DNA from: Candidatus Bathyarchaeota archaeon
GTDB lineage: Archaea; Thermoproteota; Bathyarchaeia; Bathyarchaeales; Bathycorpusculaceae
Length of the DNA: 36,915 nucleotides
Reading direction: 5' to 3'
Assembly: GCA_003589585.1 (NCBI GenBank)
Contig: QYYE01000005.1
Coordinates: 1 to 36,915, forward strand
A program made the translations under genes and the position numbers. Shown piece after piece: positions 1 through 36,915 of this stretch (positions are counted from its first letter, which is position 1; each line of letters starts with the position of its first letter). Below the pieces are notes generated by a model. The model saw only the letters and a list, made by a program, of their open reading frames with translations. It was not told where the DNA came from and did not search any database.

Positions 1-775
1 TTACTACTGCGGTAGGCGGGTTGAATTTTTCCTGGTAAGATAAGCCTGTGTAATAGTCTGATTCGTTAAAGTTGTCGCCCACGATGCCGCCAAAAGCCTG
101 CGGGATTGTCCAGAGGATGTGCGCTGTTTTGGGGGCTGGTGAGTACGGGTTGAAAGTTCCTTCAGCGTTGCAGCCAGAGGCAAACTGTAGAGGCAATCCT
201 AGCCAGTTTCCACCTAGAACGTTCCACTCGTAGTTTTGTGCATCAATGGGGCGGGTCCAGTATTCTGTTGGTAGCGGTGCACCAGGAGTGGGATATAGAG
301 GTTCTTCTTGCACGGTGATTCTCACGATGTGGCTTGTGCTTGGCTTGTAGTAGTCAGTGGTCATGGGAGCTCCAGCCAGACGCCTACCGTAAATAGTTTC
401 GCCACCATACTTAAGCTGAAAAGTATAGTTACCTGCTTGATCAGGGACATAAGAAGTTGCAGCTGAGCCGGTTGAGTCAGAAGTGAAGGGTCCCAAAATG
501 GTTACTGTATTGTCAGGTTTAGTTACTGTCACTGTGAGATTAGTGTATGGAATTGCTCGTTCAGTCGCAGTTTGTGTTTGTGGTACTGGTGGAGGCTTGT
601 CGAGCCACATGACGATGAATAATGTTTGTCCAACGCCAATGGGATTAGGGCCTACAGAGAGAAGGGCGTAAGTGTCGATTGATAGGGCACTAGCATTTTG
701 CGGCAAAGCCAGCAATGGAACAGCCATAGAAAGCACTAAAAGCAATACGAAGAAGGCTTTTTGTTCTCTTAACAT
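1..775 (-). CDS. Secreted PQQ-like beta-propeller-type protein, C-terminus beyond window
   Basis: About 258 codons are visible; the gene runs off the left edge. It starts at an ATG (773-775) with a signal peptide: MLREQKAFF followed by a hydrophobic stretch ending in ALPQNASA. A beta-rich Ig-like domain follows (GPNPIGVGQTLFIVMWLDKP, later YVPDQAGNYTFQLKYGG), then a linker with PLPTEYWTRPIDAQN. The same order of signal peptide, 'PxPVGVGQ' strand, 'TPDQVGDYT' strand and 'PLPAEYWTRPIEGQN' occurs in the complete 846-residue protein at 32467-35007, so the two are paralogues. By analogy it is an exported, probably membrane-anchored surface protein whose propeller lies outside the window. Its substrate is unknown. 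It is divergent from the 7-TM gene at 974. Confidence 0.8.
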   Translation of the reverse strand, partial: MLREQKAFFVLLLVLSMAVPLLALPQNASALSIDTYALLSVGPNPIGVGQTLFIVMWLDKPPPVPQTQTATERAIPYTNLTVTVTKPDNTVTILGPFTSDSTGSAATSYVPDQAGNYTFQLKYGGETIYGRRLAGAPMTTDYYKPSTSHIVRITVQEEPLYPTPGAPLPTEYWTRPIDAQNYEWNVLGGNWLGLPLQFASGCNAEGTFNPYSPAPKTAHILWTIPQAFGGIVGDNFNESDYYTGLSYQEKFNPPTAVV

Positions 776-849
776 GTTTGTTGTCTCCAAGTAATTGTTT
801 CACTTGTTCTGTTTTTTTTCAGCAATTTTTGTTTCTCCAATTTTTTTTC

Positions 850-863
850 TCGATATAAATCGA
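850..863. promoter_or_regulatory. Palindromic TATA-like element
   Basis: TCGATATAAATCGA has 5-bp arms TCGAT/ATCGA around ATAA and reads as a TATA box on either strand. It lies about 75-90 bp from the minus-strand start at 775 and about 110 bp from the plus-strand start at 974, so it more probably serves the minus-strand gene with a leader of about 50 nt. The T-rich stretch between 790 and 850 would then be transcribed leader. Confidence 0.4.
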
Positions 864-891
864 AAACGATGTTTAGCGCTAATAAGCCCTG

Positions 892-919
892 CTCACCTAG
901 GGTGACTCACCTATGGTGA
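892..919. repeat. Tandem 14-bp dyad, operator-like
   Basis: CTCACCTAGGGTGA is followed immediately by CTCACCTATGGTGA. The units match at 13 of 14 positions, and each is itself a dyad (CACC-3 nt-GGTG). The whole block is bounded by GCTCACC...GGTGAGC. It sits between the divergent genes at 775 and 974, next to the palindromic TATA element. Two adjacent half-site pairs suggest a binding site for a dimeric winged-helix regulator. The protein encoded at 1647-1925 is a candidate, but nothing links the two except position. Confidence 0.45.
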
Positions 920-973
920 GCACAAAAAAGTGTTGAAAAGAAACATAAAGTAAGATTGCTACAGATTGGCTTC

Positions 974-1666
974 ATGCTTGAGATAGTGAGAATCATAATA
1001 CAACTTGCCGAAATTGCCTCGGCAGTTATTTCCTTCATCCTTGCATGGTTCATGATGAAACCATATCGACTTACTGGAGAAGGAAGCTTTCTCGGCTTAC
1101 CCCTTGGATTTGGCATTATGGGCGCATCACATGTTATCGCCACCGCTGCACCATTTTCCAATGATGTGTATTGGTTTATGGTTCTATTCAGAACATTCTC
1201 TTTTTTGTTCCTTGCAACCACCTACTTCTTTTCAAAGAAATCTACAAAAAAGACCCAACACCTTTGGAACATAACCCTTAGTGCATTGATTGTTGTTCTT
1301 ATCGCATTGTCTCTACTATTATTTGCTGCTCCGCAATTTGTCTTTGAAACATACGGCGTTACCCAGATTTATTGGAGAATCTTTATGGTAGTGTGCGTTG
1401 GCTACATTGCTATTCTCACCCTACTAAACCATATTAAAAATCCAGGCCCGATGACTATTTGGATTCCCTTCGGGTTTCTTTTCCTTGCAATAAGCCAAGT
1501 TTTGCTGATAGCCTACACGCTAATATTCACTTATATAGGCTATAATATAACAACTTATTGGGCAGCCATTGTGTTTCGTTTTGCAGGCTTCATTATTTTT
1601 TTAATAGTCGCCTATCGAACCTTTTACAGCTCAAAGGAATCCAAACATGACAAAGATTTCCCGTAG
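974..1666 (+). CDS. Seven-TM integral membrane protein of unknown function
   Basis: This 230-residue, almost wholly hydrophobic protein has about seven predicted membrane spans, separated by short loops. From the ATG they lie roughly at residues 3-23, 35-58, 62-82, 96-117, 129-151, 157-184 and 192-213, and the tail is charged (YSSKESKHDKDFP). I chose ATG 974 over an in-frame TTG at 956. There is no strong ribosome-binding site at either, so the start is uncertain. The 3' end overlaps the winged-helix gene at 1647 by 20 bp, which indicates co-transcription. I do not recognise a catalytic or transport signature. A membrane protein tightly coupled to a winged-helix protein suggests a sensor/regulator pair, but that is inference. 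Confidence 0.75.
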   Translation: MLEIVRIIIQLAEIASAVISFILAWFMMKPYRLTGEGSFLGLPLGFGIMGASHVIATAAPFSNDVYWFMVLFRTFSFLFLATTYFFSKKSTKKTQHLWNITLSALIVVLIALSLLLFAAPQFVFETYGVTQIYWRIFMVVCVGYIAILTLLNHIKNPGPMTIWIPFGFLFLAISQVLLIAYTLIFTYIGYNITTYWAAIVFRFAGFIIFLIVAYRTFYSSKESKHDKDFP

Positions 1667-1925
1667 AGACAGATTGAAAATCTATGCCGATTTGTTGGCT
1701 GTGCTTAACGATGAAGCCAGCAATGATAGGACAGTGTTGATACGGGTTCAGGTACGGATGAATGTGCCTTTCGACCGTTTAAAAAAGTACATTTCGGAGC
1801 TCAAGAAGCTTGGTTTAATTGAAGGTGACATTTCGCTTAGACTTACCGAAAAAGGAAAACAATACCTAAGAGAGTATGAGAAAGTCCTCGATTTCATCAA
1901 GCGCATGGGGCTTACTTACCGATAG
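1647..1925 (+). CDS. Small winged-helix DNA-binding protein
   Basis: The 92 residues have the layout of the archaeal ArnR1-like/HTH_45 winged-helix group: a first helix (RRDRLKIYADLLAVLNDE), a helix-turn-helix (TVLIRVQVRMNVPFDRLKKYISELKKLGLI), a wing (EGDISLRLTEKGKQYLREY) and a C-terminal helix. The ATG lies inside the end of the 7-TM gene, in another frame with a 20-bp overlap, so the two are translationally coupled. It probably regulates transcription, perhaps in response to the membrane partner or at the tandem dyad at 892-919. The target is not visible. Confidence 0.8.
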   Translation: MTKISRRDRLKIYADLLAVLNDEASNDRTVLIRVQVRMNVPFDRLKKYISELKKLGLIEGDISLRLTEKGKQYLREYEKVLDFIKRMGLTYR

Positions 1926-2147
1926 CAAAATCTCGCCTATCTCTTCTCACTAAACAATAGCATAATTACGTCTTCCTTCGAGAGGCATGCAATCGACTGC
2001 AAGCCACCTCCTCCAGCAAATCAGTGTTTGAGCTAAAGCTTTTAGTTCTCAAGTGATTATTTCATGTTAACTCAAAGAAGTAATAGCCTGCTGGCTGAAA
2101 AACATAATATTGTGCAATAACAAATACCCTTAATCAAGGAACCTACC

Positions 2148-3329
2148 ATGGCGAGTCACAGCGTATTCAAAGACGAAACAAAGCTTGATATAAACTACAT
2201 TCCGTCCAAGCTGCCTCACCGAGACAGTGAACACCGCTTACTAATGGAGTTCTTCAGCTTCATGCTGCGCTACCCAGAGCGGATGGCACAGCGCGTCATC
2301 GTAACAGGCGACGTGGGCACAGGAAAAACCGCCCTAACCCAGCGTTTCGGCGCAGACATGACCTCAGAAACCAAAAAACGCGCCATAAAATTCCGCTACA
2401 TCCATATTAACTGCCGAGAGTACCGCGGGAGTCTGGCGTTAATTTTGCACCACGCAGTAGCGGTTTTTCGCCCCACTTATCCGAGTCGGGGGTTTTCTGG
2501 GGAGGAGATTCTTCGCACGCTCCTGCAAGTTCTCGACGAGGAAGATATGCATGTTATTCTTACCTTGGACGAGTTTGACAGCGTCATCGAAAAAGAAGGT
2601 TCAGATGCCGTTTACAAGTTAACTCGGCTACAGGAGATGCAGCAGGGCAAGCCCCAGAGAACATCTTTCATCTTCATAATCAGAGACCTAAAAAGCATTG
2701 AGCAATTGGATGCGAGCGCCAAAAGCACCCTGCAACGTAACATCATAAGTTTAGAGCGTTATGGGAAAGACCAGTTAATTGACATCCTAAACGACCGTGT
2801 AGTCATGGCTTTTGAATTAGGAGCAGTTCCTGAGGACGTGGTTTTTCTTGTTTCCGAATTGGCGATTGGCGAGAGCGGGAATGCCCGTTTTGCCATTGAG
2901 TTATTGTGGCGCGCTGGCAAGTACGCGGATGCTGAGGACGCTGAGCTTGTGGAACCTGAATGCGTACGCAAGGCGGTTTCTGCTATTATTCCTGGTTTGC
3001 GGCGCAGTGAGTTGGCGTCTTTGGGTTTGCATGAGCGGCTGCTTTTGCTTGGGGTGGCACGGTACTTTAAGGAGAGTCAGGAGGCTTATGCATCGCTGGG
3101 GGAAATTGAGAAAGCCTACGGCGTTGTATGTGAAGAGTTTGATGAGCAGCCTCGGGGCAGCACTCAGGTTTACAATTACGTGCAGTATCTCTCGTCTTTA
3201 GGGATTTTGAAGGCTGAGGTAGCAACCGTGGCTACACGTGGGAGGTCAACACGGATTTCTTTGCCCGCAATTCCAGCGGTTGAGTTGGAGAAACAATTAA
3301 GTGCCTCCCTAGAAAAGGATAAGGCGTGA
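2148..3329 (+). CDS. cdc6: Orc1/Cdc6-like AAA+ ATPase
   Basis: 393 residues, the usual length for archaeal Orc1/Cdc6. It has Walker A GDVGTGKT (residues 54-61), Walker B VILTLDEFD (136-144), a sensor-1-type strand (SFIFIIRD), an arginine-rich sensor-2 region (GESGNARFAIELLWRAG) and a C-terminal winged helix (about 295-385, LGLHERLLLLGVARYF to GILKAEV). Family members bind origin recognition boxes and load MCM. The divergent N-terminus and the coupling to an ArsR-like gene leave open that this is an accessory, regulatory paralogue rather than the main initiator. I see no obvious repeated origin boxes in the 220 bp upstream. Confidence 0.85.
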   Translation: MASHSVFKDETKLDINYIPSKLPHRDSEHRLLMEFFSFMLRYPERMAQRVIVTGDVGTGKTALTQRFGADMTSETKKRAIKFRYIHINCREYRGSLALILHHAVAVFRPTYPSRGFSGEEILRTLLQVLDEEDMHVILTLDEFDSVIEKEGSDAVYKLTRLQEMQQGKPQRTSFIFIIRDLKSIEQLDASAKSTLQRNIISLERYGKDQLIDILNDRVVMAFELGAVPEDVVFLVSELAIGESGNARFAIELLWRAGKYADAEDAELVEPECVRKAVSAIIPGLRRSELASLGLHERLLLLGVARYFKESQEAYASLGEIEKAYGVVCEEFDEQPRGSTQVYNYVQYLSSLGILKAEVATVATRGRSTRISLPAIPAVELEKQLSASLEKDKA

Positions 3330-3595
3330 CTATTATGGAGTTAGAGGAGGTTTTCTCATCCAAGCCCCGCATGAGAATTTTAAAACTCATCTACACGTTA
3401 GGCTCACTTAACGTTTCAAACGTTGCAAAGAAAATCGGCTTAAATTATGCTTCAACATCGGAGCACTTGAAAGTTTTGGAGGCTGAAGGAATCCTTCAAG
3501 AACGAACCTATGGTCGAGTGCGCATGTACAGGTTCAACGAAGGCTCAGCCAAAGCCAAAGCTGTGCAGAACCTGATAGACGCGTGGGAACAATAA
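3326..3595 (+). CDS. ArsR-like winged-helix regulator
   Basis: An 89-residue winged helix: SSKPRMRILKLIYTLGSLNVSNVAKKIG, then the recognition helix region NYASTSEHLKVLEAEGIL and the wing ERTYGRVRMYRFNE. The GTG at 3326 overlaps the stop of the Orc1/Cdc6-like gene (GTGA). An ATG three codons later (3335) could also be the start. Either way the pair is one transcriptional and probably translationally coupled unit. It has no Cys cluster typical of metal sensors, so no ligand can be proposed. The link to a replication-type ATPase is unusual and suggests a job in DNA-status or copy-number signalling, which is inference. Confidence 0.8.
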   Translation: MTIMELEEVFSSKPRMRILKLIYTLGSLNVSNVAKKIGLNYASTSEHLKVLEAEGILQERTYGRVRMYRFNEGSAKAKAVQNLIDAWEQ

Positions 3596-3601
3596 AAAGA
3601 A

Positions 3602-3724
3602 TTACTCGGTCTCTTCTTCATGCTCTTTTCCTTCCTGAATGAGCTTGCGAACTCTTTGTCCACCCATTTTTCCTGCTTCCTCAACGGTTAGTTTCTTTTT
3701 GGTTTTTTGTTCTTCCTCCGTCAA
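3602..3724 (-). CDS. 40-residue charged protein with an AGKMGG motif
   Basis: A short gene starting at TTG, with a strong ribosome-binding site GGAGGTG (complement of 3730-3736) five bases upstream. The product is highly charged, with a core KKLTVEEAGKMGGQRVRKLI and an acidic tail EGKEHEEETE. The 'EAG(K/R)xGG' core resembles the small GG-repeat stress/general proteins (KGG-like, or small acid-soluble-like) found in many archaea and bacteria. The family assignment is from motif memory only. It is convergent with the ArsR-like gene, 6 bp from its stop. No DNA-binding or enzymatic residues can be assigned. Confidence 0.7.
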   Translation of the reverse strand: MTEEEQKTKKKLTVEEAGKMGGQRVRKLIQEGKEHEEETE

Positions 3725-3899
3725 ACATTCACCTCCGCCAAACAGGGTTGCAAAAAACAATTGTTAGCGCCCTTCAAGGCACATAAAGATATGTGGTTGT
3801 TGAGTGGCATAAACAAAAGGCTACAGGCAATCCTTAACGAATAAAAGAAAGAAACACAACATATGTTCCAAGAAACATAACGCTCAGAGGGAAAACGAA

Positions 3900-4337
3900 A
3901 TGGCTATGGTTGATGTTTCAGGAAAATCAGAAATCTTCAGGGAAGCATCCGCAGCTGGGACAATAAAGCTGAAGGCTGAAACCATCGATTTAATCAAGAC
4001 TGGGAAAATCGCTAAAGGCGACCCCTTGTACACGGCGAAGATTGCTGGTGTGTTGGCGGCGAAGAAGACAAGCGATTTGGTTCCACTGTGCCACCCGTTG
4101 CCCTTGACTAACGTGGAAGTGGACGTTAAAGTGTCAGGCAAGTTCACGGTTGAAGCATCGGCCACCGTCAAAACTAGGGCGCAGACAGGCGTGGAGATGG
4201 AGGCGTTGACGGCTGTTTCGGTGGCGCTGTTGACGGTTTGGGACATGACCAAGCAGTATGAGAAGGACGCCGCAGGACAGTATCCCTCAACAACCATCGA
4301 CAACATCCATGTCATCAGAAAATTCAAGCAGGCGTAA
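3900..4337 (+). CDS. moaC: Cyclic pyranopterin monophosphate synthase MoaC
   Basis: This enzyme turns 3',8-cyclo-GTP into cyclic pyranopterin monophosphate, the second half of step one of molybdopterin (Mo or W cofactor) synthesis. It has the usual length (145 residues) and family motifs: MVDVSGK at the start, KKTSDLVPLCHPLPL around residues 54-68, and TGVEMEALTAVSVALLTVWDM followed by a Lys (TKQYEKD), which match the conserved active-site lysine regions. ATG 3900 follows a GAGGGAAAA purine stretch; the next ATG (3906) is also possible. It is first in the operon moaC-moaB-moaA, with gaps of 6 bp and 2 bp. Confidence 0.95.
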   Translation: MAMVDVSGKSEIFREASAAGTIKLKAETIDLIKTGKIAKGDPLYTAKIAGVLAAKKTSDLVPLCHPLPLTNVEVDVKVSGKFTVEASATVKTRAQTGVEMEALTAVSVALLTVWDMTKQYEKDAAGQYPSTTIDNIHVIRKFKQA

Positions 4338-4343
4338 AAGGGT

Positions 4344-4877
4344 ATGAGTGAGACTTCAAAAGAGCACAAAGCCAAAGCGGCAAAGAAACTCAATTTCGGC
4401 ATCTACATTTGCAGCACCTCCCGTTACCAGCAAATAGAACAGGGCGAAACAGACGTCAGCGATGTGGGAGGAGACACCTTGGTTGAACTGCTCAAAAACG
4501 CTGGTCATAACGTCGAGTTTAAGAAAATCGTTGCTGACGATGAAACGATGATTCAGGACGCTGTAATGTTTGTTTTAGGCTTGCCTGACCTAGATGCAGC
4601 CATATTCTCAGGCGGAACAGGCATTGCACCCAAAGATATTACGATTGAGACGGTTACGCCTTTTTTTGAGAAGACCCTGCCGGGGTTCGGCGAGTTTTTC
4701 AGGCGCATAAGCTATGACAAGAGGGGTTCTGCAGCGGTGCTGTCGCGTGCTGTGGCTGGCGTAGCTAAAGGCAAGGCTTTGTTTTGTATCCCAGGTTCCC
4801 CTGACGCCGTTAGGATTTCAGTAGAAATGCTTATTTTGCCGGAGGCACCTCACATCGTTAAGCACGCACGGGAATAA
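4344..4877 (+). CDS. moaB: MoaB/MogA-type molybdopterin adenylyltransferase
   Basis: This 177-residue MoCF-domain protein activates molybdopterin by adenylylation before metal insertion. It shows the family motifs SGGTGIAPKDITIETV (about residues 89-104), FRRISYDKRGSAAVLSRAVAGV and IPGSPDAVRISVE. A lysine-rich N-terminal extension (about 16 residues) precedes the first strand FGIYICSTSRY. It lies between moaC and moaA in a tight operon. MoaB and MogA cannot be separated from the sequence alone; archaea generally use MoaB-type proteins for this step, for Mo or W. Confidence 0.92.
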   Translation: MSETSKEHKAKAAKKLNFGIYICSTSRYQQIEQGETDVSDVGGDTLVELLKNAGHNVEFKKIVADDETMIQDAVMFVLGLPDLDAAIFSGGTGIAPKDITIETVTPFFEKTLPGFGEFFRRISYDKRGSAAVLSRAVAGVAKGKALFCIPGSPDAVRISVEMLILPEAPHIVKHARE

Positions 4878-4879
4878 CG

Positions 4880-5815
4880 ATGAGTTTAACCGACAACTGT
4901 GGACGCCCCCTACTTAACCTAAGAATATCAATTACCCAGCGATGCAACAACCAATGTGCCTACTGCCATAGAGAAGGCGAAGTACAACGCGCAAATCGTT
5001 CAGCAGAAAAAATGACCCCCGAAGAAATCGTGCACATAGCCAAAGTCGCCGTCGGCCTAGGCATTTCAAGGGTAAAGTTGACGGGCGGCGAACCGCTCAT
5101 GCGAAAGGACCTCCCCGAAATCGTAGCTGGCATAGCTGGCGTGCCAGGCTTGAGAGATTTATCTTTGACAACTAACGGGCTATTGCTTGGCGGCGGCATG
5201 GCTAAAAAACTCCGCGAGAGCGGGCTTAGACGCGTGAACATCAGCCTGCCATCCCTAATCCCAGAGACTTATCGCAAACTGACAGGCGGAAAAGTCGAAA
5301 ACGCGTTGGCAGGGGTGGAAGCCGCGATTGAAGCGGGTTTTTACCCAGTGAAGCTTAACACGGTTGTCCTCAAAGACGTTAACGTCGGTGACGTCCCAGA
5401 CCTCATTGAGTATGCAGCGAAAACAGGCACCATACTGCAGCTCATTGAGCTTGACCCTATAAACGTCAGCAACAAGTACTACTCCGCACACCACCGCAGC
5501 TTAGAGGAGCAAGAGCAGATGCTCAAAGAAAAAGCCGTTCAGGTTGAGAAGCGCCCGTTCATGCATAACCGCCAAATCTACCGCCTGCCAAACGTAACCG
5601 TCGAAGTAGTCAAACCCATAGAGAACCGCGAGTTCTGCATGCATTGCACACGAATGCGGGTTACAAGCGACGGGAAACTGAAGCCGTGCCTGATGAGAAA
5701 CGACAACCTGACCGATATTTTAACGCCGATTCGGCAGGGAGCAAGCGACGAAAAACTAAAAGAGCTGTTTGTTAAAGCCAACACCCTAAGAGAACCCTAT
5801 AACAAGAGCGATTAA
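4880..5815 (+). CDS. moaA: GTP 3',8-cyclase MoaA (radical SAM)
   Basis: This radical SAM enzyme rearranges GTP to 3',8-cyclo-GTP. The 311-residue chain begins with the family's DNxGR...LRISITQRC. The SAM cluster is CX3CX2C (Cys22, Cys26, Cys29), followed by KLTGGEPLMR. The C-terminal substrate cluster is CX2CX13C (FCMHCTRMRV...KPC). The start lies 2 bp after moaB. The C-terminus ends in NKSD, so it lacks the terminal Gly-Gly seen in bacterial MoaA; archaeal homologues may do the same. With MoaC and MoaB it covers precursor formation and adenylylation. MPT synthase genes are not in the window. Confidence 0.95.
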   Translation: MSLTDNCGRPLLNLRISITQRCNNQCAYCHREGEVQRANRSAEKMTPEEIVHIAKVAVGLGISRVKLTGGEPLMRKDLPEIVAGIAGVPGLRDLSLTTNGLLLGGGMAKKLRESGLRRVNISLPSLIPETYRKLTGGKVENALAGVEAAIEAGFYPVKLNTVVLKDVNVGDVPDLIEYAAKTGTILQLIELDPINVSNKYYSAHHRSLEEQEQMLKEKAVQVEKRPFMHNRQIYRLPNVTVEVVKPIENREFCMHCTRMRVTSDGKLKPCLMRNDNLTDILTPIRQGASDEKLKELFVKANTLREPYNKSD

Positions 5816-5879
5816 AACGCTTTATTTCCAAGTTTGCAAGTCTTCGGTTGATAGTCATAAAGTACGGCAAGGGCAATAA

Positions 5880-5993
5880 CTAAATGCTTTTTCTTTGAAG
5901 CTGTTCTTGTTGGGTTCGGTTTCCTTTGATTAGGATGCCTTTGCTGTAGATTCTTTGTTTGAGCGATTCAGGAACCTTTGTTATATCTACCAT
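5880..5993 (-). pseudogene. Short ORF, probably gene remnant
   Basis: An ATG-initiated frame of 37 codons (MVDITKVPESLKQRIYSKG, ending QRKSI). The same frame stays open about 15 codons upstream of the ATG without another start, and there is no ribosome-binding site. The composition is protein-like. It may be the C-terminal fragment of a decayed gene rather than a functional mini-protein. I cannot name its family. Confidence 0.3.
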
Positions 5994-6075
5994 ATCAACT
6001 GCAAGCCAAGTTTGAGCTCGATGCGCGGGTTGTGTCTAAATATTCCTCAAAAGATAATTCTGGCTTTAAACTAAA

Positions 6076-6240
6076 TCAACGAAATGCCATTGCCGACAAA
6101 TTACTAATTCCTGCTTTTAATATTGCTTTTATGCAAAAAAGCACCCAGTGGTTCTTACCCGGATGCTTCTTATGCAAGAGAACGCCCTTTCCTTCGCTAC
6201 CCATATGAGATTCCTGAGTACATTTTTTGCAAGTGTTAGG
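6076..6240 (-). pseudogene. Zinc-knuckle-like ORF remnant without a start
   Basis: A 54-codon open stretch encodes TCKKCTQESHMGSEGKG, then a His-rich LHKKHPGKNHW and VLFCIKA. The CxxC and spaced His/Cys residues suggest a small metal-binding protein. The only ATG (6202-6204) lies after the CxxC, and an in-frame stop closes the frame just upstream, so the reading frame appears truncated. Together with the fragment at 5880-5993 it may derive from one disrupted minus-strand gene. Confidence 0.3.
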
Positions 6241-6674
6241 TTAGCACATGATTTTTCTTAGGTAATGCCTGCCAACTAACCCCTTTTCCGTAATGAATGC
6301 ACATGAGTTAGGCATTCTTTGCTCTGCAAACGTTGAGAGTATTTATAAGCAGAGGTACAGAAAGCTCAAAGCAAGTGCTACCTTGAAATGAAAAAGGAAT
6401 TTTTCACCAGCCAAAAAAAGGCTACAATTGAGTGTAGGCAGTCTAGAAGGGGCTAAAAAAGCCTAAAAAGGACTAAAATTTCATTTCCAATAGAACCACC
6501 CAAAAAAAACACCAGCAAACAAAAAAAGGCTTGACCTACAGGCGTACAGAAAAAAATTGGCGCTAGATTACAGACCGCTCTGAATATATGTTTCACGGGT
6601 ATTCAGGTTAAATTTTGCTTGGTTCAGCTAAAGAGTTAAAACATCCATTCATCGGTATTCTAGCTATTAGTAAA

Positions 6675-9566
6675 ATGCAGCTTGAAAGTTCCAGTTCCGT
6701 TTTCGAGTTACTCGCCAAGCCAGTCCGCAAAGCACTAGCACAGCTTGGCTTCTGCCAGCCTACTTTGCCGCAAACCTTGGCGTTTCCCTCCATATTGGAA
6801 GGCAAGAACGTGCTTTTGATTGCGCCAACAGGCACAGGAAAAACCGAAGCCGTAATCCTCCCCGTTTTTTCAAGGCTTGTAGAGCAGAAAAGCCAAGAGC
6901 AAAAAGGCATCCAAGTCATCTATATCACCCCGCTTCGTGCGCTGAACCGTGATATGCTCAAACGCTTAACCTACTGGAGCCAGCAACTAGATATAACCGT
7001 TGAAGTTCGACATGGTGACACAGAAATGAAAATCCGCCGCAAACAAGCCCGCCAACCACCCCAAATGCTAGTCACCACACCCGAAACCCTCCAAGCCATT
7101 TTGCCAGGCTCACAAATGAAAAAGCACCTCGGCAATGTGCAAACGGTGATTATTGATGAGGTGCATGATTTGGCGGAAAGCAAACGAGGCGCACAATTAA
7201 CCATAGCGCTTGAGCGCATGTTTGAAGCTACAGGCAAGGAGTTTCAGCGAATCGGCTTATCCGCAACCGTGGGCAACCCCCAAGAAGTCGCAAAATTTAT
7301 CGCGGGAACCAACCGACCAGTCACCATAATACAAGCAACGCTAGCCAAAAATTACCGTTATCACGTGCAATACACATCCCCTACCCCAAACGACTATGAA
7401 CTCGCCGCAAAACTCCAAACCACGCCTGAGGCAGCAGCAAGAATCCGCAAACTAACCAGCCTAATCGATACACACCAATCAACCATCATCTTCGTGAACA
7501 GCCGCACCATCGCCGAACTGCTAGGACACCGATTCGACCAGCTAAACCGCCAAGACATCGCAGTGCACCATGGTTCACTCTCAAAAGAAGAACGCGTTGC
7601 CATCGAAGACCAATTCAAAGCTGGAAACCTAAAAGCAATCATCTGCACAAGCACCCTTGAGCTAGGAATCGACATCGGCAACGTGGACTTGGTCATCCAG
7701 TACATGTCGCCAAGACAAGTCAGCAGCCTCATACAACGCGTTGGCAGAAGCGGACACAGCCTAAACCGGCTCTCAGAAGGCATAATCCTCACCGCTCATC
7801 CGGACGACACCTTGGAATCCATGGCAGCAGTCACAAATGCTAACCAAAACAAAGTCGAACCAGTAGTCTTCCACAAAAACGCCCTGGATGTTTTGGCGCA
7901 CCAAATTGCAGGCATTCTGATGGATAAAGAAAGTATTAGTCAAAGTGAATTGTTAGAAATAATCAACAGGGCTTATCCATACAGCACGCTAAACGCTCAG
8001 CAACTTGGCGATGTAGTGCAGTTTTTAGAAAGCCTCTACAAACTAAGAGTTGAGCGAGAAGGGAGTGTTTTGAAGAAAACAGGCAAAACAAGAGAATACT
8101 ACTACGAAAACCTATCCATGATACCAGACGAAAAACGCTACCCAACCATCAACATCCTAACCGACCGCAAAATTGGAACCTTAGGAGACGAATTCATGAC
8201 CCTGCACGCACGTATAGGGTTACACTTTGTAATGAAAGGAAAAGTCTGGCGCATAGTCAACATACAAGACGAAACAGGAACAGTGCACGTGGTCCCAGCA
8301 GAAGACCCCTCAGCCGCCATTCCAGGCTGGGATGGAGAAATCCTTCCCGTCCCATTCGACCTAGCACAGCAAACAGGAGCCATGAGGGAAAAAATCGGCA
8401 AACTCCTCAAACAGGGCAAAAAGCCAGAGGCAGTGGCAGAAGAGCTAGCGTTGGAGATGAAAACCGACAAAGAAACATTACTGGACACTGCTTTGGAGAT
8501 TGACGAGTACCAAAAAGAAGGTGCACCACTGCCCACACAAAACCGCATAGTCATAGAAGCCTTAGACCGCTACATTGTCGTGCACGCATGCTTTGGCGAA
8601 ATTGTCAACCGCACGTTAGGCGGAATTTTCGACTCTGTTCTGTCTGAGCGTGAAGCCATCACTGGTTGGTGGACTGATGGTTACCGCATCCTCATCGAAA
8701 CAACCCATAAACCTTCCAGGCAGGAGATTGAAGGGTTACCCAAGGAACTGTTTGATTTAACGGATGAACGCATAGACGAAGCGTTCTTGAACTATGTAAA
8801 CGCCAAGTTCCCCTTCATCACTCGAATGAAAGCCATCGCAGAACGCTTCGGCGCCATCCCCAGAGGAAAAATGCTGAAAATGTCCGAGCGCGGGGAGAAA
8901 CTGAAGGGCGCATTTGAAGGCACACCAATCTACGATGAGACACTCCGCGAAGCTATGATGGACAAAGTAGACCTTCAACAAGTAAAACAAATCATGCACC
9001 ACATAAAAGAGAAAAAAATCGCCGTCAACACGTTAGCCCACGAAAAACCAACAGTGCTCGCATATCACATCCTAATGCAGTACGCTGACATTGCAGAGCT
9101 AATGGCGCCAGAACGCATAATCCTAAGCAACATCGACAGGATGAAGAGCGCCATCGAAGCTAGAGTTGCAAAACTGCTCTGCATGCACTGTGGAACATGG
9201 ACAACTCAGGTCAAAATTAAGGATTTACCAGAGGAACCTGAATGCGAAAACTGCCATTCAAGGCTCCTTACACTGCTCTATCCAAGCCAAGACGTCGAAA
9301 AGCTAAAGCAGGATTTGCAAAAGCGCCGTGAAGGCAAAGAACTCACACCTGAAGAACTCAAAGAACTCAGCAACGCCAGACGCAAAGCCGACCTAATCTT
9401 GAGCTATGGAAAACAGGCTGTTCACGCGTTGCAAGTGAAAGGTGTTGGCGCAGAAACGGCTTCGAGGATTCTGGGCAGGATGCATCCGCGGGAAGACCAG
9501 TTTTATCTGGATTTGTTTAAAGCGAAGGTTCAGTACTTGCGCACAAGAGAATTCTGGGACAAATAA
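6675..9566 (+). CDS. Lhr-family superfamily 2 helicase with C-terminal zinc finger
   Basis: This large DNA/RNA helicase of the archaeal Lhr group acts in DNA repair or RNA handling. From ATG 6675 it has 963 residues; a TTG 60 bp upstream (6615) would add 20. Motif I is PTGTGKTEA (51-59), motif II DEVH (161-164), motif III SAT (196-198), and motifs V/VI lie in TSTLELGIDIGN and QRVGRSGH. Winged-helix and beta-barrel regions typical of the Lhr core follow (RYPTINILTDRKIGTLGDEF is diagnostic). A CxxC...CxxC zinc finger (CMHC...CENC) lies around residues 836-864, then a Lys/Arg/Glu-rich coiled segment and a helix-hairpin-helix-like end (GVGAETASRILGRMH). It is convergent with the AbrB pseudogene, 13 bp from its end. 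Confidence 0.92.
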   Translation: MQLESSSSVFELLAKPVRKALAQLGFCQPTLPQTLAFPSILEGKNVLLIAPTGTGKTEAVILPVFSRLVEQKSQEQKGIQVIYITPLRALNRDMLKRLTYWSQQLDITVEVRHGDTEMKIRRKQARQPPQMLVTTPETLQAILPGSQMKKHLGNVQTVIIDEVHDLAESKRGAQLTIALERMFEATGKEFQRIGLSATVGNPQEVAKFIAGTNRPVTIIQATLAKNYRYHVQYTSPTPNDYELAAKLQTTPEAAARIRKLTSLIDTHQSTIIFVNSRTIAELLGHRFDQLNRQDIAVHHGSLSKEERVAIEDQFKAGNLKAIICTSTLELGIDIGNVDLVIQYMSPRQVSSLIQRVGRSGHSLNRLSEGIILTAHPDDTLESMAAVTNANQNKVEPVVFHKNALDVLAHQIAGILMDKESISQSELLEIINRAYPYSTLNAQQLGDVVQFLESLYKLRVEREGSVLKKTGKTREYYYENLSMIPDEKRYPTINILTDRKIGTLGDEFMTLHARIGLHFVMKGKVWRIVNIQDETGTVHVVPAEDPSAAIPGWDGEILPVPFDLAQQTGAMREKIGKLLKQGKKPEAVAEELALEMKTDKETLLDTALEIDEYQKEGAPLPTQNRIVIEALDRYIVVHACFGEIVNRTLGGIFDSVLSEREAITGWWTDGYRILIETTHKPSRQEIEGLPKELFDLTDERIDEAFLNYVNAKFPFITRMKAIAERFGAIPRGKMLKMSERGEKLKGAFEGTPIYDETLREAMMDKVDLQQVKQIMHHIKEKKIAVNTLAHEKPTVLAYHILMQYADIAELMAPERIILSNIDRMKSAIEARVAKLLCMHCGTWTTQVKIKDLPEEPECENCHSRLLTLLYPSQDVEKLKQDLQKRREGKELTPEELKELSNARRKADLILSYGKQAVHALQVKGVGAETASRILGRMHPREDQFYLDLFKAKVQYLRTREFWDK

Positions 9567-9579
9567 TTACTAATTTTCT

Positions 9580-9901
9580 TCATAACGATGGCGTTGATTT
9601 ATTAAATTGGGGACGCTTGACTCCTTTTACATTGTCAAAATCTTGGTTGCCACTTATGGCCACTCTTTCTTCAACTTCTTCTTCCAATAGCTTCTCAGTA
9701 TCCACCCATTTCTTCAATTTTGGAGCAGATGTAATGATGAAATAGTCTACATAGTTGTCACTGACTTTTGGTTTTTTTATTACAATCTCTTTTATCCCGA
9801 ATTTAGAGAATCACTTCTGCTCCTGGCTTTAGCCCTAAAGCGTCTCTCACTCGCTTAGGAATTACTACTTGTCCTTTTTAACCAACGTTTCTTCTGGGCA
9901 T
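9580..9901 (-). pseudogene. Broken AbrB/MazE-type antitoxin gene
   Basis: The frame reads MPRRNVG, stop, then KGQVVIPKRVRDALGLKPGA and EVIL, stop. After a shift of frame near 9803 it continues with KEIVIKKPKVSDNYVDYF and a Glu-rich C-terminal tail to a stop at 9580. The first half is a textbook SpoVT/AbrB swapped-hairpin domain (VVIPKRVRDALGLKPGAEVI). It contains a nonsense TAA (complement of 9878-9880) where Lys is expected, plus a frameshift, so it cannot make the full protein. No PIN or other toxin gene remains beside it, so this looks like a decayed toxin-antitoxin locus. An intact but different pair lies at 15177-15842. Confidence 0.8.
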
Positions 9902-10167
9902 TCTCCCACAAATTATCAAGTGGTTATACAATAGTATAGTACTTTCCAACCATTAAGTAAAAATCCACAAAAGGAATCTTGCAAGCAGTAACCAGTAGGC
10001 TTTCTCCATAGCTTAAGGCTTACCAATTTCTGCCAAGTTTAGTAGAGCACTAAGTCTAAAATACACAAAACTACACATAAAAACATAGTGTTAGCTACAA
10101 GGCAGTCTTTAACGCTTAAGGTTTTAATATGTAATTGTTTGATTGTTTGGCTTAGCTGTGGTCAATA
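9902..10167. other. Intergenic region upstream of permease
   Basis: 266 bp without a gene. A TATA-like TATACAATAGTATAG near 9925-9940 may have served the broken antitoxin on the minus strand. TTTTAATATG near 10122-10131 is the best TATA candidate for the permease that starts at 10168. I see nothing else. Confidence 0.4.
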
Positions 10168-11451
10168 GTGGAAAAGCAGGAACCCAGAAAGCTTAAACGT
10201 GCAATCGGCTTATGGAGCGCCGTAGCCATCAACGTTGGCGCAATCATAGGCGGCGGAATCTTTGTCGTAACAGGCATCGTTGCGGGTTACGCTGGCTCAG
10301 CACTTGTCATATCAATGATTATCGCTGGGGTAATCGCATTCATTACAGCTTGGAACTTTTCAAGACTTGCTGCTTGGCAGCCTGTGGAAGGAAGCGTTTA
10401 CGAGTATGGACGACAACTGGTTTCTCCTTACTTTGGCTTTTTGGCTGGTTGGATGTGGATGGTGGCTAACACCTTCACAGGAGCAACCGTTTCGCTTGGG
10501 TTTGCCTATTACCTATCTTCAGCTTTCCCAGAGTTATCCATCAACATAGTTGCAGCTGCCTTGTGCTTGGCGTTTACAGCTTTGAATTTAGTTGGCGCTA
10601 AAGAATCAGCAGGAGTAAACAACATTCTTGTCACCCTAAAACTTGCCATACTGGGCTTTTTTATCGTTTTTGGCGGCTTGTTTGTGAATACTGAAAATTT
10701 TGTTCCGTTCACGCCCTTCTCCAGCGGCGTTCTTGTTGGAGCATTCTTTATCTTTTTTGCTTACGGCGGCTTTGCACGTGTGGCAGTGGTGGCAGAGGAA
10801 GTTAAAGATGCCAAACGCAACGTGCCAAGAGCAATGATTCTGTCGCTGGGAATATCCATGATAGTTTACGTTTTGGTTGGGTTAATCGCGGTTGGATTAC
10901 TAAGTCCTGCAGGGCTTGCAGCTACAGGTTCTCCGTTAACGGCAGCTATGAATGTTACAGGCAACGCGGTTGCAGTTCAGATTGTTTCAGTCGGCGGTTT
11001 AGTGGCTACATCCAGCGTTTTACTCACTGCCATCTTGGGCGTTTCTCGCATGGCATACTCGATTGCTAGAAGAAACGATTTGCCTTCCGCGTTAGCCAAG
11101 CTCCATGGAAGATTCTGCACGCCTTACCTTGCGATTTTGGGCACTGGCTTGTTGATGGCGGTTTTGGTATTGTTTGTGGATTTTACAAGCGTAGTTGCCA
11201 TTAGCACTTTTGCGCTTCTTTTTTACTACGCCATTACTAACGCTGCAGCCTTCAGATTAAAAACCAACCATAAGCGGCAAAGGCTTATGCCAACGCTTGG
11301 GTTCATAACGTGCTTGATGTTGTTAGCGTTTATCCTTTTTGCCACACCAGAAGCATGGCTAGTTGGCGTTATCTTCTTACTTGCCGGCACAGTTTATTAT
11401 GTTGCTTGGAAAAAAGGAAGAATGAAGAAAAGCGGTTTTAGTTTGCGATAA
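10168..11451 (+). CDS. APC-superfamily amino acid permease
   Basis: A 427-residue polytopic transporter with about 12 membrane spans. The first span carries the APC signature VAINVGAIIGGGIF (around residues 20-33), followed by a second gly-rich span. AKRNVPRAMILS, typical of the loop after TM6, is present (EEVKDAKRNVPRAMI). It probably imports or exchanges amino acids with H+ or Na+, but the substrate cannot be told from sequence. The start is a GTG at 10168; no in-frame ATG lies upstream. The short, Lys/Arg-rich N-terminus (MEKQEPRKLKRAIG) is normal for the family. The HAD gene follows 36 bp downstream in the same direction. Confidence 0.9.
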   Translation: MEKQEPRKLKRAIGLWSAVAINVGAIIGGGIFVVTGIVAGYAGSALVISMIIAGVIAFITAWNFSRLAAWQPVEGSVYEYGRQLVSPYFGFLAGWMWMVANTFTGATVSLGFAYYLSSAFPELSINIVAAALCLAFTALNLVGAKESAGVNNILVTLKLAILGFFIVFGGLFVNTENFVPFTPFSSGVLVGAFFIFFAYGGFARVAVVAEEVKDAKRNVPRAMILSLGISMIVYVLVGLIAVGLLSPAGLAATGSPLTAAMNVTGNAVAVQIVSVGGLVATSSVLLTAILGVSRMAYSIARRNDLPSALAKLHGRFCTPYLAILGTGLLMAVLVLFVDFTSVVAISTFALLFYYAITNAAAFRLKTNHKRQRLMPTLGFITCLMLLAFILFATPEAWLVGVIFLLAGTVYYVAWKKGRMKKSGFSLR

Positions 11452-11487
11452 GAATTTTAAGGCTTAGTATGGTTAACTGTTAGGAAA

Positions 11488-12213
11488 ATGCAGATGTCAA
11501 TCAAAGCCGTTTTATTTGACATGTTCGATACCCTTATGCTCATAATAAAGAACCATGAGTTTTACAGTCCATCCCTCATGCGAATGTACAGGTTCCTAAA
11601 TAATAACGGGATAGGTGTTTCTTTCAAAGAGTTCAATGAAGCCTATATTAAAGCTCGTGATGAACTCTATGTCAAAGCGGATGCAAATTTTGAGGAGCCA
11701 CACTTCAATATTCGCGTTTCAGAAGCGCTCAAGCTTTTAGGTTACCGCTATGATGTTTCAAGCCCCATTGTGACAGAAGCTACCTCTGAGTTTTGCGAAG
11801 AATTCATGAAGTATGTCCTTATTGATGAACATGCAAAGGCTGTTTTGAAGAGATTGCATGGGAAATACCGATTGGGATTAATTTCCAATTTTGCCATACC
11901 TGAATGTGTCCTTAAGCTTCTGAAAACTCAGGGCTTGGATAAGCTATTTGATGTTATCGTAATTTCCGGTGCAGTTAACAAGCGCAAACCAAGCCCAGAA
12001 ATCTTCGAGAGCACCCTAAAAGCGCTAGGTATTTCTGCCAGTGAAACGGTTTTTGTAGGTGACACTCTTGATGCAGATATCGCTGGTGCAAAGAAGGTAG
12101 GTATGAAAGCCATTTACATTGAGAGACGAACGCAAAAAGAGATTGATGGTGTCTGTCCAGACCAAACCATCAGAAGCTTAAGCGAACTGGAATCAGCGAT
12201 TGAAAAGTGCTAA
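11488..12213 (+). CDS. HAD-superfamily hydrolase, subfamily IA type
   Basis: 241 residues with all four HAD motifs: motif I FDMFDTL (nucleophile Asp11), motif II ISNF, motif III Lys in NKRKPSPEIF, and motif IV VFVGDTLDADIAGAKKVGM. The cap is a helical insertion between about residues 17 and 105. The usual second Asp of motif I (position +2) is Phe here, as in some dehalogenase-like members, so ordinary phosphatase chemistry is not certain. An ATG at 11488 and another at 11494 are both possible starts. The substrate is unknown, and the gene may be co-transcribed with the permease. Confidence 0.85.
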   Translation: MQMSIKAVLFDMFDTLMLIIKNHEFYSPSLMRMYRFLNNNGIGVSFKEFNEAYIKARDELYVKADANFEEPHFNIRVSEALKLLGYRYDVSSPIVTEATSEFCEEFMKYVLIDEHAKAVLKRLHGKYRLGLISNFAIPECVLKLLKTQGLDKLFDVIVISGAVNKRKPSPEIFESTLKALGISASETVFVGDTLDADIAGAKKVGMKAIYIERRTQKEIDGVCPDQTIRSLSELESAIEKC

Positions 12214-12220
12214 AGTAGGC

Positions 12221-12541
12221 TTAGGTTTCTCGACAAGTTTCTGTAGCAGGAAGTTTGCTTTTTTTAAGGTTGACGTCTGCTTTTAGCAAACGAATTAACG
12301 CGTTATATATCTGAAGAAATTCCAAGCCTTTTTCTGTAATAGCATAAACTTCCTTACCTTCACTTACAGTTTGGATTATTAAATTATTATTTTGCATGAG
12401 AGACAGATAATTGTTAAGCAATGTGAAGCTGAGGTTTGCTTTGTACATTATCTGCGTTTTTAACGGACTCTCTTTGGTCAACTTGAGAATTTCAGCCATG
12501 ATGAGCAGCATATCTCGCCTTTTCTGTTTAGCCCTAAACAT
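12221..12541 (-). CDS. HTH_45-type winged-helix protein
   Basis: 106 residues from the chosen ATG (MFRAKQKRRDML). It has the archaeal HTH_45 pattern: RRDMLLIMAEILKLTKE, KTQIMYKANLSFTLLNNYLS, LMQNNNLIIQT, then a wing GKEVYAITEKGLEFLQIY. I prefer 12541 to an upstream in-frame ATG at 12562. The TATA box at 12577-12590 predicts transcription starting near 12555, so the upstream ATG would not be transcribed or would sit at the very 5' end. It is convergent with the HAD gene (7 bp apart) and divergent from the phosphoesterase. The regulatory target is unknown. Confidence 0.8.
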   Translation of the reverse strand: MFRAKQKRRDMLLIMAEILKLTKESPLKTQIMYKANLSFTLLNNYLSLMQNNNLIIQTVSEGKEVYAITEKGLEFLQIYNALIRLLKADVNLKKSKLPATETCRET

Positions 12542-12576
12542 TTGTTGTACACATATACACATCTTATCGTACGATT

Positions 12577-12590
12577 GCTTTTTAAATCTT
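12577..12590 (-). promoter_or_regulatory. TATA box of winged-helix gene
   Basis: On the minus strand the sequence is AAGATTTAAAAAGC, a good archaeal BRE/TATA match. The predicted start of transcription, about 25 nt downstream, falls near 12555 and leaves a leader of about 14 nt before the chosen ATG. Confidence 0.5.
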
Positions 12591-12714
12591 AAGATAGTGG
12601 GAGGAAATTTTTGCGTTCTTTTCTTTGTTTATTTTGTATTGGTTCAAACGATATTTGGTGGTTAAATGGAAAGTTTTTATTTCTTTTTGGTGAGAAGTTA
12701 ATTGGTGAAGTTAT

Positions 12715-13212
12715 ATGTTGATTGGTGCAATCTCGGATACGCATGATAATTTGTCGCTTGTAGAAAAAGCCGTAATCCATTTGAACAGTGAGAAGGTCGG
12801 TTTAGTTTTACATGCTGGAGATTATGTTGCGCCTTTTGTTATTCCTAAATTTAAGCAGTTGAACTGCAAGCTTGTCGGCGTTTTTGGCAACAATGACGGA
12901 GACCATGAGCTTTTGAAGAAGCGGTTCAGTGAGACCGTCAACTGCACCATACATGAACGGTTTGCTGCGGTAACCTTGGATGGTTATAAAATCGCTTTGC
13001 TGCATGGAGACGAGACAGAACTGCTCAACGCACTAATTGATAGTGAGTACTTTAACGCCGTAATCCATGGTCATTCTCATCTGAATGGCATCCAAGCTCG
13101 GGGAAAAACTTTGGTGATTAATCCTGGAGAGCTTTGCGGTTACCTAACGGGGGAATCAACTCTGGCATTGTTAGACACTGATAAGCATCAGGCAAAAATA
13201 GTTCCGCTTTGA
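12715..13212 (+). CDS. YfcE/MJ0936-family metallophosphoesterase
   Basis: 165 residues, typical for this small calcineurin-like phosphodiesterase family. The metal-binding motifs appear in order: SDTHDN (residues 7-12), LHAGD, FGNND, LLHGD and VIHGHSH, followed by NPGELCGY as in family members. It hydrolyses phosphodiesters in a di-metal centre (Mn/Ni in characterised relatives); the cellular substrate is unknown. The ATG at 12715 follows GGTGAAGTT. It is divergent from the winged-helix gene at 12541. Confidence 0.92.
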   Translation: MLIGAISDTHDNLSLVEKAVIHLNSEKVGLVLHAGDYVAPFVIPKFKQLNCKLVGVFGNNDGDHELLKKRFSETVNCTIHERFAAVTLDGYKIALLHGDETELLNALIDSEYFNAVIHGHSHLNGIQARGKTLVINPGELCGYLTGESTLALLDTDKHQAKIVPL

Positions 13213-13285
13213 ATTTCCGGTTTGTTGTGTGTTCCGCTAATTGACGGTTTTGGCAAGAAAGGTCTTGTTAGATTTTTTTCTAAAG

Positions 13286-13471
13286 TTAAAAGGGGATGTT
13301 GATTCTCTTTCTTATTGCTTGGTATTGTTCGGCTGTAAACCTTTCTTCTTTACAGGTTGGGCAACGTACTGCCTTCACGTTATGCAAGATAACCCCGTCA
13401 ACTTCAAAGTCAAACTCTACTTCAACGTATTGAACGCAGCAGGCGGGGCAAAGCAGGGCGTTCGCCTTCAT
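13286..13471 (-). CDS. YgiT-type zinc finger protein
   Basis: 61 residues from ATG 13471 (MKANALLCPACC). Two CxxC pairs (CPAC about residue 8, CPTC about 37) flank a beta-rich stretch VEFDFEVDGVILHNVKAV, as in the MqsA/YgiT zinc domain, and a short helix follows (TAEQYQAIRKRIN). In bacteria such domains are often the N-terminus of antitoxins, but here there is no HTH. The frame stays open upstream to a TTG at 13504, inside the flavodoxin gene. ATG 13471, 10 bp after that gene's stop, is the simpler start. It is third in the minus-strand unit 14311-13286. Confidence 0.75.
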   Translation of the reverse strand: MKANALLCPACCVQYVEVEFDFEVDGVILHNVKAVRCPTCKEERFTAEQYQAIRKRINIPF

Positions 13472-13481
13472 GTTTTTGGGT

Positions 13482-13964
13482 TTATTGGGTGAATTTTGCT
13501 CCAAGTTCTTCAGCCCAAGCTTCGACCTTTGCCATGTCCCTGTTGTCGGTTACGGTTTTTCCAAGGATTTTTATGCGTCCGCCGAAAGCTTCCGTGGAGA
13601 CAGGCACAATTTTTGGGTGGTTAGCCAGTTCGCTTTCAACGAATTTTGCTTTGGCTTTTTCATAGCTTCCGGGCGTTCCTGCTTCGGCGGAACTGACAAA
13701 AAAAGCTACTCGTTTTCCGCTTAGGTCGTTTTCAAGAAACTTGAGCGCCTTCTCATAAACCTTGCCAGCCCGAACACCGCCGCCGATGACTACGTTTCGG
13801 TACTGTTCCAGGCTTGCGGGCTTTTGTTTTTTGAGGTCAACCAAATCAACCTCCAAGCCGTATTTGGAGCGCAGGATTTCTGCGATTTTTCGGGCTGATT
13901 CTCCTGTTGCTCCGCCCTTAGTTTCATAGGCGATGAGGGTCTTGTTTGCTTCCATCCCTTTCAT
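13482..13964 (-). CDS. Flavodoxin-domain protein
   Basis: About 160 residues with the flavodoxin fold: first strand and FMN phosphate loop LIAYETKGGATGESARKIAE, the second strand VDLVDLKKQKP, VVIGGGVRAGKVYEKALKFL, and AFFVSSAEAGTPGSYEKAK. It resembles the Flavodoxin_5 / protoporphyrinogen-oxidase-like group. FMN-dependent electron transfer is likely; the partner is unknown. The ATG at 13964 overlaps the stop of the upstream zinc-ribbon gene (ATGA), and a second ATG three codons on (13955, MEANK) is possible. It is the middle gene of a three-gene unit. Confidence 0.85.
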   Translation of the reverse strand: MKGMEANKTLIAYETKGGATGESARKIAEILRSKYGLEVDLVDLKKQKPASLEQYRNVVIGGGVRAGKVYEKALKFLENDLSGKRVAFFVSSAEAGTPGSYEKAKAKFVESELANHPKIVPVSTEAFGGRIKILGKTVTDNRDMAKVEAWAEELGAKFTQ

Positions 13965-14311
13965 GCTCCATGGGATTCTTCTAGCGGCGAGAGCCTTTTG
14001 CCGCAGTTGTTGCAGAAAATGGAGCCGAACGCGTTCTTGGTTCCGCAGTTGGGGCAAGTCATGGGTTCGTGCTGTTCGGCGGGTTTTTGCTGCATGTCTG
14101 CTCTTGCCCGCTGGAAAGCCGCATGGGTTTCTTTGGCGGCTATTGTGAAGGCGCGCTCAAGTTCTATTCCCACTTTGTAGAAGGCGTCGCGGAGCTCTTC
14201 AGAGGAGGTTTTAACGTTGGCTTCTGTGCCCTTAGCGGTTTTGGTGCCGCATTTTGGGCAGAAATAAGCGTCATCAGAAATCTGCTCGCCACAGTTAGAG
14301 CAATAAACCAT
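13961..14311 (-). CDS. Double zinc-ribbon protein
   Basis: 116 residues with an N-terminal zinc ribbon (YCSNCG...FCPKCG, residues 3-21), a central Ala/Glu/Lys-rich helical segment (ELRDAFYKVGIELERAFTIA through about residue 75) and a second ribbon (TCPNCG...FCNNCG, about 85-107). The form resembles archaeal zinc-ribbon adaptor proteins that may bind nucleic acid or protein; the function is unknown. It is first of the unit with the flavodoxin (ATGA overlap). A TATA-like AGCTTAAATTCC lies near 14348-14359 on the minus strand. Confidence 0.8.
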   Translation of the reverse strand: MVYCSNCGEQISDDAYFCPKCGTKTAKGTEANVKTSSEELRDAFYKVGIELERAFTIAAKETHAAFQRARADMQQKPAEQHEPMTCPNCGTKNAFGSIFCNNCGKRLSPLEESHGA

Positions 14312-14660
14312 TTTTTTTCACCAATAGTATGCATGCCACATCGGAATTTAAGCTTTACAAAACTGGATTCTTCTCTTTATGTGGGTGCGGCGGTTTTACG
14401 GCTGCACAAGAATGCAATTGGGGGCGGCTGCTTTTTGGGTTTGTGATGTTTTTTGGCGTCTGTTTTGGTGTGGGGTAAGCGTTTTCTTGCACATGCGGTA
14501 CTTGGCTGCATGTTGGAGGCGCATTCTTGTGGTTGTGGATGCATGTATCGTTTGCTTTTTTTCTCACAAGAATCAATGAACAGCAATGGTCAGCGTAGTG
14601 CAGTCGGACTCTAGCATGGCCCTTCAATGGCTCCTAAGCATATCTCACCCCAAAAGCCAC

Positions 14661-14690
14661 CACTCAACCGCCGCCTATAAGCAGTTTTGC
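14661..14690. repeat. 30-bp direct repeat, copy 1
   Basis: It begins CACTCAACCGCC and ends TATAAGCAGTTTTGC. It matches copy 2 (15052-15081) at 29 of 30 positions, 391 bp away, in the same orientation. Confidence 0.85.
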
Positions 14691-14774
14691 CGCTAAAAAA
14701 GCAGAAGATAAAACGCCTTTTCCAAACAACAAAACAAAAGCAGATTTTGCTGCTTTGTCACCTACCCCCTCCCC

Positions 14775-14784
14775 TTATATAAAG
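14775..14784. promoter_or_regulatory. Strong TATA-like box with no gene downstream
   Basis: TTATATAAAG is a near-consensus archaeal TATA box in a non-coding region. If used rightward, transcription would start near 14808 and run into the dyad-rich stretch 14856-15023. The nearest open reading frames are far away or on the other strand. Confidence 0.35.
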
Positions 14785-14855
14785 AGCGATAACATGCTTT
14801 AGACCATAAAATCACCAATAGTGCCTACCCCTCCTAAGGATTTCTGTAGCCTCTA

Positions 14856-15010
14856 AAGTGCGTAAAACGCACGGTTCCGTCACCAGCTACCCTCCCTCTA
14901 TCGGTTTTTGCATAGAATAACTATTTGGATCCTAATATGTCTGCGAAAAACGCACTGCAACAGCGATTTCCGTGAAACCATTGCATAGCCACAGTGCGGT
15001 TCACGCACTT
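14856..15010. repeat. 17-nt imperfect inverted repeat with nested hairpins
   Basis: AAGTGCGTAAAACGCAC (14856-14872) and GTGCGGTTCACGCACTT (14994-15010) are reverse complements at 15 of 17 positions. Each arm is itself a hairpin (GTGCG-5 nt-CGCAC). A further pair, AGCTACCCT (14885-14893) with AGGGTAGCT (15015-15023), interleaves with the first, so an RNA would form either a pseudoknot or alternative folds. Confidence 0.6.
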
Positions 15011-15051
15011 CTATAGGGTAGCTTCAAGCCATCTTCCACATCCAAACCACG

Positions 15052-15081
15052 CACTCAACCGCCACCTATAAGCAGTTTTGC
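15052..15081. repeat. 30-bp direct repeat, copy 2
   Basis: The second copy of the element at 14661-14690, with one G-to-A difference. Flanking sequence shows only weak similarity (CCAC just upstream in both). Confidence 0.85.
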
Positions 15082-15176
15082 GCTTCAAAAAGACGAATAA
15101 AATCAGCAAATGCAGCAGAAAAAAGCTTAGCCAACAAAGCAAATAAAGAATGTATGCCATTCATGGACTTCTGCTT

Positions 15177-15602
15177 TTATTCAGTAACACGTTGAATGTC
15201 ATTGAAAACATCAAAGTCTTTGTCAAAAGAGTAGATTGCCGATATATCTTCTTTTTTCATCAGTATGTAAGCTAAGGCATCGTTGGCACCCACACGATAA
15301 TCCTCTGCCATGGATACTGCTTTAAGGTAGTCTTCCTGTGTTACTTCGCAGATTAAGATGTTCTCTCGGTATAGCAGTCCCTTCTCCAAAAGAAGTGCTT
15401 CTTCCAGCGGGAGGTAATCCTCTAAAATGTTGCAAACCTCACTGAAATGAACAACGGAAGTCGTCACTTTTTCTCCTTCGCTGATTCGGGCGACGATTTT
15501 TTTGGCTGTTTCCTTCATTTTTAATTCGTTGGGTTGCAGTTGCCTTTTGGTCTTTAAGAAAGCGTAGATAAATACGTTCGCATCTACGTAAACTGGCTGC
15601 AT
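15177..15602 (-). CDS. vapC: PIN-domain toxin (VapC-like)
   Basis: A 141-residue PIN domain with the acidic metal-binding residues in place: Asp7 in VYVDANVFIY, Glu55 in VHFSEVCN, Asp108 in VGANDALAYI, and Asp127/Asp129 in YSFDKDFDVF. Such proteins are Mg2+-dependent ribonucleases that cleave tRNA or rRNA when released from antitoxin. The ATG abuts the stop of the AbrB-type partner upstream (adjacent bases), the standard VapBC arrangement. All catalytic residues are intact, so it should be active; the RNA target is unknown. Confidence 0.92.
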   Translation of the reverse strand: MQPVYVDANVFIYAFLKTKRQLQPNELKMKETAKKIVARISEGEKVTTSVVHFSEVCNILEDYLPLEEALLLEKGLLYRENILICEVTQEDYLKAVSMAEDYRVGANDALAYILMKKEDISAIYSFDKDFDVFNDIQRVTE

Positions 15603-15842
15603 TTATCTGCCTCTTAGTTCTTTGCGGACTTTATGCCAGTCGGAAAGGTCTGCTTTTACGTCTGCTTCGATTTTGTCAAAGTATTTGGTGAGGTCAATTG
15701 TTGTGAACGGTTTAATTTCGATAGTGTCGCCTTTGGCTTGGATGATTGCTTTCTTGTTTTTGAGGTATTTTTCTCGCCAAGTTTTAGGTAGAATGATTCG
15801 ACCTTGCTCATCGACCACTTTAACTTCCACTTCCACTTCCAC
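15603..15842 (-). CDS. vapB: AbrB/MazE-type antitoxin (VapB-like)
   Basis: 79 residues. An N-terminal SpoVT/AbrB swapped-hairpin domain (VKVVDEQGRIILPKTWREKY, then a strand TIEIKPF) binds DNA and represses the operon. The C-terminal acidic/basic helix (LTKYFDKIEADVKADL onward) should wrap around the toxin. It starts at GTG 15842 within a three-fold GTGGAA repeat that encodes Val-Glu pairs, so two further in-frame GTGs could also serve as start. It overlaps none of its neighbours and directly precedes vapC. Confidence 0.88.
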   Translation of the reverse strand: MEVEVEVKVVDEQGRIILPKTWREKYLKNKKAIIQAKGDTIEIKPFTTIDLTKYFDKIEADVKADLSDWHKVRKELRGR

Positions 15843-16239
15843 AATTTGTCGCCAGAAAATTAATTATTCTGGTGGAATAAATAATTTATGGTGATTCTGC
15901 GATTGAATGGGACTGAAAATGTTTCCCCTTATGGATAACAAGTGGCGAAGCATAAGAACTAATCCTGAAAGTTGATACAGTAAGCGGAAACCCGCTAAAT
16001 GTTAGGGTTTTGCCGTTGAAATGGCTTGAACCAACAACCATTAATTTTTTTTATTAATGGTTTAGACCTTAAGAAAAATTCCTTTATCTCAGTTGTATAG
16101 CTTCTCATTGACCACTCTAATGCCTAATATTTTTTATCCAGGTTTTTTGGATCAGTCCGCTTGGAGGGCAAGGGCGAAAAAGTATCATAAATAGATGGTA
16201 GGATGTAAGATAAAAAGTGAAAGAAGAGATTGGTTGTCT
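15843..16239. other. Intergenic region with two hairpins
   Basis: 397 bp without a gene. It contains an AT-rich stretch near 15865-15892 that probably includes the vapBC promoter, a small hairpin AGCGG-AAAC-CCGCT (15983-15996), and a perfect 10-bp inverted repeat around a T7 loop (16036-16062, listed separately). Nothing else was recognised. Confidence 0.5.
16036..16062. terminator. 10-bp inverted repeat with T7 loop
   Basis: AACCATTAAT (16036-16045), seven T, then ATTAATGGTT (16053-16062). The arms are perfectly complementary. The oligo-T loop could act as a terminator on the plus strand, but no plus-strand gene ends nearby. It might instead be an RNA hairpin or a protein-binding dyad, so the terminator label is tentative. 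Confidence 0.35.
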
Positions 16240-17604
16240 TTATTGGAGGAGTTTTTGTTTGCCTTCCTCAATCAACTTTACCGTCTGCGCACGCCAAGTG
16301 TCGAACCCGTCTGGCGTTGAGGGGTAGGTGTTGTAGTGTGCGCTTAGCTGTCGCATCATAACAACGGTCAACCGCAGCTTGTTCAGGAAACCTACCCGTC
16401 GTATGCCACGGAAAACCCGTTTCGCTGTTTCGGTGATGTTTAGGTGGAAGTCGTCGCCCATGCCTGCTTTTAGCACGTCGTCTTCGGTCATGAGTTTTTG
16501 GTTCATGCCGTAGTTTAGGTCTTCATCGCTGCAGGATAGCAGGAACAGTTTGAATATGTCAAGTGTTCCCTGTTTTTTGCCGTAGGTGTCGATGTAGCGT
16601 TTGTTGTAGCCCCACAGCGCCTCACGGGTGGGCTCGCCCTTGCTGAGTGCTTCGGCGATTTGTTGTCCTGCAAAGTAGCCTGAGAGCATGCTGGGACCGA
16701 TGCCGCCGCCGTGAATCGGATTAACCAACGAAGCTGCGTCGCCAACAAGCATAACACCGTTACCAACCATATTGTCCAGTGGTCTGCGGACGGGGTCAAA
16801 CCATGAGCCAGCAGCCAAAACCGTTGAGCCCTCAAACATGGGTTTGCAGAAGGTTGTTTTGTAGAGTTGCTCTTTTGGGTTGGGGTAGCCGGTTTTGCGC
16901 ATGCAGGTGCCTATGCCCACGTTGACTCGTGCGCCTCCTTTGGGGAAAATCCACACGTACCCGCCCGGCGAGGCTTTCTGGTTAAGGTAGATTTCGCAGT
17001 AGCGGGTGTTCTCGGTTTCCTGTTTTAGCTGGCGGATTTCTCGGTAGCATGCTTCAACGTCTTCGTTGGCTATGTCACGGTCGATGCCCATCTCTGCTGG
17101 GAGCTGTTTGCGCACCATGCCAAAGTAACCGGTGGCGTCAACCACAACCTTGCTCCGCAGCTCGCTGACATTGCCCGATTTCAAGTTCTTAGCAGTTATG
17201 CCGACAACCGCGCCCTTCTCAATTATCGGAGAGCGAAGAGTCGTGCTGTCTTGGAGAGTTGCGCCTGCATCCACAGCTTTCCTGAGCAGCCACTGCCCAA
17301 ACAAGCGCCTGTTCAGCAGGTAGCCGATGAAGTCTTTGTCTGCGATGGTGAAGATTGTGTTTTCGTCTGGGCTGAAGATTTTTATGCCGTCGATTTTGGC
17401 TTCCAACTCGCCGCCCGTGGGCTTCTCTAACCCCAGGAATTTGAGGTGGTGCTCGCCAAGGGCGTCGCCGCAGATTTTTTCTCCGATTTCTTCTCTGGGC
17501 TTGCTCTCTACTAAGCATACTTTTAGGCCTGCTTCAGCGACCGTTTTTGCTGCTAGGCAGCCTGCTGTTCCTGCGCCAACAACTATGGCATCATATTTCT
17601 CCAA
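16240..17604 (-). CDS. Geranylgeranyl reductase family flavoprotein
   Basis: A 454-residue FAD enzyme. The dinucleotide-binding loop is VVGAGTAG (residues 8-15), followed by an acidic residue ending strand 2 (LVES). KICGDALGEHH and the second FAD motif MLVGDAASLVNPIHGGGI are typical of the GGR family, as is SPGGYVWIFPKG. In archaea this family saturates the isoprenoid chains of membrane lipids, or of menaquinone or other prenyl groups. Which substrate applies here cannot be read from sequence. The ATG has an upstream GGAGGAG (complement of 17612-17618). It is divergent from an HxlR-like regulator, with a compact shared promoter. Confidence 0.9.
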   Translation of the reverse strand: MEKYDAIVVGAGTAGCLAAKTVAEAGLKVCLVESKPREEIGEKICGDALGEHHLKFLGLEKPTGGELEAKIDGIKIFSPDENTIFTIADKDFIGYLLNRRLFGQWLLRKAVDAGATLQDSTTLRSPIIEKGAVVGITAKNLKSGNVSELRSKVVVDATGYFGMVRKQLPAEMGIDRDIANEDVEACYREIRQLKQETENTRYCEIYLNQKASPGGYVWIFPKGGARVNVGIGTCMRKTGYPNPKEQLYKTTFCKPMFEGSTVLAAGSWFDPVRRPLDNMVGNGVMLVGDAASLVNPIHGGGIGPSMLSGYFAGQQIAEALSKGEPTREALWGYNKRYIDTYGKKQGTLDIFKLFLLSCSDEDLNYGMNQKLMTEDDVLKAGMGDDFHLNITETAKRVFRGIRRVGFLNKLRLTVVMMRQLSAHYNTYPSTPDGFDTWRAQTVKLIEEGKQKLLQ

Positions 17605-17621
17605 CTTTTTTCTCCTCCACT

Positions 17622-17684
17622 AAGTGAGCTTTACTTTGTATACCTTGTTGTATAAGTAAACGCTTATAAATTATGAAGTGAGCT
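17622..17684. promoter_or_regulatory. Divergent promoter with TATA dyad and direct repeats
   Basis: A perfect dyad TATAAG-TAAACG-CTTATA (17651-17668) gives TATA-like elements on both strands. CTTATAAATT (17663-17672) would place the rightward transcript start near 17695, just before the HxlR-like gene at 17708. The same 9-mer AAGTGAGCT occurs on both sides of the dyad at 17622-17630 and 17676-17684, near the likely transcription starts, and may be an operator pair. Autoregulation by the HxlR-like protein is a reasonable guess. Confidence 0.5.
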
Positions 17685-17707
17685 AAACACAACCGAGTGT
17701 ACTGCAC

Positions 17708-18163
17708 ATGAGCATCCCATTAACATTAAGCGCAGAATTTCGCAAACTCGTCGAAGCCCGCATGGACCAAACCATCAAAGGCATAGAAGCCACCTTCAAC
17801 CAAATCATCGAAAACCAAAAAATCACACCAACCGCACTCAAAAACGAACTCGACAGCCTCCAAGAAAGCTTCAACGTCTTGTTCCAGAAATGGAGCCTAG
17901 AAATCCTCTACACGCTACTGCTCAAAGACGCCATAGGGTTTGGCGCAGTAAAAAAAATCCTGACCGTGAACTCAAGAACACTCTCTGACAAGCTCAAGAT
18001 GCTTCAAAAACACGGCTACATAGAAAGAAACATCCAAGAGGGTCCACCGCTAAGAGTCGAATACTCGCTGATGCCTAAAGGCAAGAACACTGTGCTTTTG
18101 GCTCTGCCGCTAATCTACTACTCCAGCCCCACCCAACCTAAACCCTCCGCTCAACCCTCTTAA
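17708..18163 (+). CDS. HxlR-like winged-helix regulator with coiled N-terminus
   Basis: 151 residues. Residues 1-55 are helical and charged (EARMDQTIKGIEATFNQIIE and following). The rest is an HxlR/MarR-like winged helix: FQKWSLEILYTLLLK, GFGAVKKILTVNSRTLSDKL, KMLQKHGYIERN and the wing PLRVEYSLMPKGK. HxlR proteins bind DNA as dimers. This gene is divergent from the GGR-family flavoprotein and shares a TATA dyad with it, so it probably controls that enzyme and itself. Its 3' end overlaps the Lrp-like gene on the other strand by 26 bp. Confidence 0.85.
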   Translation: MSIPLTLSAEFRKLVEARMDQTIKGIEATFNQIIENQKITPTALKNELDSLQESFNVLFQKWSLEILYTLLLKDAIGFGAVKKILTVNSRTLSDKLKMLQKHGYIERNIQEGPPLRVEYSLMPKGKNTVLLALPLIYYSSPTQPKPSAQPS

Positions 18164-18644
18164 CACTATACGGCAAGCTCGTGGTTTCTTTTACGGTTTC
18201 GAAAACCATGCAGGTAAGCGTCTTCTCCAACCCCTTAATTAACCGCAGCTTATCAACCACAAACTTGCCTACCGCTTCAACGTTCTCCGCACGCAGCTTC
18301 ACAAGCAGGTCCCAGTCGCCAGTGATTATGTGTACTTCCTGCACTTCAGGAAACCGAGCGATTTCTTCAGCCACGGACCTTTGGGAAACTGGGGTGTCGT
18401 TGGTTTTTGACCTGTAGGAGACTGAGGCTAAAATGAAGGCGGCTGTGCCGAGGTTGAGTTTTTCTGGGGAGAGGATGGCTCGGTACTGTTTGATTATGTC
18501 TTGTTCTTCCATGCGTTTGATTTTTGCGAAGACGGTGGTTATTGGGGCGTTGATTTTTTTGGCGATTTGGTTGGCTGTGAGTTTGCTGTTCTCCTGGATT
18601 AGGAGCAGTATGGCAAGGTCTTTTTCATCGAGTTTCAGGCTCAT
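18138..18644 (-). CDS. Lrp/AsnC family regulator
   Basis: 168 residues. The N-terminal winged HTH (KLDEKDLAILLLIQENSKLT, QIAKKINAPITTVFAKIKRM) is followed by a RAM ligand-binding domain (FILASVSYRS ... EVQEVHIITGDWDLLVKLRA ... VVDKLRLIKGLEKTLTCMVF). The G-D-W-D motif typical of the effector pocket is present. It is divergent from the AsnRS-like asparagine synthetase 128 bp away, the same logic as bacterial AsnC-asnA, so control of asparagine synthesis by Asn is a good hypothesis. The ATG lies where transcription should start (TATA at 18665-18675), so the mRNA is probably leaderless. Confidence 0.9.
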   Translation of the reverse strand: MSLKLDEKDLAILLLIQENSKLTANQIAKKINAPITTVFAKIKRMEEQDIIKQYRAILSPEKLNLGTAAFILASVSYRSKTNDTPVSQRSVAEEIARFPEVQEVHIITGDWDLLVKLRAENVEAVGKFVVDKLRLIKGLEKTLTCMVFETVKETTSLPYSVKRVERRV

Positions 18645-18655
18645 ATGTAAATATT

Positions 18656-18680
18656 ACAAGTTTCAAGTATAAAAGCTTGT
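18656..18680 (-). promoter_or_regulatory. Lrp gene TATA box inside an inverted repeat
   Basis: On the minus strand ACAAG (18680-18676) and CTTGT (18660-18656) flank CTTTTATACTT. A dimer bound to this dyad would cover the TATA box (18665-18675), which suggests autorepression by the Lrp-like protein. Confidence 0.45.
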
Positions 18681-18703
18681 ATGATTTGTAGTTTATCCAA
18701 GAT

Positions 18704-18715
18704 TTTTTATAAAAA
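18704..18715 (+). promoter_or_regulatory. TATA box of asparagine synthetase gene
   Basis: TTTTTATAAAAA lies 57 bp before the predicted start at 18772. A transcript start near 18738 would leave a leader of about 34 nt. Confidence 0.5.
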
Positions 18716-18771
18716 ATTTAATAACTGCTTTGCACAGTGTACATCCAATAAATTGACCCACGTGAAAGAAA

Positions 18772-19743
18772 TTGAAACAACAAACCGTCCAACTAATAGA
18801 GATCCCAAAATCACTAGACCAACTCTCCAAAGCTGAGTTGGAAAGAAAAGCCTGCATAGGCAAAATCATGACCTACACACTGTCAAGCCTCACCAACACC
18901 TTCGTAAAAAAAGGCTTCCAATGGCTCTTGCCGGTGGCACTAAGCCAAAGCACTGACCCGCTCTGGCCAGACCCAGGAGCATCCATAGAAAAACGCATCG
19001 AAGTAGACATCTACGGCAAGCCAGTGCGCACCACTGCCAGCATGATTATCCACAAACTCATCGCCGCCTCAACCGCCTACCCCAAACTGTTCATACTCTC
19101 ACCCAACATACGCATCGAAAAAGCTGAACGAGCCAAAACAGGCAAACACATCTACGAGTTCACACAGCTAGACTTTGGAACCACAGACGCCACCTCAAAA
19201 GCTGTTTTCAGTCTAGTTGAGGATGCCGTATGCACACTGGTTAAAGACTTAAAACGTGACATGAAAGAAGAGTTAACTGCTCTCTGCCGCTGCGACACCC
19301 TGAAAGTTCCCAAGACGCCGTTCAAAATCTACGACCGTGAAGACCTTGAAGCCAAATACGGCTCGGATTGGGAAGCAGGCGTAGCCCAAGAAATAACAGA
19401 GCCTGTTTGGGTAACCAACATTCCAAGAGAATTCTACGACTTTGAAGACGCCAAGACAGGCAAATGGGACAACTACGACTTGTTCATGCCACAGTTCGGC
19501 GAGGTTCTCTCAGGAGCCAAACGCGAATACGAATACATGAAAATTCTCACCAAAATCGAGCGAGACCAAGTCAAAAAAGAAAACTACTCTTTGGTCTTAA
19601 AGATGGCAAAAGAAGGACGGCTAAAACCAACTGCTGGCGGAGGCATCGGCATGGAACGTTTAGTCGGCTGGATTGCAGGTGTCAAACATATTGCTGAGTG
19701 TCAACCGTTCCCACGGGTGCCTGGAACCGTACATGAACTCTAA
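18772..19743 (+). CDS. Archaeal AsnRS-like asparagine synthetase
   Basis: 323 residues, matching a class II aminoacyl-tRNA synthetase catalytic core (AspRS/AsnRS type) without an N-terminal anticodon-binding domain. Class II motif 2 corresponds to SPNIRIEKAERAKTGKHIYEFTQ (arginine and E-FTQ), and motif 3 to GGGIGMERLVGWIAGVKHIAE. FGEVLSGAKREYEYM matches the amino-acid pocket of AsnRS. Such stand-alone proteins in archaea make asparagine from aspartate and ATP/ammonia. The start is a TTG at 18772 (KQQTVQLIEIPKSL follows); no in-frame ATG fits. It is divergent from an Lrp/AsnC regulator. A truncated AsnRS paralogue of other function is the alternative. Confidence 0.9.
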   Translation: MKQQTVQLIEIPKSLDQLSKAELERKACIGKIMTYTLSSLTNTFVKKGFQWLLPVALSQSTDPLWPDPGASIEKRIEVDIYGKPVRTTASMIIHKLIAASTAYPKLFILSPNIRIEKAERAKTGKHIYEFTQLDFGTTDATSKAVFSLVEDAVCTLVKDLKRDMKEELTALCRCDTLKVPKTPFKIYDREDLEAKYGSDWEAGVAQEITEPVWVTNIPREFYDFEDAKTGKWDNYDLFMPQFGEVLSGAKREYEYMKILTKIERDQVKKENYSLVLKMAKEGRLKPTAGGGIGMERLVGWIAGVKHIAECQPFPRVPGTVHEL

Positions 19744-19775
19744 TAATAGCAAACTTCATAGCTCAGCAGTAACCA

Positions 19776-19808
19776 CTTTCTTTTCCAAAATCTTTATTTC
19801 TTTTTTTA
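19776..19808 (+). terminator. T-rich transcription stop after asparagine synthetase
   Basis: Three T-rich tracts (CTTTCTTTT, CTTTATTTC, T8) begin about 33 bp after the stop codon. This is the usual form of an archaeal hairpin-free terminator. Confidence 0.45.
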
Positions 19809-19836
19809 GTTAATTCAAGGAAGGACTCTGATTAAA

Positions 19837-21735
19837 ATGGTACTAGTAATGAATGCATATCTTGAGGCGCTGCAACCTAAACTAAGCTTGTCAGACTACC
19901 AAAAGCTAAGCGCTATAGACAACCCTAACGTTCACGAATTCATCGCTAAAGCAAGCGACCTTTGCCATGCCGAACGCATCTTCATCTGCAGCGACTCAGC
20001 CCAAGACATAAAAAATGTTCGCAAACAAGCCATTGCTGTGGGCGAAGAAAAAGCAATCTTGACCCTGCCAGGACACACCGTACATTTTGACGGCGAAAAC
20101 GACCAGGGTCGGGACCGCCAGGCTACCAAGTATCTGGTGCCAAGAGGCATTTCTCTTAGCAAAGCGCTCAACCAAATGGACCGTCAAGAAGGCTTAACAG
20201 AGGTAAGAGGTCTGCTGAGGGATTCGATGCAGGGCAAAACAATGATTGTCCGCTTCATCTCATTGGGCCCCCCAAACTCGGTTTTCACAATTTTAGGTTT
20301 ACAATGCACCGACTCATGGTATGTAGCACATTCGGAAGATTTACTTTATCGTCCAGGATATGAAGAGTTTGTCAAGGCAGGACCAAAAAGCGACTTTCTG
20401 CGTGTGCTCCATTCTGCCGGTAAACTTAACGAGGACATGGTCAGCGTAGAATATGACAAAAAATGCATCTACATCGACCACATGGACAACACAATCTACA
20501 GCGTCAACACACAGTACGCTGGAAACTCCGTGGGCTTCAAAAAACTAGCGTTCCGCTTGGCAATTCGAAAAGCAAGCAGCGAGGGCTGGTTAGCCGAGCA
20601 CATGCTGCTCATGGGTGTGCATGGACCAAATGGGCGTAAAACCTATTTCGCTGGAGCTTTCCCAAGTGCTTGCGGTAAAACTTCTACAGCTATGCTTCCA
20701 GGCGAAACCATACTTGGCGACGACATCGCTTACATTCGAGATATTGATTCTAGTGCTCGAGCGGTTAATGTTGAAGCCGGCATTTTCGGAATCATACAAG
20801 ACGTCAATCCAAAGGACGATGTCACAATCTACAAGGTGCTCACTAGTCTAGGTGAAATAATTTTCTCTAACGTACTGGTTAAGGATGGCAAACCCTACTG
20901 GCTGGGCATGGGCAAAGAACTTCCCAAAGAAGGACTAAACTTCTCAGGCGCATGGTATGAAGGCAAAAAAGATGAGAACGGCAATGATGTACCACCTGCC
21001 CACAAGAACGCTCGTTACGCGGTAGCCTTGAAGGCGTTGGAAAACTGTGACCCTGAACTGGATAACCCTAACGGCGTCGAGTTAGGCGGCATAATGTACG
21101 GTGGACGGGATGCCAAGGCTTATGTTCCTGTTCAGCAAAGCTTCAGCTGGGAGCACGGCATAATCGCATACGGCGCATCCTTGGAGACTGAAACAACGTT
21201 TGCAACCATCGGCAAAGAGGGTGTTCCTGAAATTAACATGATGAGCATCCAAGACTTCATCTCCATACCATTGGGCAAAAACGTTCATAACAACTTGGAC
21301 TTTGGGCGAAAACTCAAAAAGCAACCAGTCGTCTTTGGCGTCAACTACTTCTTGCGTGAAGTTGGCAATGGCCAGTACCTCAACAGCCCCCGAGACAAAC
21401 ATGTTTGGGTAAAATGGATGGAGCTACGAGTGCACAACGAGGTAGAAGCAATAGAAACGCCGACTGGATACATTCCAAAGTATGAGGATTTGCACAGGCT
21501 GTTTAAGCAAGTTTTAGGCAAAAACTACTCTAAAGAGGACTACATCAAGCAATTCACCATCCGTGTTCCTGAAAACTTGGCAAAAATCGAAAGAGTCCAA
21601 CGTTTCTATCAGGAAAACGTCACCGACACACCCTTAGAGTTGTTCGGTGTACTATACCTACAACGGCAACGTCTACTAAGCGCCAAAGAGAAATACGGTG
21701 ACTATATTTCCCCAGAAAAGTTTGAGAAACAATAA
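19837..21735 (+). CDS. pckG: Phosphoenolpyruvate carboxykinase (GTP)
   Basis: 632 residues, normal for the GTP-dependent enzyme that interconverts oxaloacetate and PEP (gluconeogenesis, or anaplerosis in autotrophs). Visible motifs: YVAHSEDLLYRPGYEEF, the P-loop-like kinase-1a FAGAFPSACGKTSTAM (about residues 270-285) with the active-site Cys, kinase-2 GDDIAYIRDI, IMYGGRDAKAYVPVQQSFSW, and the nucleotide site region FGVNYFLRE. ATG 19837 and a second ATG at 19849 (MVLVMNAY) are both possible starts. A T-rich tract separates it from the upstream gene, so it has its own promoter. Confidence 0.97.
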   Translation: MVLVMNAYLEALQPKLSLSDYQKLSAIDNPNVHEFIAKASDLCHAERIFICSDSAQDIKNVRKQAIAVGEEKAILTLPGHTVHFDGENDQGRDRQATKYLVPRGISLSKALNQMDRQEGLTEVRGLLRDSMQGKTMIVRFISLGPPNSVFTILGLQCTDSWYVAHSEDLLYRPGYEEFVKAGPKSDFLRVLHSAGKLNEDMVSVEYDKKCIYIDHMDNTIYSVNTQYAGNSVGFKKLAFRLAIRKASSEGWLAEHMLLMGVHGPNGRKTYFAGAFPSACGKTSTAMLPGETILGDDIAYIRDIDSSARAVNVEAGIFGIIQDVNPKDDVTIYKVLTSLGEIIFSNVLVKDGKPYWLGMGKELPKEGLNFSGAWYEGKKDENGNDVPPAHKNARYAVALKALENCDPELDNPNGVELGGIMYGGRDAKAYVPVQQSFSWEHGIIAYGASLETETTFATIGKEGVPEINMMSIQDFISIPLGKNVHNNLDFGRKLKKQPVVFGVNYFLREVGNGQYLNSPRDKHVWVKWMELRVHNEVEAIETPTGYIPKYEDLHRLFKQVLGKNYSKEDYIKQFTIRVPENLAKIERVQRFYQENVTDTPLELFGVLYLQRQRLLSAKEKYGDYISPEKFEKQ

Positions 21736-21794
21736 AGGAAACTGCCATTTGAGATGGAAAGCATAAAAACTTTTTCTTCCTTTTTATGGGTGAA

Positions 21795-21804
21795 ATTTTT
21801 AAAT
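21795..21804 (+). promoter_or_regulatory. TATA box of small zinc-ribbon gene
   Basis: ATTTTTAAAT, preceded by GAA, lies about 60 bp before the ATG at 21859. A transcript start near 21828 is expected. Confidence 0.4.
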
Positions 21805-21858
21805 AGATTTCATAATACTGACTACCAATTCATAATGGTTAATTAACTACAGCAATTA

Positions 21859-22137
21859 ATGAAAAAATCAAAAAACGGTGTGAGGAAAATGATGATGAAA
21901 AAGCTAGACAAAAAAGATTCGCCATACAAGGTAGACTTGACTGCTATTGAAGGCGACGGCTCTTTCCCCTGCCCCAAATGCGGAATGATGATCTCGCCAG
22001 AAGACGAAACAGAAGACAACTACACAATCGAAGACACAAAGGTAGTCAATGACGAACTGGTCGAGCTAGTTATTTCATGTGGTAAATGCTCAAGCATTAT
22101 AAGGCTGACAGGCTTCCAACAAGTCTTCGATGCTTAA
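21859..22137 (+). CDS. Small zinc-ribbon protein
   Basis: 92 residues with a very basic N-terminus (MKKSKNGVRKMMMKKLDKK) and one zinc ribbon made of CPKCG (residues 38-42) and CGKC (around 74-77), separated by an acidic stretch DETEDNYTIEDTKVVNDE. ATGs at codons 11-13 could be the true start, which would leave about 80 residues. The acidic insert between two CxxC pairs resembles small archaeal zinc-ribbon proteins of unknown function. No partner is evident. Confidence 0.75.
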   Translation: MKKSKNGVRKMMMKKLDKKDSPYKVDLTAIEGDGSFPCPKCGMMISPEDETEDNYTIEDTKVVNDELVELVISCGKCSSIIRLTGFQQVFDA

Positions 22138-22429
22138 ACTACCGCATTTTGGATATACTCCATTTAACTTTTAAAGAGATGACCTGTGGGTTTTTGCTCG
22201 GCTTGTTAAGGGAAAAAAGAGCAAAATAAGCATATACTTTCTTAGACCAAGGCTTGTTTGAGAAACAATTAGATTTTCGTTAACAGTTCTATCTATAGTC
22301 CATAACAAGTTTATACAGAACGAGCGACTCCAGAAACAACAACCCCCACAAACCAAGTTTGGGTTGACCAAGGAAACAGTGACAAATGGCATATATGCTT
22401 CCAAGCAAACATAGCAGGCAGTTACACGG
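22138..22429. other. Intergenic region, nothing recognised
   Basis: About 290 bp between the zinc-ribbon gene and the minus-strand Cys-rich gene. An open frame on the minus strand (22171-22506) lacks a ribosome-binding site, is Cys/Ser-rich in a random-looking way, and overlaps the better candidate at 22430. I see no RNA gene or repeat. Confidence 0.5.
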
Positions 22430-22603
22430 TTAGATGTGCAGGGGCATCTTGACCTCCTGAGTGGGGCTTGTTTTTCTTTTGGGTCTGAAGCTGTCGCAGG
22501 CATCACTGGAAGCTATGCGTCCAAGCCTTAGCCGTTTCGCCCTTTTGTCGCTAACACAGGTGCCACACCAGTCTATGCAGTCATAGCACTTGGCAGCCTC
22601 CAT
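22430..22603 (-). CDS. 57-residue Cys-rich mini-protein
   Basis: It starts at ATG 22603, chosen because GGAGGC (complement of 22613-22618) lies 9 bases upstream; the open frame extends to a TTG at 22633. The sequence has four close cysteines (AKCYDCIDWCGTC) and a fifth in SSDACDSFRPKRK, with a basic middle (KRAKRLRLGR). The pattern of CxxCxxxCxxC, a basic linker and 'ACDSF' resembles small archaeal zinc-binding mini-proteins. I cannot name the family. Confidence 0.55.
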   Translation of the reverse strand: MEAAKCYDCIDWCGTCVSDKRAKRLRLGRIASSDACDSFRPKRKTSPTQEVKMPLHI

Positions 22604-22688
22604 CAGAAAACTGCCTCCTGCGTAAGACTCCAAAACCTAATTGCCATTAAACCAAAATTTTGTTGCAATGTAAGAAACCTCTAACCAA

Positions 22689-22775
22689 CCTTCTAGAGTG
22701 GAGAAAAAGAAAAGGGGTAATGGCGAGCCTCCTGTCCGCCATCTTCTTGATAAGTATAAATTTAACTCTAGAAGG
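22689..22775. repeat. 11-bp inverted repeat with nested hairpin at tRNA 3' side
   Basis: CCTTCTAGAGT (22689-22699) and ACTCTAGAAGG (22765-22775) are perfect reverse complements. Between them ATGGCG (22720-22725) and CGCCAT (22737-22742) form an inner hairpin. The right arm ends 3 bp from the tRNA-Gln 3' end. It could be a structured RNA, a processing or termination signal for the tRNA transcript, or a small mobile-element footprint. Confidence 0.55.
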
Positions 22776-22778
22776 AGG

Positions 22779-22851
22779 TAGCCCGGGAGAGATTCGAACT
22801 CTCGTCAAGGGCTCCAGAGGCCCCTATGCTTGACCGCTACACCACCGGGCT
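22779..22851 (-). tRNA. tRNA-Gln, anticodon CTG
   Basis: A complete 73-nt cloverleaf. The acceptor stem AGCCCGG pairs with CCGGGCT, then discriminator A. The D stem is GTGT/GCAT, and the anticodon stem GGGGC/GCCCT holds loop CTCTGGA, giving anticodon CTG (reads CAG). The variable loop is TGAC, and the T arm is GAGAG-TTCGAAT-CTCTC. CCA is not encoded, and no intron is present. A TATA-like AAAGTTATAATGG lies about 30-40 bp upstream (near 22880-22892). Confidence 0.95.
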
Positions 22852-22886
22852 TCAAACACACAGAAACATGGTTCACCATTATAACT

Positions 22887-23108
22887 TTAACGTTGCGCCG
22901 CTTCCCGCCCTTCCTTCTCCATCAAAGCTTCACGGACACAGTAGCATTCTTGGCAGACCCTGCTATAGTCCTCACAGCACCACAGCGTATCAACAATCGG
23001 GTCTTTGTTTTGGGCATGCCTGGTTGAGCAGAAAATCTTAGACGGGTAATCATACGAGTTATGGGCGTCGCAGTTGCCACAGCACTTGAGAGTTTTTGCG
23101 TTTTTCAT
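22887..23108 (-). CDS. 73-residue Cys-rich protein downstream of deoxyhypusine synthase
   Basis: ATG 23108 follows a clear ribosome-binding site (AGAGGTG, 7 bases away). That site overlaps the last codons of deoxyhypusine synthase, and the ATG lies 3 bp past that gene's stop, so the two form an operon. Cysteines occur in pairs: LKCCGNCDAH, FCSTRH, LWCCEDY and VCQECYC. This suggests one or two zinc sites. The tail is charged (REALMEKEGREAAQR). The function is unknown; the coupling to hypusine synthesis may be informative. Confidence 0.7.
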   Translation of the reverse strand: MKNAKTLKCCGNCDAHNSYDYPSKIFCSTRHAQNKDPIVDTLWCCEDYSRVCQECYCVREALMEKEGREAAQR

Positions 23109-23111
23109 TTT

Positions 23112-24137
23112 TCAACACCTCTGCTCCAAGAGCCTTTCACGTTCAAGAAAAGGCACGCGCCTAAAGTCCTCACCAAGCCGCTCCGTCACAGAAGCAACCA
23201 TAAACGGAAAAACCATCAACGCATCCCCAATAACCATGACTTGATTGGCTTGTCCCTTAATTTTACCCCAGCTAACCGCCTCCTCTAACGTTGAACCCGA
23301 CAAACCGCCAATTTCAGGACGATCCATGGTGATTACAACCCCGTAATCTAAGCCCTTTTTAGATGCAAGCGCCGCCGACTGGATTGTATTTCTTGGCACT
23401 CCGCCGCCAATTACGACCATGCCGTTTTTTGGTGATTTACTGCAGATTCCAGAGATTGTTGGAACATCCTTGAAGGCGTCCAATTGAAGAATTGGTTTTT
23501 TGTTTTGCTGAGAGGAGTGAAGCCAATGGATAAAGCCGAACTCTGAGTCTCTAACGGCTGGTAAAAATATGGGCACGTTCTCCTCGTAGGCTGCTCGCAG
23601 GATAGAGTTGGGGTCTTTGAGGCATTTGCCTATTTCCCATGTGAACTCGTTTGAAGACAAGCTCTCGCCCTTGTGTTTGGCAGCTATGTTATCGTACATT
23701 TCTGAAAGCTGGTAATCCAACCGCACGTAATCTTCTTCGGTTACAAAAACATCGTATATGCGGAAGATATGATGCTTGTATAGTTCATGGTCGCTCACGA
23801 CGCAGCTGCCTTTATAGTGATGCCCACCTACTGCTTCAATGGCGTCATGGACCATGCTGGCGCCTGTACAGACAACCACATCCACAAACCGTTTTCTTAT
23901 CAAATCAGCAACTAACGTGCGCATGCCCGCTGGTATGACCGCGCCTGAAAGCGCCAAAAAAACAGTGCACTCAGGGTCGCTTATCATGTTCTCATAGATA
24001 TCGCACGCTGTAGCTAATCGACCAGCGCCTAAGGACCCTGAATTCTTGAATTGCTGCATCAGTTGGTCAACGGTTAATTTCTTGGAAATTTTAATGTGGA
24101 CAACAGGGTCTTGGAGATAATCTTTTCTTTCAATCAA
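23112..24137 (-). CDS. Deoxyhypusine synthase
   Basis: This NAD-dependent enzyme transfers the aminobutyl group of spermidine to a lysine of aIF5A. 341 residues; family motifs include GSLGAGRLATACDIYENM, VFLALSGAVIPAGMR, VVVCTGASMVHDAIEAVGGHHYKG, DEXY-type segment, FLPAVRDSEFG, VVIGGGVPRN and GSTLEEAVSWGKI. The last contains the catalytic lysine (Lys292), so the enzyme should be active. The start is a TTG at 24137. The TATA box CATATAAAG (complement of 24167-24175) predicts a transcript beginning near 24145, so the leader is very short. It is followed by the 73-residue Cys-rich gene. Confidence 0.95.
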   Translation of the reverse strand: MIERKDYLQDPVVHIKISKKLTVDQLMQQFKNSGSLGAGRLATACDIYENMISDPECTVFLALSGAVIPAGMRTLVADLIRKRFVDVVVCTGASMVHDAIEAVGGHHYKGSCVVSDHELYKHHIFRIYDVFVTEEDYVRLDYQLSEMYDNIAAKHKGESLSSNEFTWEIGKCLKDPNSILRAAYEENVPIFLPAVRDSEFGFIHWLHSSQQNKKPILQLDAFKDVPTISGICSKSPKNGMVVIGGGVPRNTIQSAALASKKGLDYGVVITMDRPEIGGLSGSTLEEAVSWGKIKGQANQVMVIGDALMVFPFMVASVTERLGEDFRRVPFLERERLLEQRC

Positions 24138-24165
24138 ATTTTTTACGCCTTGGCAGTATATTTGG

Positions 24166-24175
24166 CTTTATATGA
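24166..24175 (-). promoter_or_regulatory. TATA box of deoxyhypusine synthase gene
   Basis: TCATATAAAG on the minus strand, about 30 bp from the TTG start, consistent with a nearly leaderless mRNA. Confidence 0.45.
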
Positions 24176-24271
24176 AATAGCTTTTTCTGTAATCAAGCGG
24201 AGAAAATTTAGGCAGCTAAATTGATAAGAGCCCTCGCAATAAATTAATAGAAGAGTTTAGAGGTTGAAGAA

Positions 24272-25357
24272 ATGAACCGTTTTGAAAAGCGCCGAAAGAA
24301 AGCTCAAGAGCTAATGGCAAAACAAGAAGTTGTCGCCCTTCAGGTTACAAGCAGAGAGAACTACTATTACCTAACAGGCGATGTCAGAAACGTGGCTAGA
24401 TTGTTTTTGCCACAAGAGGGAGAACCAACCATTATCGTTTTTGACGAGGAAGTGGAAGCAGCAGCGAAAAACTCAGGAATCCCTGACGTCAGGGGCTGGC
24501 GTACACCGGCACAGCTAATGCAAATCTTCTTCCAACTGGTCAAAACTCATAGTGTTGCAGAGAAAAAAGTGGGTTTTTGCACTCATTCAAACCCTGGCTT
24601 TCTAGTTTACAAGTTTTTGAGGTCTAATCCTAAAATGAAAGTCATTGAGAACGAGGAAGTTTTAATGCACTTGCGGTACTCAAAGGATGAAGAAGAATTA
24701 GAAGCCATGAAAAAGGCAGCTGAAGTAGCGGCTAAAGGAGTAAGCGCTGCCATATCCGCAGTCAAGCCAGGCGTCACCGAGATTGAGGTTGCAGGTGAAG
24801 CGGAGTATGCCATGCGAAGGGCTGGGGCTATGCGGTATGGCTCGAGCACTTTTGTGGATAGTGGTCCCCACTCGATTTACTTGCACGGTGGGACAACAAA
24901 GCGCAAAATAGAGAACGGTGATTTGGTTGTGGTTGACGTGCACCCAGTTGTTGACATGTACTCATCAGACTGCGCTAGAACCATTGTTTGCGGAGAAGCC
25001 TCTCAGAAGCAAAAAGAGCTTATCCAGACCTATGCTGACATCCAAAAAACCATAGTTCAAAGTATAAAGCCAGGCTGGTTAGTTAGTCAAGTAACTAAAG
25101 CGTTTACGGAAGCCTTCACTGCCAAAGGATATGGCGATATCTGGATTCCTGGTCCGGTGCATGGTGTGGGATTAGAGTTTGAAGAGTGGCCTCATCCGAG
25201 CCATTATTTTGGTCATGGGCAATTGGAGATTGGTGGCAACTGGACTCTGGCTATAGGTCACTCAATTTTACCTGTCAAGAATGTTGGCGGAGTAAAGATT
25301 GAGGACACAATCCAAGTTACGTCAGAAGGAGGCAAGAGTTTAACAAAAACAGATTAA
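24272..25357 (+). CDS. M24 family (pita-bread) protein, altered metal site
   Basis: 361 residues with the two-domain form of Xaa-Pro aminopeptidase/prolidase: an N-terminal creatinase-like domain (to about 125) and a C-terminal pita-bread domain. Asp222 (VVVDVHP), Asp233 (SSDCART), His297 (GPVHGVGLEF) and Glu344 (GGVKIEDTI) fit the metal-binding pattern. The fifth ligand, normally Glu in 'TIEPG', is replaced (TLAIGHSI, Gly329), and the 'VHE' His after the first His is Glu (FEEWP). It may therefore be a one-metal enzyme, or have another hydrolytic or binding role. The ATG follows AGAGGTTGAAGAA. No operon partner is visible. Confidence 0.88.
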   Translation: MNRFEKRRKKAQELMAKQEVVALQVTSRENYYYLTGDVRNVARLFLPQEGEPTIIVFDEEVEAAAKNSGIPDVRGWRTPAQLMQIFFQLVKTHSVAEKKVGFCTHSNPGFLVYKFLRSNPKMKVIENEEVLMHLRYSKDEEELEAMKKAAEVAAKGVSAAISAVKPGVTEIEVAGEAEYAMRRAGAMRYGSSTFVDSGPHSIYLHGGTTKRKIENGDLVVVDVHPVVDMYSSDCARTIVCGEASQKQKELIQTYADIQKTIVQSIKPGWLVSQVTKAFTEAFTAKGYGDIWIPGPVHGVGLEFEEWPHPSHYFGHGQLEIGGNWTLAIGHSILPVKNVGGVKIEDTIQVTSEGGKSLTKTD

Positions 25358-25423
25358 GTATCATGCTAAACATTTGTCAACTTTTTAGCCTTTAAATAAT
25401 AGCTCTTATGCAATTTGGGTAAA

Positions 25424-25433
25424 CTTTTATATG
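25424..25433 (+). promoter_or_regulatory. TATA box of small HTH gene
   Basis: CTTTTATATG lies 56 bp before the ATG at 25489. Between them ATAAGT occurs twice (near 25450 and 25473), a possible operator for autoregulation. Confidence 0.4.
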
Positions 25434-25488
25434 TATAGATTTTCGACATAAGTATACCAAAAATAAATTGATATAAGTTGGGTTTAAT

Positions 25489-25800
25489 ATGGCGTTAGTT
25501 GAAGGAAAACCTTTGCCGAGTAAAGAGCTAATAGTTTCCGGTCCGGACGCATTAAAAGTAGCCGAAGCGCTAACTGCAACAACTCTAAAAATGCTTCAGC
25601 TTCTCTCTCAGGAGCGATTAGACGTGTCAACTATTGGCAAACGGTTAAACTTAAGCGAGGCCTACATTAGCGAGCAAGTACGTATGCTTGAAGACTTAAA
25701 ACTTGTAAACGTTAGCTACGAGCGCGGCAAAAGAGGCATCAGAAAAATTTGCGAGGCAGCAGTCGAGAGAATAACAATCGTAACCAAGTATGTTGGATAA
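25489..25800 (+). CDS. ArsR/MarR-like winged-helix regulator
   Basis: 103 residues. The core is a winged helix: TTLKMLQLLSQERLDVSTIG, then KRLNLSEAYISEQVRMLEDL as the recognition helix and KLVNVSYERGKRGIRKICE as the wing. An N-terminal extension (MALVEGKPLPSKELIVSGPD) precedes it. The form is typical of archaeal ArsR-like proteins without metal-binding cysteines. It is transcribed towards, and is convergent with, the compatible-solute genes (70 bp from the phosphatase end). Its target is not visible. Confidence 0.8.
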   Translation: MALVEGKPLPSKELIVSGPDALKVAEALTATTLKMLQLLSQERLDVSTIGKRLNLSEAYISEQVRMLEDLKLVNVSYERGKRGIRKICEAAVERITIVTKYVG

Positions 25801-25870
25801 TTCAGAATTGTCTTCCTGGCTCTTTTTACAGCCGCAAAAAAGGAGTTTTAAGAAAGCATTTCGAAAGTCC

Positions 25871-26650
25871 TTACTTCGTGCATATCAAATTTTTGACTTC
25901 TGCGAGCAATTCAGCCCAAACCTCTTGCAGCCTTTCAGTTTTATCCACAAAGAAAGAACTATCAACCAAGTTTAGCATCGGCAAGTCATTCGACTCATTT
26001 CCAACGCCAAAGGTTTTCAAAGAACCAAACTCCTCTGAAAACAACGCTTTGAGAATAGACACTACCTTTCCCTTATCATGGTTCCCTGTTAACTGGAAGT
26101 ATCGTGCTCCTTGAGCATAGCTTAATCCCCCTTGCTTTATTAGATTTAAAAGAGCTTCTTTTGGTCCATTTAGTATGCGGAAGGGTTCAGTGTACTCTCT
26201 TTGCTTGGCAAGTCTTGCCTGTTCAAGCGGTAAACCAGTATCTTTAGCTACCTCTTCAGCCGTCATATCCCCAAACCCCAATACTGTGCAAGCGCTCATT
26301 TTACTGATTTTCTCTAGCGCCTGTCTGATTGTGGAGTATGCTGTTCCCAATTCAATGACGTCATACTGTTGCGTTTGCTTGGTGAAAATGTTATTTAGCT
26401 TAAAGTAGCCTTTGGGGAGAAAGATTGCTGCGCCGTTTTCTGAGCTAAAGGGGTCTTTTATAGCTAGTTTTTCCCTGTAATATTCAAGTTCAAGCCTTGT
26501 TTTGTTGCTGCAAAAAACTATTCGACCATTCAGTGCTAACAGTTGGTCAATTATCGGCTTAGCTTTCGCAAAGCTGTAATTGTCATCCAAAAGCGTACCG
26601 TCTAGATCGGTAAAGACCACTATCGCAGGTCTATTTTTCAATGGCTGCAT
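25871..26650 (-). CDS. Glucosyl/mannosyl-3-phosphoglycerate phosphatase (HAD-IIB)
   Basis: 259 residues, HAD with a C2-type cap. Motif I VFTDLDGTLLDD (nucleophile Asp15, Asp17), motif II FCSNKTRLEL, Lys in the GNHDKGKVV segment and motif IV FGVGNESNDLPML match the mannosyl-3-phosphoglycerate phosphatase family, as does SSENGAAIFLPKGYF. It would remove phosphate to give glucosylglycerate or mannosylglycerate, a compatible solute. The ATG lies 20 bp inside the upstream synthase gene, so the pair is translationally coupled. The sugar is inferred from the partner enzyme, which looks glucosyl-type. Confidence 0.88.
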   Translation of the reverse strand: MQPLKNRPAIVVFTDLDGTLLDDNYSFAKAKPIIDQLLALNGRIVFCSNKTRLELEYYREKLAIKDPFSSENGAAIFLPKGYFKLNNIFTKQTQQYDVIELGTAYSTIRQALEKISKMSACTVLGFGDMTAEEVAKDTGLPLEQARLAKQREYTEPFRILNGPKEALLNLIKQGGLSYAQGARYFQLTGNHDKGKVVSILKALFSEEFGSLKTFGVGNESNDLPMLNLVDSSFFVDKTERLQEVWAELLAEVKNLICTK

Positions 26651-27818
26651 CTCTTAATTTTTCCCTTAAATCAGGCATAGCAGATATGGTTCGCAGCCAG
26701 TCAGGCAGTTGAGCACTTGTCGGATTTTTCAGGTATCGTCTTCCTGCATTGATTATTACTTCGGATAACGCTTCAACATTTGTCTCCTCTTCATGACGGT
26801 CATAATCAAGAGAATTGCAGATTGCATCAGCGTTGTATTGTCGCACTCTGTCCTGAGCAAATCGCCGGTAAGTCACTTGAAGACTCAACAAGAAAGCTTC
26901 TGAAACATCTATGCCCTCTGTTTCTGTCAAAGTTCGAAGCAGGGTAATGAAGCTGTCTTCAGCGGTCTTCAGCAAAGCTTGCTGGTTAATCTCCTTGTGC
27001 TTGTGTTCAAAGATGCCAAGGTCGACTTCACATATGCGTTTGTTTGAAACATTCCTGTAAAGCTCAGCCAGAATCCCGATTTCTAAACCCCAATCGCTGG
27101 GTATTCTCAGGTTCAAGGCAAGGTCGCTGTATATTGCCATCTCGCCGGAGAGAGGATACCTAAAAGACTGCAAATACCGAATGAACGTAGATCTATGCGA
27201 GAGCTTCTTTTGCATGGCCGCTAACATTGGATTAACAAACAGTCGATATACTCTTCCATAAATTCTTCTTTGCTCAAGGTTTATTCGTGCATAATATCCT
27301 TTGGAAAAGAAGAAATCTAATCTGGGCTCAACTATTGAATAGAGAAGTTTTGTCGGAAGCATTTCATCGTAAGTAACAATATCCGCGTCATGTATCGCAA
27401 TGGCATAAAGATCTAGGGAAGCTATACCTAGAGAAATCCAAAGGTCCTTTCCTTTCCCTTCCAGTCTTGTGACATCAAGACCTTTATCGGCTAACTCCTG
27501 CAATATATTAGAAACTTCAGGTTTGTTACACCAGATAACTTGGCAAGGGATAAGGGACTCTGATGAAATTTTCAATGCCTGATTGTAATCGCTATCGCTT
27601 GTAGCGGAAAGAGCTATGTATATTCGATTTAGGTAATCGCATTTATTGAGGTCACTGATTATTTTTTTCATAGCTGGGCTGGTTAAGTCTTGCCCCATGA
27701 CTGGAATTACAACCCCAGAAGGGTATTTCTCGCTTAATGCTTTCATTCTAGATTTCATGTAGTTGAAAGTCATCGAAAAATCATGAATGCGAGTTATTCT
27801 TCCCTGTTCGATGTCCAC
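26631..27818 (-). CDS. gpgS: Glucosyl-3-phosphoglycerate synthase, GT81-like
   Basis: 395 residues of a GT-A glycosyltransferase. Features that fit GpgS are GKGKDLWISLG (Lys-Gly-Lys nucleotide loop), the metal-binding HDADIVTYDE (DxD), FFFSKGYYARI, GRVYRLFVNPML, PLSGEMAIYSDLALNL and DWGLEIGILAELYRN. It should make glucosyl-3-phosphoglycerate from NDP-glucose and 3-phosphoglycerate. The MpgS (GT55) family has different motifs, but without a search the sugar specificity remains likely rather than certain. The start is GTG 27818 behind GAGGGG. It overlaps the phosphatase gene by 20 bp and is divergent from mscS. Confidence 0.85.
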   Translation of the reverse strand: MDIEQGRITRIHDFSMTFNYMKSRMKALSEKYPSGVVIPVMGQDLTSPAMKKIISDLNKCDYLNRIYIALSATSDSDYNQALKISSESLIPCQVIWCNKPEVSNILQELADKGLDVTRLEGKGKDLWISLGIASLDLYAIAIHDADIVTYDEMLPTKLLYSIVEPRLDFFFSKGYYARINLEQRRIYGRVYRLFVNPMLAAMQKKLSHRSTFIRYLQSFRYPLSGEMAIYSDLALNLRIPSDWGLEIGILAELYRNVSNKRICEVDLGIFEHKHKEINQQALLKTAEDSFITLLRTLTETEGIDVSEAFLLSLQVTYRRFAQDRVRQYNADAICNSLDYDRHEEETNVEALSEVIINAGRRYLKNPTSAQLPDWLRTISAMPDLREKLRDAAIEK

Positions 27819-27920
27819 GTCTGCCCCTCAAATTATTTATCTATAATTTCATGTTTTCGTTAGGTAATATTTATTAGAAATTGGCATATTTATTGTTTTT
27901 TTGTTACCGTCAAAAATATC

Positions 27921-29027
27921 ATGGTAACTCTTCAAAGTGTACGGTCGGCAAAGATGGCAACTCTCGCAGAGATATTTCAGGATTCTTTCCAAATTAACCA
28001 GATTACTAGCGAGTTGATTGCCTCAGCAATTATATTCTCAGTTATAGCTATTATAGGCTGGCTTGCATACTATGCTTTCGGCCGATATTTCTCGTCTTGG
28101 ACTGGGAAAACTAAATCAACCATAGATGACGATATTTTTCATAACATCAGAAACGTTACCGTTTTACTAATCATTGTTTCGGGATTGTACTATACTCTAA
28201 CTTCACTTAGCTTCATCCAACCATACTCCGACTTGGTATATCGAGGATTTATGATAGTGGGAATAATATTGGCCGCTTTCACAGTAACCAGAATCTCAAA
28301 CGTTTTTGCGGATTGGTACATAAAGAGAAACTCTAAAAATGGCAATGGCAACAATCACATCCTCTTCATGCTCAAGAAAATTGTGCAACTAACCGTTTAC
28401 ATCTTGGCATTATTAGCAATCATCCTCTGGGTTTTTAACGTTCAAGACCTGTCTGGACTTGTCGTTGGTTTAGGCGTGGGCGGAATAGCCATAGCATTTG
28501 CCCTTCAAAATACTCTAAGCGACGTTTTCAGCGCATTCTCAATATATTTCGATAGACCCTTTGAAATAGGAGACTTTATTGTTGTTGGAAATAACAGCGG
28601 AACAGTAACCAGTATAGGCGTAAAATCCACAAGAATCAAACTTTTGCAAGGAGAAGAACTAGTCTTATCAAATAAAGAATTAGCCACCGCCCAAGTTCGC
28701 AACTTCAGAAAACTTCAGAAAAGACGCATTACCTTCACAATCGGAGTAACCTACGACACACCTCTCGATAAACTCAAGAGAATTCCCGAGATAATTAAAA
28801 AGATAATTGAAAGTGTAGAGTTAGCGGAGCTTTTTAAGGTTAATTTCACCGAGTTCGGCGATTACAGCCTCAAATTCATGGTTATCTACCATGTTAAAGT
28901 TGCTGATTACGGCTCGTACCTAGATACTCAACAAGCAATTAACTATGCCATCAAAGAAGCATTTGAAAAAGAAGGCATAAACATAGCGTTTCCAACCCAA
29001 ACAATCTATGTCAGTAAAAACGAGTAA
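27921..29027 (+). CDS. mscS: MscS-type mechanosensitive channel
   Basis: 368 residues with about four membrane spans. The pore-lining helix and beta domain carry the signature VGLGVGGIAIAFALQNTLSD (Gly/Ala-rich TM3), FDRPFEIGDFIVVGNNSG and TRIKLLQGEELVLSNKELA. It opens under membrane tension to release solutes during hypo-osmotic shock. The first ATG (27921) is close to the expected transcript start (TATA-like CATATTTATT near 27886), so the mRNA may be leaderless; an internal ATG (27954) is an alternative. It is divergent from the compatible-solute synthase with 102 bp between, so accumulation and release may be co-regulated. Confidence 0.93.
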   Translation: MVTLQSVRSAKMATLAEIFQDSFQINQITSELIASAIIFSVIAIIGWLAYYAFGRYFSSWTGKTKSTIDDDIFHNIRNVTVLLIIVSGLYYTLTSLSFIQPYSDLVYRGFMIVGIILAAFTVTRISNVFADWYIKRNSKNGNGNNHILFMLKKIVQLTVYILALLAIILWVFNVQDLSGLVVGLGVGGIAIAFALQNTLSDVFSAFSIYFDRPFEIGDFIVVGNNSGTVTSIGVKSTRIKLLQGEELVLSNKELATAQVRNFRKLQKRRITFTIGVTYDTPLDKLKRIPEIIKKIIESVELAELFKVNFTEFGDYSLKFMVIYHVKVADYGSYLDTQQAINYAIKEAFEKEGINIAFPTQTIYVSKNE

Positions 29028-29136
29028 AAGACAATGAATAAATCTTGTCTTTAGGTAAATAATGTTTATATCTGCTTTCCATGGGAAATGGTTTGAAAGC
29101 GCATGTGTTTAGTTACGCATAGGAGGGGAAAAACAA

Positions 29137-30174
29137 ATGGTAGAACAAATAGCCGCGGACTTCATCATCAACATAGCGATAATTGCAGTTGCCTTCGTCT
29201 TTCTAAACTGGACAAGCAACATTGTAATAACACATGCGATAAAAGTCTCCTCCATAAGCAAACTGGGTAAAACATCCGTTGGCTTCACCCTAATTGCTCT
29301 ATCAACCACTTTGCCTGAAATGACTGTAGCCTTAATCGCATCATTATCAGGCGGGTCAGCACTCTCCGTGGGAAACGTGCTAGGCTCAAACATTTTCAAT
29401 ATAAGCGTAATTATTGGTTTAGCAGCACTTCTTCTCGCTCTAAAAGGGCTCCTAAGACCAAACAATTCTGGAAGCTCAAATGGACGTAACATTATCCCTT
29501 CATTTGCCAAATCAGAGCTAAGCAGCATTGAGTTTGGACTCTTCATCTCATCCATAGTTCCACTCATACTCATTTACGTGTCGGGAGCAATATGGCTCGT
29601 AGGTCTAATTCTACTAATAATCTTCATAGGTTACATGTATAAACTGTCGAAAGTTAGAATGCCCGCAGAAGAAGAGGAAGAAGTATCAGCCGAAGAGAAA
29701 AGCAAGCTAAAGCGATATGTCATTTTCACCATTGCAGGCGCACTCGGCATAGTGGTGAGCGCAAACTTTCTTGTAAACTCAGCCATCGGAATAGCGGCAT
29801 CTTTGGGAATTTCACAGCAAGTGATCGGTGCAACAATAATTGCTTTTGGCACAAGCTTACCTGAAATGACAATAGGCTTAAAATCTATCTTGAAGGGTCA
29901 TTCGAGCCTTGCGTTTGGCAACCTCATCGGCGCAAGTTTCTTTAACACAACCCTGATTTTGGGAATAACATTCTTTGTGCCAGCACTCATCGGAACGCCT
30001 TTGATATTCAACATAGACGTCTTCCAAAACTTAGTTATATTCTCAATACTAACTAACCTGTTTTTCTGGTACTTCTTGTCTAGAGAAACCATAAGTTGGA
30101 GAGAGGGCGCAATCTTCCTGTTCATATACATCCTGTTTGTTGTAACAACGGTAGGGGCAGGCACAGTTCAATAA
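29137..30174 (+). CDS. CaCA-family Na+/Ca2+ exchanger-like protein
   Basis: 345 residues, about ten membrane spans in two inverted halves. Alpha-1 repeat: GFTLIALSTTLPEMTVALIA followed by GNVLGSNIFNISVIIG. Alpha-2 repeat: GATIIAFGTSLPEMTIGL followed by GNLIGASFFNTTLILG. The acidic Glu of each TLPE/SLPE and the Asn/Ser residues that bind cations are kept. The halves are joined by a charged loop (PAEEEEEVSAEEKSKLKR). It exchanges Ca2+ (or another cation) for Na+ or H+. The start has a strong ribosome-binding site (GGAGGGG). It lies in line with mscS and the antiporter. Confidence 0.92.
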   Translation: MVEQIAADFIINIAIIAVAFVFLNWTSNIVITHAIKVSSISKLGKTSVGFTLIALSTTLPEMTVALIASLSGGSALSVGNVLGSNIFNISVIIGLAALLLALKGLLRPNNSGSSNGRNIIPSFAKSELSSIEFGLFISSIVPLILIYVSGAIWLVGLILLIIFIGYMYKLSKVRMPAEEEEEVSAEEKSKLKRYVIFTIAGALGIVVSANFLVNSAIGIAASLGISQQVIGATIIAFGTSLPEMTIGLKSILKGHSSLAFGNLIGASFFNTTLILGITFFVPALIGTPLIFNIDVFQNLVIFSILTNLFFWYFLSRETISWREGAIFLFIYILFVVTTVGAGTVQ

Positions 30175-30281
30175 GGAACGCCATAGTATTGCTTTACACT
30201 TTGTAAGTAAGGGTTAAGTATGAAAAATCTTAACTACATCTCAAATGCATAATAGCGACAACACAACATGAGGTATAACGC

Positions 30282-31529
30282 TTGGACCCAGCCCTGTTAG
30301 CCTTCTTAACTGCGTCAATAATTATATTTTTGGGCTTCCTGGGTGAAGAATTCTTCAAGCGAACAAGCATTCCCGAACCAATTCTCCTGTTGCTTTTCGG
30401 GGTTCTTTTAGGACCAGTTTTCCACCTGTTTGCTAAGGATGCATTAATCTCAATTACACCTTACTTCTCAGCTCTTGCGCTAATTGTTATCCTTTTCGAC
30501 GGCGGTTTAAACATGAACATTAAAGACACCTTTAAGCACAGCTTGAGAGCCATTGCTCTCGCATTGTTAGGTTGGCTTCTGAGCGTCCTGGTCGTGGCTT
30601 TTCTTTGTAAGTCCCTGCTCGGTTGGCGTTGGCTAAACGGATTATTGCTAGGAAGTATCCTAGGAGGAAGCAGCTCGCTAATTGTTATTGGCTTGCTTAG
30701 AAAAATCAAGAACATTGGAAAAATTGAGGTAGTTTTAAGCCTTGAATCAATCATGACCGATGTTTTATGTACTGTTGGAGCTTTCGTTGCTATCGGAGTC
30801 ATACTCTCCGGTGAAGTAAGTTTGCAAGCTGCCTTAAGCTCCATTATTGTAGCGTTCAGTGTAGGAATTTTGGTTGGCACAGTATTTGGAATTGGGTGGT
30901 TGTTTATACTTGAAAAACTTAAAGGAAAACCTAACACCTACATGCTTACTTTAGCAGTGCTTCTTCTAGCTTTCTTCATGGCAAGCACTCTCGGAGGAAC
31001 CGGCGCGATTTCAGCCCTCTTTTTAGGTTTGGTTTTAGGTAACTCAGGCTTTATCGCTAAAATCTTTAATTTCAAACCTAAAGTGTGTATCGGAAGAAGC
31101 GTTAGAAGTTTTCATAATCAAATTAATTTCCTAATTCGCTCCTTCTTTTTCGTCTTTACTGGCCTACTGTTTTCTTTCTCCTCAATCTATTTTGTGTTAT
31201 TTGGCGTTTTGCTGGCGGTTGCATTGCTGGGTGTCCGCTTCCTAACAGTCCGAGCAGCTACTTTCAGGGACAACATGAATGGAAAACGAAACTTGATGAC
31301 TATTATGCTTCCACGAGGTTTAGCCGCAGCCGTCTTAGCTTCATTGCCTTTCACGATGGGTGTTCCTGACTCCCAAGTTTTTCCTGAGATAGCATTTATT
31401 GTGATTTTGGCGACAATTTCTATTTGTACCATTGGAGTTTTCTTTTATCAAAACGAGAAGACCTGCGAGGGAATTTGTTTAGTATTCCAAAAAATAAAGC
31501 GTGGCGTCGCTTCCAAGAAAAAAGGGTAG
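30282..31529 (+). CDS. CPA-type Na+(K+)/H+ antiporter
   Basis: 415 residues with about 12-13 membrane spans. The NhaP/KefB-like core is clear: SIPEPILLLLFGVLLGP, IVILFDGGLNMN (conserved DGG), GGSSSLIVIGLL, LESIMTDVLCT (position of the catalytic Asp region), and RGLAAAVLASLPF near the C-terminus. The last residues are basic (KIKRGVASKKKG). No TrkA-type cytosolic domain is attached. It should move Na+ or K+ out in exchange for H+. It starts at TTG 30282 behind GAGGT. With the CaCA exchanger and MscS it makes up the ion-transport half of the osmotic region. Confidence 0.9.
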   Translation: MDPALLAFLTASIIIFLGFLGEEFFKRTSIPEPILLLLFGVLLGPVFHLFAKDALISITPYFSALALIVILFDGGLNMNIKDTFKHSLRAIALALLGWLLSVLVVAFLCKSLLGWRWLNGLLLGSILGGSSSLIVIGLLRKIKNIGKIEVVLSLESIMTDVLCTVGAFVAIGVILSGEVSLQAALSSIIVAFSVGILVGTVFGIGWLFILEKLKGKPNTYMLTLAVLLLAFFMASTLGGTGAISALFLGLVLGNSGFIAKIFNFKPKVCIGRSVRSFHNQINFLIRSFFFVFTGLLFSFSSIYFVLFGVLLAVALLGVRFLTVRAATFRDNMNGKRNLMTIMLPRGLAAAVLASLPFTMGVPDSQVFPEIAFIVILATISICTIGVFFYQNEKTCEGICLVFQKIKRGVASKKKG

Positions 31530-31552
31530 ATAAAGGCTGACTTGACAGGAGT

Positions 31553-31972
31553 CTAAATGCCCAGTTCTATTAGCTTTGGTAGGCTGTTTATTTGTATAGC
31601 TTTTGTTCCAGTTACTAGACGACCAATCTTTGAACTAGCCTGAGCTCCTACAGTGGCTACAACATCGCCTTTATAGGAGAGTGTTACCGTTACTCCTGCA
31701 TCCTTTAACTCATTAGCAATTTCAATTACAACTCCCCGCATGTTTCGGGCTGCTTTGAGCATCTCTGGACCTTCTTTTAATGTTTCAGCAATGCCTATGT
31801 TTTTGCTGCCTTCACGTAAGCTAGCAACTAAATCCTTTACAAATTGTTTGTTCTTTGTGTTCACGTCTATTCGTTTATTTACTGCGGTGATTTCGATGTC
31901 TTCTTTGTTTTTACTGGACAGGGTTATTTTTCCGGATTCGAGCATTTGCCCTATCAATGCTACTAGTGACAT
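31553..31972 (-). CDS. 139-residue protein of unknown function
   Basis: Not recognised. The chain has an alternating beta/alpha pattern: a strand pair GKITLSSKNKEDIEITAVNK, a helix KQFVKDLVASLREG, AETLKEGPEMLKAARNMRGV (helical), VVIEIANELKDAG, a beta hairpin VTVTLSYKGDVVATVG, and a C-terminal basic helix. It lacks Cys, a signal peptide and membrane spans. It lies 21 bp downstream of another small gene (31994-32245) and probably forms one transcript with it. The pair is preceded by one copy of the repeated leader element at 32314-32409. Confidence 0.75.
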   Translation of the reverse strand: MSLVALIGQMLESGKITLSSKNKEDIEITAVNKRIDVNTKNKQFVKDLVASLREGSKNIGIAETLKEGPEMLKAARNMRGVVIEIANELKDAGVTVTLSYKGDVVATVGAQASSKIGRLVTGTKAIQINSLPKLIELGI

Positions 31973-31993
31973 GCTCTGCCTGCCTTAGGTAGA

Positions 31994-32245
31994 TTACATA
32001 GTGGCTGTTTTGGAGGCAGTTGTTCCCTCAGCTTCTTTTGAATAAATAACATCTAAAACGATTGCACCATTCAAAGTGGTCTTCATCATTCCCATGTCAA
32101 GAGTGAGGTTCTCAAAACTGAGCTTTATGTCGGATTCTTTTCCTGCGAGTTTATCCATGATTGCTAGGACTGTGTCTGCCATTGTCTCAGCGGTTCTTTC
32201 CATACCACTAGTAGCTCTTTCAACGGTTTTTGTAGTTTTTTCCAT
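31994..32245 (-). CDS. 83-residue amphipathic/beta protein of unknown function
   Basis: Not recognised. Residues 1-36 form a charged amphipathic helix (VERATSGMERTAETMADTVL), followed by three beta strands (DIKLSFENLTLDMGM, TTLNGAIVLDVIY) and a Thr/Ala-rich end. The form recalls structural or scaffold mini-proteins, but no family can be named. The ATG has GGTG 5 bases upstream. It is the first gene of a two-gene unit with 31553-31972. A copy of the structured repeat ends 68 bp upstream, in the orientation of a 5' leader. Confidence 0.7.
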   Translation of the reverse strand: MEKTTKTVERATSGMERTAETMADTVLAIMDKLAGKESDIKLSFENLTLDMGMMKTTLNGAIVLDVIYSKEAEGTTASKTATM

Positions 32246-32313
32246 AAAAACACCGATTTACTAGAGCTTTTGGGTAATAAAAATTGGTATGGATTAAACT
32301 TACAGCACTCTAA

Positions 32314-32409
32314 GGGTTTGCTGAGGCTCTGAACATTCTATAGGAGAAAAAAATGCAAAACTAATCCGATGACTAATAGTCACCGTTAATAGCCAGAGCC
32401 TTCTCAGCC
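32314..32409 (-). ncRNA. Structured leader element, copy 1
   Basis: 96 nt, near-identical to copy 2 (35209-35308). Read on the minus strand it forms an outer stem (GCTGAG/CTCAGC then GCTCTG/CAGAGC, with a 3-nt AAG bulge), an inner hairpin CGGTGAC-TATTA-GTCATCG, and a second hairpin GCATTT...GAATGT around TTTTCTCCTATA. It lies between the stop of the propeller gene and the start at 32245. It therefore acts either as a leader for the two small genes or as part of a longer transcript. A weak T-run terminator sits just upstream of it. Confidence 0.6.
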
Positions 32410-32431
32410 TCAACTTTTGCCTATGCAAGAA

Positions 32432-32446
32432 CTAAAAAAGGGGAAA
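32432..32446 (-). terminator. T-run after propeller gene
   Basis: On the minus strand CCCCTTTTTTAGT occurs about 25 bp after the stop of the 846-residue gene. This is a plausible archaeal terminator, and would require a separate promoter for the downstream small genes. Confidence 0.4.
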
Positions 32447-32466
32447 GATAGTTTAGTTTTGCTTGT

Positions 32467-35007
32467 TTATGGACGCTTTCTAAGCATTAGCATCATTAAA
32501 GCGCCGACTATAACGATTGTAACAATAATTCCAGCAACAGCAGGAACAAAGTACATGTCGGCAACAGATGCCGGTCGTTCTGTTGGAGTAGCGGTAACTT
32601 CAGGCGCAGCATCAACTGCGAAAGATGTTAATGCAAATGAAGGCCAGTAAGATTCGCTGCCAGCAAACGAGGCATATACCGTGTATTGCCCTGGGATATC
32701 AGGTGTCCAGTTGAATGTGAAGAACCCGTCAATGCTTGTTGCTGTGCCGATTTCTCTGTAGTTGCCGTTAGCATCGATTACACTTAAAGCGATTGGAACG
32801 CCTGTGACATCCATCGGTCGTGGCTTTTGCATGTAAACGTACTCCATCCATGCACCCTGACTTGCATCTGACACACATGGTACACCGTTTGGAAAACGAG
32901 CAGCCTGTTCTTTCTGTTTTGTACCAGCAGCAATATCAGTAATTGTGCCTCTGATGACAATGGAGCCTCCGAGGGTCGTTGCTTGCATCGGTGCTTCTAC
33001 AGTTATAGCGCTAGGACCTTTGCCGACACAGTAGATTTGCATGTCATAGCAGTTGAGGAAGACAAAGAAGCCATCGGCTATGATGTCATTTTGCCCAACG
33101 TACATGCCTGTGCCCCAACCCATTAAAGTCCACAGTTCTTCGCCAGTATAGGCATCGATACATCGGTATCGCACGTCTTTGAACCATGGTGAGTCAGGGG
33201 AATGTTCAGTTGTTCCAAGGTAGACTTTTCCGTCAGCAATAACGTCCACGAAGATGGGGTAGTGACCATAGGAAGTTCCAAGACCTGCGTAAGTGCTGTT
33301 GCCTGGTCCACCGTTGCCGTAGGTCCAAAGCAGGTTTCCGTTCTTTATGTCATAGCAGTAGAGGATTCCGTCAAAGCCAGAGCGGTATAGATTGCCGTAT
33401 GCAGCTAGAGAAACGCATCTCATGGTGTCCCATTGTGCTTCTTCAGGTATTGTAGTCCATACTTGGCTTCCATCAGTTAGGCTGAAACCAGTTAATCTCA
33501 TGGTTTCTTTGTCCTCGGTTACGAAGGTGCCTGCTTCAGCATCAATTGCTATAAGCGTCCGTGTGACGTTGTTTGGTGCCTCAGGATAGTATCGCGTCCA
33601 AAGCACTTGACCTATGGAACCCGGCTTCAAACTAATCGCCGTTACATTTGCGCCTGCTCCAATGTTTCTGGGTCCCGTTCCGAAGCTGCCTTGCGTAAGA
33701 AGCAATACCTTGTCAAAGACGACATCTCTAAAGATGCTCCATGTTCCTGCACCTAACGATGGTATGGTTATGTTCCAATCGTAGCACGATGCTAAACTAG
33801 CGTTCGCTGTCCCTGAATACCAAGTTCCGACACCCGTACCAGCGCCTCCACCGAATACTTTAGATGAGTTCCACTGGGCTAACCATTTGCCTGCAGAGTT
33901 AAGTTGGTAGCGAAGTATCTCTCCTTTAGGTCCTGCAGCCTCTGTGCCTGAAGGAACGTTTGTGATGTTCATGGTTGTGACGATTCCTGTGCTTGGGTCG
34001 TAAGCTCTTGCAAAGTTGCTGGTGAACAAGAGGCCTTCAGGAAGAACGCCGTGTTGGTTGCCAGTATCGAAAGCATACAAATAGCCAAATGTTGGGTTAC
34101 CTATGCCTGTAGTGTTGGTTCTCCATAGTTCTTCTCCAGTGCGCAAGTCAACACAAACATAGGAGCCGCTGGTACCTGAATTGCCGTAAGGTTCTGCATA
34201 GTAGAGTCTTCCATGCATAGCGATGGCACTGCCGAATCTTGTATTGTATGAACCTCCCATGTAGTATGTGTTGCCTGAAGTGCCGACTCTGCTTCCTCCA
34301 ACAACTCCGCCGTCCTGGATGGGCTTAGACCACATTACGTGAGCGCTGTTAGGTGCGATGCCGTCAGGCTGGAATCTGGCGTATCCTGCGCCGCCAGTGG
34401 AGGTTGCGCCAGTGCGAATGTATGGACCGTTCAGCCAGTTTGACGAGATGGTCCACCAGTCAGTGTTTTGTCCTTCGATTGGTCGTGTCCAGTACTCTGC
34501 CGGTAGTGGATAGCTAGTTATAGGACTAGGCAAAGATTCATCATGGACTGCAAGTGTTGTTGTTGCGCTTGCGCCTTTGAAGACATCGTTGTTATAAGTG
34601 CCGCTCCAAGTGTAGGTTTGTCCCTTGTACTCAAAGAGTAAAGTATAGTCTCCAACCTGATCAGGTGTATATGAGTAGAATTGTATGCCGGTTGTGTCGT
34701 CGATAATGGGCCACTCTTTTATCTCTGTTTTGCCGTCGGGCTTTGTTATTGTAAGTTTGTAGTCATGGCGTCTAATGTCGTTGGTCACGGCTGCCGAGGG
34801 TAGGGGGGTGTCAACCCACATGAAAATCATCACCCGCTGACCTACTCCTACTGGATCTGGTTTAGCAATAACATAGGCAAAGGACGGGATGTCCCATGGC
34901 GGTGTATGTGCATCAGTAGCTGGTAAAAGAATAACCGAAGCAAACATAGCGGTTACTAGAAATAAAGCAATTGTTGTTGTTTTTGTTTTGCCAATTTGTA
35001 TTCTCAA
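32467..35007 (-). CDS. Secreted PQQ-like beta-propeller protein with C-terminal TM
   Basis: 846 residues. A signal peptide (IALFLVTAMFASVILLPA, cleavage near ATDA-H, residue 33) is followed by an Ig-like domain (to about 150) and a WTRPI linker. The eight-bladed-type PQQ propeller has blades ending in 'G-LYC-D-NG--LW' (GGSYVCVDLRTGEELWRTN-like, ILYCYDIKNGNLLWTYG, YRCIDAYTGEELWTLMGWG). A second Ig-like domain (about 690-800) and a membrane anchor (residues 820-842) then RKRP complete it. It should be a surface protein. The start is TTG 35007 behind GGGAG. It is a paralogue of the gene cut by the left edge of the window, and copy 2 of the structured element lies upstream. Confidence 0.88.
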   Translation of the reverse strand: MRIQIGKTKTTTIALFLVTAMFASVILLPATDAHTPPWDIPSFAYVIAKPDPVGVGQRVMIFMWVDTPLPSAAVTNDIRRHDYKLTITKPDGKTEIKEWPIIDDTTGIQFYSYTPDQVGDYTLLFEYKGQTYTWSGTYNNDVFKGASATTTLAVHDESLPSPITSYPLPAEYWTRPIEGQNTDWWTISSNWLNGPYIRTGATSTGGAGYARFQPDGIAPNSAHVMWSKPIQDGGVVGGSRVGTSGNTYYMGGSYNTRFGSAIAMHGRLYYAEPYGNSGTSGSYVCVDLRTGEELWRTNTTGIGNPTFGYLYAFDTGNQHGVLPEGLLFTSNFARAYDPSTGIVTTMNITNVPSGTEAAGPKGEILRYQLNSAGKWLAQWNSSKVFGGGAGTGVGTWYSGTANASLASCYDWNITIPSLGAGTWSIFRDVVFDKVLLLTQGSFGTGPRNIGAGANVTAISLKPGSIGQVLWTRYYPEAPNNVTRTLIAIDAEAGTFVTEDKETMRLTGFSLTDGSQVWTTIPEEAQWDTMRCVSLAAYGNLYRSGFDGILYCYDIKNGNLLWTYGNGGPGNSTYAGLGTSYGHYPIFVDVIADGKVYLGTTEHSPDSPWFKDVRYRCIDAYTGEELWTLMGWGTGMYVGQNDIIADGFFVFLNCYDMQIYCVGKGPSAITVEAPMQATTLGGSIVIRGTITDIAAGTKQKEQAARFPNGVPCVSDASQGAWMEYVYMQKPRPMDVTGVPIALSVIDANGNYREIGTATSIDGFFTFNWTPDIPGQYTVYASFAGSESYWPSFALTSFAVDAAPEVTATPTERPASVADMYFVPAVAGIIVTIVIVGALMMLMLRKRP

Positions 35008-35208
35008 TTTTTTCTATTCTCCCTAGTATGAGTGTTACTTATTTCAATTCGTTTTGTTTATAAGCTTTTTATCATTTTCTCGCTTTCAAAGTAAAATATT
35101 TGAAAAAGCGGAAAAAAAAGAGCTTAAAAAGCTACTATTGTGGAAGAAGGCAATAAAAGTTTTTACCAAAATAAAGATAAGCGTGTTAGTTAAAAACTAG
35201 AGAAGGTT

Positions 35209-35308
35209 GGGTTTGCTGAGGCTCTGAACATTCTATAGGAGAAAAGAATGCAAATGCTAAATCACGATGACTACTAGTCACCGTTAATCTGTCAGAGCCT
35301 TCTCAGCC
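35209..35308 (-). ncRNA. Structured leader element, copy 2
   Basis: 100 nt. Stems on the minus strand: outer 35302-35307 with 35215-35220, 35293-35298 with 35221-35226, bulge 35299-35301; hairpin 35277-35283 with 35265-35271; hairpin 35246-35251 with 35228-35233. A TATA box (35337-35344) predicts transcription starting near 35314, so the element would be the first thing transcribed, about 200 nt before the propeller start codon. Its position and fold suggest a cis-acting RNA. Confidence 0.65.
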
Positions 35309-35336
35309 CCCTTCTTTCCTCATTGCAATCATTTAG

Positions 35337-35344
35337 TTATACTT
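35337..35344 (-). promoter_or_regulatory. TATA box upstream of leader element copy 2
   Basis: AAGTATAA on the minus strand, preceded by the purine/A-rich GAAAAT (BRE-like). The expected transcript start is about 25 nt downstream, near 35314, just outside the element's outer stem. Confidence 0.5.
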
Positions 35345-35428
35345 ATTTTCGAAACCTTGGTTAATAAGCTTTACCACATTTCTTAACTATAGGAAAAAAG
35401 TGTGAAAAAAAAGACGTTAAAAGGGCAA

Positions 35429-35436
35429 ATTATATA
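35429..35436 (+). promoter_or_regulatory. TATA box of fused Lrp gene
   Basis: ATTATATAC, with A-rich sequence before it, lies 72-79 bp before the ATG at 35508. The leader would be about 45 nt. Confidence 0.45.
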
Positions 35437-35507
35437 CAAAATAAGGTTTTCACGATAAAGATTTAAACCAAATAAGATAAAAAGGCAGTAGTAGAGATAA
35501 GACAAAA

Positions 35508-36488
35508 ATGACCAGAATGGATGAAATCAACGCTAAAATTCTAAAAGAGCTACTGAAAGATGGGCGAAAAAGATTTACGAATATAGCAAAAGAATGCAAT
35601 ACCACAAATGATGTCATTGCGAAACGCTACAAACAAATGAAGAAAAAAGGTATTATCGTTGGAGCAACCATACAGAATAGCTCAGCTTGTTATGGCGGCG
35701 ATATCATTGCGTGTATTCACATTATGGCACAGCCGTTTGAAACAGGTAAGATTTTCGGGCTGATTCGAAAAATCCCCCAAGTCTATGCAGTACACAGTAC
35801 AACAATTAATCCAAATATTTCCGTCATTGTGATTCTCAAAACCATTGATGAATTAGACGAAGTTAAACAATCAATAACTAGGATACCCTCCATTCTGGGA
35901 GTAACCACCACTGTTTGGACCGGTATAAGAAATACTCCCGAGAACCTGTCAGTACTTTCCAGCCGAGAAACAGATAACTCCAAAATCGAAAGTAAAATGG
36001 AAAAGACAAGACGCGAGCGCTATGTAAAAACAGAAATTGACCAGGTAGATTCCCAGATTATTGAAAAACTTGCAGTTAATGGACGCAGGCCTTTTAAGAA
36101 AATTGCTGAAGAACTCAACATATCTACCGATACTGTGGCAAGAAGGTATGAGAGGCTCAAGCGTAACCGTGACCTGAGAGTTGTTATTCAAATAAACCCT
36201 GCAAAGATAGGATATGATGCCTTTGCAATTTTTAACATGGCGTTTATTTCTCAAGACGGCTTGTCTAATTACATGGAAACCCTTGCTAAGATGCCCGACA
36301 TAAATTTTATCTTGAAAACAAGCGGCGATTTTGACTGCAGAGTTAGCGTAATGCTAAAAGACATAAACCAGTTGACCACCATTCAAGAAGCATTCATGAA
36401 TATTTCAGGCATAGTCAAGATGGAGTTAGCGGTGGGAAAAGCTTTTGGAGCCTGGCCTTTACCTAAAGAGCTTATATCGACATTCTGA
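35508..36488 (+). CDS. Duplicated and fused Lrp/AsnC regulator
   Basis: 326 residues made of two complete Lrp/AsnC units. Unit 1: HTH (DEINAKILKELLKDGRKRFT, residues 5-55) and RAM domain (about 65-145). A charged linker follows (DNSKIESKMEKTRRERYVKT). Unit 2: HTH (VDSQIIEKLAVNGRRPFKKI, about 178-228) and RAM (FAIFNMAFISQDG ... GIVKMELAV, to about 315). The RAM domains are divergent from each other. Lrp proteins normally dimerise, so this chain may be a pseudo-dimer. The ATG at 35508 or the one at 35517 is the start. A single-unit relative begins downstream at 36644. Confidence 0.88.
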   Translation: MTRMDEINAKILKELLKDGRKRFTNIAKECNTTNDVIAKRYKQMKKKGIIVGATIQNSSACYGGDIIACIHIMAQPFETGKIFGLIRKIPQVYAVHSTTINPNISVIVILKTIDELDEVKQSITRIPSILGVTTTVWTGIRNTPENLSVLSSRETDNSKIESKMEKTRRERYVKTEIDQVDSQIIEKLAVNGRRPFKKIAEELNISTDTVARRYERLKRNRDLRVVIQINPAKIGYDAFAIFNMAFISQDGLSNYMETLAKMPDINFILKTSGDFDCRVSVMLKDINQLTTIQEAFMNISGIVKMELAVGKAFGAWPLPKELISTF

Positions 36489-36560
36489 ACATCTGTATAC
36501 CAATGTATGATTTGATTTTACTGATTGTCTTTTCCTAAAGGGCAAAACCATGAATTAACA

Positions 36561-36570
36561 TTATATATTT
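36561..36570 (+). promoter_or_regulatory. TATA box of downstream Lrp-like gene
   Basis: TTATATATTT lies about 75-80 bp before the TTG at 36644. A start near 36592 would give a leader of about 50 nt. Confidence 0.45.
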
Positions 36571-36643
36571 ATGGCAGGAATCCGTCTTTATCTAAAGAAA
36601 CGTTAAAATGTGAAAGTAAAGCCTTATACAAGGGTTAACCAGT

Positions 36644-36915
36644 TTGACTGATAATTCGAAAATTGACTTGATTGATGCAAAAATTTTGAGAACTCTCTTG
36701 ATAGAATCCCGCACCAGTTTTACCCAGATTGCCAAAGATTGCGACATCTCGGTTGGTGCTGTTAGAAAACGCTACAAACGCTTATGGAGATTGGGCATAG
36801 TTAATGGGGAAATAATGCAGGTTAATCCTTACTATTTAGGGTACAAATGTGTTAGCACTGTAACAATCAAAACAGCCCAAAACGATGAGGATAAAGTTAT
36901 AGAATTCTTAAAAAG
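36644..36915 (+). CDS. Lrp/AsnC family regulator, C-terminus beyond window
   Basis: The visible 90 codons give a winged HTH (KIDLIDAKILRTLLIESRTS, FTQIAKDCDISVGAVRKRYK, RLWRLGIVNGEIM) and the start of a RAM domain (YYLGYKCVSTVTIKTAQND). It resembles unit 1 of the fused regulator upstream: ILRTLLxxxRTSFTQIAKDC against ILKELLKDGRKRFTNIAKEC, and RKRYKRL against AKRYKQM. It probably arose from it by duplication. It starts at TTG 36644 after AGGG; the end lies outside the window. Confidence 0.8.
   Translation, partial: MTDNSKIDLIDAKILRTLLIESRTSFTQIAKDCDISVGAVRKRYKRLWRLGIVNGEIMQVNPYYLGYKCVSTVTIKTAQNDEDKVIEFLK

Follow-up and report, generated by a model that had tools for sequence, protein, structure and literature searches.

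The window analysed here, a stretch of 36,915 nt from a Candidatus Bathyarchaeota archaeon (contig QYYE01000005.1 of assembly GCA_003589585.1), contains on its minus strand the gene for a secreted PQQ-like propeller surface protein of 846 amino acids (32467–35007; open reading frame, Pfam PQQ_2, E 6.6e-9), which has a C-terminal transmembrane anchor and the terminal sequence MLMLRKRP. The translation-initiation region (TIR) of this gene, CTAGGGAGAATAG, followed by a TTG start codon at 35007–35005, is located at 34998–35030 (minus strand). Two copies of a repeated RNA element are present on the minus strand, where a first-pass annotation had reported them. Covariance-model bounds were 35207–35312 for copy 1 (E 2.6e-20; first-pass annotation, 35209–35308) and 32312–32413 for copy 2 (E 6.6e-16), both copies having been included in the model. 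Copy 2 lies 53 nt past the propeller stop codon, which is the typical 3'-UTR placement; a pyrimidine/U-tract, TTTCCCCTTTTTTAGT, between the stop codon and copy 2 (32431–32446, minus strand) is probably terminator-like. Copy 1 shows a minority arrangement, being located 5' of the propeller gene in divergent orientation to a double-HTH Lrp/AsnC-type regulator (35508–36488, plus strand; domain search). A TATA box had been suggested to precede the outer stem; copy 1 indeed has a TATA-like sequence, TATAACTAA, some 27 nt ahead of its outer stem, but copy 2 is preceded by a stop codon and a U-tract.

Folding energies of the minus strand were −41.2 kcal/mol (z −4.9) for copy 1 and −33.4 kcal/mol (z −2.9) for copy 2, versus −34.4 (z −3.0) and −24.5 kcal/mol (z −2.1), respectively, for the plus strand; the proposed minus-strand fold is thus stronger than that of shuffled sequence and of the plus strand in both copies. 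The outer stem with a 3-nt bulge and the hairpin CGGTGAC/GTCATCG, both described earlier, were recovered and are conserved in the family. Its conserved parts are P1, a long closing stem (GGG-GCUGA-nnn-GGCUC / GAGCC-UCAGC-AAA-CCC) with two 3-nt bulges, the hairpin P2, and, linking P2 to the 3' strand of P1, a segment that is largely unpaired. A second inner hairpin, also proposed earlier, forms in both window copies, but the segment concerned is mostly single-stranded in the family, with mean unpaired probabilities of the anti-Shine-Dalgarno (anti-SD) sequence of 0.75–0.87. The length of the element is variable without constraint. In an alignment of 82 distinct copies, pairing was seen in 90% of cells, and 253 compensatory cells were observed, versus 80 with shuffling and at most 53 when the partners were slid; fitting of the alignment to the model introduces some bias towards the structure, and slid versions nonetheless drop to 31–44% paired. 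Compensatory changes were present in 23 of 26 base pairs, i.e., homologues have kept the pairing and not merely the sequence. Since GU/UG cells exceed AC/CA cells about 3:1 on the window's minus strand (137 versus 45 in the 82 copies, an extension of the G-U argument of the first-pass annotation), the coding strand of the adjacent gene is indicated as the structured one, with the caveat that a bias of the same sign would arise from G-T wobble in single-stranded DNA. Two candidate motifs were dropped by eye, namely a kink-turn (no tandem G.A pairs after the 3-nt bulges) and a TPP likeness of GGGGCTGAGA (no Rfam match, remaining motif absent).

By DNA search and covariance model, 12 full copies and several partial ones were found in the genome assembly of the window. 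The 12 full copies (alignment A1) served to build the covariance model R1, which gave matches at E values up to 1 in 22 of 61 genomes, many of these with 8–20 matches. A search of the Bathyarchaeia, as had been recommended, produced many homologues: with the wider model R2 and a cut-off of E 0.001, 42 of 257 genomes were positive, and the matches span two families and 11 genera. A strict sequence pattern matched 17 stretches in one genome per species of 84,980 species, all of them from Bathyarchaeota, and a search of a plasmid collection gave no match. No family in Rfam, archaeal riboswitches included, matched the element at the gathering threshold, and relaxed searches of Rfam gave best matches of 9–14 bits versus thresholds of 33–80, in agreement with the earlier view of a new archaeal structured RNA outside the known riboswitches. 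The element is a real, structured RNA family, which is undescribed as far as searched. A carrier lineage, Ca. Bathyarchaeum tardum, grows in enrichment culture (PMC10477458). Elsewhere in the window an 82-nt direct repeat was noted (14630–14711 and 15021–15102; 72% identical, with the common core CTATAAGCAGTTTTG); similar sequence adjoins two element copies, L006 and L016, and the repeat may be another dispersed one.

Genomic placement was examined for 148 copies, seven of which were cut by contig ends. Among the 141 informative copies, 124 follow a propeller-type gene of the same orientation, 37–93 nt past its stop codon and after a U-tract; this number includes L007, where the contig starts and the gene was judged from its anchor alone. 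The genes 5' of these copies encode secreted proteins of about 800–980 amino acids with a hydrophobic C-terminal anchor and a K/R-rich tail; propeller homology was confirmed by protein search for some neighbours, and the others were assigned by size and C-terminus. Placement with respect to genes is non-random, and the statement that the element heads a propeller transcript does not hold for most copies. Like 3'-UTR-derived sRNAs, the element has its place in the 3' parts of mRNAs, in coding-strand orientation; with 124 of 141 copies in the 3' region, its location is not the 5'-UTR one of a riboswitch or leader. The strand of the next downstream gene is about evenly split (43 versus 35). Genes with an element have the U-tract before it, at a distance of 20–40 nt; many propeller genes and genomes are without the element, and such genes end in a plain pyrimidine/U-tract. 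Archaeal transcripts are terminated by aCPSF1 at pyrimidine/U-tract signals (PMC8716108), and the U-tract 5' of the element may end most transcripts, which is a point against the regulatory RNA proposed below. The propeller protein family is present in 37 of 61 relatives and in all R1 genomes with E 0.005 or better; two of the 22 R1-positive genomes (E up to 1) have a single weak match each (E 0.44 and 0.08) and no propeller protein.

Some further features of the flanks were observed. In family f6 (G048 and G057, loci L061–L080), CTCCC and GGGAG often flank the U-tract between stop codon and element and could pair into a hairpin whose loop is U-rich. A sense-strand SD-like GGAG is present in 35 of 84 upstream flanks versus one of 84 downstream flanks; in many copies (e.g., L098, L100, L104, L107, L116) a GGAG(AAA) of this kind lies 32 nt upstream of P1. 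Pairing of this upstream mimic with the anti-TIR sequence of the same element was not significant (p 0.05–0.7).

The key feature of the family is the exposed sequence TTCTCCTATA, correctly recognised in the first-pass annotation as complementary to ribosome-binding sites. The largely unpaired segment, here called anti-TIR, is the reverse complement of propeller-gene starts in the same lineage, from the SD sequence through spacer and AUG into the first codons. By sequence and complementarity it comprises GCATTTGCATTCTTTTCTCCTATAG in copy 1 (35233–35257, minus strand; reverse complement CTATAGGAGAAAAGAATGCAAATGC) and GCATTTTTTTCTCCTATAG in copy 2 (32338–32356, minus strand); the initiation region of the propeller gene in the window is a site of the complementary type. 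In the window's genus the segment reads GCAUUUGCAUUCUUUUCUCCUAUAG and the gene starts (U)AGGAGAAAGAAAAAUGCAAA; in family f6 the respective sequences are GUUUUUUCAUUUUUUCACCUUC and GAAGGUGAAAAAAUGAAAAAAC. The best matches extend over 22 of 22 and 24 of 25 nt, with coverage from about −14 to +9. Anti-TIR scores were 11.2 with same-clade propeller TIRs versus 7.3 with other genes in the window's genus (p 1.7e-14), and 14.5 versus 7.0 in f6 (p 6.7e-7), these p-values being optimistic because of the non-independence of paralogous TIRs and homogenised elements. Dinucleotide-shuffled propeller TIRs scored 8.6 (window's genus) and 10.3 (f6), below the real TIRs; this background is raised by A-rich TIRs and U-rich segments. 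The element thus has an accessible segment which is complementary to SD/AUG of its presumed targets above background, as in anti-RBS RNAs. The start codons of the TIRs were chosen by script.

When whole elements from all clades were compared with TIRs by RNAduplex, no separation was obtained (own gene −19.3, propeller genes of the same genome −21.4, control genes −22.1), a failure attributed to G-rich SD sequences of the controls pairing outside the anti-TIR segment. The segment-restricted test was chosen after this result and is post hoc, several controls being used with it. Better evidence for complementarity comes from a clade swap, where the elements of each clade preferred the propeller TIRs of their own clade (p 7e-7), and from a genome-wide scan, where in three f1 genomes almost every sense match to the TIR consensus was a propeller-family start. 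In f6 a few sense matches were not at propeller starts. Two sites in one f6 genome, G048:C1:2045160-2045220 (L278) and 407132-407152 (L281), match the f6 start-site consensus exactly or with one mismatch and have no long open reading frame behind; they may be degenerate copies of the element or RNA genes that went unrecognised. A small protein gene on the plus strand behind the SD-ATG look-alike was considered and rejected, the peptides being 2 to >20 amino acids long without a common frame.

The TIR of the own gene was matched no better by an element than the TIRs of sibling genes. In the discovery set the own TIR scored worse than permuted ones (11.5 versus 12.5, P 0.0001); in a second set of 47 genes from nine genomes the direction was the same and the effect weak (P 0.29, 0.048 and 0.061 by three measures). 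For the combined sets, to both of which the genome G009 had contributed, self-avoidance was obtained at P 0.0002 or less, in 14–15 of 18 genomes; the data are suggestive of real self-avoidance. Element identity is about 0.76–0.84 within a genome, regardless of protein identity, and about 0.66–0.76 between genomes; next to two pairs of 88%-identical proteins, the elements showed identities of 0.67 and 0.75. This homogenisation could be due either to conversion or copying, or else to constraint by a shared partner in trans.

Among the copies which are not behind a propeller gene, four, in four genera, are divergent to TrmB-type regulators (orphan elements L220, L227, L248 and L104 in G123, G156, G023 and G032, respectively), and two of the four have upstream sequence in common. 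In the window's genome two copies, copy 1 and L005, are divergent to double-HTH AsnC-type regulators. Several regulator-divergent copies carry promoter-like sequence; free-standing copies may be separate RNA genes with promoters of their own, and some may be remnants of tandem arrays after loss of the upstream gene. A membrane protein gene comes after the TrmB regulator in G123 (LPG_synthase_TM) and in G156 (similar sequence); the orphan L006 of the window's genome is also located downstream of an LPG_synthase_TM gene.

Taken together, structure, strand, placement and lineage-matched complementarity are observed features of the element, and on balance it is probably an anti-start-site RNA that has most of its copies in 3' UTRs and represses translation across the paralogous propeller family, mainly in trans. 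The element RNA would be made by read-through of the preceding U-tract or by cleavage at it; its anti-TIR segment would pair with propeller mRNAs encoded in the same genome, over the SD sequence, the start codon and the codons directly after it, and ribosome loading would be stopped, resulting in repression of translation. For all of these events in the cell, from transcription and release to pairing and repression, we rely on sequence comparisons. Action mainly on siblings is proposed because the anti-TIR segment matches the consensus of the family and not its own gene in particular. This observation also bears on a mechanism in cis, i.e., folding back of the element on the start of its own mRNA for autorepression or mRNA circularisation, which would account for the 3'-UTR position together with the complementarity and has a precedent in icaR (PMC3868564). 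Such pairing in cis appears unlikely, since the own TIR is matched no better than others, and worse in the discovery set (P 0.0001), the second set being weak, and since the copies away from propeller genes have no own mRNA to act upon. A first-pass proposal, a riboswitch-like 5' leader controlling the downstream gene, fits copy 1, which lies about 200 nt upstream of the propeller open reading frame and has the TATA-like box; it is largely refuted by placement and hardly credible, as nearly all copies come after a propeller stop codon, the downstream gene is on either strand about equally (43 versus 35), and no riboswitch in Rfam matches.

Two other explanations take the complementarity as secondary or leave it aside. 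A structured 3' end, bound by a protein for mRNA stability, 3' processing or localisation, would be in keeping with the near-invariant sequence and bulges of P1 in two families and with the constant distance from the U-tract; we regard it as quite improbable, since it does not predict that the complementarity should track the start-site consensus of each lineage, nor does it explain the copies away from propeller genes. Very improbable is a function as DNA, with the element as a mobile repeat, or as an attC-like site of recombination or gene conversion at the ends of surface genes whose fold acts in single-stranded DNA. Homogenisation within genomes, at identities of 0.78–0.81 versus about 0.70 between genomes, whatever the adjacent protein and even beside 88%-identical proteins, and the single orientation behind one gene family could be understood in this way, but anti-TIR complementarity and its lineage tracking would not be expected, nor would a placement that is tied to a single gene family and keeps a constant spacing. 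The anti-start-site RNA could perhaps be extended to a mutual-exclusion network, in which the 3'-UTR RNA of an expressed propeller gene would block the starts of its siblings and spare its own, so that one or few surface variants are made per cell, and the free-standing copies beside TrmB and AsnC regulators would act as master switches; this extension is tentative and rather doubtful.

Few archaeal regulatory RNAs are understood, and the Bathyarchaeia, the class carrying the element, are widespread and abundant archaea. Should the anti-start-site function be true, a whole paralogous family of surface proteins would be wired by RNA, with the regulator residing in the 3' UTRs of the targets themselves, and the choice among many archaeal surface variants would become directly testable. 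Mutual exclusion, if true, would amount to an RNA-based exclusive expression of archaeal surface proteins.

The combination of features in the element was not found in the literature searched, most subscription journals being outside its scope; single features have counterparts in known systems. The attC sites of integrons are imperfect palindromes that follow genes at their 3' ends and resemble one another within a genome; the element differs by its anti-TIR complementarity and by its occurrence at mostly dispersed genes, with some short tandem runs. Bacterial 3'-end-derived sRNAs are encoded in the 3' ends of mRNAs and act on other mRNAs (review PMC9438474). The element is likewise a candidate regulatory RNA at mRNA 3' ends for which action on other mRNAs is proposed, but it belongs to another domain of life and would consist of paralogous copies aimed at siblings, with release from the mRNA being presumed. 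In Methanosarcina mazei, sRNA154, sRNA41 and sRNA162 were reported to mask ribosome-binding sites in trans (PMC5867862, PMC3510493), as is proposed for the element in another archaeal group; these sRNAs are products of single intergenic genes with few targets, whereas the element occurs as many near-equivalent copies, which the target family itself carries in its 3' UTRs. In Staphylococcus aureus, the motif UCCCCUG in the icaR 3' UTR pairs with the Shine-Dalgarno region, and translation is blocked (PMC3868564). A 3'-UTR motif complementary to the SD region is thus common to icaR and the element; icaR, however, is a single bacterial gene regulated mainly in cis by a motif of 7 nt within a 3' UTR that differs otherwise, whereas the element is archaeal, has a conserved fold in many copies and a longer complementarity extending through the AUG, and its predicted target is a whole gene family.
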